DNA of 64,000 bases from contig JAUXTU010000015.1 in the NCBI GenBank assembly GCA_030679145.1, positions 1-64,000 of the forward strand. The letters are read 5' to 3'. This document shows positions 1 through 64,000 of the stretch, piece after piece. The position numbers and the translations under genes are program-made. Positions within the stretch are counted from its first letter, which is position 1. Each line of letters starts with the position of its first letter. The notes under the pieces were generated by a model. It searched no databases and had not been told where the DNA came from. It saw only the letters and a list, made by a program, of their open reading frames with translations. This DNA is from Bacteroidota bacterium (lineage in GTDB: Bacteria; Bacteroidota; Ignavibacteria; UBA10030; UBA8401).

Positions 1-1061
1 GGGCATAATAGTCATTTAGTGTTGCTATTTTTGCCAGGTACAAAATAAAAATACCATTTAAAATAAGCATCGCGATGATGTAGAGCGAGTCCGCGATGGT
101 GACGATAATGTTCTTTGAGACGACTAAAATAACTTTCAAGCGAATTGGTAGAACTTGGTATATTCGTGTTGGAAATAAAATGAAATAGATCCGGTAATGC
201 TTTCAGTAACATACTGCGAGCACGAAGTAAATCATTGAACACCCAACCACGAACCGTGGATTGATCTATTGCATCACCAAAACGATTTTCCCAAGCAAGA
301 ACATCAGCAATGAACCGACGAACTTGAGCAGATGTTTTCACTGTGCAGATGCGAAGAAATATCTCTCGTAAATGTTTTGCATCAGTTCGTTTTGGATTTC
401 GACGGCACCAACTTAATCCTTGACGTTGAACATGCACGATACAGCGCTGAAGTATTATCGAAGGCCATATCAAATGTAAATACTTGATTTGCTGAGGGTT
501 TCCATCAACAGTGACACTTTTTGGAGATAACCCAGCAGCAGAAAGAGATTGATATACTATTGATAATGCGTGTGCACCTTCTGGAACGTCGTAAGCTCCA
601 TACACCAGTTGTTTGGTATGAGCATTCATCACAGCATAAATTCCTGTGCGGTATTCCAAGAATGTTCCATCACAAATAAGATATTGAACTGTCGAAAGAG
701 AATACTTACACTGTGGTGGATGGTGTAACCAATACCAGATACAACGGTTCAACGTTGTTTGACTTAGTTTACTGATGTTCGAAAGTTGACGGACACTGTA
801 TCCTTCGATGATCCATTGTTTGAACCAATGAAAATGATTTGTTGACGACTTCCGCCATAGAAACGTATGATGACATTGTAAGCAATACCATCGTTGTCGA
901 TTTTGTGTAGTTCGTCCATATCGTTTGACATCTGATGAACTACATCGAGCACAATGTTTTTTTCGTCACGATTCTACACCTTGTTGGAGTTTTCTACCAA
1001 TAACGCTATTTCAAAGAACAACTTACAGTGATTTTAGCAACACTTTTTGACTATTATGCCC
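1..1061 (-). mobile_element. Complete insertion sequence, IS256-variant (Zn-binding) type
   Basis: A 1061-bp element bounded by 26-bp terminal inverted repeats at 1-26 and 1036-1061. Each begins GGGCATAATAGTCA and ends AGTGTTGCT, and they differ only in a central TTT versus AAA. A single transposase reading frame on the minus strand fills the element. The left end coincides with the first base of the window, so the left flank and any target-site duplication cannot be seen; the right flank begins GGAATGAC. Family assignment rests on the transposase, not on a database match. Confidence 0.85.
12..969 (-). CDS. IS256-family transposase, variant Zn-binding type (apparent frameshift near start)
   Basis: DDE transposase of the MULE/IS256-variant group. 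The frame carries an N-terminal zinc ribbon with CARC and CLQC pairs, an HTH-like stretch, LICDGTF and VTVDGNP (candidate catalytic Asp residues), an RCIVHVQRQGL block, and TNSLESYF (candidate Glu) near the C-terminus. The frame is open from about 975 to 12, but there is no ATG, GTG or TTG in frame before a TTG at 752, which would delete the zinc finger. A GTG at 969-967, with AAGGTG upstream, starts a frame reading MTKK and then falls out of phase at an A7 run (T7 on plus, 957-963). Removing one A joins it to the zinc finger. This could be homopolymer error, decay or slippage. Activity is uncertain. Confidence 0.8.
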
Positions 1062-1173
1062 GGAATGACATTGATGTGAGGTTTTTCAGATGTCTCGGTT
1101 AAGAAATATTTTTTTAGAGAATACTTTTACTTAATCTACGCTATGATTGGTCAAAGTGCAATGCAGCAGAAAC

Positions 1174-1302
1174 GGAGGCAGCGTCTTAATTTGAAAATTA
1201 AAAGTATCGTCATGCTGACGAATGTCAGCATCTTTCACAATGTTATTAGATGCCGAAACAAGTTCGGCATGACGTAATATTTTAAATTAAGACACTACCT
1301 GC
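1174..1302. repeat. MITE-like long imperfect palindrome containing two hairpins
   Basis: The outer arms (1174-1192 and 1284-1302) are inverted copies sharing GTCTTAATTT at the core, with three differences, two of them transitions. Inside lie two small hairpins, ATGCTGAC/GTCAGCAT and ATGCCGAA/TTCGGCAT, bounded by CGTCATG (1208) and CATGACG (ending 1274). There is no coding potential. The structure fits a miniature inverted-repeat element or REP doublet. It occupies most of the gap between the insertion sequence and the gene ending at 1343. Confidence 0.65.
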
Positions 1303-1342
1303 ATAAGGGTTGTTTGCAGCGGTGATGTTACGAGCGATTATC

Positions 1343-2305
1343 TTACAGGGTGATTACAACGTTTCCTATCTTTTGTGCTGTTTCAACATATTTAACAGCT
1401 TCAATAATTTGTTCAATAGGATATGTTCGATCGACAACCGCTTTGTAATGTCCGGCCTCAATCAGTTCTTTGAAAAGAAGAATATCTTCTTTGCTCTCTT
1501 TTGGAATTGGAAACTTCACTTTTTTACCACCGATGATTGGTGTTAGCAGAGCTAAAAAAATATTCTGCGATAAATAACCAAGATCTGTTGAAAAATAAAT
1601 CCCATTTGGTTTTAACAATTTCTTACATCGAAAAAAAGAACTTTTGCCCACCGCATCAATAACAGCATCGTACAATTGTCCGTTGCTCGTAAAATCTTCT
1701 TTTGTGTAATCGATGACGGCATCGGCACCGAGAGATTTCACTAATTCAAAATTCACGGTGTTGCAGACGGCTGTAATTGTTGCACCATAATGTTTTGCAA
1801 GCTGCACACAGGCAGAGCCAATAGATCCGGTGGCACCATTGATGAGGATATTTGGTGAATTCTTAAAATCCATTTTACGAATCAGGTTCATTGCAAGAAA
1901 AAGTCCGTCACAAACGGCGGCAGCCTCTTCGTAAGACATATTTGCCGGTTTTATTGTGATCGACGATTCTTCGGGCAGACAAATGTATTCCGCATGTGCT
2001 CCAAAATTGTTTGTGCTTAATCCAAAAACTTTGTCGCCTGGTTTAAATGTTTTAACATTATTTCCTACTGCTTCAATTTCTCCGGCGAGTTCACTTCCCA
2101 ATATTGTTTTTTTGGGTTTAAAGAGTCCATTGATTAATCGAATGATAACAGGATACTCGGGTTTACGAAAACCGCAGTCATTTCTATTGACGGTTGTCGC
2201 ATGTATTTTTATAAGGACTTCGTTGTTCTTGAGCGTGGGCTTCGGTACTTCTTTGAGTTGAAGAACTTCCGGTGGTCCATATTCTGTGTAGACAATTGCT
2301 TTCAT
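1343..2305 (-). CDS. NAD(P)-dependent medium-chain dehydrogenase/reductase (quinone oxidoreductase-like)
   Basis: 320-residue cytoplasmic oxidoreductase of the MDR superfamily. The N-terminal GroES-like domain starts MKAIVYTEYGPPEVL and contains GSELAGEIEAVG. The nucleotide-binding Rossmann domain carries NGATGSIGSACVQLAKHYGA around residues 135-155, and LGADAVIDY follows. No structural-zinc cysteine cluster is visible, which favours the zinc-free quinone-oxidoreductase branch. A longer reading frame reaches 2389 but overlaps the upstream gene, and the family motif starts at the ATG at 2305. It lies 40 bp downstream of a DUF4386 gene in the same direction, so the two are probably co-transcribed. 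The substrate cannot be told from sequence. Confidence 0.85.
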   Translation of the reverse strand: MKAIVYTEYGPPEVLQLKEVPKPTLKNNEVLIKIHATTVNRNDCGFRKPEYPVIIRLINGLFKPKKTILGSELAGEIEAVGNNVKTFKPGDKVFGLSTNNFGAHAEYICLPEESSITIKPANMSYEEAAAVCDGLFLAMNLIRKMDFKNSPNILINGATGSIGSACVQLAKHYGATITAVCNTVNFELVKSLGADAVIDYTKEDFTSNGQLYDAVIDAVGKSSFFRCKKLLKPNGIYFSTDLGYLSQNIFLALLTPIIGGKKVKFPIPKESKEDILLFKELIEAGHYKAVVDRTYPIEQIIEAVKYVETAQKIGNVVITL

Positions 2306-2345
2306 ATGCGTTTCCAAATAAAATTTAGGAACGGGATGAATTGAC

Positions 2346-3053
2346 TTACGCTTGATAGCGCGCGCTATCCACTGACTGCTCCTTCGCACCCATAATTAAA
2401 AGCCACAACATAAACGCAACCTCTCCGATTTCTGCAGGCAAGGCGAATACGTTGTTAAGGACCGTATCTTTATATTGAGGTAACATTATACCCGTAAAGC
2501 TCAAGACCACATAAAAAATGCCGGTGATGATCAGCCAAACACCCAAAAAACGGGGAAGGAAATTTGACTTGTAGACAAGAATGGCTAAAGGGAAGAGCCA
2601 CAGTCCCCAAAATGCTTCTAATATTAAAACTCCGTAATCGTTAATTTTAAGAAAGAACATAGCCAAATCTTGTCTCTGAGTAAGTTCAAACGTTTTCAAT
2701 ATTTCGCCTTTAAAAATCATGAGCGAAGTAATATTGAATGCTTCCATAAAAATAACGGCGGGAATTTGTACGATCACCAATGCAACCAAAAGTTTAGCCA
2801 GACGCTCGTTTACCTGTTTGAACAATCGGTACAGAGCCAATGCCAAAAACACCCAAATGGTGTTGCTGATAATATCATTAATGATACTCGTTCGAAATAA
2901 AAATTCATTGGATAGGATATTTTGGGCTGTTGTAACGGCATCACCCTTCATATTAATTTGTGATGGTATATAAATTAATCCATAGATGCCTGTTATTATC
3001 AAAACAAGATACAGCAGACCGGTAAGCCTTGCGCTCTTCTTCATTGAGTTCAT
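2346..3053 (-). CDS. DUF4386 family membrane protein
   Basis: 235-residue inner-membrane protein of unknown function, recognisable as DUF4386 by its overall layout. There are about six hydrophobic segments (near residues 10-28, 60-80, 85-105, 140-160, 165-190 and 210-228), with RLTGLLYLVLIITGIYG at the start and a LPRFLGVWLIITG segment before the fifth helix. Members usually sit in small operons with oxidoreductases or regulators, as here with the MDR gene downstream. A second ATG at 3044 (MKKSARL) is an equally plausible start. No catalytic motif is visible. Confidence 0.75.
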   Translation of the reverse strand: MNSMKKSARLTGLLYLVLIITGIYGLIYIPSQINMKGDAVTTAQNILSNEFLFRTSIINDIISNTIWVFLALALYRLFKQVNERLAKLLVALVIVQIPAVIFMEAFNITSLMIFKGEILKTFELTQRQDLAMFFLKINDYGVLILEAFWGLWLFPLAILVYKSNFLPRFLGVWLIITGIFYVVLSFTGIMLPQYKDTVLNNVFALPAEIGEVAFMLWLLIMGAKEQSVDSARYQA

Positions 3054-3277
3054 GTTTTTTCTCCTATAGTTTGTCTGGCTTCCATCTACGCAATATTCTC
3101 TGATTATGTTCCACTAGATGTGCCGCAAAAACGCTTTTAACCATGAATCTTTGCCTGGCTTAATCTACAGTATCATTGACCAAAGTTCAATATAGCCGTT
3201 TTTTTCCCGCATCATTTCTCCGTATATTTACTCTGCAATCAGTTATTTTCCTCTTATGTATTACCTCGCATACTACT

Positions 3278-4936
3278 ATGAATTATTTTATTGAACTGCT
3301 CGCCGCCAATCAGTTATTAGTATTGTTTTTGGTTATTGGTCTTGGATATTTGATCGGCAATATAAAAATATTTGGTTTCAATCTTGGTATCACCGCTGTT
3401 CTCTTTGTCGGAATGGCGCTCGGCGCACTTGATCCGAGGCTTGCTCTTCCCGATCATATCTATATTCTCGGTTTGGTGTTGTTTGTCTACTCCATTGGAT
3501 TACATGCCGGTCCGAATTTTTTTGCATCGTTCAACAAGCACGGATTAAAATCGAATGTTTTTGCACTGCTTGTCATTTTCTCCAGTGCTCTTGTTGCCGT
3601 TCTTATTTCCACATTTTCCGATATGCCCGCTTCGATCATTTCCGGCATCTATTGCGGCGCGCTGACGAATGCTCCTGCGCTTGCCGCTTCGATTGAAACC
3701 GTAAAATCACTTTCTGCAGGAATGCCTGCGGCAACGCGCGACGCTCTCGCAAATAATTTTGTTGTTACATTCGGGCTTACCTATCCGTTCGGCGTTCTCG
3801 GATTGGTTCTGTTCTTTTACCTATTCATTAAACTGTTTAAGGTTGATCTTGCGCAGGAAGAAAAAGATCGAATCAGCCAATCGGAATCTACCGATATCAT
3901 GAGCAGAACGTTTCGCATTACCAATCCGGCGGTGATCGGTAAAACGGTTGAAGAGTTGATGCACACCCTTGTCAAAACAGGATTCGTTCTCAGCAGGATA
4001 AAAAAAGGGAACAACATTGTTGTGGTCGCGCCCAATATTGTACTCTCCGCGGATGATGAAATTGTTGTTGTTGGAACAGAATCGTCTCTGGCACGCGCCA
4101 CAATGCTGTTCGGCGAAAAACTTTCACAGCATCTTACAACGGAAAATGACGGGATCGAATATAGAAGAATATTTGTGTCGAGTCATAACGTTGCAGGAAA
4201 AAAAATATTTCAACTGAATTTGGAAAAAGATTTTGGCGCTACCATCACGCGCGTCCGGCGCGGAGATATTGATCTGGTTCCCTCGCCCGATATGATCCTT
4301 GAACTTGGTGACCGCGTGCGCGTTGTGACCAGGAAAGAAAATCTGGACACCGTGACAAAATTTTTCGGCGATTCGATCAAAGGAATTTCGGAAACGGATT
4401 TTCTTTCCCTTTCCTTTGGAATTGTGATCGGAGTCTTTGTCGGGATGTTTCCGATTCCGCTTCCCAACGGAACATCATTCAAATTAGGATTTGCCGGAGG
4501 CCCGCTTGTGGTGGCGTTGCTTCTTGGCAGATTGCAGCGAACAGGTTCGATCATTTGGACGCTCCCTTTCAGCGCAAATATGGTTCTCCGACAGATCGGT
4601 TTGATATTTTTTCTTGCGGGTATCGGCACGAAAGCCGGTTTCGGATTTGGAAGTACGTTCCAATCAGGAGGATTTACCTATATCATCGCCGGAGCAGTGA
4701 TCACCAGTTTTGCTGCAATCACAACGATCGTGATCGGATATAAGTTTTTAAAGATTCCAATGACAGCGTTGATGGGAATAGTCAGTGCAATTTCTACACA
4801 GCCCGCGGCGCTTGCGTATGCAAATCAGCAGGCGCAAAACGAACAGCCGAACTTATTCTATACAAGCGTTTATCCTGCATCTACTGTAGCAAAAATAATT
4901 TTAGCACAGATATTGGTAACAGCGCTGTGGAGATAA
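3278..4936 (+). CDS. AspT/YidE-type transporter (aspartate:alanine exchanger family)
   Basis: 552-residue inner-membrane transporter with the layout of the AAE family. An N-terminal block of about five membrane helices (residues 1-180) and a matching C-terminal block (about 375-552) flank two cytoplasmic TrkA-C/RCK-like domains (about 205-365). The domain pair shows repeated patterns such as DDEIVVVGTESSL and LGDRVRVVTRKENL. The duplicated helix blocks carry LGLVLFVYSIGLHAGP and LIFFLAGIGTKAGFG, the family signature. The frame extends upstream to a TTG at 3176, but ATG 3278 gives the normal N-terminus. No clear ribosome binding site is seen. Amino-acid or dicarboxylate exchange is likely; the substrate is unknown. 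Confidence 0.85.
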   Translation: MNYFIELLAANQLLVLFLVIGLGYLIGNIKIFGFNLGITAVLFVGMALGALDPRLALPDHIYILGLVLFVYSIGLHAGPNFFASFNKHGLKSNVFALLVIFSSALVAVLISTFSDMPASIISGIYCGALTNAPALAASIETVKSLSAGMPAATRDALANNFVVTFGLTYPFGVLGLVLFFYLFIKLFKVDLAQEEKDRISQSESTDIMSRTFRITNPAVIGKTVEELMHTLVKTGFVLSRIKKGNNIVVVAPNIVLSADDEIVVVGTESSLARATMLFGEKLSQHLTTENDGIEYRRIFVSSHNVAGKKIFQLNLEKDFGATITRVRRGDIDLVPSPDMILELGDRVRVVTRKENLDTVTKFFGDSIKGISETDFLSLSFGIVIGVFVGMFPIPLPNGTSFKLGFAGGPLVVALLLGRLQRTGSIIWTLPFSANMVLRQIGLIFFLAGIGTKAGFGFGSTFQSGGFTYIIAGAVITSFAAITTIVIGYKFLKIPMTALMGIVSAISTQPAALAYANQQAQNEQPNLFYTSVYPASTVAKIILAQILVTALWR

Positions 4937-4952
4937 ACAAAACCAGAGTAGT

Positions 4953-5038
4953 GTCATTCCCGCGTGCTCTTAGCGGGAATCCACGGTTTTAGTTTAGATT
5001 CAATAAATAGATTCCCGATAAAAACGTTCGGGAATGAC
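4953..5038. repeat. REP-like doublet, GTCATTCC ... GGAATGAC
   Basis: Two hairpins, ATTCCCGC/GCGGGAAT and ATTCCCGA/TCGGGAAT, are enclosed by inverted GTCATTCC and GGAATGAC ends. It lies just after the transporter stop codon, so it may also act as a transcript 3' end. The same outer logic (GTCAT ... ATGAC) recurs elsewhere in the window. Confidence 0.7.
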
Positions 5039-5096
5039 GTAAGTTTTGTTTTGTGATAAGAAGATGCTTCGACGCAATGTCCCGCAATACGCGATC

Positions 5097-5144
5097 AACC
5101 TTGACAAGGTTTAGTTCATTTAGTTGTGTAACCTTGTCAAGGTT
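5097..5144. repeat. Pair of AACCTTG-CAAGGTT palindromes
   Basis: AACCTTGACAAGGTT (5097-5111) and AACCTTGTCAAGGTT (5130-5144), each nearly self-complementary, can also pair with each other over an 18-nt loop. The same short palindrome type occurs at 28829, 46150, 46168 and, diverged, 59798. Confidence 0.65.
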
Positions 5145-5287
5145 ATACAATATTTCAAAATTCTCAGTTTGTGCTAAACATTTGGTTATGTATATTGTCA
5201 ACAAAAGACCATCATCAATAATTATTTAATTTGACACAATGAATGGAATGATGAAAATATCGTTAGAAAATATTGTAAAAATAGTTG

Positions 5288-5397
5288 GTCATTGCGAGGC
5301 GTTTTTAGCCGAAGCAATCTTTCTTAATGTCCGAAAAACGAGATCGCCACGTCGCTTCCGCCTAAAAGATGGCGGACAAGTCGCTCCTCGTAATGAC
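5288..5397. repeat. REP-type element, GTCATTGCGAGG ... CCTCGTAATGAC
   Basis: Inverted ends GTCATTGCGAGG and CCTCGTAATGAC enclose internal complementary segments. Conceptual translation gives the familiar HCEAFLAEAI...VAPRND pattern typical of such dispersed elements when they fall in open frames. It lies upstream of the likely real start at 5416. Confidence 0.7.
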
Positions 5398-5415
5398 AAA
5401 AATTTAATTTTTCAG

Positions 5416-6669
5416 ATGCTTTTCTTTTTTTGTCTGTTCTCCTGCACCGCATTTTCTCAAAACGCATGGGAAGTGTATCAACAGTCGCTAGAGAAACTTT
5501 CGGAAAAAGATACGGCTGCATTTTTACAGTTTGCACAACAAGCGCATGCCCTTGCTCCAAAGCATCCGGACATCATGGTAAATCTTGCAAAAGCATTTGC
5601 CATGACAGGAAAAAAGATAAAAAGTATCGAATTGCTTGATGATATTTCCATCATTGGTGTTGATTATAATGTAGAGAACGACGGCGGTTTCATGAATATT
5701 TGGAGGCATTCTCTCCTTAAAGAAATCACGGCACGCGTAAAAAGAAACAGAGAAATTATTTCAAGCGATCTGGCGTACTCTCTCAATGAAAAGGATCTTA
5801 TTCCCGAAGGAATAACATATGATCCACGGCAGCAGCGGCTCTATCTTAGCAGTGTCTATAAACGGAAGATCGTTTTTATTAATTCAGACGGAACATTCGG
5901 AGATTTTTTTACAGAGGCGCAAGAGGGATTATACAGCACTTTTGGAATGAAAGTTGACGCGGCTCAAAATCAACTATGGGTGGTTGGCATACTTAATCAT
6001 CCCAAAGCGCGTTTAGGAAATAAAGGAGAGTCAACAAAAGCAGCAGTGTTCCAATATAATCTTGAAACAAAAAAGCTTATTCATCAATATTTAATGAATG
6101 ATACGCTTCAACATATGTTCAATGATCTTGTGATCGTAGGCGGAAATGTATTTGTTACCGATACAAAACAATCTGCAGTGTATAAGATCGTTCCGTCAAA
6201 ACAAACAATAGAGCCGTGGTTTCAAAACAATGATTCTTTTCATCCGAACGGAATTGCTGTTTCACAGGATCAACGATATCTTTTTGTTGCGCACTGGAGC
6301 GGAATTACGCGGATCTCTCTTGCCGATACCCAGCACATTCAGCTGCAAACAAAATTGAACACGACGCTTTCCGGTATCGATGGTTTGTATTTTTACAATA
6401 ATAATTTAATTGCCATCCAAAACAAAGTTGGTCAGCAGTCACGAGTGATGCGGTTTGACTTGAACAAAGAGTTGAACAGCGTTGTTCGATCGACAATTCT
6501 GGAATCAGGAAACCCTTTGTTCAATGTGCCGACAACCGGAGTGGTCGTCAACGATGAGTTGTATTTTATTGCAAACAGCCAGCTGCGAAGTTTCAACAGT
6601 GATTGGACGATCTATTCTGACGATAAATTACAGCCACCAATTATTCTTAAACTTCCGTTGAGTAATTGA
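5416..6669 (+). CDS. Exported TPR-like/beta-propeller (SMP-30-like) protein
   Basis: 417-residue protein with a signal peptide (MLFFFCLFSCTAFSQ) and mature start NAWEVYQQ. Residues 20-75 look like one or two TPR helices (AQQAHALAPKHPDIMVNLAKAFAMTGK). From about residue 130 it is all beta, with propeller-type repeats (EGITYDPRQQRLYLSSVYKRKI, HPNGIAVSQDQRYLFVAHWSG, DGLYFYNNNLIAIQN) resembling SMP-30/gluconolactonase-like folds. The frame runs upstream to ATG 5239, but that extension is a translated REP-type repeat, so ATG 5416 is preferred. A strong terminator follows. The enzymatic role is unproven; it could be a binding propeller. Confidence 0.7.
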   Translation: MLFFFCLFSCTAFSQNAWEVYQQSLEKLSEKDTAAFLQFAQQAHALAPKHPDIMVNLAKAFAMTGKKIKSIELLDDISIIGVDYNVENDGGFMNIWRHSLLKEITARVKRNREIISSDLAYSLNEKDLIPEGITYDPRQQRLYLSSVYKRKIVFINSDGTFGDFFTEAQEGLYSTFGMKVDAAQNQLWVVGILNHPKARLGNKGESTKAAVFQYNLETKKLIHQYLMNDTLQHMFNDLVIVGGNVFVTDTKQSAVYKIVPSKQTIEPWFQNNDSFHPNGIAVSQDQRYLFVAHWSGITRISLADTQHIQLQTKLNTTLSGIDGLYFYNNNLIAIQNKVGQQSRVMRFDLNKELNSVVRSTILESGNPLFNVPTTGVVVNDELYFIANSQLRSFNSDWTIYSDDKLQPPIILKLPLSN

Positions 6670-6700
6670 TCTTACCACGAAAAGAAAATCTCATATAAAT

Positions 6701-6733
6701 AAAAAGACCCGCACAAAATGCGGGTCTTTTTAT
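6701..6733. terminator. Bidirectional rho-independent terminator
   Basis: The hairpin AAAAGACCCGC / GCGGGTCTTTT with a short AAAAT loop is flanked by A-run and T-run. It sits between the convergent genes ending at 6669 (plus) and 6753 (minus), so it can serve both. Confidence 0.9.
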
Positions 6734-6752
6734 TGTTAGCTACACCGATACA

Positions 6753-8924
6753 TTATTGATTGTCCACAACACTTTCAATTGTTGTCTGTATTGAGGGAGA
6801 GACTTTTCCAAGAAAATCATATCCTGTTGCCGCTTCGACTGCATCAACGCTTACACGGAATGTTTTCCAATCTGCCGTTCTGCTGATCAGCGCATCGCTG
6901 TTTGGCATATCGACAGCAATTACTCGTGTTGATGTAGTAACTCGTCCGAGATCGTTTGTCCCCTCATCGATCACAACAACAATTTTCCATGTGCGGGTAG
7001 GAACATTAACATGTCCCGAATTGATGGTTCCCTGTGAACCGTATCCACCGGAATAGATATAGAGTTCTTTTCCCGCAGTGACAAGCGTTCGCAGATAATT
7101 TTCCATACTCGCCCACGGCCCCTGATTGTTGTTTGGTGCCTGAGGAACCATATTCGTCATTAAAAATGTCGAAGAATTGTCTGCAACAGATGCTGTTCTA
7201 TCCGCGGAGGGACACATATGTCCCCGATCGTATCCACTACCGCTGTAACTTGTAGAACCAACCTGATACCAACCTGCAGGAAGAGTTGCGTCGGCTCTAA
7301 AGTCGTCTTGCCTTGCCGTGCTGCCGATCCACGATGCGTTCAAATGCCACGCAACCCAATTTGCAGTCCCTTTGTCTCGGTGATAGGAAAGAACATATTG
7401 TGCTTTTTCCATTAAATAATTTGTCGGCAAATTAACATTATTTGCAGCGTTGCTCGGGTTTCCGAGAGTTGTATGAACGCTTGTTGATGTTGTTGTATCG
7501 CCTCCTCCCCCTCCGCCATACGTTGAGAGATTAGCTGTTAATGTATAAGCAGTTGTTGTGCTCGAACCAGACGTTGAAAGCACTTCAATGTAATACGTTT
7601 CGTTGGTGGTGGAATTATACGAGATACTTTCTGAAACACCCGTCGCGTTTGCGGAACTTGCAACCGTTGTTCCGACGGAGTTCAATAATACAAGATCGTA
7701 ATTAACTCCAGCGGGAACCGTTAAACCGAGCGCAACGGTTTGTGTTGATGTTGCGCTAAGTGAAAAGAAATCAACATCGCTTGTTGTGCTGACCAATCCT
7801 GTTTGTGTTGCAGGAACCGCAGTGATTGCATTTGCGGACGCCGTTGTATTATTTGGTTCTACTTCTGTCACTGTTGGAGTTGTTGAATAATCAGAGATAT
7901 TAATTTCATCAAAGTTCAATCGAACCGATGTGCTTCCGGTTGTTTTTCTGATCTCAAACCGTATCGTTCCGGCAATGTTAACAGTAAATGTTGCTGTCGA
8001 AAGCGTTGTTGATGTTGTTGTGATCGTAGAACCTGTTTGCGTCCATGACGTTCCACTGTTGGTTGAATACCATAACTGCCATGAACTGTTTGCATCGGTT
8101 CCATATTTCGCATGCTGGATTGTTACGGTGCCGGCACCGGTTGTTCGGTTAAATTTCATTGTCAATTTACCCGTACTCTGAACGCGGGCGCTTTTGGTTG
8201 CAACCTTACGGTCACTCGTGGATGTTCCGAGAAGAGCACTATTGAAATTCCAAACTCCAGAACCAAGCGTAACGTCTGCTGTCGTGTAAGAGGTTTTCGT
8301 TCCGGTTTCAAAAGATTCCCATGCCGTACTTCCTCCACCGCCTCCAGCATAATCATTGATCACAAAATCATCAAAGTTTACCCGTGCTGTTGTGCCGTCT
8401 GTTTTTCGGATCTCAAAACGAATTGTTCCCGTGATATTGACGGTAAAAGAAGCAGAAGATAAAGTTGTTGTGGAAGTTGTGATTGTTGAACCTGTTTGAG
8501 TCCAAGTGCTTCCGCTGTTGGTAGAATACCACAACTGCCATGTCGAATTTGCATCGGTTCCGTATTTTGCATGGTTCACGGTTACAACCCCGGCACCGTC
8601 TGTTCGGTTAAATTTCATTGTGAGCTTGCCGCTATTGCGTGTACGAACACTTTTCGTTCCATTTTTCGGATCACTGGTTGATGTTCCAATCAATGCGTCA
8701 TCCAAACTCCATACACCAGAACCAAGGGTCACGTCTGCTACCGCATATGCAGTTTTTGTTCCCGCTTCAAAATCTTCGGCAACGGTGATCTTTTTCAGTG
8801 AAACATTCTGGTTTGCAATTGATTCTTGCGGAGATGGTGTTACGGGTGTTTCTTGACATGATGGAATGGTGAGAAGAAGAACGGCAGCAATTGTAACCGC
8901 CAAAATACGGAGTGTAACTTTCAT
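6753..8924 (-). CDS. Secreted lipoprotein DNA/RNA non-specific endonuclease, multidomain
   Basis: 723 residues. A lipoprotein signal ends TIPSC (Cys near 23). Two tandem copies of a roughly 140-residue all-beta module follow (about 51-190 and 198-340; each has VTLGSGVW, GKLTMKFNR, HAKYGTDANS and GTIRFEIRKT). Then come a pre-peptidase C-terminal (PPC)-like domain (about 348-467, EVEPNNT...DVDFFSL) and a NucA/NUC1 ββα-Me nuclease domain (about 480-720). The nuclease shows DRGH at 566-569 (catalytic His 569) and the downstream Asn-rich NMVPQAPNNNQGPW metal-binding block. It would degrade extracellular DNA or RNA. A smaller paralog lies immediately upstream on the same strand. The two beta modules are also similar at DNA level, a sign of recent duplication. 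Confidence 0.9.
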   Translation of the reverse strand: MKVTLRILAVTIAAVLLLTIPSCQETPVTPSPQESIANQNVSLKKITVAEDFEAGTKTAYAVADVTLGSGVWSLDDALIGTSTSDPKNGTKSVRTRNSGKLTMKFNRTDGAGVVTVNHAKYGTDANSTWQLWYSTNSGSTWTQTGSTITTSTTTLSSASFTVNITGTIRFEIRKTDGTTARVNFDDFVINDYAGGGGGSTAWESFETGTKTSYTTADVTLGSGVWNFNSALLGTSTSDRKVATKSARVQSTGKLTMKFNRTTGAGTVTIQHAKYGTDANSSWQLWYSTNSGTSWTQTGSTITTTSTTLSTATFTVNIAGTIRFEIRKTTGSTSVRLNFDEINISDYSTTPTVTEVEPNNTTASANAITAVPATQTGLVSTTSDVDFFSLSATSTQTVALGLTVPAGVNYDLVLLNSVGTTVASSANATGVSESISYNSTTNETYYIEVLSTSGSSTTTAYTLTANLSTYGGGGGGDTTTSTSVHTTLGNPSNAANNVNLPTNYLMEKAQYVLSYHRDKGTANWVAWHLNASWIGSTARQDDFRADATLPAGWYQVGSTSYSGSGYDRGHMCPSADRTASVADNSSTFLMTNMVPQAPNNNQGPWASMENYLRTLVTAGKELYIYSGGYGSQGTINSGHVNVPTRTWKIVVVIDEGTNDLGRVTTSTRVIAVDMPNSDALISRTADWKTFRVSVDAVEAATGYDFLGKVSPSIQTTIESVVDNQ

Positions 8925-9045
8925 GCGAACCTCTAATTAGTTGATGAATTTGTTTAAATCACACGTCGCAAATATATGTATTTCAATGCGTTTTGTAAAG
9001 CGTTGGAGGGTTATTTCTTTGTTACCGGATTGTAAAGAAGAATGA

Positions 9046-9843
9046 TCACTCAGAATCAACAGATCGCTCAATGATTGATTGGAATGTTTTTGGCAGAGAA
9101 GAAAAAAAATTATATCCGGTAAGCGATTCTACTGAGTCCACACTCACACGAAATATTTTCCAGTCATCGTGTTTGCTGATGAGCGAATTATCATTCGGCA
9201 TCACGACCGCGATTGTTCGTGTTGTAGAAGTGACACGATTGATGTCATCACTCCCCGCATCTAATACAAGAATTGTTTTCCACGTTAACTTAGGAACAAG
9301 AACCCTTCCGCTATCTATAAATTTTTGTTCGCCGTTTCCGCCGCAATAGATGTACAGTTCTTTTCCCTGCTTCACTAATTCTCGGCAATAAATTTCCAGC
9401 GCAGCCCATGGTCCCTGATTATTATTCGGAGCCTGCGGAATCATATTGGTCATTAAAAATGTAATTGAATTATCTTTTTGCGTAGTTGTTCTGTCGCCGG
9501 AAGGACACATGTGTCCGCGGTCGTAGCCGCTGCGGCGGTAGCTTTTTTCGTTAACGTGATACCATTGTTCAGGCAGCGTGCTGTCTGCACGAAAATCATT
9601 TGAGCGTTTGATCTCTCCAAGCCACGTTGAGTCCACATGCCACGCAACCCAATTTGGAATTCCATAGAAACGATTATAGGAATGAACAAACTGCGGTTTT
9701 ACCATTAAATAATTTCGGGGAGAAGATATTTTGCTGACGGCGTTATTTGGATTTCCCATCGCAAGATGTTCCGCACGGTAAACCGAATCATTCTGTGAAT
9801 ATGCAGTAGAAAAAATAAATGTAAACAGGAAAATTTTTTTCAT
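9046..9843 (-). CDS. Secreted DNA/RNA non-specific endonuclease, single domain
   Basis: 265-residue nuclease with a Sec signal peptide (MKKIFLFTFIFSTAYSQ). The mature part is just the NUC domain: DRGH at 108-111 with catalytic His 111, MCPSGDRT, and the NMIPQAPNNNQGPW segment. It is clearly paralogous to the C-terminal domain of the next gene downstream, with the same blocks (NWVAWH, FRADSTLP, DWKIFRVSVD). Its ATG overlaps the stop of the TauE/SafE gene by one base (TGATG), so it is probably translationally coupled. Cleavage of extracellular nucleic acid for phosphate or nucleoside supply, or biofilm control, is inferred. Confidence 0.9.
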   Translation of the reverse strand: MKKIFLFTFIFSTAYSQNDSVYRAEHLAMGNPNNAVSKISSPRNYLMVKPQFVHSYNRFYGIPNWVAWHVDSTWLGEIKRSNDFRADSTLPEQWYHVNEKSYRRSGYDRGHMCPSGDRTTTQKDNSITFLMTNMIPQAPNNNQGPWAALEIYCRELVKQGKELYIYCGGNGEQKFIDSGRVLVPKLTWKTILVLDAGSDDINRVTSTTRTIAVVMPNDNSLISKHDDWKIFRVSVDSVESLTGYNFFSSLPKTFQSIIERSVDSE

Positions 9844-10616
9844 CAGATCAATCCCAATCCTAAACCGAATGCAATTGCAATCAGCATTACCGCTACAATT
9901 TTTTGAACAATTCCCAGAGTGATTTTCTTTAAAATTTTACTTCCGGCGTACGCTCCGATGAATGCAGAAATTACCGCGGCGGTAATAAATTCCCAATGTT
10001 GCATTGCGTTGGACGAAAGCAGTTGCGATGAATAGAGTGACAAACGCGTAAAATCAACAAGACAAGCAACAACAATTCCCGTTGCAAGAAACTGTTCTTT
10101 TGATAATCCATAGCGGATCAAAAAGATACTCCGCAACGCACCCTGATGTCCGGAAAAACCTCCGAAAAAACCACTCAATAATCCGCCGGCGGGAAGAGAT
10201 CGTTTTGTTGGAGTAAATAATTGCAACGCAGGGAAAATTTCTACAAGGGCAAAATAGATCATCAGGATTGCAATACTAAGCTTGACCGGTTCAACAGCGA
10301 ATTCTTTTCCCGAAAAATGATATACAGCAATTGGTGTAAACATCGTCAACGACAACAATAGTTTTGCACCGAAGAAAGCACCAAGCATCGACGGTATTCC
10401 AAACTGCAGCACAACTTTCCACTGTGCATATTTACCCAGCAGAACAAACTTAAAGATATTGTTCAACAAGTGCACAATACCGGTCAACGCAATTGCGATT
10501 TCAATCGGGAAAAACAACACAAAGACGGGAGTAAGAATTGTTCCAAGTCCGAAACCGGAAAAAAGCGTAACAAGAGAAGCGAAGGCTGACGCAATAATGA
10601 TGACGAGAAGTTCCAT
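9843..10616 (-). CDS. TauE/SafE family sulfite/organoanion exporter
   Basis: 257-residue inner-membrane permease with about seven to eight hydrophobic segments. It has the family's internal duplication: FSGFGLGTILTPVFVLFFP near the start and GGLLSGFFGGFSGHQGALRS around residues 145-165. Family members export sulfite, sulfoacetate or related anions; the substrate here is unknown. It lies 5 bp downstream of the DUF3267 gene and overlaps the nuclease gene that follows, so it is part of a tightly packed minus-strand operon. Confidence 0.85.
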   Translation of the reverse strand: MELLVIIIASAFASLVTLFSGFGLGTILTPVFVLFFPIEIAIALTGIVHLLNNIFKFVLLGKYAQWKVVLQFGIPSMLGAFFGAKLLLSLTMFTPIAVYHFSGKEFAVEPVKLSIAILMIYFALVEIFPALQLFTPTKRSLPAGGLLSGFFGGFSGHQGALRSIFLIRYGLSKEQFLATGIVVACLVDFTRLSLYSSQLLSSNAMQHWEFITAAVISAFIGAYAGSKILKKITLGIVQKIVAVMLIAIAFGLGLGLI

Positions 10617-10621
10617 AGCTT

Positions 10622-11200
10622 TTAAACAGACTCCGCTTTAGAAGAGGAATCTGTCTTCTCTGATTCATACACAAAACATCCAGCATTTACTGGATGATCT
10701 TCTACTAACGCAGACCAGGAAACATGACGAATAAGATAGACAATGAGAAAATCTCCAACCGCTGCGAAAGTGAAAAGAATACTGAACAGAACAATCCATC
10801 CGTTACCGTTGATCAGTGAAAACAAGAAAGGAAAAAATCCGAGAACAACCGCCGGCATAAGTGTCCCAAAAACGTAAGCACTTTTTTGTATTGGAACAGT
10901 GCAGTGTGCGTACGGCGTTAATGTTTTACTGTGAAATCCGAATTTCATTTGATTGAAGGAAAGTCTTCCGCCGAACATCCACGACAATCCGTGGATCAGT
11001 TCGTGCAGCACTATTCCGACGGCAAAGATTGGAAGGAAAAACCAAGGGAGCAAAATGTCGCTTGCCGCTTTAATTGGTTCAAATTCCCATATCGCAACAA
11101 AGATCAAAAATTCTAGAACGGCGAATACACCGAACGGCAGCGAAGCCGTCGATACTTTGTTCATGGGAATGGAATAATCTTTTTTGGTGACGGGATTCAT
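10622..11200 (-). CDS. DUF3267 zincin-like membrane protein
   Basis: 192-residue membrane protein with a HELIH zinc-metalloprotease motif at residues 66-70 (GIVLHELIHGLSWMFGG), the hallmark of DUF3267. Four or five hydrophobic segments lie around residues 20-40, 48-65, 110-130 and 135-155. ATG 11200 overlaps the preceding gene's stop as TGATG; the longer ATG at 11218 would lie inside that gene. Members are putative membrane-associated metallopeptidases of unknown target. The third zinc ligand is not obvious from sequence. Confidence 0.8.
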   Translation of the reverse strand: MNPVTKKDYSIPMNKVSTASLPFGVFAVLEFLIFVAIWEFEPIKAASDILLPWFFLPIFAVGIVLHELIHGLSWMFGGRLSFNQMKFGFHSKTLTPYAHCTVPIQKSAYVFGTLMPAVVLGFFPFLFSLINGNGWIVLFSILFTFAAVGDFLIVYLIRHVSWSALVEDHPVNAGCFVYESEKTDSSSKAESV

Positions 11201-12348
11201 CACACCTTCACAAACCATTTCTTTTTATACATTACCCACACGACAAGATACATCACGCTCACCCAAATAATTGCGTGCATCAGCGATGCATTGAGTGGAG
11301 AAAAATACGGATCAAATAGGTTTTGTGTGAGAATAGTTTTAATAGAAACATCGGCGTATGTTCCGTCGCTCAACTGCACATTCAATTTCCATAGTCCCAT
11401 TGTCCGCGCGGCAACACCGGAAAGAACAAACACAAAGATAGCATTCATTCCATAGACGGTTAATGGATATGCCCACTTTTTAATTCCTTTTGCATCGATC
11501 AAAAAATAAAAAACGCCGAAGATGCACATTGCCCAGCCCGCCATAAATACCGTATATGAAACCGTCCAGAGACTTTTATTGATCGGCATCCACATATCAA
11601 ACATTGCTCCGAGCAGTAGAAACCCTGCTCCAAATGTAAACAACCAAGTCGATTTTTCTATTTTATCATGGTTCGAAGTTTGAAGATAATCTCCTACAAG
11701 AGAGCCAAACAATGTTGTTGTTATCGCAGGAATGGTGCTGATAAGTCCTTCTGGATCCCATGTTTTTGTAGCACTCCACATATGTCCGGTTAAGATGATT
11801 GAATCAATATATGCTGCAAAATTCTTCCCGCGTTCAAATAATCCCGCTCCAAATTCCGGAATTGGAATGTAGAACATCATTATGGTATATGAGATGAACA
11901 GCACGCCAATCGCAATGATCTGTGCGCGAATACTGAGGTATAAATACATAAACGATGCAATAAGATAGCAGATTGCAATTCGCTGCAACACGCCGGGAAT
12001 GCGAATGGTATCAATATTGAAGTGATGTCCCCAGAGTAATCCGAATGGAAATCCGGCAAGAAAAAGCCCGAGCCCGAAAATAATTGCCGAACGGCGAAGA
12101 ACACCGAGCAACAGTTTCTTATTATTGTCTCCCTTTGTTTTCCTCACTGCAAAAGAAAAAGTCATAGATACACCGACGATCCAGAGAAAGAACGGAAAAA
12201 TAAAATCGGTAAACGTCCATCCGTTCCATGCGGCGTGTTCAAGCTGTGGATAAATGTGTCCCCACGATCCGGGATTGTTTACAAGGATCATTCCCGCGAT
12301 CGTGAATCCACGGAATGCATCAAGTGAGGTAAGGCGTTCGGGTTTCAT
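11200..12348 (-). CDS. DUF5009/NagX-type heparan-alpha-glucosaminide N-acetyltransferase-like membrane protein
   Basis: 382-residue integral membrane protein with about ten helices. The N-terminus RLTSLDAFRGFTIAGMILVN and the PFFLWIVGVSMTFSF segment are diagnostic of the YeiB/NagX/DUF5009 acyltransferase group, and GVLQRIAICYL follows. The conserved His in the LEHAAWNGWTFTDFIFP loop matches the proposed acyl-transfer site. It likely transfers acetyl groups to amino sugars across the inner membrane (inference from family). ATG 12348 is chosen because AGGAG precedes it at good spacing; the frame reaches 12384 through a repeat. It heads the operon that continues with DUF3267, TauE and the nuclease genes. 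Confidence 0.85.
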   Translation of the reverse strand: MKPERLTSLDAFRGFTIAGMILVNNPGSWGHIYPQLEHAAWNGWTFTDFIFPFFLWIVGVSMTFSFAVRKTKGDNNKKLLLGVLRRSAIIFGLGLFLAGFPFGLLWGHHFNIDTIRIPGVLQRIAICYLIASFMYLYLSIRAQIIAIGVLFISYTIMMFYIPIPEFGAGLFERGKNFAAYIDSIILTGHMWSATKTWDPEGLISTIPAITTTLFGSLVGDYLQTSNHDKIEKSTWLFTFGAGFLLLGAMFDMWMPINKSLWTVSYTVFMAGWAMCIFGVFYFLIDAKGIKKWAYPLTVYGMNAIFVFVLSGVAARTMGLWKLNVQLSDGTYADVSIKTILTQNLFDPYFSPLNASLMHAIIWVSVMYLVVWVMYKKKWFVKV

Positions 12349-12360
12349 TTTAACTCCTAA

Positions 12361-12418
12361 TGACCCCCTCTGTCCTTTGGACATCTCCCCCTAAAAAGGG
12401 GGAGAATAAAAGAGGGGG
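12361..12418. repeat. CCCCCTCT ... AGAGGGGG intergenic inverted repeat
   Basis: Outer arms ACCCCCTCT and AGAGGGGGT enclose an inner hairpin CTCCCCCT/AGGGGGAG. It lies between the GH13 gene and the DUF5009 gene, both on the minus strand. It is a dispersed element of REP type and may also affect transcript ends. Confidence 0.65.
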
Positions 12419-12422
12419 TTAA

Positions 12423-13772
12423 TTATTCTACAACAAATACTCTATAACCAAATTTCGGCAGAGTGATTTTTTTTACATTTTTATATGCAACTGTTTTTCC
12501 GGTGAAGGCGTTGGTGAACTTCAGCAAAGAGAATATTTTAGGAAGTTCGAGCTGAGCGGTCCGTTCGCTGTTGGAAAAATTGAATGCTGCCAATACCGTA
12601 TTCATTCCATCTGTTCGGATGAATGTGTAGATGTGGTCTGATCGGTTGTTCTTCACTGTTTGGTGGTCGCCGCCGGCGAGCGAAGGGTTGTTTTTTCTGA
12701 TCTCAAACAGTTTTTGATAGAACGAGGTGTATGAATTTTTTTTCGTCCAATTGATCTCGAATTTTTCAAATAATCCGAGTTTGATATTGTTGCCAACCTC
12801 TTGGCCGTTATAGATCAGTGGTGCGCCGGGAAAAGTATTGACCAATACCGCGGCAAGTTTTGCACCTTCTGCTCCCAGCCGTTCAACATCCGGCTTATCC
12901 CAGGCATTCTCATCGTGATTTGAACTGAACCGCATTCGAATGGAATTTTTCGGAAATGCCGCCGCTTCACGAGAAAGGACGGAATCTAATTCTACTGTCG
13001 TTTTTTTCCCGTCGACAATATCCTTCACTGCATTGTAAAAATTCCAGCTGTATGTAAGATCGAATGCTTTGAGATGCTGTTCAGGATATTGTCCTTCAGA
13101 AAGCATCATAATTGGTTTGATCGAATCGAGTGCAGCACGCGCATCATTCCAAAAATCGGTCGGCACCATTTCGGAAACATCGCACCGGAATCCGTCAATG
13201 CCGATATCGCGTACCCAATATTTCAACATCTCGATCATATACCGGCGCATTTCTTTATTATCATAATTCAGATCGACCACATCAGACCAATCAGAGACCG
13301 GCGGAATAAAATTTCCCGCAGAATCTTTGGTGAACCACTCCGGATGTTCGGTGAACATTTTGCTGTCCCACGAAGTATGATTTGCAACGAGATCGATAAT
13401 GAGCTTGAACCCCAATTCGTGCGATTTATTTAGCAGTTGTTTGAAGTCATCTATATTCCCAAATTCCGGATTGATGCCGTAATAATCTTTGATGGAATAC
13501 GGTGAACCGAGAGTTCCTTTTCGTTTTTCAATTCCAACAGGATGGATCGGCATCAGCCATAATGTAGTAACACCGAGTTTTTTTAGTTCAGGAAGACGCT
13601 GCTCAATTTCCGCAAAGGTTCCTGCTTTGGAAAATGCGCGCGGATAAATTTCGTAGATAATTCCGTTTTTCACCCAATCTTCCGATGGACGGGCGGTTTC
13701 TTGTGCGTACGGAGTTGGCTGTTGGGCAAACAGAGAAAGTGATAGACCAATGAGAAAGAAAGATTTTTTCAT
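12423..13772 (-). CDS. Secreted alpha-amylase family glycoside hydrolase (GH13)
   Basis: 449 residues with signal peptide MKKSFFLIGLSLSLFAQ, so periplasmic or extracellular. The TIM barrel shows all GH13 motifs: region I DLVANH (127-132), region II GFRCD with nucleophile Asp 198, region III MLSEGQ with acid/base Glu 226, and region IV SNHDEN with Asp 287. The C-terminal beta domain starts near residue 370. SPYSIKDYYGINPEFG and the compact length suggest an alpha-1,4-glucan or oligosaccharide hydrolase; the exact specificity is not readable. It stands alone, with no SusCD-type partners nearby. Its promoter region is shared with the divergent gene at 13931. Confidence 0.9.
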   Translation of the reverse strand: MKKSFFLIGLSLSLFAQQPTPYAQETARPSEDWVKNGIIYEIYPRAFSKAGTFAEIEQRLPELKKLGVTTLWLMPIHPVGIEKRKGTLGSPYSIKDYYGINPEFGNIDDFKQLLNKSHELGFKLIIDLVANHTSWDSKMFTEHPEWFTKDSAGNFIPPVSDWSDVVDLNYDNKEMRRYMIEMLKYWVRDIGIDGFRCDVSEMVPTDFWNDARAALDSIKPIMMLSEGQYPEQHLKAFDLTYSWNFYNAVKDIVDGKKTTVELDSVLSREAAAFPKNSIRMRFSSNHDENAWDKPDVERLGAEGAKLAAVLVNTFPGAPLIYNGQEVGNNIKLGLFEKFEINWTKKNSYTSFYQKLFEIRKNNPSLAGGDHQTVKNNRSDHIYTFIRTDGMNTVLAAFNFSNSERTAQLELPKIFSLLKFTNAFTGKTVAYKNVKKITLPKFGYRVFVVE

Positions 13773-13930
13773 AGAAGTTCAATAGGTTGATGGTTGGATA
13801 CGGTTGAAAAGTAACGAAAGAAATTTCTCAATGCAATGAAGACAATAGTAAATCTCCATCGGTTTTGTCGAAACAATTTTTAGCAATTCTTTTAGAGATT
13901 TTCCTATAAAAACAATGTATCTTTTCTTCA

Positions 13931-14974
13931 ATGGAGAAGATGCCACATTCTATAGAAAACAGATATCTCTGCCAACTGCGGGAAGCAATTGTTTCACTTC
14001 TTAAGGATTCATTGTCCACACATCAAGAAAAGCATCTTCTTACTTCTGCCCATGCTCTTGCAACCAATATTCTCCGAATAAAATTTTCTCAATCACCAAG
14101 CATTAAAAACCACTTAGGATTGAATGAACATGACCTTGGATATGATTGTATCGCAGAACTGTTTGAAAGAGATTCTAAAAATCAATTAATTCATTTTAAA
14201 ACGTATTTTTCTAATTTTGATTTCAATGCACTTTTGGAAAAAGAAATTCTTTTCCATTTTCGAAGACTGGTTTCATCGGCAGTAAATCAAAACCTGATGC
14301 ATGTCTATCGTGATTTTGATCCAAGCCTTGGAAAGATTATTCGCAATATCAAATTATCCGTTACCGCTCATAAAGCATTCCTTGATATTGATCGGTTTGA
14401 CGAAGCATGTATTGCACCAATTGACATCACATTGAATGAACACTTGCAAACAATAGATCAATCAGCATTATTCGATCTGCTCTCATCTTATGTACGAGGT
14501 GATGAATTTGTGCCGGAATTACTTTCGATCTATTCTCGGATAATTCGGGAACAAAACGATTACAGTAAAATTGTTCCGTTGTTAACTGTTGCATTAGTAT
14601 TCCGCACATTGTTTATCGTTAAACAAAGACACGCCCCTATAACAACCGAACAATCTTCAAATAATTTTGAGGTAACAGAAGTGATCCAAAAAAATATTTT
14701 GGATGTGAAAACAACAATTTTGTCTCACAATCATCATGGAACAACCTCTTCGGAAATAATCGAAAAATATTTTCAAACAATTCAAAATTTATTTCTATCA
14801 AAAATAAATGCCTCTGACAACTCTTCAGATTCATTGTTCAAAGGGTTGCAACAACAGATAGCGCACTTGGATTCAATCGAATATCGAAAGAATCACAGAA
14901 CAAAAATAGAATATTATTATAGACTGTGTCGTGAAGCCATTGCAACAGAATTACTTGAAAGAAAAAATCTGTAA
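13931..14974 (+). CDS. Unrecognised cytoplasmic protein, possible divergent sigma-like factor
   Basis: 347 residues, no signal peptide or membrane segment, predicted mostly helical. I do not recognise a named family. Residues about 60-140 (LGYDCIAELFERDS, ILFHFRRLVSSAVNQNL, DPSLGKIIRNIKLSV) resemble in rhythm the helical core of sigma-70 region 2, but no -10 or -35 recognition motif can be asserted. It is followed 31 bp downstream by a membrane protein with an anti-sigma type zinc finger (zf-HC2). That pairing is the main reason to suggest a sigma/anti-sigma relationship. It is divergently transcribed from the GH13 gene. Confidence 0.6.
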   Translation: MEKMPHSIENRYLCQLREAIVSLLKDSLSTHQEKHLLTSAHALATNILRIKFSQSPSIKNHLGLNEHDLGYDCIAELFERDSKNQLIHFKTYFSNFDFNALLEKEILFHFRRLVSSAVNQNLMHVYRDFDPSLGKIIRNIKLSVTAHKAFLDIDRFDEACIAPIDITLNEHLQTIDQSALFDLLSSYVRGDEFVPELLSIYSRIIREQNDYSKIVPLLTVALVFRTLFIVKQRHAPITTEQSSNNFEVTEVIQKNILDVKTTILSHNHHGTTSSEIIEKYFQTIQNLFLSKINASDNSSDSLFKGLQQQIAHLDSIEYRKNHRTKIEYYYRLCREAIATELLERKNL

Positions 14975-15005
14975 ATAATTGAACTTGCAACTAAATACTA
15001 TATAC

Positions 15006-16430
15006 ATGAAGCATATAGATCAAAAAATATTAGAATTGTACGTGCTAAGGGATGAAAATGCATTGCAGCAGCACGAAATGATTGAACAACATCTTGCAGA
15101 ATGTGCGGGTTGCCGGGAGCTGTATGCTCGAATGCAAGATCTATATGCAGGCTTTTTTGATACAATTGAGAAATCCAATGAACAAAAATCGGATTCTTTG
15201 TTACCAATGAAGGCGAAAAAATCTTTAACCATCCTCAACTCACCATCTCCTTTACAAGAAATACGATCAAATTATGAGGTTGAACGAGCCCCAATACGAA
15301 GAGTGGTTTTATTTGCAAAGCGGCACCCGATTGTGAGTTTAACAATGTCTCTGTTTATGTTGGGATTTTTTTGGTTGTTGGGATTGCAAGTATTTAGAGT
15401 ATTGGAACCAGTGAATGATAATCCGAATTACCATAGATATACTAGAGATGATAAATTGGAAATTTACAATTCTCAAAATCATTTGTTATGGTCTATACCC
15501 GGTAAAAATCTTGCAGGTTTAATTTCGGATGAACAACTTGGAAGAGGTAATCAAATTGTTTTTGAGGATATTGATGGAGATGGTACGAACGAGGTAATCA
15601 CAACACTGATTTTAGGTAGTGAAAAATCAACATCAAAAACTATAAAAGTTTTTAACAACAAAGGAAAGGTTGTTAAATCGATTGAATTTAAAGATAAAAA
15701 CTTTAAATTTAGGAATTTATCTTACGATAGAACTTTTACGGCTGACAATATATTTGCGTATCGAGATATAAAAAATCAACTTCGAATAGTTACAATTGCA
15801 AACAATGGTCGCTCACCGACCTTTCTTGTCAAATTAGACAGTAATTTTAACATCATAGGACAATACTGGCATTTTGGACATTTAGAACATAAACTCATAC
15901 TACTCAATAATAAAAAGGTAATTCTTCTTACTGGAAAGAACGATGTTTATGATGTCTCTATGGGTGATTATGCTGTAATGGCAATTCTTGACCCCGAAAA
16001 ACTTATTGGAGTTGAAGAAAGCGCTGTATCACAAGGATTTGGATTTAAAAAATCAGAGTCTGAAATGTATTATATAAAATTTCCCGAATCAGATATTGTA
16101 AAATTCACGAATTTAATTTCAAGTGCAAAACAGGTTGTTTATGAAGATAGTTCAGTCATTTACATTGATGTTTACTCTGGTAAGAAAGAAGATCGAGTAA
16201 CATATTCAGGATTTAACTATGTCTTCAATAAAAGAGATATGTCAGTCAAAATGGTAAAATTTAATACTGGCACTGAGCGAACACACAAGCAGTTGAAAGA
16301 GGAAGGAAAAATCCACAGCATGTTTAATCAACAATACTTGAATAATTTGAAAAATAATGTTCAATACTGGGATGGAGAAAAGTGGGTAAACGATGTGGTT
16401 TTGATGAATGCTTACAAATCTGAAAAATAA
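15006..16430 (+). CDS. zf-HC2 anti-sigma-like membrane protein with large C-terminal sensor-like domain
   Basis: 474 residues. The N-terminal cytoplasmic zinc finger has the HxxxCxxC pattern (His 29, Cys 33, Cys 36) of anti-sigma factors. A single membrane helix lies at about 104-126 (SLTMSLFMLGFFWLLGLQVF). The remaining roughly 345 residues should be periplasmic and contain an FG-GAP/VCBS-like calcium-loop pattern, DIDGDGTNEVIT, near residue 190. ATG 15006 is preferred over TTG 14979, which adds only a weak extension. A periplasmic domain controlling the upstream protein is inferred. The exported domain is much larger than in typical anti-sigma factors. Confidence 0.7.
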   Translation: MKHIDQKILELYVLRDENALQQHEMIEQHLAECAGCRELYARMQDLYAGFFDTIEKSNEQKSDSLLPMKAKKSLTILNSPSPLQEIRSNYEVERAPIRRVVLFAKRHPIVSLTMSLFMLGFFWLLGLQVFRVLEPVNDNPNYHRYTRDDKLEIYNSQNHLLWSIPGKNLAGLISDEQLGRGNQIVFEDIDGDGTNEVITTLILGSEKSTSKTIKVFNNKGKVVKSIEFKDKNFKFRNLSYDRTFTADNIFAYRDIKNQLRIVTIANNGRSPTFLVKLDSNFNIIGQYWHFGHLEHKLILLNNKKVILLTGKNDVYDVSMGDYAVMAILDPEKLIGVEESAVSQGFGFKKSESEMYYIKFPESDIVKFTNLISSAKQVVYEDSSVIYIDVYSGKKEDRVTYSGFNYVFNKRDMSVKMVKFNTGTERTHKQLKEEGKIHSMFNQQYLNNLKNNVQYWDGEKWVNDVVLMNAYKSEK

Positions 16431-16550
16431 AATATTCTTGTTCCCAAATAAATTTGGGAACAAGAACGATACTTTCAAGACAATTTTTAATATAGAAATC
16501 GACGAGTTGTAAAATAAAAAATTGTATCTCGTTTAATGCAACACTCGAAG

Positions 16551-17330
16551 CTAATTTTCATTATATAATGCTGTTACTTCTTCGCTTGACAATGAGCGAC
16601 GATATATTCTTAGGTCATCAATAACTCCCTTCATAAATTCTTGATTTCCATCAGCGTCATTTCCAAAATATAACGGTGATGAATTAGTTAATGGTGAGAT
16701 TACTAAGGTCTTAGTAGTATTATATACTCCATTCACAAATAATGAACATTTTTTTTCATTGAATAAAATTACAACGTGATACCATTGATTTGGCAACAAC
16801 TTAATTGAACTTGACATTACATCACCAGATCCAAAATGATTGCTAATTGTCGCATGAGTGGAATCTCCATTCCAAAGAGTACAATAATTTGAAACACCTC
16901 CAATTGCAGACTTGCAAACAATAGCACCGCCAGTAGAGACACCATTCATTTTAATCCAATAGCTAAAAGAAATAGTATCCGACCCTGTATAATTAAAATC
17001 GGAAGAATGCGGGATTGAAATGAAATTACTTGTGCCGTTAAAGTTATATGCTGAATTTACTCTGTTGAATCGATCGGTTGTTAGGGTAGCGCCATTTACT
17101 GTCCCATGGTGTGCTTTGTCGCTTGTATCATTGGCATTTCCATTAAACGGGTACCACGCAACTAATCCATTTTTGGGTGGTGTTGTAACAATTCTAAATG
17201 TAATACTTTTGATATCGTTCAAAGCAATGGAATCTGTGGTATTATTAGTTTTATTAATAAACATTTTTGTTTGGGCACTGGTTATTATAACGGTAAACAG
17301 TATAATGATAAACACAAAAAACGATTTCAT
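16551..17330 (-). CDS. Secreted LamG/concanavalin A-like domain protein
   Basis: 259 residues with signal peptide MKSFFVFIIILFTVIITSAQ. A short motif, INKTNNTTDSIALNDIKSITF, of a type often found after signal peptides of secreted proteins in this lineage comes next. Then comes a LamG/laminin-G-like jelly roll (about 55-255) with GLVAWYPFNGNANDTS, ISFSYWIKMNG, WYHVVILFNEKKCSLFVNG and GVIDDLRIYRRSLSSEEV. It likely binds carbohydrate or mediates adhesion. No T9SS sorting domain is present. AGGAG precedes ATG 17330, which decides the start over 17375. A double hairpin separates it from the upstream T9SS gene. Confidence 0.85.
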   Translation of the reverse strand: MKSFFVFIIILFTVIITSAQTKMFINKTNNTTDSIALNDIKSITFRIVTTPPKNGLVAWYPFNGNANDTSDKAHHGTVNGATLTTDRFNRVNSAYNFNGTSNFISIPHSSDFNYTGSDTISFSYWIKMNGVSTGGAIVCKSAIGGVSNYCTLWNGDSTHATISNHFGSGDVMSSSIKLLPNQWYHVVILFNEKKCSLFVNGVYNTTKTLVISPLTNSSPLYFGNDADGNQEFMKGVIDDLRIYRRSLSSEEVTALYNEN

Positions 17331-17353
17331 AATTTTTCTCCTTTTGATTGTAG

Positions 17354-17398
17354 GCACGGATGAAAATCCGTGCATTAGGAACGTTTTGTCAAACGTTC
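17354..17398. repeat. Two adjacent hairpins between secreted-protein genes
   Basis: GCACGGAT-GAAA-ATCCGTGC (17354-17373, GNRA-type loop) and GAACGTTT-TGTC-AAACGTTC (17379-17398). They lie between the stop of the 17408 gene and the start of the LamG gene, both minus. They may mark a transcript end, stabilise an mRNA end or be REP-type DNA. No T-run follows, so simple rho-independent termination is not supported. Confidence 0.6.
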
Positions 17399-17407
17399 TT
17401 ACATTAT

Positions 17408-17875
17408 TTATTTTAACAGCAATAATTTATTTACCAATTGCGAACCATTAAATTGCACGCGGTAGAAATATGTTCCGCTTGAAACAGTTCGTCCGGCATC
17501 ATTACGCGAATCCCACACAACTCGAAAACTTCCAGCATCATGAACTGATTTTTCCAATTCCCGAATCTTTCGCCCTTGAATATCGAAAATTGCAACCTCC
17601 ACATTTCCCGCCTTTGGGATTTCGTATTCAATTGTCGTTGTTGGGTTGAAGGGATTGGGGTAATTCTGCCTAAGCAAAAATGAAGCAAAAATTGCATTTA
17701 TTTTTTGAACATCATCGACTGTCATATTTTCTTGAGAAAAGTTCAGTCGCACTGCTTCAGTAATCGGATACATTTTTATGGATCCATTGGTTAATTCAAT
17801 ATTCATCGTATCGGTTTGTGCAAATAGTAAACGCGGTATTTGCCACAAAAAAAGTAACAGCCATGGTTTCATCAT
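17408..17875 (-). CDS. Minimal T9SS cargo: signal peptide plus type A sorting domain
   Basis: 155 residues. The signal peptide ends LLFAQ. A short segment, MNIELTNGSIKMYPITEAVRLNFS, matches the N-terminal motif of the neighbouring LamG protein. From about residue 70 it is a T9SS type A C-terminal domain (LRQNYPNPFNPTTTIEYEIP ... GTYFYRVQFNG). Almost nothing lies between the targeting signals. AAGGAG precedes a double ATG at 17875/17872. The protein would be exported and anchored at the surface. It may be a remnant of a larger protein or a surface-display peptide; both are inference. Confidence 0.8.
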   Translation of the reverse strand: MMKPWLLLFLWQIPRLLFAQTDTMNIELTNGSIKMYPITEAVRLNFSQENMTVDDVQKINAIFASFLLRQNYPNPFNPTTTIEYEIPKAGNVEVAIFDIQGRKIRELEKSVHDAGSFRVVWDSRNDAGRTVSSGTYFYRVQFNGSQLVNKLLLLK

Positions 17876-18095
17876 CTTCTCCTTGATATTGATCATAAGA
17901 ACAGTTAATTGGTGACGCTCTAAATGGTATGTTAGGTGCAGGTGTATCGGTTTGCAGAAAAGAGAATGAAAATGTTAAAGACCAGGTTTACCTGTTTCGT
18001 CGAAACATTTTCCCTCTTCACACTGTTATAGAATTGTGGTATATTGAGCACATCGTGTTTCTTGAATGTTTACCAAGGAAATCATCCAATCATTT

Positions 18096-19148
18096 ATGAA
18101 TAAATTCACCCTCTCTCTTAGCGTTTTTATTTTTTTCCTAAGCACAGTATTCATTTCTTCATGCGGTTCAAAAAGTAAGAATGCCGAACCACGTTCATCC
18201 ATCCAAGGTAGCGTATTAACGGTCAGCGGTGTTGTGATCAAACCGCAGGAATTGGACAATATTGTGCGCTCATCGGGAACAGTGCTTGCATCAGAATCTG
18301 TAGATCTGGTTGCAGAAGCAGCCGGACGCATTGAAAGAATATCATTCGACGAAGGAGCACGCGTAAAGAAGAACGATCTTCTGTTGAAGATCAACGACGA
18401 CGATCTTCAGGCACAACTAAAGAAGACACAGTTCCAGTTACAGCTTGCTTCGGAACAAGCAAAACGGCAAAAACAGTTGTTTGGAACAAGCGGCATCAGC
18501 AAAGAACAGTACGATATCTCCATTAACCAGGTAAACACATTAAAAGCAGACCGTGACAATATTGTTGCCTCGATCCGAAAACGGGAGATCCGTGCTCCAT
18601 TTGAAGGACGAATAGGTTTGCGGTATGTCAGCGAAGGAAGTTACGTTTCATCCACAACACGCATTGCATCCATTCAAAAGATCAGTTCTTTAAAAGTTGA
18701 TTTTTCTATCCCCGAAAAATATTCGAACGAAGTTGCTGTCGGCGATCTTATCGAGTTCAGCAGTGACGAAACAAAACTTCGATTTACCGGCACACTCTAT
18801 GCCATCGAACCAAAGATCGATGCCGCCACACGCACCGTACAATTACGAGCAATGTGTGAAAACAAAAATGAGAAGATATTTCCCGGTGCGTATGTTCAAA
18901 TAGAATTACGTCTCAAAAAAATCACCGATGCATTGATGGTTCCGTCGCAGGCGATCATTCCTGTTTTAAAAGGGCAGACAATTCTTGTGAAACGATACGG
19001 TGTTGTTGTTTCATTGCCGGTACAGATCGGATTACGGACGCCGTCATTTGTTCAAATTGTCGGCGGGATTTCTGCGGGAGATACCGTTCTTACTACAGGT
19101 CTTATGCAAGCGCGCACCGGAATGCCGGTGAATGTTGTTTTAAAGTAG
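18096..19148 (+). CDS. RND efflux periplasmic adaptor (membrane fusion protein) lipoprotein
   Basis: 350-residue adaptor of an HAE1-type efflux pump. The signal peptide ends FISSC, a lipobox, so it is anchored by lipid. Domains in order: a membrane-proximal/lipoyl half (SVDLVAEAAGRIERISFDEGARVKKNDLL), a short alpha-helical hairpin (about 105-145, QLQLASEQAKRQKQLF), the second lipoyl half (IRAPFEGRIGLRYVSEG), and a beta-barrel with VPSQAIIP near the C-terminus. ATG 18066 is also possible, but 18096 gives the usual signal peptide. The inner-membrane pump follows 20 bp downstream. No TolC-like gene is next to the pair. Confidence 0.9.
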   Translation: MNKFTLSLSVFIFFLSTVFISSCGSKSKNAEPRSSIQGSVLTVSGVVIKPQELDNIVRSSGTVLASESVDLVAEAAGRIERISFDEGARVKKNDLLLKINDDDLQAQLKKTQFQLQLASEQAKRQKQLFGTSGISKEQYDISINQVNTLKADRDNIVASIRKREIRAPFEGRIGLRYVSEGSYVSSTTRIASIQKISSLKVDFSIPEKYSNEVAVGDLIEFSSDETKLRFTGTLYAIEPKIDAATRTVQLRAMCENKNEKIFPGAYVQIELRLKKITDALMVPSQAIIPVLKGQTILVKRYGVVVSLPVQIGLRTPSFVQIVGGISAGDTVLTTGLMQARTGMPVNVVLK

Positions 19149-19168
19149 ATTAAATTAATACTGTCACC

Positions 19169-22100
19169 ATGAGTCTTGCCTCCATTAGTATAAAGCGTCC
19201 CGTATTAGCCATTGTCATGTCGCTGGCAATAATTCTCTTTGGTGTTATTGGATTTGATTTCCTCGGCGTTCGTGAATATCCCGCCATCGATCCTCCAATC
19301 GTCAGTGTGCGCACAAGTTATGTCGGTGCAAATGCCGATGTGATCGAATCGCAGATCACTGAGCCGTTAGAAAAAGCGATCAACGGAATTGCAGGCGTCC
19401 GCAACATTTCATCCAGCAGCAGCCAGGGAAGCAGCAACATCACCGTTGAATTCAATCTTGATGCGAATCTTGAAGCGGCGGCTAACGATGTGCGCGATAA
19501 AGTTTCCGGTGCAACGCGGCAGCTTCCGCAGGATATTGATGCACCGCCGGTGGTGACGAAAGCTGACGCAAATTCCGATGCAATTATTTCTCTCACTGTT
19601 CAAAGCGACACACGAAACCACCTTGAGTTAAGTGATTTTGCAGAGAATGTAATAGCGCAGAACCTTCAAACAATTCCCGGTGTCAGTGCAACACAAATTT
19701 GGGGACAAAAACGATATTCGATGCGTCTGTGGATGAATCCGGCGAAACTTGCCGCATACGGATTAACAGCACTGGATGTGCGGAGCGCATTGACAAAGGA
19801 AAATGTTGAACTTCCCTCGGGAAAAATTGCAGGAAACCAAACCGAATTGATCGTCAATACCAAAGGAAGAATGAAGACGGTTGAAGAGTTCAACAATCTT
19901 ATCGTCAAGTCCGATGGAACAAAGATCGTGCGGTTCAGTGATATTGGTTTTGCCAATCTTGGTCCGGAAAATGAAGAGACGATTTTAAAGCAATCCGGAA
20001 CGCCGATGGTCGGAGTTGCGATCATTCCTCAGCCGGGAAGCAATTATGTTGAGATCGCAGATCTGTTCTATAAACGTCTTGAGCAGATCAAAAAAGATCT
20101 TCCGAACGATGTGAAGCTTGATATTGCGATGGACAATACACGCTTCATCAAACTTTCCATTACAGAAGTTCAAGAGACAATATTCATTGCAATACTTCTT
20201 GTTGTGTTCATTATTTATTTGTTCTTCCGCGATTGGCTGATCGCATTTCGTCCCCTCATTGATATTCCTGTTTCACTTATTGGCGCGTTCTTTATCATGT
20301 ATGTAATGGGCTTTTCGATCAATGTTCTCTCTCTGCTTGCCATTGTTCTTGCAACAGGTCTTGTTGTTGATGACGGAATTGTTGTTACCGAAAATATTTT
20401 TAAGAAAGTTGAAGAGGGACACCCACCTCTTCGTGCGGCATATCTTGGTTCCAAAGAGATCTTTTTTGTGGTAATTTCGACCTCCATCACACTTGCAGCA
20501 GTATTTCTCCCTATTATTTTTTTACAAGGATTTGTTGGAAGATTGTTCCGCGAGTTTGGAATCGTTATCGCCGGCGCAGTGCTGATCTCCGCGTTTGTTT
20601 CCCTGTCGCTGACACCAATGTTGAATGCGCGAATGATCAGAAAGAATCATAAGCACAGCCGCTTCTACGATATGACAGAACCGTACTTTGAAAAAATGAA
20701 TTTACTGTACGAATCACTTCTTACGCGGTTTATGAATCATCGCTGGATCGCCACGGCGATCGTCGGAGCCTCACTTGCGATTATCGTATTGATTGGCTCC
20801 ACATTACAATCGGAACTTGCTCCGCTTGACGACAGAAGCTTTCTTCGTTTGGCCATCACTGCTCCCGAAGGAGCATCGTTTGAATACACCGATTCTTTTA
20901 TTGATAAACTTGTCACCATTATCAATGATTCAATTCCTGAAAAACGTATTGCACTTAGTGTTACTGCTCCGGGATTCAGCGGTTCCGGTGCCGTCAACAC
21001 CGGATTTGTTCGAATGATGCTTGTTGAGCCTTCGGAACGGAAACGTACACAGCAGCAAGTTGCAGATTATATTTCTACAAAGACCAATCGGATGACCGAG
21101 GCGCAGGTCTTTGCATTTCAGGAGCAAACGATCACTGCGGGGGGCGGCGGTCGTGGAGGGTTTCCCGTGCAGTACGTTCTCCAAAATCAACAGTTTGAAA
21201 AAATCCGCCAAAAGCTTCCGCAGTTTTTGGAAGAAGTAAACAAGAGCAGCGTATTTCAAGGTGCGGATGTGAATTTGAAATTCAATAAACCGCAGATCGA
21301 TCTAACAATTGACCGCAATCGTGCACGAGCGCTTGGAGTTTCTGTTATTGATATTGCACAGACACTACAGCTTGCATTCAGCGGACAGCGGTTCTCATAT
21401 TTTGAAATGAATGGATTCCAATATCAGGTGATCGGGCAAGTGAATCGTTCGGACCGCGATGAACCTCTGGATCTTACATCGTTGTATGTGCGCAACACCG
21501 CAGGACAGTTGATACAGCTTGATAATCTTATTCAATTGAGGGAGCAAAGTGCACCGCCCCAGTTGTATCATTTTAATCGTTTCAAGGCGGCTACAGTGTC
21601 TGCAGGGCTTGCTCCCGGAAAAACGATCGGTGACGGTATTGCTGAAATGGATCGTATTGCAAAACAAGTTCTTGATGATTCATTCACCACAGCATTAAGC
21701 GGTCCATCGCGCGATTACGCGGAAAGTTCCTCCAATATTATTTTTGCATTCCTTCTTGCGTTGGTGCTGATTTATCTTGTGCTAGCGGCACAATTTGAAA
21801 GTTTCGTCGATCCATTTACGATTATGCTTACGGTTCCTCTTGCGCTTGCAGGCGCAGTTCTTTCGTTATGGATCTTCGGTAAAACGCTGAACATTTTCAG
21901 CGAGATCGGCATTATTATGTTAATCGGTCTTGTGACGAAAAATGGAATTCTGATCGTTGAATTTGCGAATCAGCAAAAAGAAAAAGGATTGAAATTAATG
22001 GAAGCGGCAAAAGTTGCCGCCGCATCGCGCTTCCGTCCGATCTTGATGACGTCGCTCGCCACAATGCTTGGCGCGCTGCCGATTGCTCTTGCGCTCGGAG

Positions 22101-22285
22101 GCGGTGCAAAGAGCCGTGTATCAATGGGAATTGTTGTTATTGGCGGGTTATTCTTCTCTCTCGCACTGACACTGTTCGTTATTCCCGCGATGTATACGTT
22201 CTTTTCAAAGGAGATTAGAACAACGGAAACAGAGTCTGAGACAATGATACCGTTGGGAATTCCGGAAATTGAAGGTGTAAAGTAG
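19169..22285 (+). CDS. RND efflux transporter, inner-membrane pump (HAE1/AcrB-like)
   Basis: 1038 residues, the normal size for hydrophobe/amphiphile RND pumps. It begins SIKRPVLAIVMSLAIILFG (TM1) and contains REYPAIDPPIVSV. The proton-relay pair Asp-Asp lies in LATGLVVDDGIVVTENI in TM4 (near residue 400). Two large periplasmic loops follow TM1 and TM7, and the second helix bundle contains GLVTKNGILIVEFAN. Together with the adaptor just upstream it would expel drugs, bile-like compounds or metabolites using the proton gradient. The outer-membrane channel must be encoded elsewhere. Confidence 0.93.
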   Translation: MSLASISIKRPVLAIVMSLAIILFGVIGFDFLGVREYPAIDPPIVSVRTSYVGANADVIESQITEPLEKAINGIAGVRNISSSSSQGSSNITVEFNLDANLEAAANDVRDKVSGATRQLPQDIDAPPVVTKADANSDAIISLTVQSDTRNHLELSDFAENVIAQNLQTIPGVSATQIWGQKRYSMRLWMNPAKLAAYGLTALDVRSALTKENVELPSGKIAGNQTELIVNTKGRMKTVEEFNNLIVKSDGTKIVRFSDIGFANLGPENEETILKQSGTPMVGVAIIPQPGSNYVEIADLFYKRLEQIKKDLPNDVKLDIAMDNTRFIKLSITEVQETIFIAILLVVFIIYLFFRDWLIAFRPLIDIPVSLIGAFFIMYVMGFSINVLSLLAIVLATGLVVDDGIVVTENIFKKVEEGHPPLRAAYLGSKEIFFVVISTSITLAAVFLPIIFLQGFVGRLFREFGIVIAGAVLISAFVSLSLTPMLNARMIRKNHKHSRFYDMTEPYFEKMNLLYESLLTRFMNHRWIATAIVGASLAIIVLIGSTLQSELAPLDDRSFLRLAITAPEGASFEYTDSFIDKLVTIINDSIPEKRIALSVTAPGFSGSGAVNTGFVRMMLVEPSERKRTQQQVADYISTKTNRMTEAQVFAFQEQTITAGGGGRGGFPVQYVLQNQQFEKIRQKLPQFLEEVNKSSVFQGADVNLKFNKPQIDLTIDRNRARALGVSVIDIAQTLQLAFSGQRFSYFEMNGFQYQVIGQVNRSDRDEPLDLTSLYVRNTAGQLIQLDNLIQLREQSAPPQLYHFNRFKAATVSAGLAPGKTIGDGIAEMDRIAKQVLDDSFTTALSGPSRDYAESSSNIIFAFLLALVLIYLVLAAQFESFVDPFTIMLTVPLALAGAVLSLWIFGKTLNIFSEIGIIMLIGLVTKNGILIVEFANQQKEKGLKLMEAAKVAAASRFRPILMTSLATMLGALPIALALGGGAKSRVSMGIVVIGGLFFSLALTLFVIPAMYTFFSKEIRTTETESETMIPLGIPEIEGVK

Positions 22286-22350
22286 TTTTCCTGGTAGGTT
22301 TCTTCACGGACTTGCGCAAGTGTCTATAAACAATCAGACAAGAATTAATA

Positions 22351-23943
22351 TCACGATCGTTTTCTCGGTGCCCTCTTAAAACTCTTTCCACGGTTAAAAT
22401 CTTTTCGCGGAGGTCTCTCTCTTTTTTGATCGTGTCGCGGAAACACTTCAACGACCGGCGTAAGCAATGTTTCATCAGGATAGATACATTCGATCTTCCG
22501 TTTCATATATTCTTCCAGCTTCGGAATCTCATACGAATCCTCTTCATCGGCAAAACTGATAGCGATTCCCGTTGCACCTGCGCGTCCCGTTCGACCAATG
22601 CGGTGAACGAATTCTTCTGCGTCCTGTGGGAGATTATAATTGATAACGTGCGAGATCGCATCAACATGAAGTCCGCGAGACGCGACATCGGTAGCAACAA
22701 GCACTCGTACTTTCCCTTCACGGAAATTCTCCAACCGTTTTATTCTTTGGCGTTGATCAACTTCACCGGATAATAATGTGCACGGAATACCATACGTTTC
22801 CAATTTGTCTTTCAGATCTCTTCCAACATCTCTTCTGTTCACAAAGATCAACACACGCTCTAAATGTTTTTGCTGCATCAAATTATACAGAAGAGGAAAT
22901 TTTTCATCCTTTGTGGTGATGTATGTGATCTGTTCGATAGCAGAAACAGCCATCGTATCAGGCGTAACTGTTACTTCGATCGCCTGGCGTGTCCACGATT
23001 CCGCAAGTCTTTTCACTTCGCTGTTCATTGTGGCGGTAAAGAACATTGTTTGTCGTTCGGATTTTTGCGGTGTGCTCAAGACGATGCTTCGTACCGCAGG
23101 AATGAATCCCATATCCAACATTCTGTCCGCTTCGTCGATCACGAGGAATTCCGCTTTTCCAAGATCGACATATTTTTGTTTTTTGAAATCGATCAATCGT
23201 CCCGGAGTAGCGACAATGACATCCACGGTTTCATGTTTCAAATTCTGCATCTGTTTGTTGTAATCAATTCCCCCAACGAGCGACAGAACTGTGCACGGAG
23301 CGTATTTGCCAAGCAGCCGCGCATCTTTTTCAATCTGCATCACCAATTCACGAGTCGGCGCAAGGATCAATGCACGCGGCGTTCCTTTTTTCTGATCTTT
23401 TAATGGATTGCGGATGATATGAGAAAAAATGGTGATAAGAAATGCGGCAGTTTTTCCTGTTCCGGTCTGTGCCTGCGCTGTCACATCATCTCCACGCAGA
23501 CAGATTGGAAGTGTTTGAGCTTGAACTTCTGTACAATATTGAAAATCCAAATCTGCAATTGCGTGAAGAATTTCCTGTGGAAGGTCGAAATCCTGGAATC
23601 GTGTCTTGCCGTCAAGGACTGGTACCTTGAATGACGATTGGTCCCAAGGCTCTGAAGGAACGATTCTTTTCTGTGTTTCTTTTACTATTTCGACGATATG
23701 CTGATTTTTAGATACGCCTTCCTTTTCTTGACGTTCGTGCCGCAAACGGTATTCTTCGCGTGTTTCTTTCTTTCGTTGATCGCGCGGATGATGAGCACCG
23801 GCTCCCTTTTCGGTCGAATATTTTTTATGCTGGTGTTGATGTTGTTTCGGTGTCTCTTTTAGCGGGGTTGCCTTTGGGGGCAGAACTGTTTTCGGTTTTG
23901 CGCCGAACATTGTTTTTAGTTTTGTAACGAAATTCTTTAACAA
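22351..23943 (-). CDS. DEAD-box ATP-dependent RNA helicase (RhlB/RhlE-like)
   Basis: 530 residues. A basic, low-complexity N-terminal extension (1-110, with a QHQHQHKK run) precedes the helicase core. Motifs: Q motif region FQYCTEVQAQTLP, Walker A AQTGTGKT (158-165), PTRELVMQ (Ia), ATPGR (Ib), DEAD in VIDEADRMLD (II), SAT replaced by TAT in FFTATMN (III), VLVATDVASRG (V) and HRIGRTGR (VI). The C-terminus is again basic (RPPRKDFNRGKSFKRAPRKRS). Likely roles are RNA decay or ribosome assembly. The gene converges with the RND pump gene. Confidence 0.92.
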   Translation of the reverse strand: MLKNFVTKLKTMFGAKPKTVLPPKATPLKETPKQHQHQHKKYSTEKGAGAHHPRDQRKKETREEYRLRHERQEKEGVSKNQHIVEIVKETQKRIVPSEPWDQSSFKVPVLDGKTRFQDFDLPQEILHAIADLDFQYCTEVQAQTLPICLRGDDVTAQAQTGTGKTAAFLITIFSHIIRNPLKDQKKGTPRALILAPTRELVMQIEKDARLLGKYAPCTVLSLVGGIDYNKQMQNLKHETVDVIVATPGRLIDFKKQKYVDLGKAEFLVIDEADRMLDMGFIPAVRSIVLSTPQKSERQTMFFTATMNSEVKRLAESWTRQAIEVTVTPDTMAVSAIEQITYITTKDEKFPLLYNLMQQKHLERVLIFVNRRDVGRDLKDKLETYGIPCTLLSGEVDQRQRIKRLENFREGKVRVLVATDVASRGLHVDAISHVINYNLPQDAEEFVHRIGRTGRAGATGIAISFADEEDSYEIPKLEEYMKRKIECIYPDETLLTPVVEVFPRHDQKRERPPRKDFNRGKSFKRAPRKRS

Positions 23944-23979
23944 AATATTGTCCTATTAAAATGGTAGTTCAGCTGCTTC

Positions 23980-24471
23980 TTAAAAATTGTACAAAAGGAA
24001 TATTCCGCCGGCAAATGAAATATTTTTACTTAGGAAAAAGTATGTTGGATAGTACACTGTTGCGCCAGCTGTGATATTTTGAAAAATTCCGTTACCGGAT
24101 AAGGGAACTTCTAATCCGGTACCCAAAGCGATTCGAGGTGTTGGCTTCTCAAATGTTACTCCTCTGGTTCCTACAGAGGGTCCAACGAATACCCGAAAAT
24201 TCTGTGTTGTTGTTAATTCTTTTTGATAATCAAATCCAAACGCAAAATATGTTTTTTCATTATCTGTCAACAGTCCGGCACTAACCAACGCACGATAATT
24301 ATTTTCTTCGTTAAATCCGTATGCAATACCTACGGCGGACACAAAACTTACCTGAAACCCAATTGATTGATATTTCAATGAGGTATTTGTTGCAATAGTA
24401 GAATCTTGAGAAAATGTTCTTTCAGAGAAGAGAGTCAGAACAAAAAGAAAGAGCAAAAAATGTTTCGCCAT
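23980..24471 (-). CDS. Small exported outer-membrane barrel-like protein
   Basis: 163 residues with signal peptide MAKHFLLFLFVLTLFSERTFSQ. The mature sequence is rich in alternating hydrophobic and polar residues with Gly and aromatics (GFQVSFVSAVGIAYGFNEEN, YFAFGFDYQKELTTTQ, FRVFVGPSVGTRG) and ends in FLLYNF with a terminal Phe, as in outer-membrane beta-barrels. I do not recognise a named family. An eight-stranded barrel is inferred. It lies 36 bp upstream of the helicase gene on the same strand, but the functions look unrelated. Confidence 0.6.
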   Translation of the reverse strand: MAKHFLLFLFVLTLFSERTFSQDSTIATNTSLKYQSIGFQVSFVSAVGIAYGFNEENNYRALVSAGLLTDNEKTYFAFGFDYQKELTTTQNFRVFVGPSVGTRGVTFEKPTPRIALGTGLEVPLSGNGIFQNITAGATVYYPTYFFLSKNISFAGGIFLLYNF

Positions 24472-24524
24472 ATAGAATCCTGTTTGTTATTGTTATAACC
24501 GATGTTAAGCAAAACAAGAAAATC

Positions 24525-24635
24525 GGTCATGGTGAGCAAGGCGCAGATTAATATAGTTAAATCATCCTTCGACGCATCCTTCAAACAACAAAGGATTTGC
24601 TCAGGATGATTGTTATTTCTGCGCCGCGTCGAACC
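24525..24635. repeat. REP-like element with CATCCT/AGGATG core
   Basis: It contains nested inverted segments: GGCGCAGA (24540) with TCTGCGCC (24618), and ATCATCCT with AGGATGAT. It fills much of the roughly 285-bp gap between the barrel gene and the CotH gene; nothing else is seen in that gap. Confidence 0.6.
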
Positions 24636-24757
24636 ATTTTATTATAAAAATAACTTTCTGCGTAACATCAGGTTATAATATACAAAATTGATCGGTTGCT
24701 TCATATTTTTAAAGGTTACGATCACTGATTGTTATAAACATTGAACATATCATACAA

Positions 24758-27109
24758 TTATTTCATAACCATCAATTTTTTTGTCATAGAGAAATTTTCG
24801 GTTTCAATACGAAGATAATATATTCCCGAACCGACCATTACGCCCGATGTTGTTCTTCCATCCCATCGCAGCGAATACGATCCTGTCTCTTTTGCTCCTT
24901 CATAAAAATATTTAACCTCTCTGCCGAGAACATCGAAGATTTTTATTGACACCGTTTGTGCTCCTGGAATTGAATATCGTATCGTTGTTGAAGGATTGAA
25001 TGGATTTGGGAATGCCGATAATTCAAATTGATTTGGAATAGCAGTATTGTTGCTTACTGCGTTAACGGAAGCATTTGCTGCCCCCGGGGTTGCAGGCATA
25101 AATGTCCATGGCACCGAGCCGTCAGGGAATCTGCCGTACGAAACCGAAGAAGATTGTGCGCCAAACGTAATAGAATCAATCACTGTAACCCCGTCACTAT
25201 CGGTCAGCGCAAGGAATTCTCCACCTGCACTTAGTTTAAAGTTTGTATGAATTCCAACCTGCCATTCCTGTTCATCGCACCAGATAATTTTAAACTCATG
25301 TGCACTCAACGTAAGATTCGGTTGAGTGAATTTCCATTTTGCTAGATTGTCTTTCTTGTCTGTCAAATATTTTCCGGTGAGAATAATTGGCGAACTTGTC
25401 GGGTTAAATAATTCTACCCAGTCATCAAATTCGCCAATCGAATCAGCAAATGTTTTATTATCCGCCTTGAACTCATTGATAACAATATTTACTCCGGCAA
25501 CAGATGAAGTTTTTATCGTCAGCGATGTATGCCGCGGATACAATTGTGTTTGGTTCAATGAATCGGTGATGACGATCTGAAATGTTCCCGAATTTCCTGC
25601 TCCAAGCGGATGAATAACCCCAATCCATCGATCAGCCTCTTCAACTATTTTTGTTCTGACGATCGGAGCAAATTTCATCGGATATGGTTTCTTAGTAACC
25701 GATCCTAGAGGAAGGAAAGAAATACCGACGTCTTTCAACCCCGCATTACCGAAACAGGATGCCGTAACAATGATCGAATCATTTGGCCCGGGATTTTTTG
25801 GCGAATAGTCGATATGATAAACAATCGGTGCTGCATTGGTATAACTTAACTGAGCAGGAAGACTTGCATTTCGCGCATTGACGAATTGTTTTAATCCGAA
25901 CTTCACATGTTTATTTTGATACGATGATGACGAATAAGAATTGTGAAAATCATTCATGGTAAAACTATAATCCAAAGTTCGGTAAACATCATTAGCGGCA
26001 GCAGCGGTGATCGTATCTTTTAATCGATCAATGCGGGATTCCCACAACGGTAGAAGCGTTACATTGCTTCGATAAAAAGAGATGATGTGTGTGAAAAGAT
26101 CTTTGTATTGATTGTTTGTCAACAATTTTTCCGACAAGGGGCGTGCACTTGAATTTAATTTAGGGAAATTATACGGGGCCGCTGTTGTCCAGTCGATATT
26201 GAACCAATCAACGCCAAACGTGTTATCGTAATCGTACGGAATTAATGTGAACTTATCTTCCGATGGAATATGATAGAGGTAATAATTGTTCATATTTGCC
26301 CGATAATCATCCCAGCTGCCAATGAGTGTGTTTAGAGCAAAATATTCCAGCACACGGCGGACATCAAGATATTTTTCGATCGAATCCGGAAAGGTATTTG
26401 CCGGAGTATTACTGATCACGTCGATCAGCTTGGCAAGTTTAGCATAATCATTCGACGACTCATTTGTTGTTAATTCATACGCGGGTGTTACCGCGTCATG
26501 CTTCACATTAAGATAGAGCATCGGATCGCTTCCGAGATATTTCAAATCTGCCGGATAAAGACATTTCCACAAGTTTCCGCCGTCGTCAGAAAAATTCTTC
26601 TGGATGAATTCTTCATCAACATGTTCAACAGAAACATATAATCCATAATACGCACCGTTGATATATACTTCGGCATGGCTTGCTCGTGACGCAGTAACGC
26701 CGGCATCATTGAACAGATCGAATGAAAGTTTACTTCGGATAATAGAGGGATCGTTATGTTCGCCGTTCAGATTAAGTTTTTCAACACTGTACAGCTTTCT
26801 TCCTTTGATAAATGAGTTGAACGATATCTTGAACGATTTTTTCTTTGCATTGCGCGAAGTATTTCCGCGTAAGCGAAAACCGATTGAATCGACCGTTTCA
26901 TCGATCCATTTATTTTTGAAGTGAATTGTTGCGTGGTGCTCACTGTCGCTATTTACATTAGCGTAGATCCATTTTAACACCGTTGTATCGATTGTAATAT
27001 CGATGCGTGCGAGCGTGGTATCGGAATACACTTTCCAGCTTTGATCTGTTTGAGCGGCAGTATTTGTGATGGGAATGATGAGCGAAAGAACAAAAAATAT
27101 TTTTTTCAT
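24758..27109 (-). CDS. CotH-kinase family secreted protein with lamin-tail domain and T9SS sorting domain
   Basis: 783 residues. Signal peptide MKKIFFVLSLIIPITNTAAQ. The CotH kinase-like domain (about 35-410) shows FRLRGNTSR, INGAYYGLYVSVEHVDEEFI, an ALNTLIGSWDDYRANMNNYY block and LIPYDYDNTFG, where CotH-type atypical kinases keep their metal-binding Asp. A beta-rich linker follows (about 440-540). A lamin-tail domain (about 555-675) contains IVINEFKADN and DDWVELFNPTSSPI. A T9SS type A sorting domain occupies the last 85 residues (FPNPFNPSTTIRYSIPG). ATG 27109 fits the signal peptide; the frame reaches 27163. It is likely a surface-anchored protein kinase or adhesin. Confidence 0.88.
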   Translation of the reverse strand: MKKIFFVLSLIIPITNTAAQTDQSWKVYSDTTLARIDITIDTTVLKWIYANVNSDSEHHATIHFKNKWIDETVDSIGFRLRGNTSRNAKKKSFKISFNSFIKGRKLYSVEKLNLNGEHNDPSIIRSKLSFDLFNDAGVTASRASHAEVYINGAYYGLYVSVEHVDEEFIQKNFSDDGGNLWKCLYPADLKYLGSDPMLYLNVKHDAVTPAYELTTNESSNDYAKLAKLIDVISNTPANTFPDSIEKYLDVRRVLEYFALNTLIGSWDDYRANMNNYYLYHIPSEDKFTLIPYDYDNTFGVDWFNIDWTTAAPYNFPKLNSSARPLSEKLLTNNQYKDLFTHIISFYRSNVTLLPLWESRIDRLKDTITAAAANDVYRTLDYSFTMNDFHNSYSSSSYQNKHVKFGLKQFVNARNASLPAQLSYTNAAPIVYHIDYSPKNPGPNDSIIVTASCFGNAGLKDVGISFLPLGSVTKKPYPMKFAPIVRTKIVEEADRWIGVIHPLGAGNSGTFQIVITDSLNQTQLYPRHTSLTIKTSSVAGVNIVINEFKADNKTFADSIGEFDDWVELFNPTSSPIILTGKYLTDKKDNLAKWKFTQPNLTLSAHEFKIIWCDEQEWQVGIHTNFKLSAGGEFLALTDSDGVTVIDSITFGAQSSSVSYGRFPDGSVPWTFMPATPGAANASVNAVSNNTAIPNQFELSAFPNPFNPSTTIRYSIPGAQTVSIKIFDVLGREVKYFYEGAKETGSYSLRWDGRTTSGVMVGSGIYYLRIETENFSMTKKLMVMK

Positions 27110-27266
27110 AATACTGTAATATACGAAGAGATGAAGCCAACTCAAAAAAGACCTAACACACAAGAACCGTCATGCCCGAATGCTTTTGATTAATAACAAA
27201 TTGATTTTGTTATATGTCTGCCAGGCGTTGATAATCTGTTCGATGAATAATTGATCGCCAATAATA

Positions 27267-27761
27267 TTATTCTGAGATGGTTTCATAATATTTATGCGTG
27301 ATCAATGAAATCGGCAGACCAATAAAGAACATCAACATTCCAATTCCAATCAGCACACCCTGCAATGTGAATGGAGGCATTTTAACATTGAACAATGGAA
27401 GTAAAACTAGGTTCATCATCAACCACACAGTAACACCGTAGAATAAACCGCTGAGAATTTTTTGTTTTCTCAGGAATGGAATGATTGGAAAAATTAAAAA
27501 ATATCCAGTTGCCCACGAAGTGGCGATGATATAATGAAAGATCAATCCATAGAATGCGGTTTCCATTCCTCCCGCATACGCTGCTTTACCAAACAGGCCG
27601 TTTGCAATGTTTTGCAGAATTCGTTCACCAGTTGTTTTATCTAAAAGTACAGCATAGATAATAATTACGCCGATGATATCAAGAGTGCCAGCAATAATAC
27701 CGCTGAATACAATTGTCTTTAAACTTTTAAACCAAGGTCGAGATTTTCGTGTGGAGAACAT
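27267..27761 (-). CDS. Conserved four-helix membrane protein of unknown function
   Basis: 164 residues with four hydrophobic segments (about 14-36, 68-90, 102-122 and 132-155). The pattern IVFSGIIAGTLDIIGVIIIYAVL followed by RILQNIANGLFGKAAYAGG is one I have seen in uncharacterised bacterial membrane proteins; no catalytic motif is visible. It starts directly after the stop of the SIMPL-domain gene on the same strand (27762), so it is almost certainly co-transcribed with it. Confidence 0.65.
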   Translation of the reverse strand: MFSTRKSRPWFKSLKTIVFSGIIAGTLDIIGVIIIYAVLLDKTTGERILQNIANGLFGKAAYAGGMETAFYGLIFHYIIATSWATGYFLIFPIIPFLRKQKILSGLFYGVTVWLMMNLVLLPLFNVKMPPFTLQGVLIGIGMLMFFIGLPISLITHKYYETISE

Positions 27762-28469
27762 TTATTTCAATTCCCACACGATTGTTACCTCATCGGTAAA
27801 TGTCATTTCTTTCACATCAAATCCGGATGAACGCTGTGAAGTAATTGCCATTTCAGAAACGGAAAGAGTATTTTTTCGAAACGGAATTTGTTCCTGAGTA
27901 ATTCCGTAAGAGATATATTTTATCTTCCCAAGTTTTTGTTTAGATGCCGCCACGATAACATCGGCACGCGATTGCGCATCGTTTACCGTAAGTCTTAACA
28001 ATTCATTCTTCACCAAGATTTCTTTTTTACCGGAAAGAGTAAAATGAAAAGCAAATCGGACTTCATTTTCACTGTTCATAAATGAAGAGATAATTGTACC
28101 GATCTTCTCATTTGAGTTTGGAAATTCAACAGAGATATTTTGTTGTGCAATATATCCTTTATCAATGTTGACATTATTTTCCCACACCATGTTCTTTGAT
28201 ACGCTAAAATCGGTTGTTTTGATCTCATCTTTTTTGAAACCGACCGTCTGCAGTTGAGCGATCAATTGTTCAGTTTTCGAATTGAGAGTTTTTACAGCAT
28301 CAGCAAATTTTGGACTAACGATGGTTGCTTCTATTGTCAATACGCCGATATCGGGCAGTGCCTTATAGGTGCCGACGCCTTTCACTTCAAGCGTGCGGGT
28401 GTTCTGTTGTGCTGTTGCAGATAGAATGAATACAGTAAGAATGCAGAGCGCTTTAACGATATGTTTCAT
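27762..28469 (-). CDS. SIMPL (DUF541) domain exported protein
   Basis: 235 residues with signal peptide MKHIVKALCILTVFILSATAQ. The mature protein is a single SIMPL/DUF541 domain: it opens LEVKGVGTYKALPDIGVLTIEA and carries the DEIKTTDFSVSK block and the long helix NDAQSRADVIVAASKQKLGK. Family members are periplasmic or surface proteins, some linked to stress or membrane integrity; the molecular role is not settled. The downstream membrane gene abuts it without a gap. Confidence 0.88.
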   Translation of the reverse strand: MKHIVKALCILTVFILSATAQQNTRTLEVKGVGTYKALPDIGVLTIEATIVSPKFADAVKTLNSKTEQLIAQLQTVGFKKDEIKTTDFSVSKNMVWENNVNIDKGYIAQQNISVEFPNSNEKIGTIISSFMNSENEVRFAFHFTLSGKKEILVKNELLRLTVNDAQSRADVIVAASKQKLGKIKYISYGITQEQIPFRKNTLSVSEMAITSQRSSGFDVKEMTFTDEVTIVWELK

Positions 28470-28522
28470 ATAAACCTCAGTGATAATGGTGTGGGTAAGT
28501 GTACAAATTATTTATACAAAAG

Positions 28523-28555
28523 AAAAAGGTCAGATTTATTCTGACCTTTTTCTTG
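28523..28555 (-). terminator. Rho-independent terminator (AAAAAGGTCAG hairpin)
   Basis: The stem AAAAAGGTCAG / CTGACCTTTTT has a short ATTTATT loop and symmetric A and T runs. It ends the CDGSH gene transcript (minus) and lies just upstream of the SIMPL gene. Confidence 0.85.
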
Positions 28556-28575
28556 TTACAATTGTTTAGGCAGTA

Positions 28576-28809
28576 TCAGGTTTTGGGAATGATCGGCGGC
28601 ATTTCATATGCTTCACAAACAGACGAAAATCCGTTGGTCTTATGAGACGAATCGCAGAACGGTTTGGTTTTGCTCTGTCCGCATCTGCAGAGAGAAATTT
28701 TTATCCGGCCATTCAGTCCGTACCGGTTTCCGTTGGTATCGACCAGCACTATATCTTCCCCCTCTACACGAAAACTTCCGTTGTTATTGACTGTTATTTT
28801 TGTTGCCAT
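28576..28809 (-). CDS. CDGSH iron-sulfur domain protein (mitoNEET-like)
   Basis: 77 residues, small and cytoplasmic. The CDGSH-type 2Fe-2S ligand set is complete: CRC (Cys 41, Cys 43) and KPFCDSSH (Cys 52, His 56). The N-terminal strand region reads NNGSFRVEGEDIVLVDTNGN. Proteins of this size hold a redox-active 2Fe-2S cluster and act in electron or cluster transfer. It is flanked by a terminator downstream, so it is probably a monocistronic unit. Confidence 0.92.
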   Translation of the reverse strand: MATKITVNNNGSFRVEGEDIVLVDTNGNRYGLNGRIKISLCRCGQSKTKPFCDSSHKTNGFSSVCEAYEMPPIIPKT

Positions 28810-28828
28810 ACTATAATTCCCTTACTCT

Positions 28829-28847
28829 AACCTTCGGAAGGTTTTTT
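28829..28847. repeat. AACCTTCGGAAGGTT palindrome followed by T-run
   Basis: A perfect short palindrome (AACCTTC-G-GAAGGTT) with TTTTT on the plus strand. It lies between the permease stop (28854) and the CDGSH start. It is a member of the same short palindrome group as those at 5097 and 46150. The T-run is on the plus strand, so it would not be a standard terminator for the minus-strand permease gene. Confidence 0.6.
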
Positions 28848-28853
28848 CACAAC

Positions 28854-30026
28854 TTATGAAGCGCGTAATGCATTGATGATGTTCAACCGTGAAGCTTGGA
28901 CCGCCGGCAGGAATCCGCCGATAAATCCCATGAACAACGAAAATCCGAGTGTCCAGAGGACTACGCTGAGATTCAACGAGAATCCGAATGCAAGCTCAGA
29001 AAACGAACCAAAATTTGTTGTGGAGAACGAAACCAATTCCATAAACGATGCAAAGAACAAACCGATGATCCCGCCAATGAATGAAAGCGACAGTGCTTCG
29101 ATCAAAAATGCTGTAAGAATACTTCTTCGCCGGAATCCCAATGCGCGTAACGTTCCGATTTCTACTGTTCTATTTGCGACAGAGGCATACATTGTGATCA
29201 TTGCTCCGATCATTGCACCGACACTGAATACGATAGTGATAAAAAGTCCTAAAAATGTTATAAACCCGACCATAAATTTTGATTGTTCAAGATAAAAATC
29301 CTGCTCGCGTTTTACGTCAAGATCCTGCAGCCGTTGTTCTGTTTCTAATTTCGTTTTGATCGTCTCGTAGTCGTTGAGGTTTTTTAATTTGAATGTATAT
29401 GATGAGAAGGTCGTTCCGCGGTTGAATTCGCTCATGATATTATCTGCATCAGCCCAAATTTCAGATGCGAATCCCGTCTTACCGCCATCCATAACACCAA
29501 CAATCACCCACCGTTTTGATCCGATCTCTATTTCTTGACCAATTTCAACATTGTTGAATTGTTCATGAATTTTGTTTCCAACAACAATTTCCGCTGTTCC
29601 TTGCCGAAACCATCGTCCCTCTTTCATCGATATCTGCGGACGAAGAGTAAATGCACCGGCGGAAATTCCTCGGATGGAAACATTTCCCATGTCGTTCGAC
29701 TTCTTCTTGCTGAGGTTGACCATCGTAACCACATCGGAGGTTGCAAATGCTTTTCCTTCCTGTGTGATGCCGACTTCAGGAAACGTTGAGATGATACCGA
29801 TCTGATCTCTGCTTACCGCGCTCATCATTTCGCTTTGGGAGCTTTTCCGGATAATTATTACGTTGTCATTGGAGCCGGTCGCAACCAAGGTATCTTCAAC
29901 TCCTTGCGCAAGCATCAAGACAGCGGCAAAGACAAAAACAACAAGCGCAATTCCGCCGACAGTAAGCGTTGTTGTTAAACGTCGCGTCCATAAATTTCGA
30001 ATGTTATAAGAAAAAGGAATTTTCAT
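28854..30026 (-). CDS. ABC transporter permease, FtsX/MacB type (second permease)
   Basis: 390 residues. One N-terminal membrane helix (about 18-40, TTTLTVGGIALVVFVFAAVLM), a periplasmic MacB-PCD domain (about 45-255), then three C-terminal helices with the FtsX pattern (IGAMITMYASVANRTVEIGTLRALGFRRRSI). It is the last gene of a four-gene minus-strand operon of adaptor, ATPase, permease and permease. The two permeases likely form a heterodimer, and such systems move lipoproteins, peptides or macrolide-like molecules from the inner membrane outward. Confidence 0.9.
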   Translation of the reverse strand: MKIPFSYNIRNLWTRRLTTTLTVGGIALVVFVFAAVLMLAQGVEDTLVATGSNDNVIIIRKSSQSEMMSAVSRDQIGIISTFPEVGITQEGKAFATSDVVTMVNLSKKKSNDMGNVSIRGISAGAFTLRPQISMKEGRWFRQGTAEIVVGNKIHEQFNNVEIGQEIEIGSKRWVIVGVMDGGKTGFASEIWADADNIMSEFNRGTTFSSYTFKLKNLNDYETIKTKLETEQRLQDLDVKREQDFYLEQSKFMVGFITFLGLFITIVFSVGAMIGAMITMYASVANRTVEIGTLRALGFRRRSILTAFLIEALSLSFIGGIIGLFFASFMELVSFSTTNFGSFSELAFGFSLNLSVVLWTLGFSLFMGFIGGFLPAVQASRLNIINALRAS

Positions 30027-30073
30027 ATGAATATTAGTTTTTTTGAAGTGGGTACTTAAAATTTTTGAAAATA

Positions 30074-31237
30074 TTATCCTATTTGTCTCAAACCGTCTAC
30101 AATTTTCATTCTGGCAGCATAGACCGAAGGAAATATTGATGCAACAATTCCTACCAAGATTGAAAACCCAAACGCAATAACAACCGTAGATGTTGCTACG
30201 GCAAATACGGGAAACATTGTTGGAAATGCCGCACCTATTCCTTTGGCGGTTGGGAACGTCAATAGAATTCCGAGAATTCCTCCGATCAACGATATAAAAA
30301 TCGACTCCCCTACGATCAATCCAACAACATGAAACGTTTTGAATCCAAGCGTTCGTAATACCGCATACTCCCGGATTCGTTCACGGGCAGACATGATGAT
30401 GGTATTGGCAAGCACGATCAGGATAATTCCGATGATAACGTATGAAACAAATTCAAGCGACGTGATGATCGCCCCGGACAATGAAACGAAACTCTGCTGG
30501 AACGCTTTTTCAGTTTCTGTTTTTGTCTTTGCGGCGGAGTTAGAATATAACGCATCGATTGATTGAGAAACCGTTCCTGCATCATTCGGGTTTTTTATTT
30601 GAACGATATACCATCCAACCTGATCGGTTGCAAACGAGCTAACTTGACGATTTCGTTCGTTCAAATATTCCCAATTGAAGAACATTTGTGTTTCATCAGC
30701 GGTCTTGTCTTTTCCTTTATAGATTCCAACAACCGTAAACTCCCAGTCGCCGGGATAAATATCACCCTTTACCGGAATCACATCGCCGATTTTGAATCCA
30801 TGCTGGTCTACCAATTTTTGTCCGACCACACATCCATTCCGCTGTTTCTTAAATGTTGCCAATTGTTCTTTGGGAATAAGATATTCCGGGTAGACCTCGA
30901 AGATCGTTTCCGGATCGCACGCAAGCCGCGGAAAGAAGTTTTCAAAACTCTGATCCTTATAGGTACCTTGAAACCAGCTTGCATACGAGACTGTTTTTAC
31001 ACCGGAAATTTCCAATATCTGACTGCGGTAGGAATACGGTAGCGGAAAAATGAATGCAACGGCATGCCGTGTTACCAACCGGTCTACTGATGCGGCTTCA
31101 ACGCCGAATGACCATGCGGTTACAACAGTGCGGACAGTTCCAAACATAAACAATGCTACAGCAACTCCAAGGATCGTTAAAAGATTGCGTAGTTTATGCC
31201 GCAGAAGATTTCTATAAACAAGTTTTAGGATTTTCAT
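30074..31237 (-). CDS. ABC transporter permease, FtsX/MacB type (first permease)
   Basis: 387 residues with the same layout as its downstream paralog: helix at about 16-38 (RNLLTILGVAVALFMFGTV), a periplasmic domain, and three C-terminal helices including TIIMSARERIREYAVLRTLG. It lies 14 bp downstream of the ATPase gene and 47 bp upstream of the second permease. It carries no ATPase domain itself, unlike true MacB, so it needs the separate ATPase encoded upstream. Confidence 0.9.
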   Translation of the reverse strand: MKILKLVYRNLLRHKLRNLLTILGVAVALFMFGTVRTVVTAWSFGVEAASVDRLVTRHAVAFIFPLPYSYRSQILEISGVKTVSYASWFQGTYKDQSFENFFPRLACDPETIFEVYPEYLIPKEQLATFKKQRNGCVVGQKLVDQHGFKIGDVIPVKGDIYPGDWEFTVVGIYKGKDKTADETQMFFNWEYLNERNRQVSSFATDQVGWYIVQIKNPNDAGTVSQSIDALYSNSAAKTKTETEKAFQQSFVSLSGAIITSLEFVSYVIIGIILIVLANTIIMSARERIREYAVLRTLGFKTFHVVGLIVGESIFISLIGGILGILLTFPTAKGIGAAFPTMFPVFAVATSTVVIAFGFSILVGIVASIFPSVYAARMKIVDGLRQIG

Positions 31238-31251
31238 AATAATTGTACGAG

Positions 31252-31929
<678 letters not shown>

Positions 31930-31969
31930 ATGATTTTATGATTGTTGTTGATGAAAAATTATGATGATA

Positions 31970-33199
31970 TTATTTTTCGGTTGTGAATCGTGTTCCCGTA
32001 GAAAGGTTTTCTGCTGGATGCAAAACAACTTTTTGTCCTGCGGTAACACCCTGTTTCACTTCAATGCGATTTCCCATGACTTCACCAAGAGTTACTGCGG
32101 TTTCTACAAGTACTTCATCCTTCACGACAAAAACAACCTTCTGACCGTTTCTGGTGGTGATTGCAGAAGCAGGAACAGATATTTTTGGTGCGGAATTTTG
32201 TGTCTGCTGGTTTCCTTCTTTTAAGAAGTTCACTTTGGCTCGCATTTCTGGGAGCACGCGTTCATCACGTTCTTTGAATCGTACTTTTGTCAGCACTGTT
32301 GCTTTAGCGCGGTCTGCCGTAGGAACAATTTTATTCACAAATCCTGAATATCGTTTTTCCGGATACGCATCAAGAGTGATCTCGCACGGCATTCCCTCTT
32401 TGATCTTTTCAATGTTCGACTCCGAAACATCCGCTTCAACCTCAAGCGAAGACATATCCGCAATCGTAACAATAGCGCCACGCGAACCCGCCGCCGCGCC
32501 GAACGGTGAGATAACTTCGCCGACGTTCGCATTTTTTGTCAGCACAACGCCGTCAAACGGCGCGCGGATCAATGTATATTCCAACTGAACTTCAGATGCA
32601 TTGACATTGGCTTCGGCAAATTTGATCGATGCCTCTGCAGATGTCACTCCTGCGACTGCTCGTTTGTATCGTGCATTTGCCCCGTCATACTCTGCTCGTG
32701 AAATGGAATTTTGAGCGAACAATGTTTTTTGTCTCTCAAAACTTGCCGATGCATCTTCAAGCTCTGCTTTCATACTTTCCAGCGTCGCTTTTGCAACGGA
32801 AAGATTTGCTTTCACCTGACCCAACGAAGCCTCAACATCTCTTCGCTCTAATCGTCCGATGATCTCTCCGGTTTTAACACGATCTCCTTCGATCACTCCG
32901 AGAAATTCGAGTCGTCCAGTTCCTTTGGAAGCAACTGCTGCTTTTCTCTGAGCAACAATATATCCACTTGCAGAAAGAATTGCGCTTTCTTGTCCCGATG
33001 TTGTGAGTGCTACGGTTCCAAGTTCAACTTTTTCTGAAGAAGAACCGGAGCTTACGGCAAAAAATGAGCCGATTGCAATAATAATTAGAGCAACAAAAAT
33101 AGATAAAATTATCTTGTTTCTCGAATTCCCAGTTGTTTTATTCGGTTCGTTACGATTGATCTTTAAAAATGAAAGGTCGGTATTTTGAGTTTCAGACAT
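31970..33199 (-). CDS. Efflux periplasmic adaptor (HlyD/MacA-like)
   Basis: 409 residues, the first gene of the ABC export operon. A single N-terminal membrane anchor lies at about 30-50 (ILSIFVALIIIAIGSFFAVSS). A split lipoyl domain (YIVAQRKAAVASKGTGRLEFLG and LIRAPFDGVVLTKNANVGE) and a helical hairpin (about 115-190) follow, then a beta-barrel and a membrane-proximal domain. It would bridge the inner-membrane ABC permeases and an outer-membrane channel. The long N-terminal cytoplasmic tail (about 28 residues) is normal for membrane-anchored adaptors. Confidence 0.9.
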   Translation of the reverse strand: MSETQNTDLSFLKINRNEPNKTTGNSRNKIILSIFVALIIIAIGSFFAVSSGSSSEKVELGTVALTTSGQESAILSASGYIVAQRKAAVASKGTGRLEFLGVIEGDRVKTGEIIGRLERRDVEASLGQVKANLSVAKATLESMKAELEDASASFERQKTLFAQNSISRAEYDGANARYKRAVAGVTSAEASIKFAEANVNASEVQLEYTLIRAPFDGVVLTKNANVGEVISPFGAAAGSRGAIVTIADMSSLEVEADVSESNIEKIKEGMPCEITLDAYPEKRYSGFVNKIVPTADRAKATVLTKVRFKERDERVLPEMRAKVNFLKEGNQQTQNSAPKISVPASAITTRNGQKVVFVVKDEVLVETAVTLGEVMGNRIEVKQGVTAGQKVVLHPAENLSTGTRFTTEK

Positions 33200-33459
33200 A
33201 ATAAATGATGATTTCTAAGTTTCTCTAAAATATTGTTTGTTAATATCCCAAAAAGAACTGCAAAAGGCAACGCGACAAACGAAGCAATAAAATTGTAATT
33301 ACACCTGTAAATATAGTGCAGAACAGTCAAAATTCAGTTGAAAATTCGGTGAAAAGCGGAGAAGATGCGGTAAACTACATAGTAGTTATTATTTCTAGGA
33401 AAAAATAAAACCATCTATCAAGAGCCGTCAATATTGGACTGTAACAAGTATATATTTTG

Positions 33460-33939
33460 TTACCAGTTCATTTTATCACGCAGACCTTTAATATGCCCGC
33501 AATGTTTTTCCCCGTGATTGGAATATATCTGTAACATTCTATCCAAAGTAACAATCCCATTTTCAGGATGATCTCCTTTTCGTGTTTCCCAATCATGTTC
33601 GGAGATTGCATCAAGCATTGCAGTCCATCGCGCATGTAACCCGCGAAGAAGTGTTAACGATGCATCAAGCGGTAACGCATATTCAGTTGATGTTGCCCAT
33701 TTATCCTGATCGTACGTTTTAATTTTCGGAAAATCTTCCATCAACATAAATTTAAAACGGAGAAAAGCATTCATGTGTGAATCTGCCAGATGATGTACCA
33801 CTTGGCGAACGGTCCATCCACCGTCTCGATACGGCGTATCTAATTGTTGATCGTTCAATCCTTTAAGAACATTCTCCAGTTTTATCGGCAGATCTTTTAT
33901 TTTTTGAATCATTTGTTTTCGTTCTTCCATTGTCGGCAT
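33460..33939 (-). CDS. DinB/YfiT-like metal-dependent protein
   Basis: 159-residue helical-bundle protein of the DinB superfamily, closest in layout to YfiT/bacillithiol-transferase-like members. Likely metal ligands lie in VVHHLADSH (His 49/50/55) and NHGEKHCGHI near the C-terminus. The opening GGWTVRQVVHHLADSH is the family signature. Members bind zinc or nickel and act as thiol-dependent transferases or hydrolases; the substrate here is unknown. It is a stand-alone gene, with about 260 bp of featureless AT-rich DNA on its 3' side and 240 bp on its 5' side. Confidence 0.8.
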   Translation of the reverse strand: MPTMEERKQMIQKIKDLPIKLENVLKGLNDQQLDTPYRDGGWTVRQVVHHLADSHMNAFLRFKFMLMEDFPKIKTYDQDKWATSTEYALPLDASLTLLRGLHARWTAMLDAISEHDWETRKGDHPENGIVTLDRMLQIYSNHGEKHCGHIKGLRDKMNW

Positions 33940-34180
33940 ACAACAATTCCTTTTATGTTAAAAGTTAATGATTATAATTACCTTGGATAAAGTTAGGGAA
34001 TGGGATTGAGATATGCAAAAATAGAAAAACGATCGTAACTACACAACACGCACTCTGCTCTACAATGGTTTTTTTGTTAAAATGTCAGACGCCATATGCC
34101 GACATAAAAAACTTTGTTGAATAGTTATGGATACAATAGAAGGAACATTTGTTACCGCAAATTATTATAAAAGTTTTTTC

Positions 34181-35158
34181 TTAAAAATATTCTACATCAA
34201 GATGAACTTCTTCCTCGGTTTTTATCTGCTCGCGATGTTCAAGAAGATCAATATCCTTCAGTATGCGTGATTCATCGCCCCAGTCGTTCCAATAGACTCC
34301 ATTCATCTGCAGTACGCATAATGTTTCAGGGATTCGTTCCAAGACCCGGCTCGAAAAGTTAACAGAAAGAATTCTTTTGAATACAAAATCGGTCAGATCG
34401 GATTCGGACGACGTTCCAAAATACTGCACTGTTCGATTCAGCGGAACGAACACTTCGTTCATATGTTCTTTACAAAGGTTCAAAAAATTCAACGATGTGC
34501 CGATAAGCGTCATTGTATTCCACAAGCATTTTTTTTCAAAAAGATGTTGAAGTTCGCGGCCGTCCGGTTTTTCCCAAAATTTTCTTACAGACCACAGTCC
34601 TTCTGAAAACAAGTTGTCTCCTTTTTCGATCCATCCATATCCATATTGCAATGTGCTTGGAACAATTCCTAAGGCAACAATGTAGTTGTTATGTTTTGAA
34701 ACAAATTCAAAGGCTTTGGAGACAAATGCACGGTATCGCTCTTCCTGCAAGATGAAATGATCGGAAGGAAATAATGCAACAATTGCCTGCGGATCGGCGT
34801 GATGAACATGGAGAAGCGGAAGAAGAATTCCCGGTCCTGTCTCGCGATTGTACGGCTGTGTGATTATTGTTTGCGATAATCGGTCGTGAAGATCTGCCGA
34901 AGCCCAGGACGTGTGACCGGCATTGATCGATGTTAATAGATGATCAGGAGCGAAGAGGGGTGAAACGCGGTCGATCGTATGACGAAACATTGTTCGCTTT
35001 CCGATCAGCGCACAATATTGCTTAGGCCGATACTCGCCAAATCGTGTTTTGATGAAACGCTGGAGACGTGTTCCATCGCCTCCCGCAAGAACAACTCCCC
35101 ACCGATGATCTGTTTGGGGATGAGATGCTTTGAACCACGACCTGTTGTTCATGCTCAA
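34181..35158 (-). CDS. Sugar-1-phosphate nucleotidyltransferase (mannose-1-phosphate guanylyltransferase-like)
   Basis: 325 residues. The N-terminal nucleotidyltransferase fold begins WGVVLAGGDGTRLQRF and continues RPKQYCALIGKRTMF, the pattern of GDP-mannose/NDP-sugar pyrophosphorylases. Downstream blocks are ALFPSDHFI (metal-binding Asp), YGYGWIEKG and FWEKPDGRELQ. The length lacks the C-terminal isomerase or beta-helix domain of larger members. It probably makes an NDP-sugar for surface polysaccharide, but no glycan genes are adjacent. A second ATG at 35152 is possible. Confidence 0.82.
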   Translation of the reverse strand: MSMNNRSWFKASHPQTDHRWGVVLAGGDGTRLQRFIKTRFGEYRPKQYCALIGKRTMFRHTIDRVSPLFAPDHLLTSINAGHTSWASADLHDRLSQTIITQPYNRETGPGILLPLLHVHHADPQAIVALFPSDHFILQEERYRAFVSKAFEFVSKHNNYIVALGIVPSTLQYGYGWIEKGDNLFSEGLWSVRKFWEKPDGRELQHLFEKKCLWNTMTLIGTSLNFLNLCKEHMNEVFVPLNRTVQYFGTSSESDLTDFVFKRILSVNFSSRVLERIPETLCVLQMNGVYWNDWGDESRILKDIDLLEHREQIKTEEEVHLDVEYF

Positions 35159-35327
35159 ACTCTCCTTTTAAGAGAAGGCAGCGATAATTATAGACCGGAA
35201 TCGCGGATTGCATATGACGAAGAGTGTAGAGAGTGGAGTTGAAATTTACACGTGAACGAGAATTACGATTCCCTGTCTATTACAAGTGTACCATTTGAGC
35301 CATGAAAAGTCAATTACAAAGAGATAT

Positions 35328-35945
35328 TTATTTTTTGAGATACTTCCAATTTCGGGCTTTTTCCTCTTCCATCCATTTAACCGCTGTTTCCAAGCGTGAA
35401 ATTCGTGTTTTTTCTGTTTTTGCTTCGGTAATCCATTCGACATATTCCTTTTTATTGGAATAACTGAACGCATTGAATACCGCAAATGCCCTTTCATTCT
35501 TTTTTACGGCAGAAAGAAAGGAATTGGGAATAATCAGTTTCTTTTTATCTTTTGAAACTGGTGGTTTTTTAATTTTTACCCCATCAGCATTTAATTTTGC
35601 CGCTTCTTTGATGTAAGCGATCATTCTTTTATCGGAAGGAAGGTCATCCAAGGATGTAATTTTTCCAAAATGTCCCATTGATGTTTCGGAACGAGCATTC
35701 AAAATAAGATCTTTGTCATTCATCAACGATGCTTTCCAAAAACCGAATGCGCAATGCTGTTTGAACGCAGCCATACTGCACATCATCTCTCCGCGATAAT
35801 CGAAATGCGGAAACCCCCACTTGATTGTTTCCTCTACATCAGGACAAGCAGTGTGTACAAGTTCTCTGATATGAAAGAGAATCGGTTGTGCAAACGGTTG
35901 CGATTTTGCAATGTATGCATCGATCCGGTTATCGTTTTTTTTCAT
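35328..35945 (-). CDS. DUF1801 plus YdeI/OmdA-type domain protein
   Basis: 205 residues. The N-terminal half (about 5-115) is a DUF1801/YdhG-like alpha/beta fold with ETIKWGFPHFDYRGEMMCSMAAF. The C-terminal third carries the bacteriocin-resistance YdeI/OmdA tail pattern (FSYSNKKEYVEWITEAKTEKTR). Functions of both domains are poorly defined. The gene overlaps the preceding YdeI-family gene by 17 bp on the same strand, implying co-translation. Confidence 0.82.
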   Translation of the reverse strand: MKKNDNRIDAYIAKSQPFAQPILFHIRELVHTACPDVEETIKWGFPHFDYRGEMMCSMAAFKQHCAFGFWKASLMNDKDLILNARSETSMGHFGKITSLDDLPSDKRMIAYIKEAAKLNADGVKIKKPPVSKDKKKLIIPNSFLSAVKKNERAFAVFNAFSYSNKKEYVEWITEAKTEKTRISRLETAVKWMEEEKARNWKYLKK

Positions 35946-36537
35946 TGTAATTTTTTCTTGTTAATTGCGGAATGGTTGTTTCGTTTTCGGAGTGTTTGAT
36001 CAGTTCTGTTAGCCGATTTAATTTCGTCTTTTCTTGTTTTGCGCTAATCACCAGCCAGACAGATATTCGCTGATACCACGGAGGCTGAGAAGAAAAATAT
36101 TTCCACGCTTTTGTATTTTCTTTGAATTGTTTTACAAATGTAGCAGGAAGTTTTGGATTCTTTTGCTGTTCAAAGGAATAGAGATTGGTTTGTTTTACAT
36201 CTCGTTTTTCAAACGCTTTCAATCCCGGCGGCTTCATCAATTTTAGTTTTTTCAACTCTCCAACACGTTTAATGTTTACCGCGCTCCATGTGCTTTTTTC
36301 CTTTCGAGGAGTGAATCGATTTGTGTAGCTCAACTCGTTCACGCTTTTCCGAATACCGTCGATCCAGCCGAAGCAGAGAGCTTCATCAAGAGCCTCTCTG
36401 TATGTTGTGGCAGTTTTTCCGGAATCTTTTTTGTAAAACCCGATCCACAGTTCTTGTACTGTATCATGATTCTTTACAAACCATATTCTCAGTGTTGCCG
36501 GAGTTTTAAAAAAAGTAATATTTGTTGCGGTGGGCAT
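35929..36537 (-). CDS. YdeI/OmpD-associated family protein
   Basis: 202 residues. The opening FFKTPATLRIWFVKNH, followed by TTYREALDEALCFGWIDGIRK and TPRKEKSTWSAVNIKRV, are the hallmark blocks of the YdeI/OmdA family. The C-terminus again has the short helical tail WLVISAKQEKTKLNRLTELI shared with the downstream DUF1801 fusion. It is cytoplasmic with no known enzymatic activity. It forms an operon with an SRPBCC gene upstream (5-bp gap) and the DUF1801 gene downstream. Confidence 0.88.
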   Translation of the reverse strand: MPTATNITFFKTPATLRIWFVKNHDTVQELWIGFYKKDSGKTATTYREALDEALCFGWIDGIRKSVNELSYTNRFTPRKEKSTWSAVNIKRVGELKKLKLMKPPGLKAFEKRDVKQTNLYSFEQQKNPKLPATFVKQFKENTKAWKYFSSQPPWYQRISVWLVISAKQEKTKLNRLTELIKHSENETTIPQLTRKNYNEKKR

Positions 36538-36542
36538 GAAAT

Positions 36543-36983
36543 TTATTGTTCAACCATTTTTTTCATTCCGCCCATCACGGCGTTCCAGTTTTGTTCGCTA
36601 TGTGTTTTAGACTCTTCCGTTTTAATCCCGTCTTGCATAATAGAAAGAATCGTGGTATTTCCTTTTGCGGTCAATTCGTAAACGATGGTTGCATAATTTT
36701 CCGGAATATCTGGTGTGCCGGACATTGAACTCCAATAATTATACTTCACAAATTTTTCCGATTGAATATCGAGGATCGTTCCTTTATCCTCATATTTCTT
36801 CCCTTCCCATTCACCACGGAAAAAGATTGGACTTCCTTTTTTCCAATCGGTTTCGGTCTGCGTACCAAAAAAATATTGTTTGATCAATTCCGGGGTTGTG
36901 AGCCATTTCCAAACTGTTGCACTGTCTGCGTTGATCTCGATGGTGACTTTTGCAACGAATGTTCGGGTCATTTCTTTCTCCAT
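36543..36983 (-). CDS. SRPBCC (AHSA1-type) domain protein
   Basis: 146 residues forming one helix-grip (START-like) domain. It begins VAKVTIEINADSATVWKWLTTPELIKQYFFG and has DWKKGSPIFFRGEW in the middle; the C-terminal helix reads QNWNAVMGGMKKMVEQ. Family members bind hydrophobic ligands or act as Hsp90 activator-like proteins. It is the first gene of the three-gene cluster with the two YdeI-type genes; the combination is common among stress-related genes, but no role can be assigned. Confidence 0.85.
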   Translation of the reverse strand: MEKEMTRTFVAKVTIEINADSATVWKWLTTPELIKQYFFGTQTETDWKKGSPIFFRGEWEGKKYEDKGTILDIQSEKFVKYNYWSSMSGTPDIPENYATIVYELTAKGNTTILSIMQDGIKTEESKTHSEQNWNAVMGGMKKMVEQ

Positions 36984-37063
36984 TAACGAATAATAAATTT
37001 TTCAAAGTGTAATAAAAGCACACGAAAGATATTTCTAACGTTGTCCTTTTTTAAAAAATTGTT

Positions 37064-37312
37064 CTACCAGCCCTTGACTTCTTTCGGATCGAACTGAACA
37101 ACCTTGATCGCTTTGCTCTTATTTCGTATAACAGTGGGGACAGAAAGAAGCGCTTCTTTTTCATTTTCAGCTTCGAGTATCGCATATGCGGTATGGTCGT
37201 CGACCTTACATCCCCAGTAAAAATGGGTTAAAAATCCTATGGCCAGCGTTAATTTTACCACCTTTGTACAATCTTCCTCAGTATGAGGGGAAATAACCAA
37301 AAATTGCGACAT
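37064..37312 (-). CDS. Small alpha/beta protein of unknown function
   Basis: 82 residues, soluble. The sequence MSQFLVISPHTEEDCTKVVK and a later AYAILEAENEKEALLSVP give a beta-alpha-beta rhythm of ferredoxin-like small proteins similar in layout to GYD/DUF3303 types. I cannot name the family. It has a good AAGGAG ribosome binding site upstream, which supports it being real. Confidence 0.6.
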   Translation of the reverse strand: MSQFLVISPHTEEDCTKVVKLTLAIGFLTHFYWGCKVDDHTAYAILEAENEKEALLSVPTVIRNKSKAIKVVQFDPKEVKGW

Positions 37313-37390
37313 TGTTTTTCTCCTTAATTGTTAATAAAGAAAAATTACAAAACTTAAGTAATAAAGTCATTACGGTATAGCTACAAATAT

Positions 37391-37585
37391 TCAATCGTGA
37401 TGTTCCGCCGGAGTCAATCCTTCAGCGCCGGGAAGTTTTCCGACGAGCATCTGAGGATTGTGGATCAACACCGGTAAATGCTGCGGACAAATATGATACA
37501 TTTTATTTTGAAACAACAGTGCGATCAACGGGATCTCTTCCTGTGTTCGCTGACAGGAAACGCATGATGGTTGTTGTGGAGGCAT
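37391..37585 (-). CDS. Small putative zinc-binding protein
   Basis: 64 residues. CVSCQ near the N-terminus and HICPQHLP in the middle could supply a four-ligand zinc site (CxxC plus Cys/His). The C-terminus is LTPAEHHD. No family recognised. It lies on the same strand as its neighbours, with about 80 bp on its 3' side and 50 bp on its 5' side, and could be an independent small gene. Confidence 0.5.
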   Translation of the reverse strand: MPPQQPSCVSCQRTQEEIPLIALLFQNKMYHICPQHLPVLIHNPQMLVGKLPGAEGLTPAEHHD

Positions 37586-37634
37586 AGTATCCTAACGATG
37601 TTCAATGAATGAAAGTGTTGCTTACAATTATAAA

Positions 37635-38294
37635 TTACACAGAAATTTTTTCCGCTCTATTCTTGTCCACCCACCACGCCCACAAGACAAACAGCCACGA
37701 TGCATTTCCTGCGATGGCGATCATTTGTATATTGGGCGGCGGCGGACCAAAGATATTTGCAATGTGAATGAACGCAATAAATGCGACTAATCCTGCAAAT
37801 GCATACGTCCCAATTTTATTTTTTGACTGAGTCGCACTCATATACAGCCACACACCGCCGATGAACATCAGCGATTCAACCGTTACCGTAGCGGCAAACG
37901 AATTCCACATTCCCAGTCCAAATTTCATAGAATTATTTCCCAGCAGAGGCAAATCAGGACGATGAGTGATGAGATCAAGAATCCAATGACTGAAGACAAG
38001 AAGACCGACAACAACCGCTTGCCGCGAAAGTTTTCTTCGAAAATAATATACAGCTCCGAATAGCAAAGACCATCCAATCGCGCCGACAAGACTATGGGTG
38101 ATCGGATAATCGTAGAAATCGAGCGGTGTTATTGCAGTATTTCCGGGATCAATTCGAACATGTTCCAGCCCGAACAAAAGAAAAATAGGCCACAGAAGAT
38201 CGACAAACTGAGCCGCAGCAAATAATGTTGCGAGTGAAGTTTTCGGTGCGGCTTTTTTTGCCGCTAATGCTACTGCGAAATGTCCGATGAACAT
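37635..38294 (-). CDS. Membrane-bound metal-dependent hydrolase-like protein (YdjM/DUF457-like)
   Basis: 219 residues with about six hydrophobic segments. MFIGHFAVALAAKKAAP at the N-terminus and FSHWILDLITHRPDLP in the middle carry the His/Asp residues typical of YdjM/DUF457 membrane-bound hydrolases. YDYPITHSLVGAI adds another conserved His. The substrate is unknown. It starts 10 bp downstream of the GNAT acetyltransferase gene on the same strand. Confidence 0.78.
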   Translation of the reverse strand: MFIGHFAVALAAKKAAPKTSLATLFAAAQFVDLLWPIFLLFGLEHVRIDPGNTAITPLDFYDYPITHSLVGAIGWSLLFGAVYYFRRKLSRQAVVVGLLVFSHWILDLITHRPDLPLLGNNSMKFGLGMWNSFAATVTVESLMFIGGVWLYMSATQSKNKIGTYAFAGLVAFIAFIHIANIFGPPPPNIQMIAIAGNASWLFVLWAWWVDKNRAEKISV

Positions 38295-38304
38295 AAAACC
38301 TCTT

Positions 38305-38820
38305 TTATAAATTCATTTCCATATACACCACTTCATCCAACGGATTGTTATAGTATGCCGGAATGACAATGAATCCAAGTTTTTTGTAAAGAGAACGCGC
38401 AGTTTCCATCCGCTGAAGCGAATCCAATCTCATTGTGTGATATCCGATCTGTTTGGCATCAGCAATTATTTTTTCTTTAAGGATTTTACCAATTCCTTTT
38501 CCCCGAAATTCTTTACGGACAAAAAGACGTTTCATTTCGCACACGCCTGCGTGCGGAAACACTGCACTTCGGCGTGCGGGGACACCATTTTCTTCCATCG
38601 GTCGTAATGCAATACAACCCGCAATTGTATTGTCACACTCGGCAAGATATAATCTTCCATTCGGTGGAGAATATTTTCCGGGAAGCGTTGCAAGTTCCTG
38701 ATCGAATCCCTGAAAGCAGAGAGAAAAATTCAACGATTGCTGATATTCAACAAATAACAAGCGAACGATTTCGGTTTGTTCTGTGGTGGTTGCGGGAAAT
38801 ATTTTTATTTCACTATGCAA
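38305..38820 (-). CDS. GNAT family N-acetyltransferase
   Basis: 171 residues. The GNAT core is clear: beta-strand IAGCIALRPM, then CEMKRLFVRKEFRGKGIGKIL with the acetyl-CoA-binding R/Q-x-x-G-x-G/A motif (RGKGIGK). RLDSLQRMETARSLYKKLGF at the end of the fold is also typical. It acetylates an amine or amino-acid substrate using acetyl-CoA; the substrate is unknown. Confidence 0.9.
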   Translation of the reverse strand: MHSEIKIFPATTTEQTEIVRLLFVEYQQSLNFSLCFQGFDQELATLPGKYSPPNGRLYLAECDNTIAGCIALRPMEENGVPARRSAVFPHAGVCEMKRLFVRKEFRGKGIGKILKEKIIADAKQIGYHTMRLDSLQRMETARSLYKKLGFIVIPAYYNNPLDEVVYMEMNL

Positions 38821-38897
38821 TTTTTAACATCCCCCTTCATCTTCTTCTTGTTCGCGCATACAGCAGCACAAGGGGACAAAAAAACGATGAAAAAAAG

Positions 38898-39404
38898 TTA
38901 TTGTTGTATTTGCTGTTGTTGTTGAAGTGAGTCTGTCGGTGCCGCTGTTCCTGCCGGACTCTTCTTGACCGGTTCAACCAGTGAGTTTACAAAATCTTTT
39001 CTCATGTTTGCAGCAACGCGTACGTCCGATCCATTTTCCCATATCTTTCCGGTCCAGATCCTCGATTCGATTTTATACTCAACTTTTTTTCTGTCCGGTG
39101 TGAATTTAGCAACAATGCGAACCTGATATTTGTCATTTATCATATCTTCGGAAAAATACGAAGGTCCAAACGCCGATCGTACGTATCCGTCTTCTTTAGA
39201 GATCATTTCCAATTCGAATTTCTTTGTAACAATATAGATAACGCGCTGCCACGCATCATCATATTTGATCGATTGTTTTACATCCACGACCTCCCAATAC
39301 TGTTTCGTCATTCGCATAAAGGATTCCGGTGCACTGGTTCCGCAACCGTTAAGGAGTGCCAAAGAAGTGATCGATAAAAATCCAAACGTGTAAATATTTT
39401 TCAT
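38898..39404 (-). CDS. Lipoprotein of unknown function
   Basis: 168 residues. The signal peptide ends LLNGC with a lipobox Cys near residue 21. The mature domain is alpha/beta, with WQRVIYIVTKKFELEMISKE and YQVRIVAKFTPDRKKVEYKI, and ends in a Gln-rich low-complexity tail. ATG 39404 places the start directly before the signal peptide; the ORF reaches 39443. No family is recognised. Confidence 0.65.
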   Translation of the reverse strand: MKNIYTFGFLSITSLALLNGCGTSAPESFMRMTKQYWEVVDVKQSIKYDDAWQRVIYIVTKKFELEMISKEDGYVRSAFGPSYFSEDMINDKYQVRIVAKFTPDRKKVEYKIESRIWTGKIWENGSDVRVAANMRKDFVNSLVEPVKKSPAGTAAPTDSLQQQQQIQQ

Positions 39405-39439
39405 TGTGGTTTTCCTCAAACAATATTGTGTCATTAATT

Positions 39440-39850
39440 TCAACCAGGATAGTGAAACTGAATGTCAAGTTCAACATCGGGATGCAAACTTTTTACAACC
39501 GGACAATTGCGCCCAATGGATTCGGTCTTTACACGGTATTCTTTTGGAATGCCTGATGCCATTTGAAGTTTGGCAACTAATTTTGCGATCTTTCTTGGAG
39601 GTGTAGCGGTCATATGTTTTTCGATCGCAATGGCAGTTCCTGCAAGTTGAACGCCATCTTTTTGCGCGGCAATGCCCATTGTAGTGATCATACAAGCGCC
39701 AAGTGCGGTTGCAACAAGGTCTGTTGGAGAAAAACTTTCTCCCTTTCCCTGATTGTCGGTCGGTGCGTCCGTAATGAATTGCACGCCGCTTTTATCATGT
39801 GTTGCAACGCAGCGCAATTCGCCGTTATACGCTATGGAAATTGGGACCAT
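39440..39850 (-). CDS. OsmC family peroxiredoxin-like protein
   Basis: 136 residues. It has both redox cysteines of the OsmC/Ohr fold: Cys 53 in ATALGACMITTMG and Cys 116 in GRNCPVVKSL. The SPTDLVATALGAC block is the family signature. It reduces organic or inorganic peroxides in the cytoplasm using thiols. It lies near an exported MsrA gene, giving the neighbourhood an oxidative-stress flavour, but there is no evident shared operon. Confidence 0.92.
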   Translation of the reverse strand: MVPISIAYNGELRCVATHDKSGVQFITDAPTDNQGKGESFSPTDLVATALGACMITTMGIAAQKDGVQLAGTAIAIEKHMTATPPRKIAKLVAKLQMASGIPKEYRVKTESIGRNCPVVKSLHPDVELDIQFHYPG

Positions 39851-39870
39851 GGTTTTTTCCTAATGAGATA

Positions 39871-40710
39871 TTATTCTTTTTCAAAATCAATATTGCTCCG
39901 ATATTCCAAACCATTATCATTTGCACGAACAGACGATCTGCTGAATCGCAAATACCGTTTTACAAATTCTAATCGTTGACTTCCGTATTGTGCAGCGGGA
40001 AGTGGAAAAACAATTTCGGAACGCAATGCCGAAGGAATAAGAACCGGTTTGATCAGATCAGTCGCTTGTAATGGTATCTCTTTATAGTATGGAAGGTTCC
40101 AGCCAAGCAATGCAATCGTTACTTTTGATTTCAGCATCATTGTTTTTTGAATGGGCATCAGTTTAATATAATCCGAATCGGCGGCGGAAACCGAGAATTG
40201 GATCTCTTCATCAAGATAAAAATGAACCTGCGGTGTTGAATGCGCAGATACTCCGGTATATTTTCCGGAAACACCGATCGATCCCGTTCCTTCTATTTCG
40301 ATCTGTGCATTGATGATATTTTTTGTAAACGAAGTGAAGAGGAATTTCTTCAGATCGATATTGAACGCTCCTGTATCAACATCAACGAAATTCGTATAAC
40401 TGATACCGAATACCGATTTCTCTTCTTTCCACAACGGACGTGTTGGCAGAAAATCAATATGAATATCAGTGAGCGTACGGTTTGCAACGCGCGCAAGAAG
40501 CATATTGATCGCCGATGCTCTTGTTCGAGAAATAAGATCGTGTCCACCCGGAAGTGATGTTATCTGTTGATCGATCACCGCAGCAAGCGAATCGAGCTGC
40601 GGTTTTATTTCAGCGATCTTTTGCTGCGATTCCTCTTTGGAGGGAATGTTGACGGATGAGCCGCATCCGATAAAAATAATCAGTGAGCAGAAAATAAATA
40701 TTCTCATCAT
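39871..40710 (-). CDS. Lipoprotein of unknown function (pair member B)
   Basis: 279 residues. The signal peptide ends FIGCGSS with a lipobox Cys near residue 16. The mature part has a helical start (SQQKIAEIKPQLDSLAAVIDQQ) and then beta-rich sequence with TLTDIHIDFLPTRPLW and DVDTGAFNIDLKKFLF. No family recognised. Its start overlaps the stop of the upstream gene by 4 bp (ATGA), so the two are co-translated. They share a similar beta pattern (VDVDTGAFN, DVNLLMDCVLSFKID) and may form one envelope complex. Confidence 0.65.
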   Translation of the reverse strand: MMRIFIFCSLIIFIGCGSSVNIPSKEESQQKIAEIKPQLDSLAAVIDQQITSLPGGHDLISRTRASAINMLLARVANRTLTDIHIDFLPTRPLWKEEKSVFGISYTNFVDVDTGAFNIDLKKFLFTSFTKNIINAQIEIEGTGSIGVSGKYTGVSAHSTPQVHFYLDEEIQFSVSAADSDYIKLMPIQKTMMLKSKVTIALLGWNLPYYKEIPLQATDLIKPVLIPSALRSEIVFPLPAAQYGSQRLEFVKRYLRFSRSSVRANDNGLEYRSNIDFEKE

Positions 40711-41525
40711 TTTCCCACCCCCACTTTCTTCACATTCATGGCAAGAAATAATTTTTCTTTGAAGATGAGAACTTCTTTTAGTGCAAGGAAATATTTCAGT
40801 GTGTGCGCCGGTGTGGAAATATCCATATTCAAACCTGCACGAATCTGAACGGAATTAGCCTGAACAGGAAACTGATTGTTGAAATCAACAGGGAATTGGA
40901 TCGGCGGTAAATTATCGCTGAGCGTAGAAAGTTTTAATGTGACAACATCCCGGATGATGCCGTCGAACTGTCCGATCATCCCGCCCGCTTTTACGTTCGG
41001 CACAACGTTAAACGGTTCAAGCGTTGCGTAGAATTTTGCGCTATCTATTTTGAAACTCAGCACACAATCCATCAATAGATTCACATCAACATCATATTCA
41101 TGATTGAATGCCGAAAGCGACACGGTTGCAATGGATGATCCGTTGTATAATTTAACGCGAATGTTGTGAATAGTGTACGAGGTAAGCGAATCGATCCATC
41201 CGGTAGCACCGTCCAGTTGCGATGACGCTTTGTTCAATAACGCTTCGCTGAAATAAAATGTAAGGTCGGCATTGCTGACCGAATCTCCGTTCGCCAATCG
41301 CTGTGAGAGGCGTTGAGCACCGGCAAGACGAACATCTAAGACTTTTGCTTCACGTGCTTTTTGTAATTGTTCAAAGTCAACATTTGCACCGGCAACGGGA
41401 CGAAGAATGAAGCAGCCGTTAAAAAGCAATGAATAATTGATAATGCACGATACAACAATAAAAAAAGACACTTGCATACGAATAAGTGCTGAAGTATGAG
41501 CGTCTTTCTGTAACCGTTTGTTCAT
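40707..41525 (-). CDS. Membrane-anchored or lipoprotein-like protein of unknown function (pair member A)
   Basis: 272 residues. A longer N-terminal basic region precedes a hydrophobic segment (about 18-37) followed by NGCFILRP, which may be a lipobox. The mature part has repeated beta strands with IHNIRVKLYNGSSIATVSLSAFNH and FDGIIRDVVTLKLSTLSDNLPPIQFPVDF. No family recognised; the pattern is reminiscent of envelope lipid-binding-type folds (inference only). It lies 4 bp downstream of msrA. Confidence 0.6.
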   Translation of the reverse strand: MNKRLQKDAHTSALIRMQVSFFIVVSCIINYSLLFNGCFILRPVAGANVDFEQLQKAREAKVLDVRLAGAQRLSQRLANGDSVSNADLTFYFSEALLNKASSQLDGATGWIDSLTSYTIHNIRVKLYNGSSIATVSLSAFNHEYDVDVNLLMDCVLSFKIDSAKFYATLEPFNVVPNVKAGGMIGQFDGIIRDVVTLKLSTLSDNLPPIQFPVDFNNQFPVQANSVQIRAGLNMDISTPAHTLKYFLALKEVLIFKEKLFLAMNVKKVGVGK

Positions 41526-41529
41526 TCCG

Positions 41530-42150
41530 TTATTTTTTTAGTTTATTGCTGAACTCCTTTTTAAATTTAATCAATTTTGGATTGATTACCATCATGCAAT
41601 ATGGCTGATACGAATTTTGATTGTAATAGTCCTGATGATACTCTTCTGCTTTATAGAATTCAGTGAACGGTGTAATTTCTGTTACGGTCGGATCGTCCCA
41701 AATTTTTGCCACATCGGTTTCTTTCTTTACTTGTTCGGCAGTTTTTTTCTGCTCATCACTGTGATAGAAAATTGCTGAACGATATTGGGTTCCTACATCC
41801 GCACCTTGTTTATTTAATGTTGTCGGATCGTGTGTTTTGAAAAAAACTTCCAATAATTCTTTATAGGTTAATTTTTTTGGATTGAATGTAACTTGAATGA
41901 CCTCTGCATGCCCGCTTCTGCCGGTGCATACTTGTTCGTACGATGGATTTTTTACGGAGCCGCCTGAATATCCTGACTGTACTTTTTCAACACCGTCAAG
42001 TCGTTGATAAATTGCCTCTACACACCAAAAACAACCTGCACCAAGAGTTGCCACTTCTAAATTTTGTTCCATAACCTTTCCTTTCGTTATTCCTTTGTTT
42101 TGGGCAGTTACTGCACTGCATAAAAAGTACATAAATACTAGATATTTCAT
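41530..42150 (-). CDS. msrA: Exported peptide-methionine (S)-S-oxide reductase
   Basis: 206 residues. GAGCFWCVEA carries the catalytic Cys 40 with Cys 43. Further family blocks are SGYSGGSVKNPSYEQVCTGRSGHAE and GADVGTQYRSAIFYH. It reduces methionine-S-sulfoxide in proteins. The first 17 residues (MKYLVFMYFLCSAVTAQ) form a signal peptide, so it repairs periplasmic rather than cytoplasmic proteins. It begins the minus-strand operon with the pair of unknown envelope genes. Its promoter lies in the palindrome-rich region shared with the divergent regulator gene. Confidence 0.93.
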   Translation of the reverse strand: MKYLVFMYFLCSAVTAQNKGITKGKVMEQNLEVATLGAGCFWCVEAIYQRLDGVEKVQSGYSGGSVKNPSYEQVCTGRSGHAEVIQVTFNPKKLTYKELLEVFFKTHDPTTLNKQGADVGTQYRSAIFYHSDEQKKTAEQVKKETDVAKIWDDPTVTEITPFTEFYKAEEYHQDYYNQNSYQPYCMMVINPKLIKFKKEFSNKLKK

Positions 42151-42494
42151 TTGTCATCTCCATAATTGATATAGACCGCTACTAATAACACCATTTTTAG
42201 ATAAAATATTATCACAAAATGATAATATTTTAAAAATTAGTTTTTGCAATGAAAAATGCAACCCATCTTACACATCTTTTTTTAACAAAAACGCATATTT
42301 ATCAATTATTAAGGAATTATTATACAAAGCTAATAATCATTAGCTACCTCTAATTAGTTAAATCTAATAGAGTTACTCTTTTTTTTTTGCTTTAAATGGT
42401 TTACATTGTCAACAGTCCAAATAGCCCAAAACGTTCATAACACCCAAAATAGAATTTTATGAAACAAAATAATCAATATTTAACCGGAGGTAAA
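42151..42494. promoter_or_regulatory. AT-rich divergent regulatory region with three palindromes
   Basis: The 343-bp gap between divergent msrA and the HTH regulator holds three inverted repeats. AAAATATTATCA-CAAAA-TGATAATATTTT (42203-42231) is a perfect 12-bp stem. AGCTAAT-AATC-ATTAGCT (42328-42345) is a perfect 7-bp stem. CTCTAATTAG ... CTAATAGAG (42348-42372) has one extra base. All could be operators for the adjacent regulator. No rRNA, tRNA or protein gene is seen here. The promoter is not otherwise defined. Confidence 0.6.
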
Positions 42495-43391
42495 ATGAAT
42501 GAAATAATTTACACCACCGATGATATATCGAGAATGTTCCATGTCGGTAAATCAACGATTAAACGCTGGACGGATGAAGGGAAATTGAAATGCTTCAAAA
42601 CCCCCGGCGGACATCGAAAATTTAGACCCGCAAATGTGCACCAATTTATCCTGCAATTTCATTATGAGATAGCCACCTCGTTAAAACCCTTGTTACAAAA
42701 TATTCCAAACAATTTTTTACTTCAACATGATTCAAACGTTCTTTCATTGGTTGAAGCATGTTATGCCGGCGCAATCAAAGGAAAACATGAAATAATTGAA
42801 CAAATATTTTCAGATTTATCTTCACAAGGTTTTAGCATTGCCAATATCTTTGATGATGTTCTAACCCCCATTCTTCGCAAGATACATACAGCACAAAAAG
42901 AAGTAAAAATCACATCGGTAGAATTTCAAATTGCAAAGAATACACTGATCCATTCATTGATCCATTTTGTCGACAATGTTCCAAAATCTGAAAAGAAGAA
43001 CATCGAGCTGTACTGTCTTTCGGTGAACGAAGGAATGAATGAGGTTGAATTAAAAGCTGTTGAACTTCTTCTCGAAAATTTAGGGATGACCATCTATAAT
43101 CTTGGTACTGTATTGACCAAATATGCCGCACACGATATAGTTGACCAATGCAAACCCGAAGATGTATTTGTGGTGCTTTCGCTCGATCATTCTTCCGATG
43201 AGATCATCCAACAATTCAACGCCCTTGTTTCCGGGGTGAATCTGTACGGCGGGAATGTCTACACATCGAATTTTTTCGAAAAAGAACAAACCGGAATTGT
43301 AATAACTCAACCAAGTCATTTCTACTCATTTTCGGAAATTGTTGAGAGGCTTCTTAAAGTTGAACAATCAGCAATTGCGATATCTATCTAA
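42495..43391 (+). CDS. HTH regulator with B12-binding-like effector domain (MerR/CarH-like architecture)
   Basis: 298 residues. Residues 6-55 are a MerR/excisionase-type winged HTH (TTDDISRMFHVGKSTIKRWTDEG and the KTPGGHRKFRP wing). Residues about 75-165 form a helical region like the cap of B12-binding domains. Residues about 170-290 look like the Rossmann-like cobalamin-binding fold (ELYCLSVNEGMNEVELKAVELLLENLG). The stretch where CarH/LitR proteins place their cobalamin-ligand His has no His, so B12 binding is doubtful. ATG 42495 is set by GGAGG at 42486. The surface-protein genes start 17 bp downstream. Confidence 0.78.
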   Translation: MNEIIYTTDDISRMFHVGKSTIKRWTDEGKLKCFKTPGGHRKFRPANVHQFILQFHYEIATSLKPLLQNIPNNFLLQHDSNVLSLVEACYAGAIKGKHEIIEQIFSDLSSQGFSIANIFDDVLTPILRKIHTAQKEVKITSVEFQIAKNTLIHSLIHFVDNVPKSEKKNIELYCLSVNEGMNEVELKAVELLLENLGMTIYNLGTVLTKYAAHDIVDQCKPEDVFVVLSLDHSSDEIIQQFNALVSGVNLYGGNVYTSNFFEKEQTGIVITQPSHFYSFSEIVERLLKVEQSAIAISI

Positions 43392-43407
43392 CGCAAGGAG
43401 ATATATT

Positions 43408-44907
43408 ATGAAATCAATACGAATTATTGAATCCATCAAAACACTTCGATCGAAAAAACGAATATTCTTTTCGTTGTTGGTTGTTTCGATGATTTTATTG
43501 AGCGGTCAAGCGTTTGCTCAAGGAGTGGGAATTGGTGCAACATCATTCACACCCGATGCCTCTGCTATTTTAGAACTACGATCAATAACGAAAGGTTTTT
43601 TATTGCCTCGGATGACTGGGGGAGAACGAGATTTAATTGGTTCACCGCTGGCAGGATTGACACTCTACAATAGCTCAACGAACAGTTTGGATCTTTATAA
43701 TGGCGGCTGGCTCTCGTTGGCACCATTATCATCTCCAACATTTACGGGAACAGTGACTTTGCCAACCCCATTTACTCTTGGAGCCATTTCAGTAACCTCT
43801 ACCGGTACGCAGTTGAATTATTTAAATGCCGCGACCGGTACTACCGGAACTGCATCAACAAATTTAGTTTTCTCTACAAGTCCGACTCTTGTAACTCCAA
43901 CATTAGGCGATGCAACAGCAACAACACTAAACAAAGTTACGCTTACAACGCCGGCAACAGGTTCAACACTGACCATTGCGGATGGAAAAACGTTGACGAC
44001 AAGTAATACACTAACATTTACGGGTACAGATGGTTCAAGCATTGCGTTTGGTACCGGAGGGACAGCAACATTTACCTCTAATAATCTCAGTGTGTTTTCT
44101 GCAACAACATCGGCACAACTTGCCGGAGTTCTTTCCGATGAGACGGGTACCGGTCTTTCAGTATTTGCAACCGGTCCAACATTTACAGGTCTAAGTTCAA
44201 CAGGTGCTGTTGTGAATTTAAATGCGAGTTCTAACTTTGCGACCAATATCAACACTGGGACTTCTACGGGAGCGGTATCCATTGGAAACACATCAAGCAC
44301 TTCACTTACGCTAGAATCAGGCACGGGTGGAATTACATTTGGCAATAGTGCAAATGCACGAACGTGGAATGTTGGAGCAGGAAATGCCATTCAAACAGTA
44401 AATATGTTTAACAATGCTACACCGGCAAACACAATAAGCATCGGTGGTGCAGCATCAACACTTACTATTGGCGCAAGAGAAAACACCATCGGAGTTCCAT
44501 ATGTAGCAAATGGTGATGGAGTACGTTTTGCTACAAATCGGGTCACAATGAATTATCCAACCGCTCCTACTACCGGATTGGCTGCAAATACTGTAGCGAC
44601 CGTAGCACAAATACTCAATGCCGGTTACATCGGCTTCGGTGTTTTGGCAGCAAGTCGAACGTTAACATTACCTACCGCCCAGGGTGCAGCTGGTTTAGTT
44701 CAAAATCTTCCCGGAACACCGGCCGTCGGAGATGTCTTTACGTTTATGGTTGCCAATGGTGCAACAACAGTTACGAGGCTTGTAACATTAGTTGCTGGTG
44801 CTGGCATTACTCTTGATACTCATGCAATCGCCGGACGTACAACCAAAGTTTTTTTCTGTCGTGTTACGAGTGTGGCTCCAGGAGCAGAGACAATAACCGT
44901 TTATTAA
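43408..44907 (+). CDS. Exported repeat-rich surface/tail-fiber-like protein
   Basis: 499 residues, signal peptide ending QAFAQ near residue 37. The mature part begins VGIGATSFTPDASAILELRS, a pattern of surface and fiber-tip domains. Ser/Thr/Gly-rich beta repeats follow (GTVTLPTPFTLGAISVTSTG, TSAQLAGVLSDETGTGLSVF) resembling phage tail-fiber-like repeats. ATG 43408 with AAGGAG just upstream (43395-43400) decides the start over 43339. It lies directly downstream of the regulator. No T9SS domain is visible; its export route beyond the inner membrane is unknown. Confidence 0.75.
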   Translation: MKSIRIIESIKTLRSKKRIFFSLLVVSMILLSGQAFAQGVGIGATSFTPDASAILELRSITKGFLLPRMTGGERDLIGSPLAGLTLYNSSTNSLDLYNGGWLSLAPLSSPTFTGTVTLPTPFTLGAISVTSTGTQLNYLNAATGTTGTASTNLVFSTSPTLVTPTLGDATATTLNKVTLTTPATGSTLTIADGKTLTTSNTLTFTGTDGSSIAFGTGGTATFTSNNLSVFSATTSAQLAGVLSDETGTGLSVFATGPTFTGLSSTGAVVNLNASSNFATNINTGTSTGAVSIGNTSSTSLTLESGTGGITFGNSANARTWNVGAGNAIQTVNMFNNATPANTISIGGAASTLTIGARENTIGVPYVANGDGVRFATNRVTMNYPTAPTTGLAANTVATVAQILNAGYIGFGVLAASRTLTLPTAQGAAGLVQNLPGTPAVGDVFTFMVANGATTVTRLVTLVAGAGITLDTHAIAGRTTKVFFCRVTSVAPGAETITVY

Positions 44908-44964
44908 AAAATATTCGTAGGATCATCCTAAATAAATTCAGGATTGTAAAAATAATTAAAGATA

Positions 44965-46080
44965 ATGTTCTACAGAAATAATATATCACCATTGACCAGC
45001 ACAAAGAGTAATTCTCTGTTAAAGAGAATCGCTCTGCTTTGTTTTGTTCTGTTGATGATAAGTGGTGAAAATATTTCTGCGCAGGTCATTAAAAATAACG
45101 GTGCTTACATCACCATTGTTACCGGAACCGTTGTCGATAAAATCGTTGATGTTGAAAATACCAGCGGAACGATAGCAAATGATGGAGTGATCAATCTTAC
45201 GGGAAACTGGACGAATGGCGGTACGTACTCTTCGACCTCAGGGACAGTAAATTATAATGGTTCAGGTTCGCAAAATGTTGCAGGGTTAAGTTATCATCAT
45301 CTCACACTCAGCACAAGCGGAACCAAAACACTTCCAGCAAGCGCATCTGTTGCCGGTGATCTCACCCTTTCCGGAACGACATTATTCGATGATGGTGGTT
45401 TCCAAATCGTTGGAAACGGATCCGGTGCATTATCAATGGCTGCCGGAACATCATTAACTCTTGGTAGTGCGGGAACAGCAACACTCTTCCCCACAAACTT
45501 TACGAATGCAAATATTTCTTTGACCGCCGGAAGCACAGTCATTTATAATTCAGATCAATCACAAACGATATCGGGAACACCGACATATCAAAATCTCACG
45601 TTGAATGCAACAGCATCAGTGACGAAAACATTGGATGCTGCTACAACCATCAACGGAAATCTAACGGTCAATGCAAATAATACTCTTGCTGATGGCGGAT
45701 TCCAAATTATTGGTAATGCGAGTGGAACACTTTCTCTTGCAGCAGGTACAACATTGACACTCGGAAATGTGGCAACCGCAACAATATTCCCGACAAACTT
45801 TATCACTGGAAATATTACACTGAATTCGACAAGCACGGTCGTGTATAATTCCGATCAAGCTCAGACGATCTCGGCGGTACCGACATACGGGCATTTAACC
45901 TTGACATCGACCGCGGGTGTTACAAAAACAATATCCACCACGGTAACGACAAACGGTGATATTACTGTGAACATCAACAACATTTTGAATATCACCGGTG
46001 CAGGCGACGTAACAGTCGGCGGAAATTTCAATCTCATGGGAAATATAACGAATGCAGGAATTTTAACAATAGGACTATAA
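44965..46080 (+). CDS. Exported beta-repeat (beta-solenoid-like) protein
   Basis: 371 residues with a long basic n-region and signal peptide ending ENISAQ (about residue 40). The rest is made of roughly 100-residue repeats, three visible, with units such as YQNLTLNATASVTKTL, TVIYNSDQSQTI, DGGFQII and ATLFPTNF recurring. The regular strand-loop pattern suggests a beta-solenoid surface fiber. No sorting domain is present. It sits in the same-direction series of exported proteins. Confidence 0.72.
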   Translation: MFYRNNISPLTSTKSNSLLKRIALLCFVLLMISGENISAQVIKNNGAYITIVTGTVVDKIVDVENTSGTIANDGVINLTGNWTNGGTYSSTSGTVNYNGSGSQNVAGLSYHHLTLSTSGTKTLPASASVAGDLTLSGTTLFDDGGFQIVGNGSGALSMAAGTSLTLGSAGTATLFPTNFTNANISLTAGSTVIYNSDQSQTISGTPTYQNLTLNATASVTKTLDAATTINGNLTVNANNTLADGGFQIIGNASGTLSLAAGTTLTLGNVATATIFPTNFITGNITLNSTSTVVYNSDQAQTISAVPTYGHLTLTSTAGVTKTISTTVTTNGDITVNINNILNITGAGDVTVGGNFNLMGNITNAGILTIGL

Positions 46081-46149
46081 AAAAATGAAAATACATTTTC
46101 AATATCGAAAGGAGGTTTCAATGAAGAATAGAGCTCCACCGCAGCGGGA

Positions 46150-46182
46150 AACCTTGCGAAGGTTTTAAACCTTCGCAAGGTT
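46150..46182. repeat. Two tandem AACCTTnnGAAGGTT-type palindromes
   Basis: AACCTTGCGAAGGTT (46150-46164) and AACCTTCGCAAGGTT (46168-46182) are separated by three bases and are also complementary to each other, so they can fold as one longer hairpin. They lie in the 160-bp gap between two surface genes. Same short palindrome group as those at 5097 and 28829. Confidence 0.65.
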
Positions 46183-46327
46183 AAGCAAAAATTCACAATC
46201 ATCAATCATTATTATTAAACAAACATTAAAGGATACAACAATGAAGACAACAGAAAATGCAAAACGCAAAGCAACAACAAACAATACATCATCATTATTA
46301 ATCACACTTAATACAAGGAGCTATACT

Positions 46328-47905
46328 ATGAAACAGAATTCAATTTTTCGTCGTGGAATGAGCGCATTAGTTGCACTCGTTCTTTTTGTTGGTTTAGCAA
46401 TGAGCCAAGATTTTGTCATTGTCAACGGAAGCACAATTACTAATTCCGGAACAATTAAAGTAAAAGGAAATATCACCAACGCAGGCGTTGCAAGTGCAAC
46501 AACAATTGGCGGTACCGTGCAGTTGAAAGCAAACGCAGTACAATCAATTGGTACAGCAGCTTCTACTGCAATTAATTTTGCCAACCTTGTTATCCCTGCG
46601 TCTGCTGGCGCCGCAAAAACATTCAACGTTGCATCTACAATTGCAACTTCGATTGATATTGCAGCAGCTGCAAATGCAAGTTCATCGTACGATTTAAATG
46701 GACAAACATTAACACTTCAAGGCAGTATTGCAAACACTGGTGGAGCAACAATACCGTATGTTTTTTCCGGAGCAAGTTCTACGGTTGATTATGATGGTGG
46801 TGCACAAAACGTTTGGGGCAGCAGCGGATTTACATATTACAACTTAACAGTAAGCAACGCCGGCGATAAAACAATGGTTGGTGATGTAACAGCTTCCAAT
46901 AATATTTCAGCAACCGCAGGAGCTCTCTTGATCAACGGAAATACACTCACCGCAGGTGGAACATATAATATCTCCGGTGGATCTGTAACTGGTGGAGCTA
47001 CTTCAAATATCGTATTAAACGGAAGCGGAGATCTTGCGACGTTTGTAGTTACCAACGGACTTAATAATTTAACTCTTAACAGAGCAGCCAATACAGTTAC
47101 ACTCTCTTCCGGATTAACATTAGCCGGTGCAGCAACATTAACGGCTGGAACATTGCATGTAGATGCTGGTCAAACATTAACATTGAACGGTTCAGGATCA
47201 GTAGTTACGGGCGCTGGATCTTTAACAAGCAACGCTACTGGTACGGTTGATTATGCACTGAACTCACAAAATATCTTTGCAGCTAACTATGGAAACCTTT
47301 CTCTTACGTTGGGAGACAAAACATTCCCGAACTCAACAGTTGGTATCGCTGAAACATATACAGTTGGTGGAGGAACACATGGATATGGAACCGGTACTGT
47401 TGACTTCAACGGTGCATCACAAAGTATCCCAGCGGTTGCAGCATTCTACAATTTAACAACCAGCGGAAGCGGAACCAAAACAGCAGGTGGAAATATTGGT
47501 TTAACAAACAATTTGTTGAACGGAAGCGGTATTACGTTAACAATGGGAACAAACAGCTTAACACTTGGCGGTGGATCAACAACCAATACCGGCGGAACAA
47601 TTCAATTTGCAGGAGCTACCAACGGTTTAGCGATCAACTCTGGAACAATCGAGTATAATGGAACAATTGCTCAAGAAATTACTGCTGGAACATACAGTAC
47701 CTTGGCTCTTTCAACAGGAAACGTTGCTCTGACAAACAGAACAATTACCGGTACAACGGTTACAACTGGTGCAAGTTTAACAGTTCCTACATTCATCAGT
47801 TTGCAGCTTGATGCAACAGCAGCTCTTAACTTAAATAATGCAGCAGCAACGTTAACAGTTAATGGTGATCTGCAGAACGCCGGAACAATCGACGTTGGTA
47901 ACTAA
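46328..47905 (+). CDS. Exported beta-repeat surface protein
   Basis: 525 residues. The signal peptide ends GLAMSQ near residue 27. The mature N-terminus DFVIVNGSTITNSGTIKVKGNIT is paralogous to the start of the 1333-residue protein downstream (AQDLIVNGTLNNTGKIRVKN). Repeats rich in Asn, Gly, Thr and Ser follow (GSGDLATFVVTNGLNNLTLN, AATLTAGTLHVDAGQTLTLN), typical of beta-solenoids. ATG 46328 is preceded by AAGGAG (46315-46320). An upstream ATG at 46241 also has AAGGA, giving an extra 29-residue basic extension. No T9SS domain seen. Confidence 0.75.
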   Translation: MKQNSIFRRGMSALVALVLFVGLAMSQDFVIVNGSTITNSGTIKVKGNITNAGVASATTIGGTVQLKANAVQSIGTAASTAINFANLVIPASAGAAKTFNVASTIATSIDIAAAANASSSYDLNGQTLTLQGSIANTGGATIPYVFSGASSTVDYDGGAQNVWGSSGFTYYNLTVSNAGDKTMVGDVTASNNISATAGALLINGNTLTAGGTYNISGGSVTGGATSNIVLNGSGDLATFVVTNGLNNLTLNRAANTVTLSSGLTLAGAATLTAGTLHVDAGQTLTLNGSGSVVTGAGSLTSNATGTVDYALNSQNIFAANYGNLSLTLGDKTFPNSTVGIAETYTVGGGTHGYGTGTVDFNGASQSIPAVAAFYNLTTSGSGTKTAGGNIGLTNNLLNGSGITLTMGTNSLTLGGGSTTNTGGTIQFAGATNGLAINSGTIEYNGTIAQEITAGTYSTLALSTGNVALTNRTITGTTVTTGASLTVPTFISLQLDATAALNLNNAAATLTVNGDLQNAGTIDVGN

Positions 47906-47922
47906 TATTTAAATAATGGTCA

Positions 47923-47948
47923 CACGATGCTTGAATGAAAGCATCGTG
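47923..47948 (+). terminator. Hairpin after surface-protein gene
   Basis: A 10-bp perfect stem with a 6-nt loop, located 18 bp after the stop codon of the 46328 gene. There is no T-run, so it is a weak terminator or an mRNA 3'-end stabiliser. Confidence 0.5.
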
Positions 47949-48026
47949 AATAAACGATAGAAAAATTTTCACTGTTGGTCGTTCATCCTGATTCATCGGG
48001 ATGAGATTCGATTAAAAGAGAAAAAT

Positions 48027-48176
48027 ATGGTAGCACACAATCGTACATATGGTTGGCATCGTCAAGAGCCTATGCGATTATCGCTTGCGCGTTCGGATAC
48101 AGCAATCGCGGCGATGAAATCATATATGAAACTGAAGATTGCCATAAAATATCAAGGGAACACAATGTCCATGTGA
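48027..48176 (+). CDS. Possible 49-residue small protein
   Basis: The frame starts ATG GTA GCA and is preceded by an AAAGAGAAAAAT purine-rich tract. It encodes a basic peptide beginning MVAHNRTYGWHRQEP, with AIAAMKSYMKLKIAIKYQ in its second half. No homology recognised. It lies in the same direction as the surface genes. It may be spurious. Confidence 0.25.
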   Translation: MVAHNRTYGWHRQEPMRLSLARSDTAIAAMKSYMKLKIAIKYQGNTMSM

Positions 48177-48319
48177 ATAGGTATTGATGTGCGTCTCTAA
48201 AAAATGAAATGGTATAGTTCATAATTAAGTGTGGAATGACACTGCTGTCTTCATTCCTTTAAGAAATCAGTCAATGGGTGATGACCTTTGACTTAAATAA
48301 TAATGATGGATCTGTCGTT

Positions 48320-48344
48320 CGGAGTCCGTATTGAACGGACTCCG
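48320..48344. repeat. CGGAGTCCGT hairpin
   Basis: Perfect 10-bp stem with loop ATTGA, followed by GCGGCGGGTTTTT. It could be a REP-type palindrome or a terminator-like element upstream of the large surface gene. Confidence 0.5.
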
Positions 48345-48496
48345 TGCGGCGGGTTTTTAATCGGAGTTATTATTTTGTATGCATTACGAACAAGATGAAA
48401 AGACGTATTTGTTTTCTTTATTCGCTGGATTCCATTCGTGGAATCGAACGGATGCAAAAAAATTCTTATGCATAACACGTACGAACAGGTACACTT

Positions 48497-51400
48497 ATGA
48501 AAAATAAACTGACACGATATGCTTGCGCTCCGCCCAACGGGTCCGGTCTTCGACCGAGGTTCATCCGGCGAATGCAGATATTCGTTTCTGTTACAATGAT
48601 GTTGCTGCTGAATATTGGTTCGGCGCAGGATCTTATTGTCAACGGAACGCTGAATAACACCGGAAAAATTCGGGTAAAGAACCAAACAACAATCACTCAA
48701 CCGAATGTCGGCGGCGAGATTGAATTGAAAGGTGCAGACCAGACATTGCCTGCAAAGCAATATCAGAACATTCGTTTATCCGGAACGGGAACAAAAACAA
48801 CATCAGGAGGAAATTTATCAGTTCAGAAAAATCTTACAATTGCACCAGCAATAACATTACAAATACCGAAAGGTGATATCATTACACTTGGCGACACGTT
48901 GTTTGATTCAGGAACAGTAAAGGGTGCCATTCAAAAATCTGTCGATCTTACGGGAAGTACTACGTCTTCTAATTTCGGGAATATTGGAGCCACGATCAGC
49001 TGGTCATCCAAAGCTCCGGGAATTACAAGCGTCATCCGTGCATCGGATTCGCTGCAAATAGGAAATGGAAATCAATCGGTCAAACGGTATTATCAAATTC
49101 AACCGACCGATGCTACGGCAACAGGGAAAGTATCATTTAAATTTGCCGATGCGGAATTGAATGGACACGAAATTAACAATCTGCAATTATGGCGTTCGAC
49201 TGATAATGGAGCGACGTGGCTGCGACAAATTCCCGTTGTGGATACGTTATTAAAAACAATTTCAAAAACAGATACCGATGTGGTGCTTAAAGGACTCTGG
49301 GCAATAGCGGATACCATTCGTGCGCTGGGACCGCTGAATTTTGCCGCAGGAATTCCATCATCAATGGCGAATGCAAGCAAACCGAATATTCAGCCAAGAA
49401 TATTAACAACGCTGGACACTTTCAAAGTATTGATCACAGATATTTTTGGAACTCCATTGAAGAATATTTCGGTAACATTTGCAATCAGCGATACACCATC
49501 GACTGCTGCTGTTGGACAAAAATTGAGCAATACGCTTACCACAACCGACTCGCTTGGATATGCAGCAACAGTGTTAACGCTTGGCAACAAAGTTGGAACA
49601 TATACGGTAACAGCAACATCGTCGTCATTAACACCAATTGAAATATCAACATTTGCAAAATACGGCGCTCCGGATTCAGTGCTGCAAGCAAGCAATTTTG
49701 TTCAAACCAAACCAATACTTTCGGCGCTCGACAGTCTGTTTACTATTACCGTTTTTGATATTGGCGGAAATCCGGTTGACAGTGCGCAGGCACATTTTAT
49801 CATAGCATCAGTTCCATTTGGTGCGTCTGATACTTCATTAAGCGTTGCTAATGTACAGACGAATTCATTTGGACGCGCTTCTACGATATTGACTCTTGGC
49901 AGCAAAGTAGGACCATATACTGTTCGAGCATTCGTAGATGGACTTTCTGATACTGCAATATTTAACGCTAATGCAATTCCCGGAAGTCCCACGAATATTG
50001 TGAACAATGGAGGAAGCAATCAATCCGGAGTGAATGGGCAGCCACTTGCCAATCCGTTCGAAGCGTTCGTTACAGATGCAGGAGGAAATCCTGTTGCTGG
50101 TGATACGATAACATTTACAATTCTGAATGGTCAAACAAACGGTGCAGCATTAAGTCAAACAAAAGTTCCAACAAATAGTCTCGGAATTGCAACAACGATT
50201 CTTACGCTCGGTACAAAAACTGATGTTCCGTATATCGTTCAAGCACAATCAGTATCTATTGGCGGCGCATTAACGTACACGGCAACCGCACTTCCTGGTG
50301 CAGCTTCGGCAACAAATATTATTTCGGGAAATAATCAAACACTTGCTATCAGCAAAGTGCTTACGGATAGCTTTGTTGTACACATAACTGATGCTAATGG
50401 AAATCCGGTGCCAAACACTTCCGTGAAATTCACGATTACATCAGCTCCAATTGGCGGTGTTGGAATATTAAGTGTTATTGATACAACTACAGATTCCTTT
50501 GGCAATGCATCAACACGATTAACGCTTGGAAATAAAGCCGGACTCTATGTTGTCAACGCAGAAGTAACCGGCGTTCCAATTGTTACATTTAACGCAACTG
50601 CAATTCCGGGTAACGCAGTATCATTTGCTGCCGTCTCCGGTAATAATCAATCAACGCAGATCATCACGGCGCTGGCAAACGAATTTATTGTTCGTGTTGT
50701 TGATGCAGGCGGAAATAATGTTGCCGGCATAACAGTGAACTTTGCTATTGATTCAATTCCTGCGAATGATGCTACGGGACAATTAATCGCAACGCCGTCA
50801 GTTGTTTCCGATGCTAACGGTCTTGCGCGAACGAAATTCACCGTTGGAAACAAAGTCGGATTGTACCGAGTGAAAGCAAGCAGTGTCGGAGTTCCTGATA
50901 CATTCTTTACGGCAACGGCAACACACGGCGCAGCAAGCGCAATGATTGCAAGCGCAGGATTCAATCAAACAAAACCGATCCTTACTCCACTTGATATTCC
51001 ATTTACTCTTCATGTAGTTGATGTCGGCGGAAATGATGTTGCTGGTACAACTGTTAACTTTACATTCGATTCGATTCCTGCAAATGCAAACGGACAATTG
51101 TTTACGGATAGCACCGTTGTTTCTGATGCAAACGGTATTGCGCGCACAACATTGACCATAGGAAATAAAGTAGGATTATATCGAGTGAAAGCAAGCGGCG
51201 CAGGAGTTTCACCGATCACATTTACCGCTACAGCAACATACGGAGCAATTGCTCAGATCGCTCAAATTTTGGGCAACGCTCAAACACGCCCAACGGCAAC
51301 AATGCTTGATACTGCGTTTGTTGTAACGGTAAAAGATGCCGGCGGAAACGTTATTCCACAGGCGAAAGTTTCGTTCACGATCACTTCCCGTCCGGCAAAT

Positions 51401-52498
51401 GCAACCGGTCAACGGTTAACGGATACACTTGTAACGGCGGATTCGCTTGGTGTTGCGTCAACATTCCTGACACTTGGCGATATTGAAGGTTCGTATGTTG
51501 TTTCTGCAACATCGTCGGGAATTAGTTCATCGCAGTTCATATCGAATGCGTTCTATATCTACGGCGATCCGAACAATGATATTGATGTGAACATTGCCGA
51601 TATCACAATGATGATCGATCATATTTATAGCAAGAACGTATTCTCTATGGGCGACTCGATCAAATCTGATCTGAACAAAGATGGAAAAGTTGATACGGCG
51701 GACGTAAAAGTTCTTGAGGAAAATATTTTATTAAGTCCGCTTCTTCTGGTAAACAGAACTGCTCCGGTTGGTCCTGTTAATGGATCAAGAAACCAAACGG
51801 ATTCTACAACAGAACTTGCGAAGCAGCAATATTTCAGTGATGCAACAGCACAGCTTGAAGTTACTTCACAGGGATTACGGTTGAATATGGTGAACAATGT
51901 TCCTATACGCGGAATTGAATTGCGCATCCGAACAAAAGATTCCACCGCAGTTGACAGAATCAACTATCTTTTCGCCCGCGCTCAAAAGATGGATGTGGTG
52001 GTTCGTTCGATCAATAACGATATAACAATTCTTGTGTACAGCTTGCTAAATTCGGAAATTCAACCGGGTGAAGGAACCATTCTGCGATTACCAAAGATCA
52101 CGTCGCTCGCTCAGATCGATACGAGTCAGGTGATTCTATCGATCACATCAAACATTGCAGTGAGACCGGAAGTAAAGACCGAATCAGCTCCGGCATCGGC
52201 ATATCCGGTAACCTACAGATTGGAACAAAATTATCCGAATCCGTTCAACGGCTCAACGATCATTCGGTATGATATTCCTGATATCAAATCTGCAGAGACG
52301 AAAATTGCGCTCCAGGTCTTTAATATTCTTGGTCAAAAGATCAAAACGCTTGTCAACACACCTCACGATCCCGGTCCGCATCAAGTAACGTGGGATGGAA
52401 CGAACGATAACGGCGAACGCGTAGCAACAGGCGTGTATTTCTATCGCCTGATCACAAAAAATTTCCTCACAACAAAGAAGATGATTTATGTTAAATAA
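48497..52498 (+). CDS. Giant surface protein: Big-1-like Ig repeats, dockerin-like domain, T9SS sorting domain
   Basis: 1333 residues. A long basic leader precedes the signal peptide (ending NIGSAQ). Residues about 45-120 are paralogous to the 46328 protein. About seven tandem Ig/Big-1 (invasin-like) domains of roughly 100 residues cover about 275-1020 (repeating TDAGGNPV, TNSLGIATTILTLG, VGLYRVKAS). A dockerin type I-like pair of calcium loops lies at about 1022-1080 (GDPNNDIDVNIADITMMIDH, SDLNKDGKVDTADVKVL). A further beta domain precedes the T9SS type A domain (about 1240-1333, QNYPNPFNGSTIIRYDIP). It should be a large extracellular adhesin or scaffold anchored by T9SS. Confidence 0.85.
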   Translation: MKNKLTRYACAPPNGSGLRPRFIRRMQIFVSVTMMLLLNIGSAQDLIVNGTLNNTGKIRVKNQTTITQPNVGGEIELKGADQTLPAKQYQNIRLSGTGTKTTSGGNLSVQKNLTIAPAITLQIPKGDIITLGDTLFDSGTVKGAIQKSVDLTGSTTSSNFGNIGATISWSSKAPGITSVIRASDSLQIGNGNQSVKRYYQIQPTDATATGKVSFKFADAELNGHEINNLQLWRSTDNGATWLRQIPVVDTLLKTISKTDTDVVLKGLWAIADTIRALGPLNFAAGIPSSMANASKPNIQPRILTTLDTFKVLITDIFGTPLKNISVTFAISDTPSTAAVGQKLSNTLTTTDSLGYAATVLTLGNKVGTYTVTATSSSLTPIEISTFAKYGAPDSVLQASNFVQTKPILSALDSLFTITVFDIGGNPVDSAQAHFIIASVPFGASDTSLSVANVQTNSFGRASTILTLGSKVGPYTVRAFVDGLSDTAIFNANAIPGSPTNIVNNGGSNQSGVNGQPLANPFEAFVTDAGGNPVAGDTITFTILNGQTNGAALSQTKVPTNSLGIATTILTLGTKTDVPYIVQAQSVSIGGALTYTATALPGAASATNIISGNNQTLAISKVLTDSFVVHITDANGNPVPNTSVKFTITSAPIGGVGILSVIDTTTDSFGNASTRLTLGNKAGLYVVNAEVTGVPIVTFNATAIPGNAVSFAAVSGNNQSTQIITALANEFIVRVVDAGGNNVAGITVNFAIDSIPANDATGQLIATPSVVSDANGLARTKFTVGNKVGLYRVKASSVGVPDTFFTATATHGAASAMIASAGFNQTKPILTPLDIPFTLHVVDVGGNDVAGTTVNFTFDSIPANANGQLFTDSTVVSDANGIARTTLTIGNKVGLYRVKASGAGVSPITFTATATYGAIAQIAQILGNAQTRPTATMLDTAFVVTVKDAGGNVIPQAKVSFTITSRPANATGQRLTDTLVTADSLGVASTFLTLGDIEGSYVVSATSSGISSSQFISNAFYIYGDPNNDIDVNIADITMMIDHIYSKNVFSMGDSIKSDLNKDGKVDTADVKVLEENILLSPLLLVNRTAPVGPVNGSRNQTDSTTELAKQQYFSDATAQLEVTSQGLRLNMVNNVPIRGIELRIRTKDSTAVDRINYLFARAQKMDVVVRSINNDITILVYSLLNSEIQPGEGTILRLPKITSLAQIDTSQVILSITSNIAVRPEVKTESAPASAYPVTYRLEQNYPNPFNGSTIIRYDIPDIKSAETKIALQVFNILGQKIKTLVNTPHDPGPHQVTWDGTNDNGERVATGVYFYRLITKNFLTTKKMIYVK

Positions 52499-53291
52499 TC
52501 TGAAAAAAAACCTTTGCATTAGCAAAGATAAGTCCGGCCATACAGCTAATTGTTGTTCGCCGATGCTGATCTATGTTCTTATCGTTTCGATGTTTCTGTC
52601 AAGCTGCTCCGGGGCAATGAATTCTCCCGCCGCCGTCAATTATATATATACATACACGATGACGCAGCCGCAGAAGAACGACAAACTGATTTTTCGTGAT
52701 AATTATTTGTTCATTCAATTTTTTATTGATCAATCGGCGATCAGCTTTCAATTGCAGAATGTTTCAGGAGCGTCAATGTCTATTGTGTGGGAAAAAGTTT
52801 CTCTTGGAGTGAACAAACGGACATTTGCGGTTCGGAACACCAGCACCTTCTATTCGTTAGGAAACTCAGCACCTCTGCCTCTGGCTATTCCTTCATTAGG
52901 TTATATCCGCGAAATAGTAATCCCGCGGGAAAATGTGTTTGTTAAAAAAGAGAAATGGGTTGAAAAAGAATTTTTTCTGACGAACGACCGCGGTTCGCAG
53001 CGATATAAGAAAGCAATCACCGGAATGGTTGGAAGTGAAGTGACATTAACGATCCCGGTCAAGATCGGCGAGATTATTGTCGAATATCCATTTGTATTCA
53101 AAGTAAGCGCCGTTACTCCTCTTCCGTCAAACGTGCTTCCCCCTGTGAAGAGTCGTCCACCTGTTCCGAAAACAAATTTGCAGGAAGCGGGTGCGGGGAG
53201 CGATCTTGTTCCAATTATGATCGCGGCAGGAGTATTCGGTGTGGCGATCTATCTTCTTTCGCAGAAAAAAACACCGGCGGCAGATCTATGA
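52488..53291 (+). CDS. Lipoprotein with C-terminal membrane segment, unknown function
   Basis: 267 residues. A hydrophobic stretch with FLSSCSG is a lipobox at about residue 40; starting at ATG 52563 would give a shorter, more normal signal peptide. The mature domain is all beta, with KLIFRDNYLFIQFFIDQSAISFQLQN in extended strands. A proline-rich linker and a C-terminal membrane helix follow (IMIAAGVFGVAIYLLSQKK). It overlaps the end of the giant surface gene by 11 bp, so it is co-translated and may tether or assemble the surface structure. Confidence 0.65.
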   Translation: MLNNLKKNLCISKDKSGHTANCCSPMLIYVLIVSMFLSSCSGAMNSPAAVNYIYTYTMTQPQKNDKLIFRDNYLFIQFFIDQSAISFQLQNVSGASMSIVWEKVSLGVNKRTFAVRNTSTFYSLGNSAPLPLAIPSLGYIREIVIPRENVFVKKEKWVEKEFFLTNDRGSQRYKKAITGMVGSEVTLTIPVKIGEIIVEYPFVFKVSAVTPLPSNVLPPVKSRPPVPKTNLQEAGAGSDLVPIMIAAGVFGVAIYLLSQKKTPAADL

Positions 53292-53324
53292 TACCCTGAA
53301 GCACCAGAAAGTTTTTTGTTTGTG

Positions 53325-53448
53325 GTCATTCTGACGCTGAGCGCAGCGAAGCGGAAGAATCTGCTAGTGGTGTTGGAAAAAAGAGTCAATCCCACTGCAA
53401 AGGCCAGATTCTTCGTCCCAATAAACAACATTGGAACTCAGAATGACG
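53325..53448. repeat. REP-like element, GTCATTCTGA ... TCAGAATGAC
   Basis: Inverted ends GTCATTCTGA and TCAGAATGAC enclose inner complementary AAGAATCT/AGATTCTT segments. It lies between two lipoprotein genes and occupies most of the 272-bp gap; no gene seen in it. Confidence 0.7.
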
Positions 53449-53564
53449 TTGATTTGAGATGTTTATTCGTTATAGAAAAGTCTAATCCAAAAATGGTTGA
53501 CCGGAACAATCGGTACACCTATATTTATACAAGTTTAATAACCAATAGTTAGCGGAGAAATATT

Positions 53565-53840
53565 ATGAAAAAGATCATTGTTTTATTATCATTTGCATTT
53601 ATTCTTACCGGATGCTCAAACGCACCCGTTGCAATGAAAGTGACCAAAAAATATTTTGCTCCGGTAAAGACGCTTGCACAAAAGCCGTCGCAGAACAAAT
53701 CAAAATACGCGGTTTCTCTATCAATAGAAAAAGAGCTGTCAGAGAAGAATACAATGATTGAACTGCTGACGAAAGAGAATGACCAATTGCGCGCCCGACT
53801 GGCAAAATTAGAGAAGAAACTTCAGATCATTCAATCGTAA
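53565..53840 (+). CDS. Small lipoprotein with coiled-coil
   Basis: 91 residues. The signal peptide ends FILTGCSN, a clean lipobox (Cys 17). The C-terminal half is a strongly heptad-like coiled coil (IEKELSEKNTMIELLTKENDQL, RARLAKLEKKLQ). It resembles small Lpp-like or structural lipoproteins. It has a good GGAG ribosome binding site and follows the surface-gene series, but a REP element separates it. Confidence 0.78.
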   Translation: MKKIIVLLSFAFILTGCSNAPVAMKVTKKYFAPVKTLAQKPSQNKSKYAVSLSIEKELSEKNTMIELLTKENDQLRARLAKLEKKLQIIQS

Positions 53841-53896
53841 TTTCAATTTTTGCTTTACTTTCCGCTGAAATTTAACGGGAAGCATATTGGGGAATA

Positions 53897-53929
53897 AAAA
53901 ACGCCGCTCGTTAGAGTGGCGTTTTTGTT
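53897..53929. terminator. Bidirectional terminator
   Basis: AAAAAACGCC stem pairs with GGCGTTTTT around a GCTCGTTAGAGT loop, which can itself pair partly. It sits between convergent genes ending at 53840 (plus) and 53929 (minus). Confidence 0.88.
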
Positions 53930-55950
53930 CAATCAGAAAATTTCATTCTGCCATATTTGTCGATTTTTATAAGTCTCATTTCAAATCCTTTGTTGAATAG
54001 CGTGCTGGCTCCTCCAATAAGAAAACCGCCGTCAGCTGTTTCACAAACAGACCAACCGTTATCCGGTCCATCATACGCAAAGCGTTTAAACCACAACTGA
54101 TTCCCATTCTCATCGATTTTCATTACATAGAGGTCATGTGTTTCCCATTGAGATGTTTCGTATCCTCCTGTTATAAGATATCCGCCATCTTTTAAAGGTG
54201 ATATGCAGGCAGCATGATCTTGAGCGGTTCCGCCGTATGTTTTTGACCAAATCAAATTTCCTACTGAATTTGTTTTTGCAATCCAAATATCAGAGAACGA
54301 TGAATTTGGATTGCTCGTTGTTCCCGCTAGAAGGATCTCACCATTTGGATTAACAGTTGAGGCTTGAATATAACTCGGTGCAAGGTCTTGATATTTGAAA
54401 GACCATAACAAATCTCCAGCAATGTTCATCATTTTTACCCATGGAACTGCCGGCGCATATCTTGCGGAATCAATCTTGGGTATGTAGTTTCCTGCTACGA
54501 TAATATTACTGCCAAACTTCTGTAAAGCTTGTATTTCGTTGAATCCGTTTTCAATGATTGTTTTAGTAAAAACTGTATCGCCATTCGAATTACATTTAAG
54601 CAGCCAGCCATTTCTTGTTTCAAAATCTAGTCCTATCGAACCGCCAACAAAAAATGACCCGTCATTATTTTCAACGACATCATAAAAATATTGTTCATGA
54701 AAGCCGGTAAAAGGTTTATAGAAAACTTCCAAGCCATTGCTGTTTAACTTCACAAGCGCCGCTGTGCTGGTGTTGGTATTGCATGCAAGAATGAATCCAT
54801 GGTCGGCGGTAACTTTCATTGCCCGAGCAACAAACGAATGGTTTTGTTGCCACAACACAGTGCCAAATTTATCTAATTTAATTGTTGCGCCACCCGCTTC
54901 GGTTTGGGCCGATAGAATATATTCACCAGTGGATAATTGTTGAGCAAAACGAATCGAACCGCTTCCGAAATTGGGAAATGTTTTTGAAAAAGTGACCATT
55001 GTGGCGAACTCTGCATAATCACTCCAATGACTACTGCGACCTTGCTTGTTATATGCTTTTACTTTCCATGCATATAACGAAACCGGAAGAGTAGGGACTT
55101 GAAGAAATGTATCCGCTGTTGTTTTTGTAAATACAGGAATTACACTATTAGGGAATTCCCTTATTTCAATTTCATACATTTCGGCCGTAGGCAAAGAATT
55201 CCATGTATACATTGTTGTAGAATTACCCTCATACTTATTGTTTACGGGCGATATTGAGATGGGTCGAAATATAATATCCTTCGAGAAGACAATATTGATA
55301 TAGGATTTTGCAACCATTCCATTTTTGGCAGTTGCAATGGCTTCTACATAATGGGAACTACCATCAGCCCAATATCCAACGTACCAATATTGTTCAAATG
55401 GTTTCGCACTGTCGATGCCAATTATTTTTCCGTCAACTAAAAATGAAACACTTTTAAGAGTTTCTTCATCGAATGGACCTAAAGCAAGAGTACTTGGATC
55501 TAAGTAACTTGTACCCGATAATGGAGGATAGTAGAACAATTGAAATCCAACGGCAGAACTATCAACCGTTACAATAACTGTGTCCGAGGTCCCTATTGTG
55601 CCAAGAGTATCAATAGCTTTTGCTATAAGTGTATGGGTCTTGCCATCAGCCCAAAATCCGGCATTCCATACACACCGATATGGTTTAACGGAATCTTCAT
55701 TTATTTTAGCATTATCGACATAGAAATGAACTGTTTTTAATCCCAATCTATGCTCTACGCTTACTTCAATATAGAGTGGTCCTTTTAAAACCTCCCCACT
55801 TGTTGGACTGGTAATTGTTACAGTTGGCACAAATGGTTTTGAATCTTCTGTTTCTACAGGTGCATTCTTTTGGCAAGATATTGTTAAAATAATAAAAAGA
55901 TATAATGGCCAAATTACATATTTTGAGTATAAAATTTTATTAATCATCAT
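53929..55950 (-). CDS. Lipoprotein with Ig-like domains, FN3-like domain and beta-propeller
   Basis: 673 residues. The signal peptide ends LTISCQKN, so the protein is lipid-anchored. Two Ig-like domains follow (about 40-135 and 140-225; each has DSxKPxxxxWxxGxWADG). An FN3-like domain lies at about 235-320 (YTWNSLPTAEMYEIEIREFPN). A beta-propeller of repeated blades makes up the rest (GGTAQDHAACISPLKDGGYLI, NDGSFFVGGSIGLDF). It likely binds a ligand at the cell surface or in the periplasm. No T9SS domain. It starts about 180 bp from the divergent neighbourhood, where no other gene is visible. Confidence 0.78.
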   Translation of the reverse strand: MMINKILYSKYVIWPLYLFIILTISCQKNAPVETEDSKPFVPTVTITSPTSGEVLKGPLYIEVSVEHRLGLKTVHFYVDNAKINEDSVKPYRCVWNAGFWADGKTHTLIAKAIDTLGTIGTSDTVIVTVDSSAVGFQLFYYPPLSGTSYLDPSTLALGPFDEETLKSVSFLVDGKIIGIDSAKPFEQYWYVGYWADGSSHYVEAIATAKNGMVAKSYINIVFSKDIIFRPISISPVNNKYEGNSTTMYTWNSLPTAEMYEIEIREFPNSVIPVFTKTTADTFLQVPTLPVSLYAWKVKAYNKQGRSSHWSDYAEFATMVTFSKTFPNFGSGSIRFAQQLSTGEYILSAQTEAGGATIKLDKFGTVLWQQNHSFVARAMKVTADHGFILACNTNTSTAALVKLNSNGLEVFYKPFTGFHEQYFYDVVENNDGSFFVGGSIGLDFETRNGWLLKCNSNGDTVFTKTIIENGFNEIQALQKFGSNIIVAGNYIPKIDSARYAPAVPWVKMMNIAGDLLWSFKYQDLAPSYIQASTVNPNGEILLAGTTSNPNSSFSDIWIAKTNSVGNLIWSKTYGGTAQDHAACISPLKDGGYLITGGYETSQWETHDLYVMKIDENGNQLWFKRFAYDGPDNGWSVCETADGGFLIGGASTLFNKGFEMRLIKIDKYGRMKFSD

Positions 55951-56059
55951 GTCATAATTTAGATTGTCTTATGTGTAGACGTTTTAATTGTTAGTTATAA
56001 ACATAAAATGCGAAACGTTATCCCTCGGGTTTTTATGTTCCCTAATAACTGCTCATTGT

Positions 56060-57115
56060 TCACTGTATAAGCGGTTCCTGCTGACTGATACAGTGCAGTG
56101 TTCCCAATCCCCACACAAGATCAATACAGTCAATGCCGATCACTTTGCGGTCAGGAAATTGCGATTGAATAATGGTGAGTGCTTTTAAATCGTTGGGATG
56201 ATTGAAGACCGGAACGATCACAAATCCGTTGCCGATGAGAAAATTCCCGTAGCTTGCAGGAAGCCGTTGTCCGTCGTACGCAACGTAGCCGGGCATTGGC
56301 AGTTCAATAATTTTAAATGGTTTATTGTCCTGATCGGTAAGCGTGCGAAGCAGTTTCAAATTCTCTTGAAGGATTTCGTAGTTTCCATCCTGCGGGTCTT
56401 CTTCAATACATGTAACAATGGTGGAAGGATTAACGAAACGGGAAAGATCATCAATATGCCCGTCCGTATCGTCCCCAACAATACCGTCGTTCAGCCAGAG
56501 AATTTTTTCCTGTCCGTAATATTCTTTCAGATATGTTTCGATCTGTTCTTGATTGAGATGGGGATTTCTATTTTCATTCAATAAACATGCTTTTGTAGTG
56601 AGCAGGCATCCTTTGCCGTTCACGTCGATTGCGCCCCCCTCCATCACAATTCCCGGATAAAAAACAGGAACGTTATAATGCTCCGCGATCTTTGTCGGCA
56701 CAACATCATCCAGATCGAACGGCGGATATTTGTTTCCCCACGCATTGTATCCCCAATCCACGATCGCAAGTTTATCTTTTGCGTTCGGGTTCACGACAAA
56801 TGACGGACCGTGATCTCTGCACCACGCATCATTCGTTGGAATTTTATATAACGCAAATCGATCTTCCGGAACACCTGCAAGGATCAATCTCGATTTCACA
56901 TCCTCGAACATCTCATCATCCTTTACATTGATGTTCACCTTTTGAAATCGTGCAATCGTCCGCACAATGTTAGTATAGATGTACGGAACAGGTTCAAATT
57001 TATCGGGCCACGATTCCAGTTTGTGTGCCCACGAAAGCCACGTTGCAGTCTGCGGTTCCCATTCAGCGGGAAATCTGTAACCAAGTTGTTTTGGAGTTTT
57101 CTTTTCAATTATCAT
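56060..57115 (-). CDS. aguA: Agmatine deiminase
   Basis: 351 residues. It hydrolyses agmatine to N-carbamoylputrescine and ammonia. The guanidine-modifying fold residues are present: NDAWCRDHGP, MEGGAIDVNG, DGHIDDLSRF and the catalytic Cys 342 in GLGTLHCISQQEP. It works with the amidase AguB encoded upstream, giving putrescine from arginine-derived agmatine. A four-helix-bundle gene separates the two, and an inverted repeat lies just before its start codon. Confidence 0.94.
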   Translation of the reverse strand: MIIEKKTPKQLGYRFPAEWEPQTATWLSWAHKLESWPDKFEPVPYIYTNIVRTIARFQKVNINVKDDEMFEDVKSRLILAGVPEDRFALYKIPTNDAWCRDHGPSFVVNPNAKDKLAIVDWGYNAWGNKYPPFDLDDVVPTKIAEHYNVPVFYPGIVMEGGAIDVNGKGCLLTTKACLLNENRNPHLNQEQIETYLKEYYGQEKILWLNDGIVGDDTDGHIDDLSRFVNPSTIVTCIEEDPQDGNYEILQENLKLLRTLTDQDNKPFKIIELPMPGYVAYDGQRLPASYGNFLIGNGFVIVPVFNHPNDLKALTIIQSQFPDRKVIGIDCIDLVWGLGTLHCISQQEPLIQ

Positions 57116-57117
57116 TG

Positions 57118-57130
57118 ACCAATTACCAAT
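57118..57130. repeat. Left inverted repeat flanking the four-helix-bundle gene
   Basis: ACCAATTACCAAT here is the exact inverse complement of ATTGGTAATTGGT at 57502-57514, on the other side of the small gene. It lies directly upstream of the aguA start codon. Confidence 0.7.
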
Positions 57131-57139
57131 AACCAGTTA

Positions 57140-57502
57140 TTATTTATCGTTAATTCGGGTGGTTTTTAAGATTGCAAAGAGAATTTTAGAGAGCTCATCA
57201 CAATCATTATAAAGACTATCAAATAATTTTGCTTCAATAAAATCGGTTTCGTGAAGCAAGGAAAGCCAATATTTTGTTTCTAATGATTCTTTGTACGAGA
57301 TAGAAATTTTTGCCGAAAAATCATGATTTGAAATTGCACCATTTGCTTCTGCTACATTAGCTCCAATTGAAGTTCCGCTTTTTAATATTTGTTTAGAAAG
57401 AACAAAATCTTTCTTTTCTTGATTGAGAAATTGATATAATTTCACGATCCTTTTTGAAAAAGCGAAAGATTTTTTTGCCAGAACATTATCTTTTCTGTTC
57501 AT
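57140..57502 (-). CDS. Four helix bundle protein (23S rRNA intervening-sequence family)
   Basis: 120 residues, all helical. VLAKKSFAFSKRIVKLYQFL, FVLSKQILKSGTSIGANVAEA and SYKESLETKYWLSLLHETDF match the 23S rRNA intervening-sequence/S23 ribosomal-type four-helix bundle family. Members form oligomeric bundles of unknown function, occur free in genomes and often sit beside short repeats. Here it splits the aguB-aguA pair and is bounded by a 13-bp inverted repeat, suggesting insertion as a cassette. Confidence 0.85.
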   Translation of the reverse strand: MNRKDNVLAKKSFAFSKRIVKLYQFLNQEKKDFVLSKQILKSGTSIGANVAEANGAISNHDFSAKISISYKESLETKYWLSLLHETDFIEAKLFDSLYNDCDELSKILFAILKTTRINDK

Positions 57503-57526
57503 TGGTAATTGGTTATTGCTAATTGT
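57502..57526. repeat. Right inverted repeat flanking the four-helix-bundle gene
   Basis: ATTGGTAATTGGT followed by TATTGCTAATTG, an imperfect second unit. It overlaps the start codon of the four-helix-bundle gene and abuts the end of aguB. Confidence 0.7.
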
Positions 57527-57528
57527 AT

Positions 57529-58401
57529 TCAGTCAATGAAACGTTTTGTGAGGTCAGAATAGGCATCAATTCTTCTATCACGCAGGAATGGCCAATGCAT
57601 TCGTGTTGAATTGGATTTTGCGAGGTCAACTGCAACAACATTCACTTCTTCTTTATCGTGGGAAGCCTTGAAAAGAATTTCTCCTTGATTTCCTGCAACA
57701 AATGAGTTTCCCCAGAACGTTTGATTGCCTTCATGCCCGACACGGTTCACTGATACAACGGGAATGCCATTTGCAATTGCGTGTGAACGCTGGATTGTTT
57801 CCCATGCATCATGCTGTTTTTTATTCACAGCAGTATCCTCGCCGTCCGCCCAGCCGATTGCCGTAGGATAGAAAAGAATTTCCGCGCCGGTCAATGCCGT
57901 CAATCGAGCCGCTTCCGGATACCATTGGTCCCAGCAGATCAGCACGCCAAGCTTTCCAAATTGTGTTGTGAATGATTTGAATCCGAGATCGCCGGGAGTA
58001 AAATAAAATTTTTCGTAGTACGCAGGATCATCCGGAATATGCATCTTGCGGTATATTCCAAGATACGATCCGTCAGCATCGATCACAGCGGCGGTGTTAT
58101 GATATAAACCCTCTGCACGTTTTTCAAACAATGATGCAATAATAACAACACCAAGTTCTTTTGCAATCGGCTGAAGAAGGTCGGTTGATTTTCCGGGAAT
58201 AGCTTCCGCAAGTTTGAACGGTGCGTAATCTTCTTTATCACAAAAATATAATGACGTAAACAATTCTTGAAGACAAACAACGTTCGCTCCCTTTGCCGCC
58301 GCTTCTCTGATCCCTTTAACAGCCTTTGCCATATTTGAAGCAGTATCGTTTGTGCAGCTTGTTTGTACAAGACCAATATTGACGATTCGATTATCGCTCA
58401 T
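57529..58401 (-). CDS. aguB: N-carbamoylputrescine amidase
   Basis: 290 residues, nitrilase superfamily. The catalytic triad is visible: Glu 46 (VVCLQELF), Lys 119 (GIYRKMHIPDDP) and Cys 156 (GVLICWDQWYPE). It hydrolyses N-carbamoylputrescine to putrescine, CO2 and ammonia. The pairing with aguA downstream makes the assignment strong. ATG 58401 (MSDNRIVNIG) is preferred over the longer frame, which overlaps the fabF gene. Confidence 0.94.
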   Translation of the reverse strand: MSDNRIVNIGLVQTSCTNDTASNMAKAVKGIREAAAKGANVVCLQELFTSLYFCDKEDYAPFKLAEAIPGKSTDLLQPIAKELGVVIIASLFEKRAEGLYHNTAAVIDADGSYLGIYRKMHIPDDPAYYEKFYFTPGDLGFKSFTTQFGKLGVLICWDQWYPEAARLTALTGAEILFYPTAIGWADGEDTAVNKKQHDAWETIQRSHAIANGIPVVSVNRVGHEGNQTFWGNSFVAGNQGEILFKASHDKEEVNVVAVDLAKSNSTRMHWPFLRDRRIDAYSDLTKRFID

Positions 58402-58412
58402 AGTATTATTTT

Positions 58413-59645
58413 CTATGCCTTCCCAAAACAAATTGATGCGTTTGTTCCGCCGAAACCAAATCCGTTCGAAAGTGCGTAGCGTATCTCCTTTTTCCGTGCA
58501 ACATTTGGAATGTAATCAAGGTCGCACTGCGGATCAGGATTTTCCAGATTGATTGTCGGCGGAATGATCCCCTCTTTCAACGCAAGAATTGTCATCACCG
58601 CTTCAACTGCGCCGGCACCGCCGAGCAAATGTCCGTGCATTGATTTTGTTGAGCTGACCATGATTTTTTTTGAATGTTCTCCAAACAATCGTTTCACGGC
58701 AATTGTTTCTGCAATATCGCCAAGCCCTGTGGATGTTCCGTGTGCGTTGATATAGTCTATATCATTCGGTTGTAATCCGGAATGCTGCACCGCCAATTTC
58801 ATTGCACGCATTGCACCGTCGCCGTCTTCCGGCGGAGCAGTGAAGTGATATGCATCTGCTGTCATTCCAACACCAAGAATTCGAGCATAGATTTTCGCTC
58901 CGCGTTCTTTCGCATGTTCTTCTTCTTCAATAACAAATACTCCCGCACCTTCACCAAGAACAAAGCCGTCCCGATCTTTATCAAACGGACGTGAAGCTCG
59001 TTCAGGTTCATTGTTTCGTTTGCTCATTGCGCGCGCAGCACAGAATCCTGCTATACCAATTTCGGTAATGGATGCTTCAGCTCCGCCAACGATCATTACA
59101 TCAACATCTCCACGCTGGATTGCGTGAAAACCATCCGCAATTGCATGGTTGCTTGTTGCACACGCAGATACAACGCCGTAATTAATTCCCTTTGCACCAA
59201 TTCGAATTGCAAGTAATCCAGAGATCATATTGATAATAACCGCGGGAATAAAAAAAGGAGAGACCTGTTTTTGTCCCCCTGCTTCCAATTTGATCGCCGT
59301 ATGACTGATTCCAATTAGTCCGCCCGCACCTGAACCGATGATGATACCGACTCGTTCAGCATTCTCAGGAACGATTTTTAATCCCGAGTCAGCAAGGGCA
59401 TCAAGACCGGCACCAATCCCAAATTGTACGCAAAGGTCCCAGCGGTTGACCTCTTTTGCATCAAAATATTTTTTTGCATCAAAACCCTTCACTTCGGCGG
59501 CGATTTGGGTAGTAAACCGCTCTTTTTCAAATTTTGTAATGTATCCGACACCGGATATTCCGGCAATGGCATTTTTCCACGATTCTTCCACGGAAAGACC
59601 AAGCGGAGAGATCAAACCCATTCCTGTAACAACAACATTTCGCAT
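58413..59645 (-). CDS. fabF: 3-oxoacyl-[acyl-carrier-protein] synthase II
   Basis: 410 residues, condensing enzyme of fatty acid synthesis. The Cys-His-His triad is intact: Cys 162 (VVSACATSNHAI), His 302 (INAHGTST) and His 339 (KSMHGHLLGGAG, with the conserved Lys 334). It elongates acyl-ACP with malonyl-ACP. No acpP lies next to it, unlike many genomes. It starts about 260 bp downstream of the bufD-like DoxX gene, and aguB follows 11 bp after its stop. Confidence 0.95.
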   Translation of the reverse strand: MRNVVVTGMGLISPLGLSVEESWKNAIAGISGVGYITKFEKERFTTQIAAEVKGFDAKKYFDAKEVNRWDLCVQFGIGAGLDALADSGLKIVPENAERVGIIIGSGAGGLIGISHTAIKLEAGGQKQVSPFFIPAVIINMISGLLAIRIGAKGINYGVVSACATSNHAIADGFHAIQRGDVDVMIVGGAEASITEIGIAGFCAARAMSKRNNEPERASRPFDKDRDGFVLGEGAGVFVIEEEEHAKERGAKIYARILGVGMTADAYHFTAPPEDGDGAMRAMKLAVQHSGLQPNDIDYINAHGTSTGLGDIAETIAVKRLFGEHSKKIMVSSTKSMHGHLLGGAGAVEAVMTILALKEGIIPPTINLENPDPQCDLDYIPNVARKKEIRYALSNGFGFGGTNASICFGKA

Positions 59646-59797
59646 AAAGGCACCTTAAAAATGATGGTAGAAGATAAAGAAAATTTTGAAGTTGAACAAG
59701 AAAAGCATTTCTCTTGTTTCTGATTATGTAAAATAGGATGTAATACGCAAAAAAATAGATTTTGGTGACACAGGGTTAAAAAAAGAGGAAATGGTTG

Positions 59798-59823
59798 TAC
59801 CTTCCGATGATATCCGGAAGGTA
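59798..59823. repeat. TACCTTCCG ... CGGAAGGTA hairpin
   Basis: TACCTTCCGATGATATCCGGAAGGTA forms a stem of about 10 bp. On the minus strand it lies between the DoxX gene stop and fabF, with a CTTTTTTT run about 20 nt further, so it could help end the bufferin-like operon. It is a diverged relative of the AACCTTC palindromes. Confidence 0.55.
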
Positions 59824-59902
59824 ACGAAGAAGGATGCTGAGGAATGATCCATCTTGAAATTTCTGTCAAAAGGGATTGTTAAACCGGAACGACAGAAAAA
59901 TT

Positions 59903-60385
59903 TTATGTCTTGTTGTTACGAAATCGTTTCAAAAATCCGTCTACAGAAAAATTCCCCGCTCCAAATATCAGAATGATAAATGATGCCAACAAATGATTGA
60001 ACGGCGTTGCCGCTACAAACGATTCTGTGTCCGAAAAAATATTCGTCAATGCTTCACGGTCATCGGTTGCATATGCCATACTTAAGATGATAATGAGCGG
60101 AAGTGTAAAATATCTCGAGCCGAATCCGATCATTAATAATATTCCACAGATCAATTCTGTTGAACCCGCTGCAATGGCATTAAGATACGGGAATGGAATG
60201 TTCAGCGAAGTGAAAAATTCTGTTGTTCCTTCAAGATTATTTAGTTTTCCCAATCCTGTTTGAAAAAAATCATAACCCCAATACAAACGGATCAATAATA
60301 ATAACGGGTGTTGTGCATATGAAAGAATGTTTGTATAAGCAGAATGAAATTTATCTGCGAGCGGTAATAATGTTGTTTTCATCAT
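59903..60385 (-). CDS. DoxX-family membrane protein (HvfD/BufD-like)
   Basis: 160 residues with four membrane helices (about 28-45, 62-90, 95-115 and 130-150). LIRLYWGYDFFQTGLGKL near the start and AAGSTELICGILLMIGFGSRY in the middle are the DoxX signature. In HvfABCD/bufferin clusters such a protein is the fourth component, of unknown biochemical role but possibly redox-linked. It is the last gene of the operon, 50 bp downstream of the DUF2063 gene. Confidence 0.85.
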   Translation of the reverse strand: MMKTTLLPLADKFHSAYTNILSYAQHPLLLLIRLYWGYDFFQTGLGKLNNLEGTTEFFTSLNIPFPYLNAIAAGSTELICGILLMIGFGSRYFTLPLIIILSMAYATDDREALTNIFSDTESFVAATPFNHLLASFIILIFGAGNFSVDGFLKRFRNNKT

Positions 60386-60435
60386 GGAATATTAATCTTT
60401 TGCGTCTTTAGTGTTTTTGCGGTGAAAAAATCTTG

Positions 60436-61278
60436 TTAACGAAGTTTTATTTTTGAAAAATATCCGCTACTTACCCACTCGTTGAACCATTCAAATAACT
60501 TCTGCTGCAATTCTTCCTGCGAATCAGGAAATTGTTCAACAAGCAATGCAATGGATTCGCTAAATGTTTTTCGCGAAACCAATGCGCTCAATAAAAAATA
60601 TTGTTGAGAAGAAAGAATATCCCAATATGTTCGGTATGTCTTTCGATAGACAACTACAAATGTTCTTTCATTTTTTATTTCAGGAACAGTCACTTCTTCA
60701 ATCACAGCATCAAGATATTCGCACACATTATGATCGAACTCAAGCATTTCTAATGCTGCAATAGGAATAAGAATCGCATGTTCCCATTGATCTGGTTGAA
60801 CCGAGGCTATTTCTTGTTGATGTACGATCGGCGATTCTTCAGCATCCATATTATTGGTGATGGAAAGCTCAAGCCGCGAGAGATCGTAAAGAAATGCTTT
60901 GTTACGCAGATCTGTTTCTTGAATGAACTGCGGAAAATATCTGCCGAGATGATTCAATGTATAACTGTGTGATGGAAATTTCTTTACATATTCTTCCGCA
61001 ACAATTCGATCAAATTCGAATTCTCCTAATACATTTTTAACTCCGGGATAATCAATTGCCATTGATTCCGTCATTCGAAGAAAGAACATTTTGCGATAGA
61101 TTCCAATCCGTTCGACAGGAGTCAATGTCTTTGATGGAAGCACATTGGCATACGCTTCGTCAAACGGCAATTCCTTTTGTGCCTGTTCGGAGTTCCACGC
61201 TTCGTCATTTGTTCCCGGATGCTCAATCACGCTTTGCATCCAGCGCTGTATAGTGGTAAGAGGAATATTATTTTCCAT
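60436..61278 (-). CDS. DUF2063 RiPP partner protein (HvfC/BufC-like)
   Basis: 280 residues. The N-terminal DUF2063 domain (about 5-105) carries the family block RIGIYRKMFFLRMTESMAID YPGVKNVLG (split here) and HLGRYFPQFI. The C-terminal half is alpha/beta (ILIPIAALEMLEFD, ERTFVVVYRKTYRTYWDIL). In known MNIO systems such proteins bind the precursor leader and deliver it to the DUF692 enzyme. Cytoplasmic. It lies 20 bp downstream of the barrel gene and upstream of DoxX, as expected for a HvfABCD-type operon. Confidence 0.85.
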   Translation of the reverse strand: MENNIPLTTIQRWMQSVIEHPGTNDEAWNSEQAQKELPFDEAYANVLPSKTLTPVERIGIYRKMFFLRMTESMAIDYPGVKNVLGEFEFDRIVAEEYVKKFPSHSYTLNHLGRYFPQFIQETDLRNKAFLYDLSRLELSITNNMDAEESPIVHQQEIASVQPDQWEHAILIPIAALEMLEFDHNVCEYLDAVIEEVTVPEIKNERTFVVVYRKTYRTYWDILSSQQYFLLSALVSRKTFSESIALLVEQFPDSQEELQQKLFEWFNEWVSSGYFSKIKLR

Positions 61279-61298
61279 TGAACAAATTGTAGTATATG

Positions 61299-62213
61299 TT
61301 AAAAAGTTGTTTGGTACTCTGTTGCAACTATATAACTCCGCGTTAACCCATCAGGTCGTATAGAACGTGTTTGAACAGGGAAACCAGCGCTCACTTCTAT
61401 GCGGTCTGTCTGATTGAGTGAATATGTACAATACAGATTCATATTAACGGTTGTTCCCTTCGAACCGGTTATTGTCAGATCGGATCCGCTGATTGTCGTA
61501 TATGAATCATCTGCAAGATGATAAATTGGTAAAATACTTGGCGTAAGAACGATAGTTGAATTTATACGAATAGGATATGAGATACGAATCAAAAGATCTC
61601 CGCTTCGTTTATAGTTATTCGTTGATGTAAATTTTCTGAATTCTGAATTAACCGGATAATCTTCTTTGAAGAACCGATTCTTGTTCTGCGATAGCGGCTG
61701 TTGAAGAGCGGCAACCATATTTATTCCGTGGAATTGACTCCCAACTCCAAGGAGAAGATCAACCGTTCCCAGACTTGATTGATAATCCATTGGAAGACTT
61801 AATCCATTAACCTCTGTATTCCCACCACTCAACGGAATTTTTAATCCAAGCGTAATAGTATTTGAGTTTTGGAGTGAATATGTTGCACTGAAAAATATAT
61901 CCGACAATCCTGATCTCTGAGTGGATTCGCCGCGCTGCGAGAGGAATGACAATTTAACATCACATCGAACATCATCGTTCAACACCCTGCCATATTCCGC
62001 ATACCCACTATACACCGCAACATTGTTATCTGCCTTACCGTGTAAAAGACCGAATGCGAAACGATTGTTTTTGTCGATTGCAATTGAGTCATCAGTGTGA
62101 GGCTTAAGACTATTAACAGTACAAAATCCTGCGTCACTACATCCTTGTGCATGAGCATGTTGTGCGATGAAAAAGAGCAATGCAAGAATAAATAATCGAA
62201 TCTGTTTGAGCAT
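61299..62213 (-). CDS. Outer-membrane barrel-like protein embedded in the bufferin-like operon
   Basis: 304 residues with signal peptide MLKQIRLFILALLFFIAQHAHAQ. The mature N-terminus GCSDAGFCT has two cysteines, possibly metal-binding or a disulfide. The rest alternates polar and hydrophobic residues with Gly/Tyr (DIFFSATYSLQNSNTITLGL, DLLLGVGSQFHGINMVAAL) and ends YQTTF with a terminal Phe, as in outer-membrane barrels of the phenol-degradation-protein/transporter type. It lies 16 bp downstream of the MNIO gene and 21 bp upstream of DUF2063, so it is part of the operon. A transport channel for the peptide or its metal is inferred. Confidence 0.72.
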   Translation of the reverse strand: MLKQIRLFILALLFFIAQHAHAQGCSDAGFCTVNSLKPHTDDSIAIDKNNRFAFGLLHGKADNNVAVYSGYAEYGRVLNDDVRCDVKLSFLSQRGESTQRSGLSDIFFSATYSLQNSNTITLGLKIPLSGGNTEVNGLSLPMDYQSSLGTVDLLLGVGSQFHGINMVAALQQPLSQNKNRFFKEDYPVNSEFRKFTSTNNYKRSGDLLIRISYPIRINSTIVLTPSILPIYHLADDSYTTISGSDLTITGSKGTTVNMNLYCTYSLNQTDRIEVSAGFPVQTRSIRPDGLTRSYIVATEYQTTF

Positions 62214-62228
62214 TTTTTATGATAGACA

Positions 62229-63164
62229 CTACAGTTTATGACTCATAGAATTGACCAATTCATTCTTCTCAACCGGCGTTAAACGCATTTTCGGTGCAAT
62301 GGTTGGTCTTGGAAGATTCATCATAGTCGGATCAGGTTTTTCATTCCGATATTTTTTAGCTTTAAGCGCTTCTTCATGAACCACATCAAATTCGGGAATA
62401 TCTTCATCCCATTCCAACAGCGTATTTCTTCCACCGGTTCGCTGATATGCGTAGCGGTATAATTCCCACACAGCATCGATCACATGATCGTTGTGAGTAT
62501 CGAGAATATGCGTTCCTTTGTTCGTATGTCCGGCCAAGTGATATTGGCAGACGAGCGACGGATCAATTCTGTCGATAAATTCTTTGGAGTCAAAATCATG
62601 ATTATATGCGCTCACGTAAATATTATTCACGTCCATCAGCATTCCGCATTGCGATTCTTCCATCAACCGCGCATGAAATTCCCATTCACTCATGGATGAT
62701 GAGGCGAATTGCGCGTAGGTGGAAACATTCTCCAGCACTAACGGACGTTCCATGAATTCCATCACCTGTTTTGCTTTGTTCACAATGTGTTTCAATGATT
62801 CTTCGGTGTACGGGATCGGAAGAAGATCGTGAACGTTGTGTGCATTCACCCCGGTCCAGCAAAGATGGTCGGAGATGTATGGAGATTTCACGCGGTCGGC
62901 GAGTGCTTTTAACAATTTTAAGTATTCAAAATTTACCGGATCGCTGCTTCCGATGGAAAGTGAAACGCCATGAAGTACAATTGGATATCGTTCTGCAATC
63001 TTATCCAAAACATATCGCACCCGTCCGCCGGATTCGAGATATGTTTCGGAGATCACTTCGAACCAGTCAACGCTCGGATTGTTTTCTAAGATATAATTGT
63101 AATGAACGCTGCGCAGTCCAACACCAAATCCAAAATCAGATAAGTTCCATTTATTAGCAGTCAT
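62229..63164 (-). CDS. DUF692/MNIO multinuclear iron enzyme (HvfB/BufB-like RiPP maturase)
   Basis: 311 residues, TIM-barrel DUF692 family. Metal-ligand regions are visible: His 65 (VLHGVSL), Asp 99/His 100 (YISDHLCW), Glu 145/Asn 146 (LENVS), Asp 178/Asn 180-181 (MDVNN), His 189, His 209/213 (YHLAGH), Asp 222/His 224 (DTHND) and Glu 251 (LLEWDEDI). MNIO enzymes use several iron ions and oxygen to modify cysteines in peptide precursors, for example to oxazolone/thioamide or thiooxazole. ATG 63164 (MTANKWNL) is preferred over 63179. It lies just downstream of the Cys-rich precursor gene. Confidence 0.93.
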   Translation of the reverse strand: MTANKWNLSDFGFGVGLRSVHYNYILENNPSVDWFEVISETYLESGGRVRYVLDKIAERYPIVLHGVSLSIGSSDPVNFEYLKLLKALADRVKSPYISDHLCWTGVNAHNVHDLLPIPYTEESLKHIVNKAKQVMEFMERPLVLENVSTYAQFASSSMSEWEFHARLMEESQCGMLMDVNNIYVSAYNHDFDSKEFIDRIDPSLVCQYHLAGHTNKGTHILDTHNDHVIDAVWELYRYAYQRTGGRNTLLEWDEDIPEFDVVHEEALKAKKYRNEKPDPTMMNLPRPTIAPKMRLTPVEKNELVNSMSHKL

Positions 63165-63248
63165 GTATTTTTCTCTCAACGTTAGAAGAACAAAGCCGTG
63201 GTAAGCGGCTCAGTTCTTGAACAACAATGGTTCGTGGTACGGGAAATA

Positions 63249-63554
63249 TTACATCGGTTTTTTGTCGCCCATTTTTGTTGAATCCATACCGCTGCAGCTA
63301 TCTTTTGATTTTGTGCTGTCTTTGCCCGTGCAACTGTCTTTCCCTTTGCAGCCGTCTTTCCCCTTACAACCGTCTTTTGCTTTTTTCATATCTTTTCCTT
63401 TACAGCCGTCTTTGCCGCTGCAGCCGTCTTTCTTTGCTTCTTTTTTAGCTTTAGCTTTTGCAGGTGCTTTGTCTTGAGCATTGGCAATTGATCCGCTCAA
63501 TAAACCGGCAACTGCGGCGGTCATCAATAATTTGGAAAATGTGTTTGTTTTCAT
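63249..63554 (-). CDS. Bufferin/HvfA-like RiPP precursor with hexad-spaced cysteines
   Basis: 101 residues. A Sec signal peptide (ending SIANAQ, residue 27) serves as N-terminal leader. The core is Lys/Asp/Gly-rich with six cysteines at 45, 51, 63, 69, 75 and 87, each in a D-[GS]-C-x-G-[KM]-D unit. The spacing is always 6 or 12, so all lie on one six-residue register with two degenerate units (near 57 and 81). Bufferins and HvfA use EGKCG instead. A strong AAGGAG precedes ATG 63554. The DUF692 gene follows. The likely product is a modified periplasmic or secreted metal-binding peptide. Confidence 0.87.
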   Translation of the reverse strand: MKTNTFSKLLMTAAVAGLLSGSIANAQDKAPAKAKAKKEAKKDGCSGKDGCKGKDMKKAKDGCKGKDGCKGKDSCTGKDSTKSKDSCSGMDSTKMGDKKPM

Positions 63555-63559
63555 AACAA

Positions 63560-63609
63560 CTCCTTTGGATGATTAGTGAAAAATTAATTTAATGAAACAG
63601 ACAATTATA
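63560..63609 (-). promoter_or_regulatory. Possible promoter -10 and strong RBS of the precursor gene
   Basis: AAGGAG lies at 63560-63565 (as CTCCTT on plus), six bases before ATG 63554. A TATAAT hexamer is found at 63609-63604 on the minus strand, but without a good -35 at normal spacing. This may allow separate expression of the precursor from the upstream heme gene. Weak evidence for the promoter, strong for the RBS. Confidence 0.4.
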
Positions 63610-63631
63610 TCTTTAATAGGGTCAATTTTTT

Positions 63632-64000
63632 TTACGGATGAGCATCATTCATTCGTGTATAATCTATACCAATAGCATGGCAGCCAATGCAGCCTGCTCC
63701 CTTTTTACTAGCCGAATACAGGATTGAACCTGTTGGAGAGATTTCAGCCCACACCCAGCCGTTAGCATCTGCATTTTTATCGCCGGTTCTTTTAAAGAGA
63801 AAAACATACGTGGTTAACGCATTGTTTGTATAGAGTTCTTTAACGATGAGCGAAGAATCCGGAAAAATTGTGCCGGCCTTTACTTTACCGGCTCCATCCA
63901 AATATTTTGCTGCAATGGAATTATATCGTGTGCGAAGTTTTGCATCAGGATGCCCTGAGTTCCCCCCTTTGGAAATTGTATCCGAAGTATTTTTGTAAAA
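63632..64000 (-). CDS. Cytochrome P460-like heme protein, partial at window edge
   Basis: C-terminal 122 residues; the frame is open to base 64000, so the start lies outside. A TTG at 63901 is internal, not a start. The sequence has a c-type heme motif CIGCH (GAGCIGCHAIGIDY) near the end and a P460-like domain pattern before it (HPDAKLRTRYNSIAAKY, FPDSSLIVKELY, NGWVWAEISPTGSILYSAS). The protein is probably exported and binds one heme covalently. It lies 77 bp upstream of the precursor gene in the same direction. A role in redox or peroxide handling alongside the peptide is inferred. Confidence 0.78.
   Translation of the reverse strand, partial: FYKNTSDTISKGGNSGHPDAKLRTRYNSIAAKYLDGAGKVKAGTIFPDSSLIVKELYTNNALTTYVFLFKRTGDKNADANGWVWAEISPTGSILYSASKKGAGCIGCHAIGIDYTRMNDAHP

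Follow-up and report, generated by a model that had tools for sequence, protein, structure and literature searches.

At the end of the window, that is the whole stretch of 64,000 nucleotides analysed, from a Bacteroidota bacterium, six genes run head to tail on the minus strand and encode a P460-like haem lipoprotein, a Cys-rich Sec peptide, an MNIO (DUF692) enzyme, a predicted outer-membrane barrel, a DUF2063 protein and a DoxX protein. The gaps between them are 77 bp (P460-precursor), 87 bp (precursor-MNIO), 15 bp (MNIO-barrel), 20 bp (barrel-DUF2063) and 50 bp (DUF2063-DoxX). An earlier note on this DNA had placed this tightly spaced set on the minus strand at 59903-64000 and all six genes were found there. 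It had also put the P460 gene ahead of the precursor, which holds, but the gene is cut by the window edge and occupies 63632-64138 of the contig. Similarly, the operon as the note drew it contains the genes in the window but stops short, since the operon and its regulators reach beyond the edge; outside the window the contig, followed to ~68 kb, encodes a DUF6789 membrane protein, a zinc anti-sigma factor, an ECF sigma factor, a histidine kinase and a response regulator. On the other side a β-ketoacyl-ACP synthase gene (58413..59645, minus strand), outside the system, forms a fixed flank anchoring a variable locus. Its orthologue is 82-90% identical in congeners, where it adjoins differing versions of the locus. 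The gene set goes beyond chance because the order precursor-MNIO-DUF2063-DoxX recurs in relatives (G-numbers denote the related genomes compared, G000 being the genome of the window).

The MNIO (62229..63161, minus strand) is a predicted precursor-modifying enzyme of the BufB family, matching PF05114 with 346.8 bits (cut-off 25) and the NCBIfam model MNIO_BufB (NF050167) with 341 bits, above the cut-off of 310, while it scores 250 against the HvfB model, where 360 is required. The iron-ligand motifs are kept (His64, Asp98, His99, Glu144, Asn179/Asn180, His208, Asp221, His223 and Glu250), all of its His, Asp, Glu and Asn motifs are common to 3BWW, and the Asn, Asp and His of the DVNN and DTH motifs, equivalent when matched by motif to Asn175, Asp242 and His244 of HvfB, are also retained. 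The metal ligands, on which the earlier note had made its reading depend, are therefore conserved. The DUF2063 partner protein (60436..61278, minus strand; PME type 1 or HvfC-like) matches PF09836 with 61.9 bits (cut-off 27.2) and falls below the cut-offs both of the NCBIfam HvfC model (45.7 against 142) and, for its C-terminal RRE-type domain, of NGO1945_C (16.9 against 27); a phmmer search with it against the PDB gave no match. The DoxX-family membrane protein (59903..60385, minus strand; HvfX-like) matches PF07681 with 69.7 bits (cut-off 23.6) and scores 67.7 against the NCBIfam HvfX model, whose cut-off is 80. Judged from these sequences the core is a captophorin/bufferin (MNIO-PME1) operon, and the bufferin/Hvf-type core claimed earlier is borne out by the BufB score, the ligands and the gene order in relatives.

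The putative RiPP precursor (63249..63554, minus strand) has 101 residues with a Sec signal peptide, judged by eye, and six cysteines, every one of which is in a DGC[SK]G or DSC[TS]G context. The repeat takes the form DG/DS-C-K/S-G-KD in tandem modules, with CKG three times plus CSG/CTG, and the precursors of the relatives contain from 4 to 8 cysteines. Homologues lie directly upstream of the MNIO in G254 (79% identity), G258, G251, G145 and G153, and G108, the sixth related genome with the linkage, has a precursor of the canonical Buf2-like form in this position. The earlier note had made its reading hang on such linkage, and the DGCxGKD precursor is linked to the MNIO in related genomes. Against the BufA2 model NF050166 (cut-off 60) the window precursor scores 19.2 bits, far below the cut-off, and those of the relatives 13.7-20.6, with 42.9 for G108. 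Neither the precursor nor its relatives contain EGKCG repeats, and the Pfam search found no DUF2282 (Buf1) domain at the locus. The peptide is a repeat-form variant of the published Cys-Lys (Buf2-like) group (PMC13097082).

Between the MNIO and the DUF2063 protein lies a predicted outer-membrane β-barrel of 304 residues (61299..62213, minus strand), with a signal peptide and a β-meander and belonging to no Pfam family. Its N-terminal motif Cys25-Ser-Asp-Ala-Gly-x-Cys31 (CSDAGxC) is invariant in an alignment of the 23-member barrel family. None of the 23 members matched the CopB/PcoB copper outer-membrane family in Pfam, searching the PDB with the family profile found nothing, and a scan of viral contigs for further usable relatives found none. 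The AlphaFold model, from an input of two sequences, is of low confidence (pLDDT 42.9); its best PDB matches are to the outer-membrane channel FapF (E 8e-6, TM 0.40-0.50, ~12% identity), which we take as a lead only. The P460-like lipoprotein (63632..64000 in the window, continuing to 64138 on the contig; minus strand) is a predicted c-type haem protein with a borderline match to PF16694 (28.1 bits for the piece in the window and 26.8 for the whole protein, cut-off 27; 17.6 for the G258 copy). The CxxCH haem-c motif is present in all seven copies aligned, and a search of the PDB gave chance matches only. The earlier note had set the barrel and the haem protein outside the described core; both are real and neither is mentioned in the published landscape of MNIO clusters (PMC12452194). 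Literature searches directed at MNIO operons that include an outer-membrane barrel, or that come from Ignavibacteria, turned up nothing relevant.

Two predicted regulatory sites were found. An ECF-type promoter, TGTCAGGATTC-N-CTAA, occurs once in the genome and is found again at the operons of relatives; some matches to TGTNAGG...CTAA fell within the ECF coding sequence and were discarded. The genome has only three exact copies of a direct-repeat box, GTGATA-N5-GTGATA, and two of these are at this locus. The box precedes P460 in G000, G254, G255 and G259, while in G256 and G258 P460 is behind the ECF promoter. The ECF orthologue is present in all four genomes with the MNIO as against 2 of 18 others (p = 0.002). 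The anti-sigma factor, a short soluble protein after the ECF sigma factor, has an N-terminal cysteine and HxxxCxxC, a motif invariant in eight homologues; it scores 48.7 against NF052368 (cut-off 50) and by motif, compared with the published protein (PMC2893595), is of the MseR type. This suggests a double control, in which the ECF sigma factor would be held by a cytoplasmic zinc anti-sigma factor and a two-component system would act through the direct repeat, its probable binding box, which stands ahead of both P460 and the system's own gene. In G061, the genes after a related ECF/anti-sigma pair encode a DsbD-like protein, a Met-rich peptide and MsrA.

The closest known systems are the captophorins of the Cys-Lys group (Buf2/BufA2; PMC13097082, PMC12452194), which share the Cys-rich precursor with a Sec signal, the BufB-type MNIO, DUF2063 and DoxX in the same order; the C-x5-C spacing with C-K/S-G units seen here also occurs in the Thiothrix and G108 precursors. 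The locus differs from them in the tandem DG/DS-C-xG-KD modules that fall so far below the BufA2 cut-off, and in adding the barrel between MNIO and DUF2063, the P460 lipoprotein in front and the adjoining two-component system. HvfABCX/oxazolin of Haemophilus shares the four core gene types, but its HvfA has the EGKCG repeats that are absent here and no barrel, P460 or ECF factor is described for it (PMC13419390). At the Neisseria sigmaE/MseR operon NMB2140-2145, too, an MNIO-type operon that includes DoxX adjoins genes for an ECF sigma factor and a short cytoplasmic zinc anti-sigma factor, the latter with a cysteine near its N-terminus and HxxxCxxC (PMC2893595). There, however, sigma and anti-sigma share the transcript of the operon and the regulon includes msrAB, whereas here the two-component system, P460 and barrel are added. 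The adjamnio-VI genes (PMC12452194) likewise interrupt buf operons of otherwise classical make-up at the point between MNIO and DUF2063, though these are in Buf1 operons and were proposed as possible modification enzymes, whereas the inserted gene of this locus is for a predicted outer-membrane barrel. FapF, the best structural match of the low-confidence barrel model (pLDDT 43), is a Pseudomonas outer-membrane channel for an amyloid polypeptide.

It would seem likely that this is a bufferin/captophorin operon making a copper-chelating peptide, with the barrel as its outer-membrane route, the haem lipoprotein for redox or NO chemistry, and double control. The predicted Sec-exported precursor, the MNIO maturase, DUF2063, DoxX, the barrel inside the operon and the P460-like lipoprotein in front can be read from the sequence; copper as the metal and the roles of barrel and P460 we infer. 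By analogy with characterised relatives, MNIO and DUF2063 would oxidise the six cysteines to thiooxazoles in the cytoplasm, the Sec signal serving as leader, after which the peptide would be exported by Sec and chelate excess copper in the envelope. From their context, the outer membrane may be crossed through the barrel, whether by the peptide, by its complex with the metal or by the metal itself, and the haem lipoprotein may deal with redox or NO chemistry arising in the same stress.

A possible alternative, though a clearly less probable one, is that this is an ordinary bufferin operon in which the barrel and P460 are passengers carried along in a variable locus with no role in the function of the peptide. 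Barrels of this family are common, being found in 58 of the 197 genomes of the class, and are mostly solitary and usually unlinked to an MNIO. An MNIO is found in 11 of the 197 and both occur in 3 against 3.2 expected, so that there is no genome-wide co-occurrence and a barrel dedicated to the MNIO in general was rejected. Neither G254 nor G251 has a barrel in its MNIO cluster, and P460 is found elsewhere too. However, the same barrel slot, with translational-type packing, is found in two divergent species, as in the congener G258, too, the barrel gene follows MNIO and precedes DUF2063 without any intervening space, and within the bacterial family strong barrel matches occur solely at this locus (3 of 22 genomes). 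Counting against the main reading, the idea that G258 recruited its barrel separately is not supported: the branch groups with G195 and not with G000 and G255, yet a grouping of G000, G255 and G258 is allowed (AU p = 0.112). As for P460, both G254 and G258 conserve it upstream of the precursor, and G255, G256 and G259, which have no MNIO, retain it too; barrel and P460 stay together in G255 after or without the MNIO. The placing of P460 behind either the ECF promoter or the direct-repeat box also speaks against a passenger.

In the MNIO-less G255, a third species of the genus, the same flanks enclose a CPHC-repeat peptide set between P460 and the barrel; the peptide carries a different metal motif, CPHC...CDMH. 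In close relatives the same locus holds either the peptide made by the MNIO or a CPHC...CDMH/CPMH peptide that is unrelated to it and apparently unmodified, as would be expected if the job of the locus is envelope metal buffering. A more specific reading, which we regard as doubtful, would make the barrel an outer-membrane channel devoted to a thiooxazole metallophore or to the copper complex of that compound. It would then have been drawn from a barrel family common in Bacteroidota and could work with either of two metal peptides that have no relation to each other, one MNIO-made and one of the CPHC type. By its sequences the locus is best described as a lineage-specific envelope metal-peptide locus and not as a new class. 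The 'new type of metal-handling peptide system' proposed earlier was too strong: the peptide belongs as a variant to the Cys-Lys/Buf2 group already described (PMC13097082), the barrel family is frequent without an MNIO, and P460 occurs without one as well.

It is also rather unlikely that the same biosynthesis serves mainly another purpose, whether gold, mercury or other thiophilic metals, or hypochlorite/methionine oxidation stress. The MsrA-containing cluster of G061, the control of msrAB by Neisseria sigmaE/MseR (PMC2893595) and the naming of gig operons for gold (PMC12452194) would fit this, but the characterised relatives bufferin 1 and oxazolin bind copper (PMC12452194, PMC13419390). That the peptide is an unmodified thiol/metal buffer, with the MNIO acting elsewhere or unneeded, is very improbable: the slot is indeed taken in MNIO-less congeners by a CPHC peptide that looks unmodified, and FonBC, the sole enzyme tested, does not accept C-K motifs, since it leaves cysteines followed by a charged residue unprocessed (PMC13097082), but the precursor is consistently linked to a BufB-type MNIO and DUF2063, and it is with BufB2 enzymes that Cys-Lys precursors naturally pair.

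Whether Sec-exported captophorins remain periplasmic or exit the cell by some unknown route is undecided, as has been stated for oxazolin (PMC13419390). With an outer-membrane barrel inside the operon the question of exit becomes directly testable, and such an operon may reveal the way in which these peptides, or their metal, get through the outer membrane; a dedicated channel, if true, would supply the outer-membrane step that has been missing for a captophorin system. The locus also offers a natural comparison of MNIO-made and unmodified metal peptides in close relatives between the same flanks, and its two predicted regulatory sites are open to testing. An RNA hairpin is predicted between the precursor and MNIO genes (63186..63218, minus strand; z = -2.8 against shuffles); G254, G258 and G108 also have a hairpin there, of differing sequence. 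The hairpin probably acts in setting the expression ratio or in processing.

Judged from its sequence, the core of the locus (positions 59903-64000, minus strand) is a bufferin/captophorin operon. The bufferin/Hvf-type core claimed in the earlier note is borne out by the MNIO (DUF692), which scores 341 against the NCBI curated bufferin-maturase model (cut-off 310) and 250, under the cut-off of 360, against the HvfB model, and by DUF2063 and DoxX, both of which exceed their Pfam cut-offs. The metal ligands of DUF692, singled out there for checking, are in place: all iron-ligand motifs common to the MNIO and the solved DUF692 structure 3BWW are kept, also in close relatives. The contig, 219,880 bases long in an assembly of 3.83 Mb and 123 contigs, extends past the window. 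Along the minus strand, with the part outside the window first, it encodes a TlpA-like thioredoxin, a DUF6029 protein, an Omp28-like protein, a response regulator, a histidine kinase, an ECF sigma factor, a short zinc anti-sigma, a DUF6789 membrane protein, a P460-like haem lipoprotein, the Cys-rich precursor, the MNIO, an outer-membrane barrel, DUF2063, DoxX and then an unrelated beta-ketoacyl synthase. Gaps of 15 bp and 20 bp separate the barrel gene from those of the MNIO and DUF2063, respectively. The gap between precursor and MNIO contains an RNA hairpin, found at the same position with other sequences in the related genomes G254, G258 and G108; we infer a common layout that gives peptide in excess of enzyme. 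A 120-aa four-helix-bundle-like gene of the 23S intervening-sequence protein type, called by eye from the sequence, lies at 57140-57502 (minus strand), flanked by agmatine deiminase and carbamoylputrescine amidase genes.

The precursor has an N-terminus resembling a Sec signal and six cysteines, every one within D-G/S-C-S/K/T-G. Precursors of the same kind lie 5' of the MNIO in G254 (79% identical), G258, G251 (a copy without its start, at a contig edge), G145 and G153, and the linkage of a DGCxGKD-type precursor to DUF692 expected in relatives is thus found. The G108 precursor has the classic Buf2-like form HACKGMNECKGKGGCK...SCKGKNACKGKGGC, and a Buf2-like precursor of Thiothrix has C-x5-C units with C-S/K-G, like this one. 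The reading that fits the DGCxGKD repeat best is therefore a tandem form derived from the Cys-Lys (Buf2) group (PMC13097082), and a repeat-type Cys-Lys precursor is new in this part of Bacteroidota. It was not assigned to BufA2 proper, since it scores only 19.2 against that model (cut-off 60), and an EGKCG peptide (HvfA) and a DUF2282 peptide (Buf1) were ruled out.

In a Pseudoalteromonas plasmid (L212:609-2936) and at two other loci (L107:5096-7186 and L108:5624-7723) a large ferritin-like-looking protein of about 700-775 aa is encoded directly 5' of the MNIO. As the C-terminal part of the Pseudoalteromonas protein holds a bufferin-like CKGSNDCKAQGGC stretch, the MNIO substrate there may be the tail of an enzyme. 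In loci L101-L106 the Cys peptide mostly has a gene of its own, apart from the ferritin-like one.

MNIO genes are rare here: the Pfam cut-off is exceeded in 11 of the 197 class genomes, 5 of the 98 from the order and 25 of the 395 from the phylum. Within the taxonomic family the locus is highly variable, anchored by the synthase (58413-59645; 82-90% identical). G258, of the same genus, has ECF, P460, precursor, MNIO, barrel, DUF2063 and DoxX. G254, of another genus, runs from Omp28 through regulator, kinase, ECF, anti-sigma, DUF6789, P460, a 219-aa outer-membrane-like protein, precursor and MNIO to DUF2063 and DoxX, with no barrel in the MNIO-DUF2063 interval. Its 219-aa protein (L100:6459-7118), between P460 and precursor, is a different one with no Pfam match and is possibly a stand-in for the barrel. 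In G251 precursor, MNIO, DUF2063 and DoxX, without the barrel, are on a separate short contig. Three further members of the genus of the source genome have no MNIO at the locus: G255 has regulator, kinase, P460, a Sec peptide with three copies of CPHC(S/T)KDKKCDMH, barrel and synthase; G259 has regulator, kinase, P460, a Sec peptide with one copy of CPHCTKDKKCPMH and synthase, without the barrel; and G256 has ECF, anti-sigma, P460 and synthase. None of the locus genes adjoins the synthase in G043 and G181. G255 and G259 are 79% and 82% complete, and since the locus is unbroken from regulator to synthase in both, MNIO is truly missing from this position. In G070 a segment repeated at regular intervals (L020:9700-11914), with CGLIADFLNFE / SKLRKFAIKPQ as its reading in the two directions, lies downstream of an MNIO locus and resembles a CRISPR or another spaced-repeat array.

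The CPHC(S/T)KDKKC(D/P)MH peptides of the MNIO-less congeners (L154:2600-3022, plus strand, three copies; L155:2405-2674, minus strand, one copy) occupy the slot of the precursor behind P460 and apparently serve as a metal-binding alternative to it. That a CPHC...CDMH/CPMH peptide takes the place of a thiooxazole-type precursor while P460 and the flank stay the same supports a metal-binding function of the slot, and does not itself name the metal. Such an exchange of two peptide types at one locus is new. The P460-like protein has a borderline Pfam P460 score, and its CxxCH and flanking residues are kept in all aligned copies. Every version of the locus that bears one of the two peptides and is not cut off on that side has its gene, as do genomes with neither peptide; the protein therefore goes with the locus, not with the MNIO system.

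A barrel built into the operon (61299-62213) is also new. The gene product is predicted to be an outer-membrane beta-barrel that carries a signal peptide and, at the mature N-terminus, a CSDAGxC invariant in a 23-member alignment; it has no Pfam family of its own. The family occurs in 58 of 197 genomes of the class, nearly always apart from MNIO and with varied neighbours, and across the class co-occurs with MNIO no more than expected; within the taxonomic family, strong matches are found only at this locus, between MNIO and DUF2063 here and in G258 and beside the CPHC peptide in G255. Taken together, these findings speak for a general-purpose channel that an envelope metal-peptide locus has recruited, and against a component of the MNIO machinery. 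The barrel may be an outer-membrane channel for a captophorin. FapF, an outer-membrane channel for polypeptides, ranks first among the solved structures matched by a low-confidence model of the barrel, a likeness that serves as a lead only.

The locus is genuine, conserved and well-regulated, and a mechanism can be proposed from its gene content, conservation, ligands and motifs. In characterised relatives MNIO and DUF2063 turn Cys into 5-thiooxazoles, with about 4 Da lost per Cys and a band at 305 nm, and act preferentially on precursor still bearing its Sec signal; once exported, the peptide binds copper (PMC13419390, PMC13097082, PMC12452194). Here the barrel would let peptide, complex or metal cross the outer membrane, the P460-like protein would handle redox or NO chemistry of the same stress, and DoxX would act as in other captophorin operons.

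Control of the locus appears to be double, which is again new. The ECF sigma/anti-sigma pair is one predicted regulatory input, backed by comparison. The anti-sigma is short (about 80-95 aa), and its N-terminal Cys and HxxxCxxC are kept without change across eight homologues, a layout as in Neisseria sigmaE/MseR, whose operon also contains a DoxX-family gene and three genes of then unknown function (PMC2893595); later work showed that the ngo gene cluster of the gonococcus makes a thiooxazole peptide, gonophorin (PMC13097082). An ECF orthologue is present in all four MNIO genomes of the family vs 2 of 18 others (p = 0.002, uncorrected for relatedness). A promoter-like motif, TGT(C/A)AGG(A/T)(A/T)T-N-CTAA, lies 67-103 bp 5' of the first operon gene in the source genome, G254, G258, G256, G145 and G153, with CCTAT replacing CTAA in G256 and G258; its strict form occurs once in the source genome, at this locus. 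ECF sigma region 4 coding DNA itself resembles this predicted promoter (TGTNAGGAAT...CTAA) at L002:10076-10104 (minus strand), L021:7122, L022:7666 and L111:4227 (minus strand), probably by coincidence of the conserved peptide C-K/Q-E-L...T-N. At L160:5627-10088 in G061, genes for a DsbD-like thiol-redox protein, a Met-rich Sec peptide (MMKDGKMMMMKGGK) and an MsrA-like protein come after a related ECF/zinc anti-sigma pair, an arrangement that parallels the msrAB link of Neisseria sigmaE.

The two-component system is the second predicted input, again backed by comparison. A direct repeat, GTGATA-N5-GTGATA, lies 5' of P460 in the source genome, G254, G255 and G259, and also 5' of the response regulator gene in the source genome and, as a second copy, upstream of the regulator in G259. 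G256 and G258 showed no copy of it; the sequence examined for these two lacks this regulator-kinase pair (the G258 contig starts at the ECF gene). We infer that the response regulator would bind this box. Three exact copies occur in the whole source genome, two at this locus and the third inside a coding region. A one-mismatch copy lies on the same contig at 71344-71360 (L169), just before the ATG of the TlpA-like gene heading tlpA-DUF6029-Omp28, and these genes are possibly in the same regulon.

Follow-up and report, generated by a model that had tools for sequence, protein, structure and literature searches.

A probable BufA2-like bufferin precursor with a six-residue cysteine register beside a BufB-type MNIO

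The window analysed here, a stretch of 64,000 nucleotides, ends in a set of minus-strand genes grouped around an MNIO (62229-63179), the sole member of its family in the genome, and a short open reading frame, 63249-63554, that starts with ATG and encodes the peptide MKTNTFSKLLMTAAVAGLLSGSIANAQDK...KKDGCSGKDGCKGKDMKKAKDGCKGKDGCKGKDSCTGKDSTKSKDSCSGMDSTKMGDKKPM. In gene order, the features are as follows.

63632..64000 (-), continuing past the window: lipoprotein resembling cytochrome P460, with a C-x-x-C-H motif, lying upstream of the precursor gene
63560..63566 (-): ribosome-binding site AAAGGAG, 5 nt ahead of the precursor ATG, read from the sequence
63249..63554 (-): probable precursor peptide gene, BufA2-like, Cys-Lys/hexad type, 101 aa
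63477..63554 (-): Sec signal peptide/leader, residues 1-26, ending in A-N-A before Q, placed by alignment, with the cleavage site judged by eye
63267..63428 (-): nine-hexad core, DGCSGK DGCKGK DMKKAK DGCKGK DGCKGK DSCTGK DSTKSK DSCSGM DSTKMG
62229..63179 (-): MNIO (DUF692/PF05114) of BufB type, an iron enzyme and the predicted maturase
61299..62213 (-): predicted outer-membrane beta-barrel with a FapF/COG4313-like fold, between the MNIO and DUF2063 genes
60436..61278 (-): DUF2063/HvfC-type partner protein of the MNIO
59903..60385 (-): DoxX/HvfX-family membrane protein

The six cysteines of the peptide (positions 45, 51, 63, 69, 75 and 87) are spaced by 6, 12, 6, 6 and 12 residues and all share one phase modulo 6, while all ten aspartates of the core share a single, different phase. 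Shuffling the core 100,000 times gave P ~2e-5 for the cysteine phase alone and never produced the joint phase of cysteine, aspartate, glycine and lysine. Self-identity of the core is 0.57 at lag 6 and again at lag 12; at lags not divisible by six it is about 0.02-0.18. A sequence-only reading of this DNA had described a single six-residue register with cysteines 6 or 12 apart, and for this peptide the pattern is confirmed: each of the six cysteines lies within a D-[GS]-C-x-G-[KM]-D unit, the degenerate units that it placed near residues 57 and 81 are the cysteine-free hexads DMKKAK and DSTKSK, and its view of the peptide as an MNIO substrate built of repeated hexads, with a non-EGKCG motif, is supported. 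Lysine follows three of the six cysteines (CKG at Cys51, 63 and 69); the others are followed by serine or threonine. The underlying DNA has an 18-bp period whose copies match at only 67-80% (Tandem Repeats Finder), and synonymous positions vary from one hexad unit to the next, so the duplication of the hexad is old or selected rather than fresh. AlphaFold models of ten precursor homologues are essentially disordered (pLDDT 48, pTM 0.17).

MNIO searches recovered homologous clusters in the same family (genomes G006, G010 and G015, loci L008, L007 and L009, respectively), in the same class (G243, G321 and G329, loci L047, L045 and L046) and elsewhere, including Vicinamibacteria (L010, L011) and Pseudobacteriovorax (L026). 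In all of those named, a cysteine-rich precursor stands just before the MNIO; that of L009 lacks its start, where the contig is cut. The ten precursors that were aligned (the present one and nine from other loci) all adjoin the MNIO, across at least three phyla, and share the leader consensus MxRxxFSKLMxGAAVAGLxSGSxAxAQ; the hydrophobic N-terminus of our peptide, with its ANA/Q junction, also aligns with BufA2 leaders, including those of other phyla. Scoring the register across homologues, as the earlier reading had proposed, upheld it in part: Cys45, Cys51-K-G, Cys63 and Cys69-K-G are invariant, but Cys75 and Cys87 are not, and the exact register is lost, with steps between cysteines of 11 residues in G010, 14 in G329 and G321 (the latter read straight from the sequence) and 9 in L026. 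We therefore do not regard the strict hexad register as what is conserved; as the aligned sequences read, conservation lies in pairs or triplets of cysteines six apart, the pairs 45/51 and 63/69 being invariant. Around it the homologues vary, with four to eight cysteines, a variable number of hexads and inter-pair steps of 9-14 residues.

Some other precursors deserve mention. The Pseudobacteriovorax precursor (L026:3681-3929) carries two triplets of perfect DGCKGK hexads beside an MNIO 43% identical to ours, and its motif reflects either convergence or transfer. A lipoprotein-like precursor from Polyangiaceae (L016:2404-2703), with SCSGKGSCSGKGSCSGK hexads and a BufB-like MNIO next to it, is another hexad variant. 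In phylum-mates (L048-L053), cysteine-rich proteins of about 200 residues with no evident signal peptide and motifs such as CMGLNACKGH...CHxLNxCxGQGGCG... are found beside EWD[SGN]-type MNIOs; matches to BufA2 are weak (20-22 bits in the three scanned), and these proteins possibly form an undescribed group.

The surroundings of the cluster extend beyond the window end on the same contig (L042), where the whole P460-like gene spans L042:3833-4339; such a gene is also found upstream in G003, G006, G007 and G010. Further upstream come a DUF6789 membrane protein, a small putative anti-sigma protein, an ECF sigma factor and a two-component system. The sigma factor and its small partner (L042:4931-5763) lie just beyond the window end. 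The latter has no Pfam match and is taken as an anti-sigma factor from its position and a C-x29-C-x2-C pattern. In G006 and G010, too, the cluster has sigma and anti-sigma genes ahead of it, and a pair of like kind precedes an EGKCG cluster in L058; a published study, by contrast, reports sigma factors for Buf1 but not Buf2 clusters (PMC12452194). When the upstream regions were compared side by side, no shared ECF promoter was evident by eye, and Rfam gave no match across 59700-64000. On the other side, a FabF gene (58413-59645) comes after DoxX. The DUF2063 partner had no match in the PDB by sequence, and searches of viral contigs and plasmids returned nothing. The beta-barrel (model pLDDT 72.5; best Foldseek E 6e-13, FapF/COG4313-like) belongs to the GCSDAGFCT family; it is inserted between the MNIO and DUF2063 genes here and in G006, and G010 and G015 have no barrel in this position. 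The family is widespread in relatives without an MNIO and is not specific to bufferins.

The MNIO itself reaches 341 bits on the NCBIfam BufB model (cut-off 310) and 250 bits on HvfB (cut-off 360), and its metal-site motifs are intact when compared with PDB 3BWW and MbnB. In described systems, EGKCG is the motif of the oxazolin/HvfA (Lys-Cys) group, and the BufA2 (Buf_6/12Cys) bufferins form the Cys-Lys group of captophorins (5-thiooxazole RiPPs), with NACKG and similar motifs (PMC13097082, PMC12452194). MNIOs of the Lys-Cys group are reported to retain Arg15-Arg16 and to have Phe next to the catalytic Asp, where those of the Cys-Lys group have Asp, and FonBC reportedly does not process NACKG (PMC13097082). 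Our enzyme, paired with a precursor that has three Cys-Lys steps, reads GLR-S and EWD-E, as against RR and ERD-F in the EGKCG type (ERD-F is also the reading of PDB 3BWW); at the sites of Arg16 and Phe250 it has R-S and D-E, and so Glu where Asp is reported for Cys-Lys MNIOs. Among the loci compared, KCG repeats occur in all six ERDF MNIO loci with a recognised precursor (six of seven ERDF MNIOs) and beside none of the EWD MNIOs, apart from stray single KCG counts in L035 and L048. Four loci of our class (L057, L058, L059 and L061) carry true KCG-repeat precursors, for example KDGKCGEGKCG, and the EGKCG precursors of this class accompany ERDF-type MNIOs. As BufA1-linked MNIOs also read EWDED, with an acidic Glu after the catalytic Asp, the site rules out EGKCG without separating BufA1 from BufA2. 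In the MNIO tree, our enzyme forms one starred clade with those of L007, L008 and L009, which has L045/L046 and L047, the BufA2-like locus, as its neighbours; the fork that encloses them has support 96/90. The EGKCG MNIOs fall in a starred clade of their own. A 'hexad type' label on this tree requires three changes, because L026, from another phylum, sits apart on a long branch.

In canonical BufA2 precursors from this search, the cysteines are spaced by 6, 6, 7, 6 and 13 and the motif reads C-x-G-x-N-x-C-K-G-x-G-x-C. On NF050166 our precursor reaches 19.2 bits, far below the curated cut-off of 60, and is accordingly treated as a variant of BufA2; close relatives with a score reach 16.8-20.6 bits, and L008, the truncated L009 and L026 had no reported match to this model. 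Others descend in steps, from 70.6, 65.7 and 61.4 bits above the cut-off to 55.7 and 42.9 (G243, same class) below it, although low complexity softens precursor bit scores and collagen-like adhesin models also score. On a BufA2 model that we built from eleven loci, our core scores 9.9 bits, more than all 300 composition shuffles (mean -6.1, maximum 5.0), with controls at -17.5 (EGKCGx8) and -4.4 (a spacing-5 version). The homologous precursors, which have the signal peptide in common, grade from true BufA2 into D-[GS]-C-K-G-K hexads, with L047, L010 and L011 as intermediates. The earlier claim that the peptide departs from described bufferins is not supported: BufA2 cysteines are already six apart and carry a CKG motif. 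The hexad pattern is real and non-random, and the apparent departure is mostly a matter of comparison with the wrong subgroup.

We therefore consider it likely that the product of this open reading frame is a divergent bufferin, BufA2-like and of the Cys-Lys group, made as the Sec-exported precursor of a RiPP that buffers copper. The sequence itself shows the signal peptide, the hexad core with cysteines six apart and the cluster of BufB-type MNIO, DUF2063 and DoxX. By analogy, the peptide is most likely modified to 5-thiooxazoles and binds copper in the periplasm, a chemistry and a role that are stated for the described families rather than for this peptide (PMC13097082, PMC12452194). The pair of DUF2063 partner and MNIO would bind the leader before export, the DUF2063 protein recognising it, and the MNIO would oxidise cysteines in D-[GS]-C-x-G-K units to 5-thiooxazoles with the loss of four hydrogens per cysteine, the pairs 45/51 and 63/69 being presumably the surest sites. 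After Sec export, the flexible chain would act as a periplasmic chelator of Cu(I). The six-residue step would be an inheritance from the BufA2 CxGxNxCKGxGxC half-domain through expansion and simplification of the unit, and not a new register. Against this reading stand the score far under the NF050166 cut-off, the lack of three BufA2 hallmarks (third cysteine of the first triplet, GW and last cysteine), the softness of bit scores in so repetitive a sequence, the Glu of the enzyme where Asp is reported for Cys-Lys MNIOs, the three cysteines followed by serine or threonine, and the want of a modelled fold.

Could the peptide instead belong to a distinct family of MNIO substrates, marked by a D-[GS]-C-x-G-K motif of its own and a different modification? 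Its score below the BufA2 cut-off points this way, as do the cysteine context and the lack of a following lysine at half of the cysteines. Yet the homologous series grades into BufA2 with a common leader, the MNIO exceeds the BufB cut-off, and the installation of 5-thiooxazole reportedly does not depend on motif context (PMC13097082); we regard such a family as unlikely. The same paper gives no support to the suggestion, made from sequence alone, that the chemistry may differ: it reports 5-thiooxazole as the product of every MNIO-DUF2063 pair characterised, with enzyme residues that correspond to the motif context whatever the chemistry (PMC13097082).

Two congeners bear on a further alternative. 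G003 and G007 have the two-component system and the P460 gene on one side, as in our genome, and no MNIO was detected in either, although these genomes are 79% and 82% complete, so its absence elsewhere in them is not certain. In G003, P460 is followed by a secreted protein that carries three CPHC-[ST]-KDKKCDMH units (L092:2600-3022), the barrel and FabF; in G007, it is followed by a protein with one CPHCTKDKKCPMH unit (L089:2405-2674), a Lys-rich protein and FabF. Given the shared P460 and FabF flanks, bufferin genes in our genome and an unmodified metal-binding protein in these two occupy one slot, which suggests that modified and unmodified metal-binding proteins can substitute at one locus; a non-homologous replacement of one by the other is possible, with two cases only. 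These unmodified CPHC/C[DP]MH proteins in the slot lend some weight to the view that our peptide is likewise an unmodified cysteine-rich metal-binding or collagen-like low-complexity protein, beside the MNIO by chance, and glycine does fall at every third residue in its best units. However, the congeners without an MNIO have a different protein and not this precursor, the adjacency of precursor and MNIO in ten of ten aligned loci argues against chance, and the score on Pfam Collagen (18.2 bits) is under the cut-off of 27.2, with triplet runs only four long and without proline. Matches to collagen-like adhesin models (NF038329 and others), far under their cut-offs, were set aside as a composition effect. 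This alternative is quite improbable. Still less credible is an EGKCG/oxazolin (HvfA) relative with a drifted motif: operon layout is alike, the repeats are rich in Lys, Asp and Gly and EGKCG precursors occur in the same class, but the MNIO is under the HvfB cut-off, lacks the Arg-Arg and Phe sites and falls outside the starred EGKCG clade.

A more adventurous reading, which we hold to be unlikely, is that the P460-FabF slot of the genus is an exchangeable metal-binding cassette, filled by a modified bufferin with its maturation genes or by an unmodified CPHC-KDKKC[DP]MH repeat protein, and that the FapF-like barrel, found within the slot in three genomes, may pass the disordered chain out of the cell, so that the peptide would serve as a secreted metallophore in addition to buffering the periplasm. 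An export role for the barrel is speculation, since its family is common in MNIO-free relatives.

The bufferin assignment is informative in several ways. First, the series shows a bufferin core shrinking and expanding by hexads while the enzyme is kept. Second, it provides a natural set of substrates, with four to eight cysteines and varied inter-pair steps, from which to learn what Cys-Lys MNIOs read. Third, a single class holds EGKCG and D-[GS]-C-K-G-K precursors, each with its own MNIO type, which gives independent support to the published specificity residues. Finally, it places a sigma/anti-sigma pair beside a BufA2-like cluster.

Among known systems, BufA1 (DUF2282) shares the cluster architecture, a sigma factor in the cluster and the EWDED motif of the MNIO, but its cysteine pattern (11, 7-9, 21) is quite unlike ours, and our precursor has no match to Pfam DUF2282. 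Oxazolin and fontiphorin (HvfA, EGKCG, Lys-Cys) likewise combine a repeat-based precursor with an MNIO-DUF2063-DoxX cluster; however, their five-residue EGKCG unit goes with an HvfB-type RR/ERDF enzyme, whereas ours pairs D-[GS]-C-x-G-K with GLRS/EWDE, and EGKCG was rejected as the comparator on both enzyme type and motif. BufA2 (Buf2, NF050166) differs in having N-x where our precursor has Asp and Gly/Ser before the cysteine, and in a third cysteine of the first triplet, a GW and a last cysteine that our precursor lacks; our cysteines are spaced 6, 12, 6, 6, 12 in place of the six or twelve cysteines of BufA2 at 6, 6, 7, 6, 13 with NxCKG and GW, and ECF sigma and anti-sigma genes lie upstream of our cluster, as is reported for Buf1 but not Buf2 clusters (PMC12452194). 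The two nonetheless share the type of Sec signal peptide, a BufB-type MNIO, DUF2063 and DoxX, as well as the C-x5-C spacing and the CKG motif, with homology running through L047, L010 and L011.
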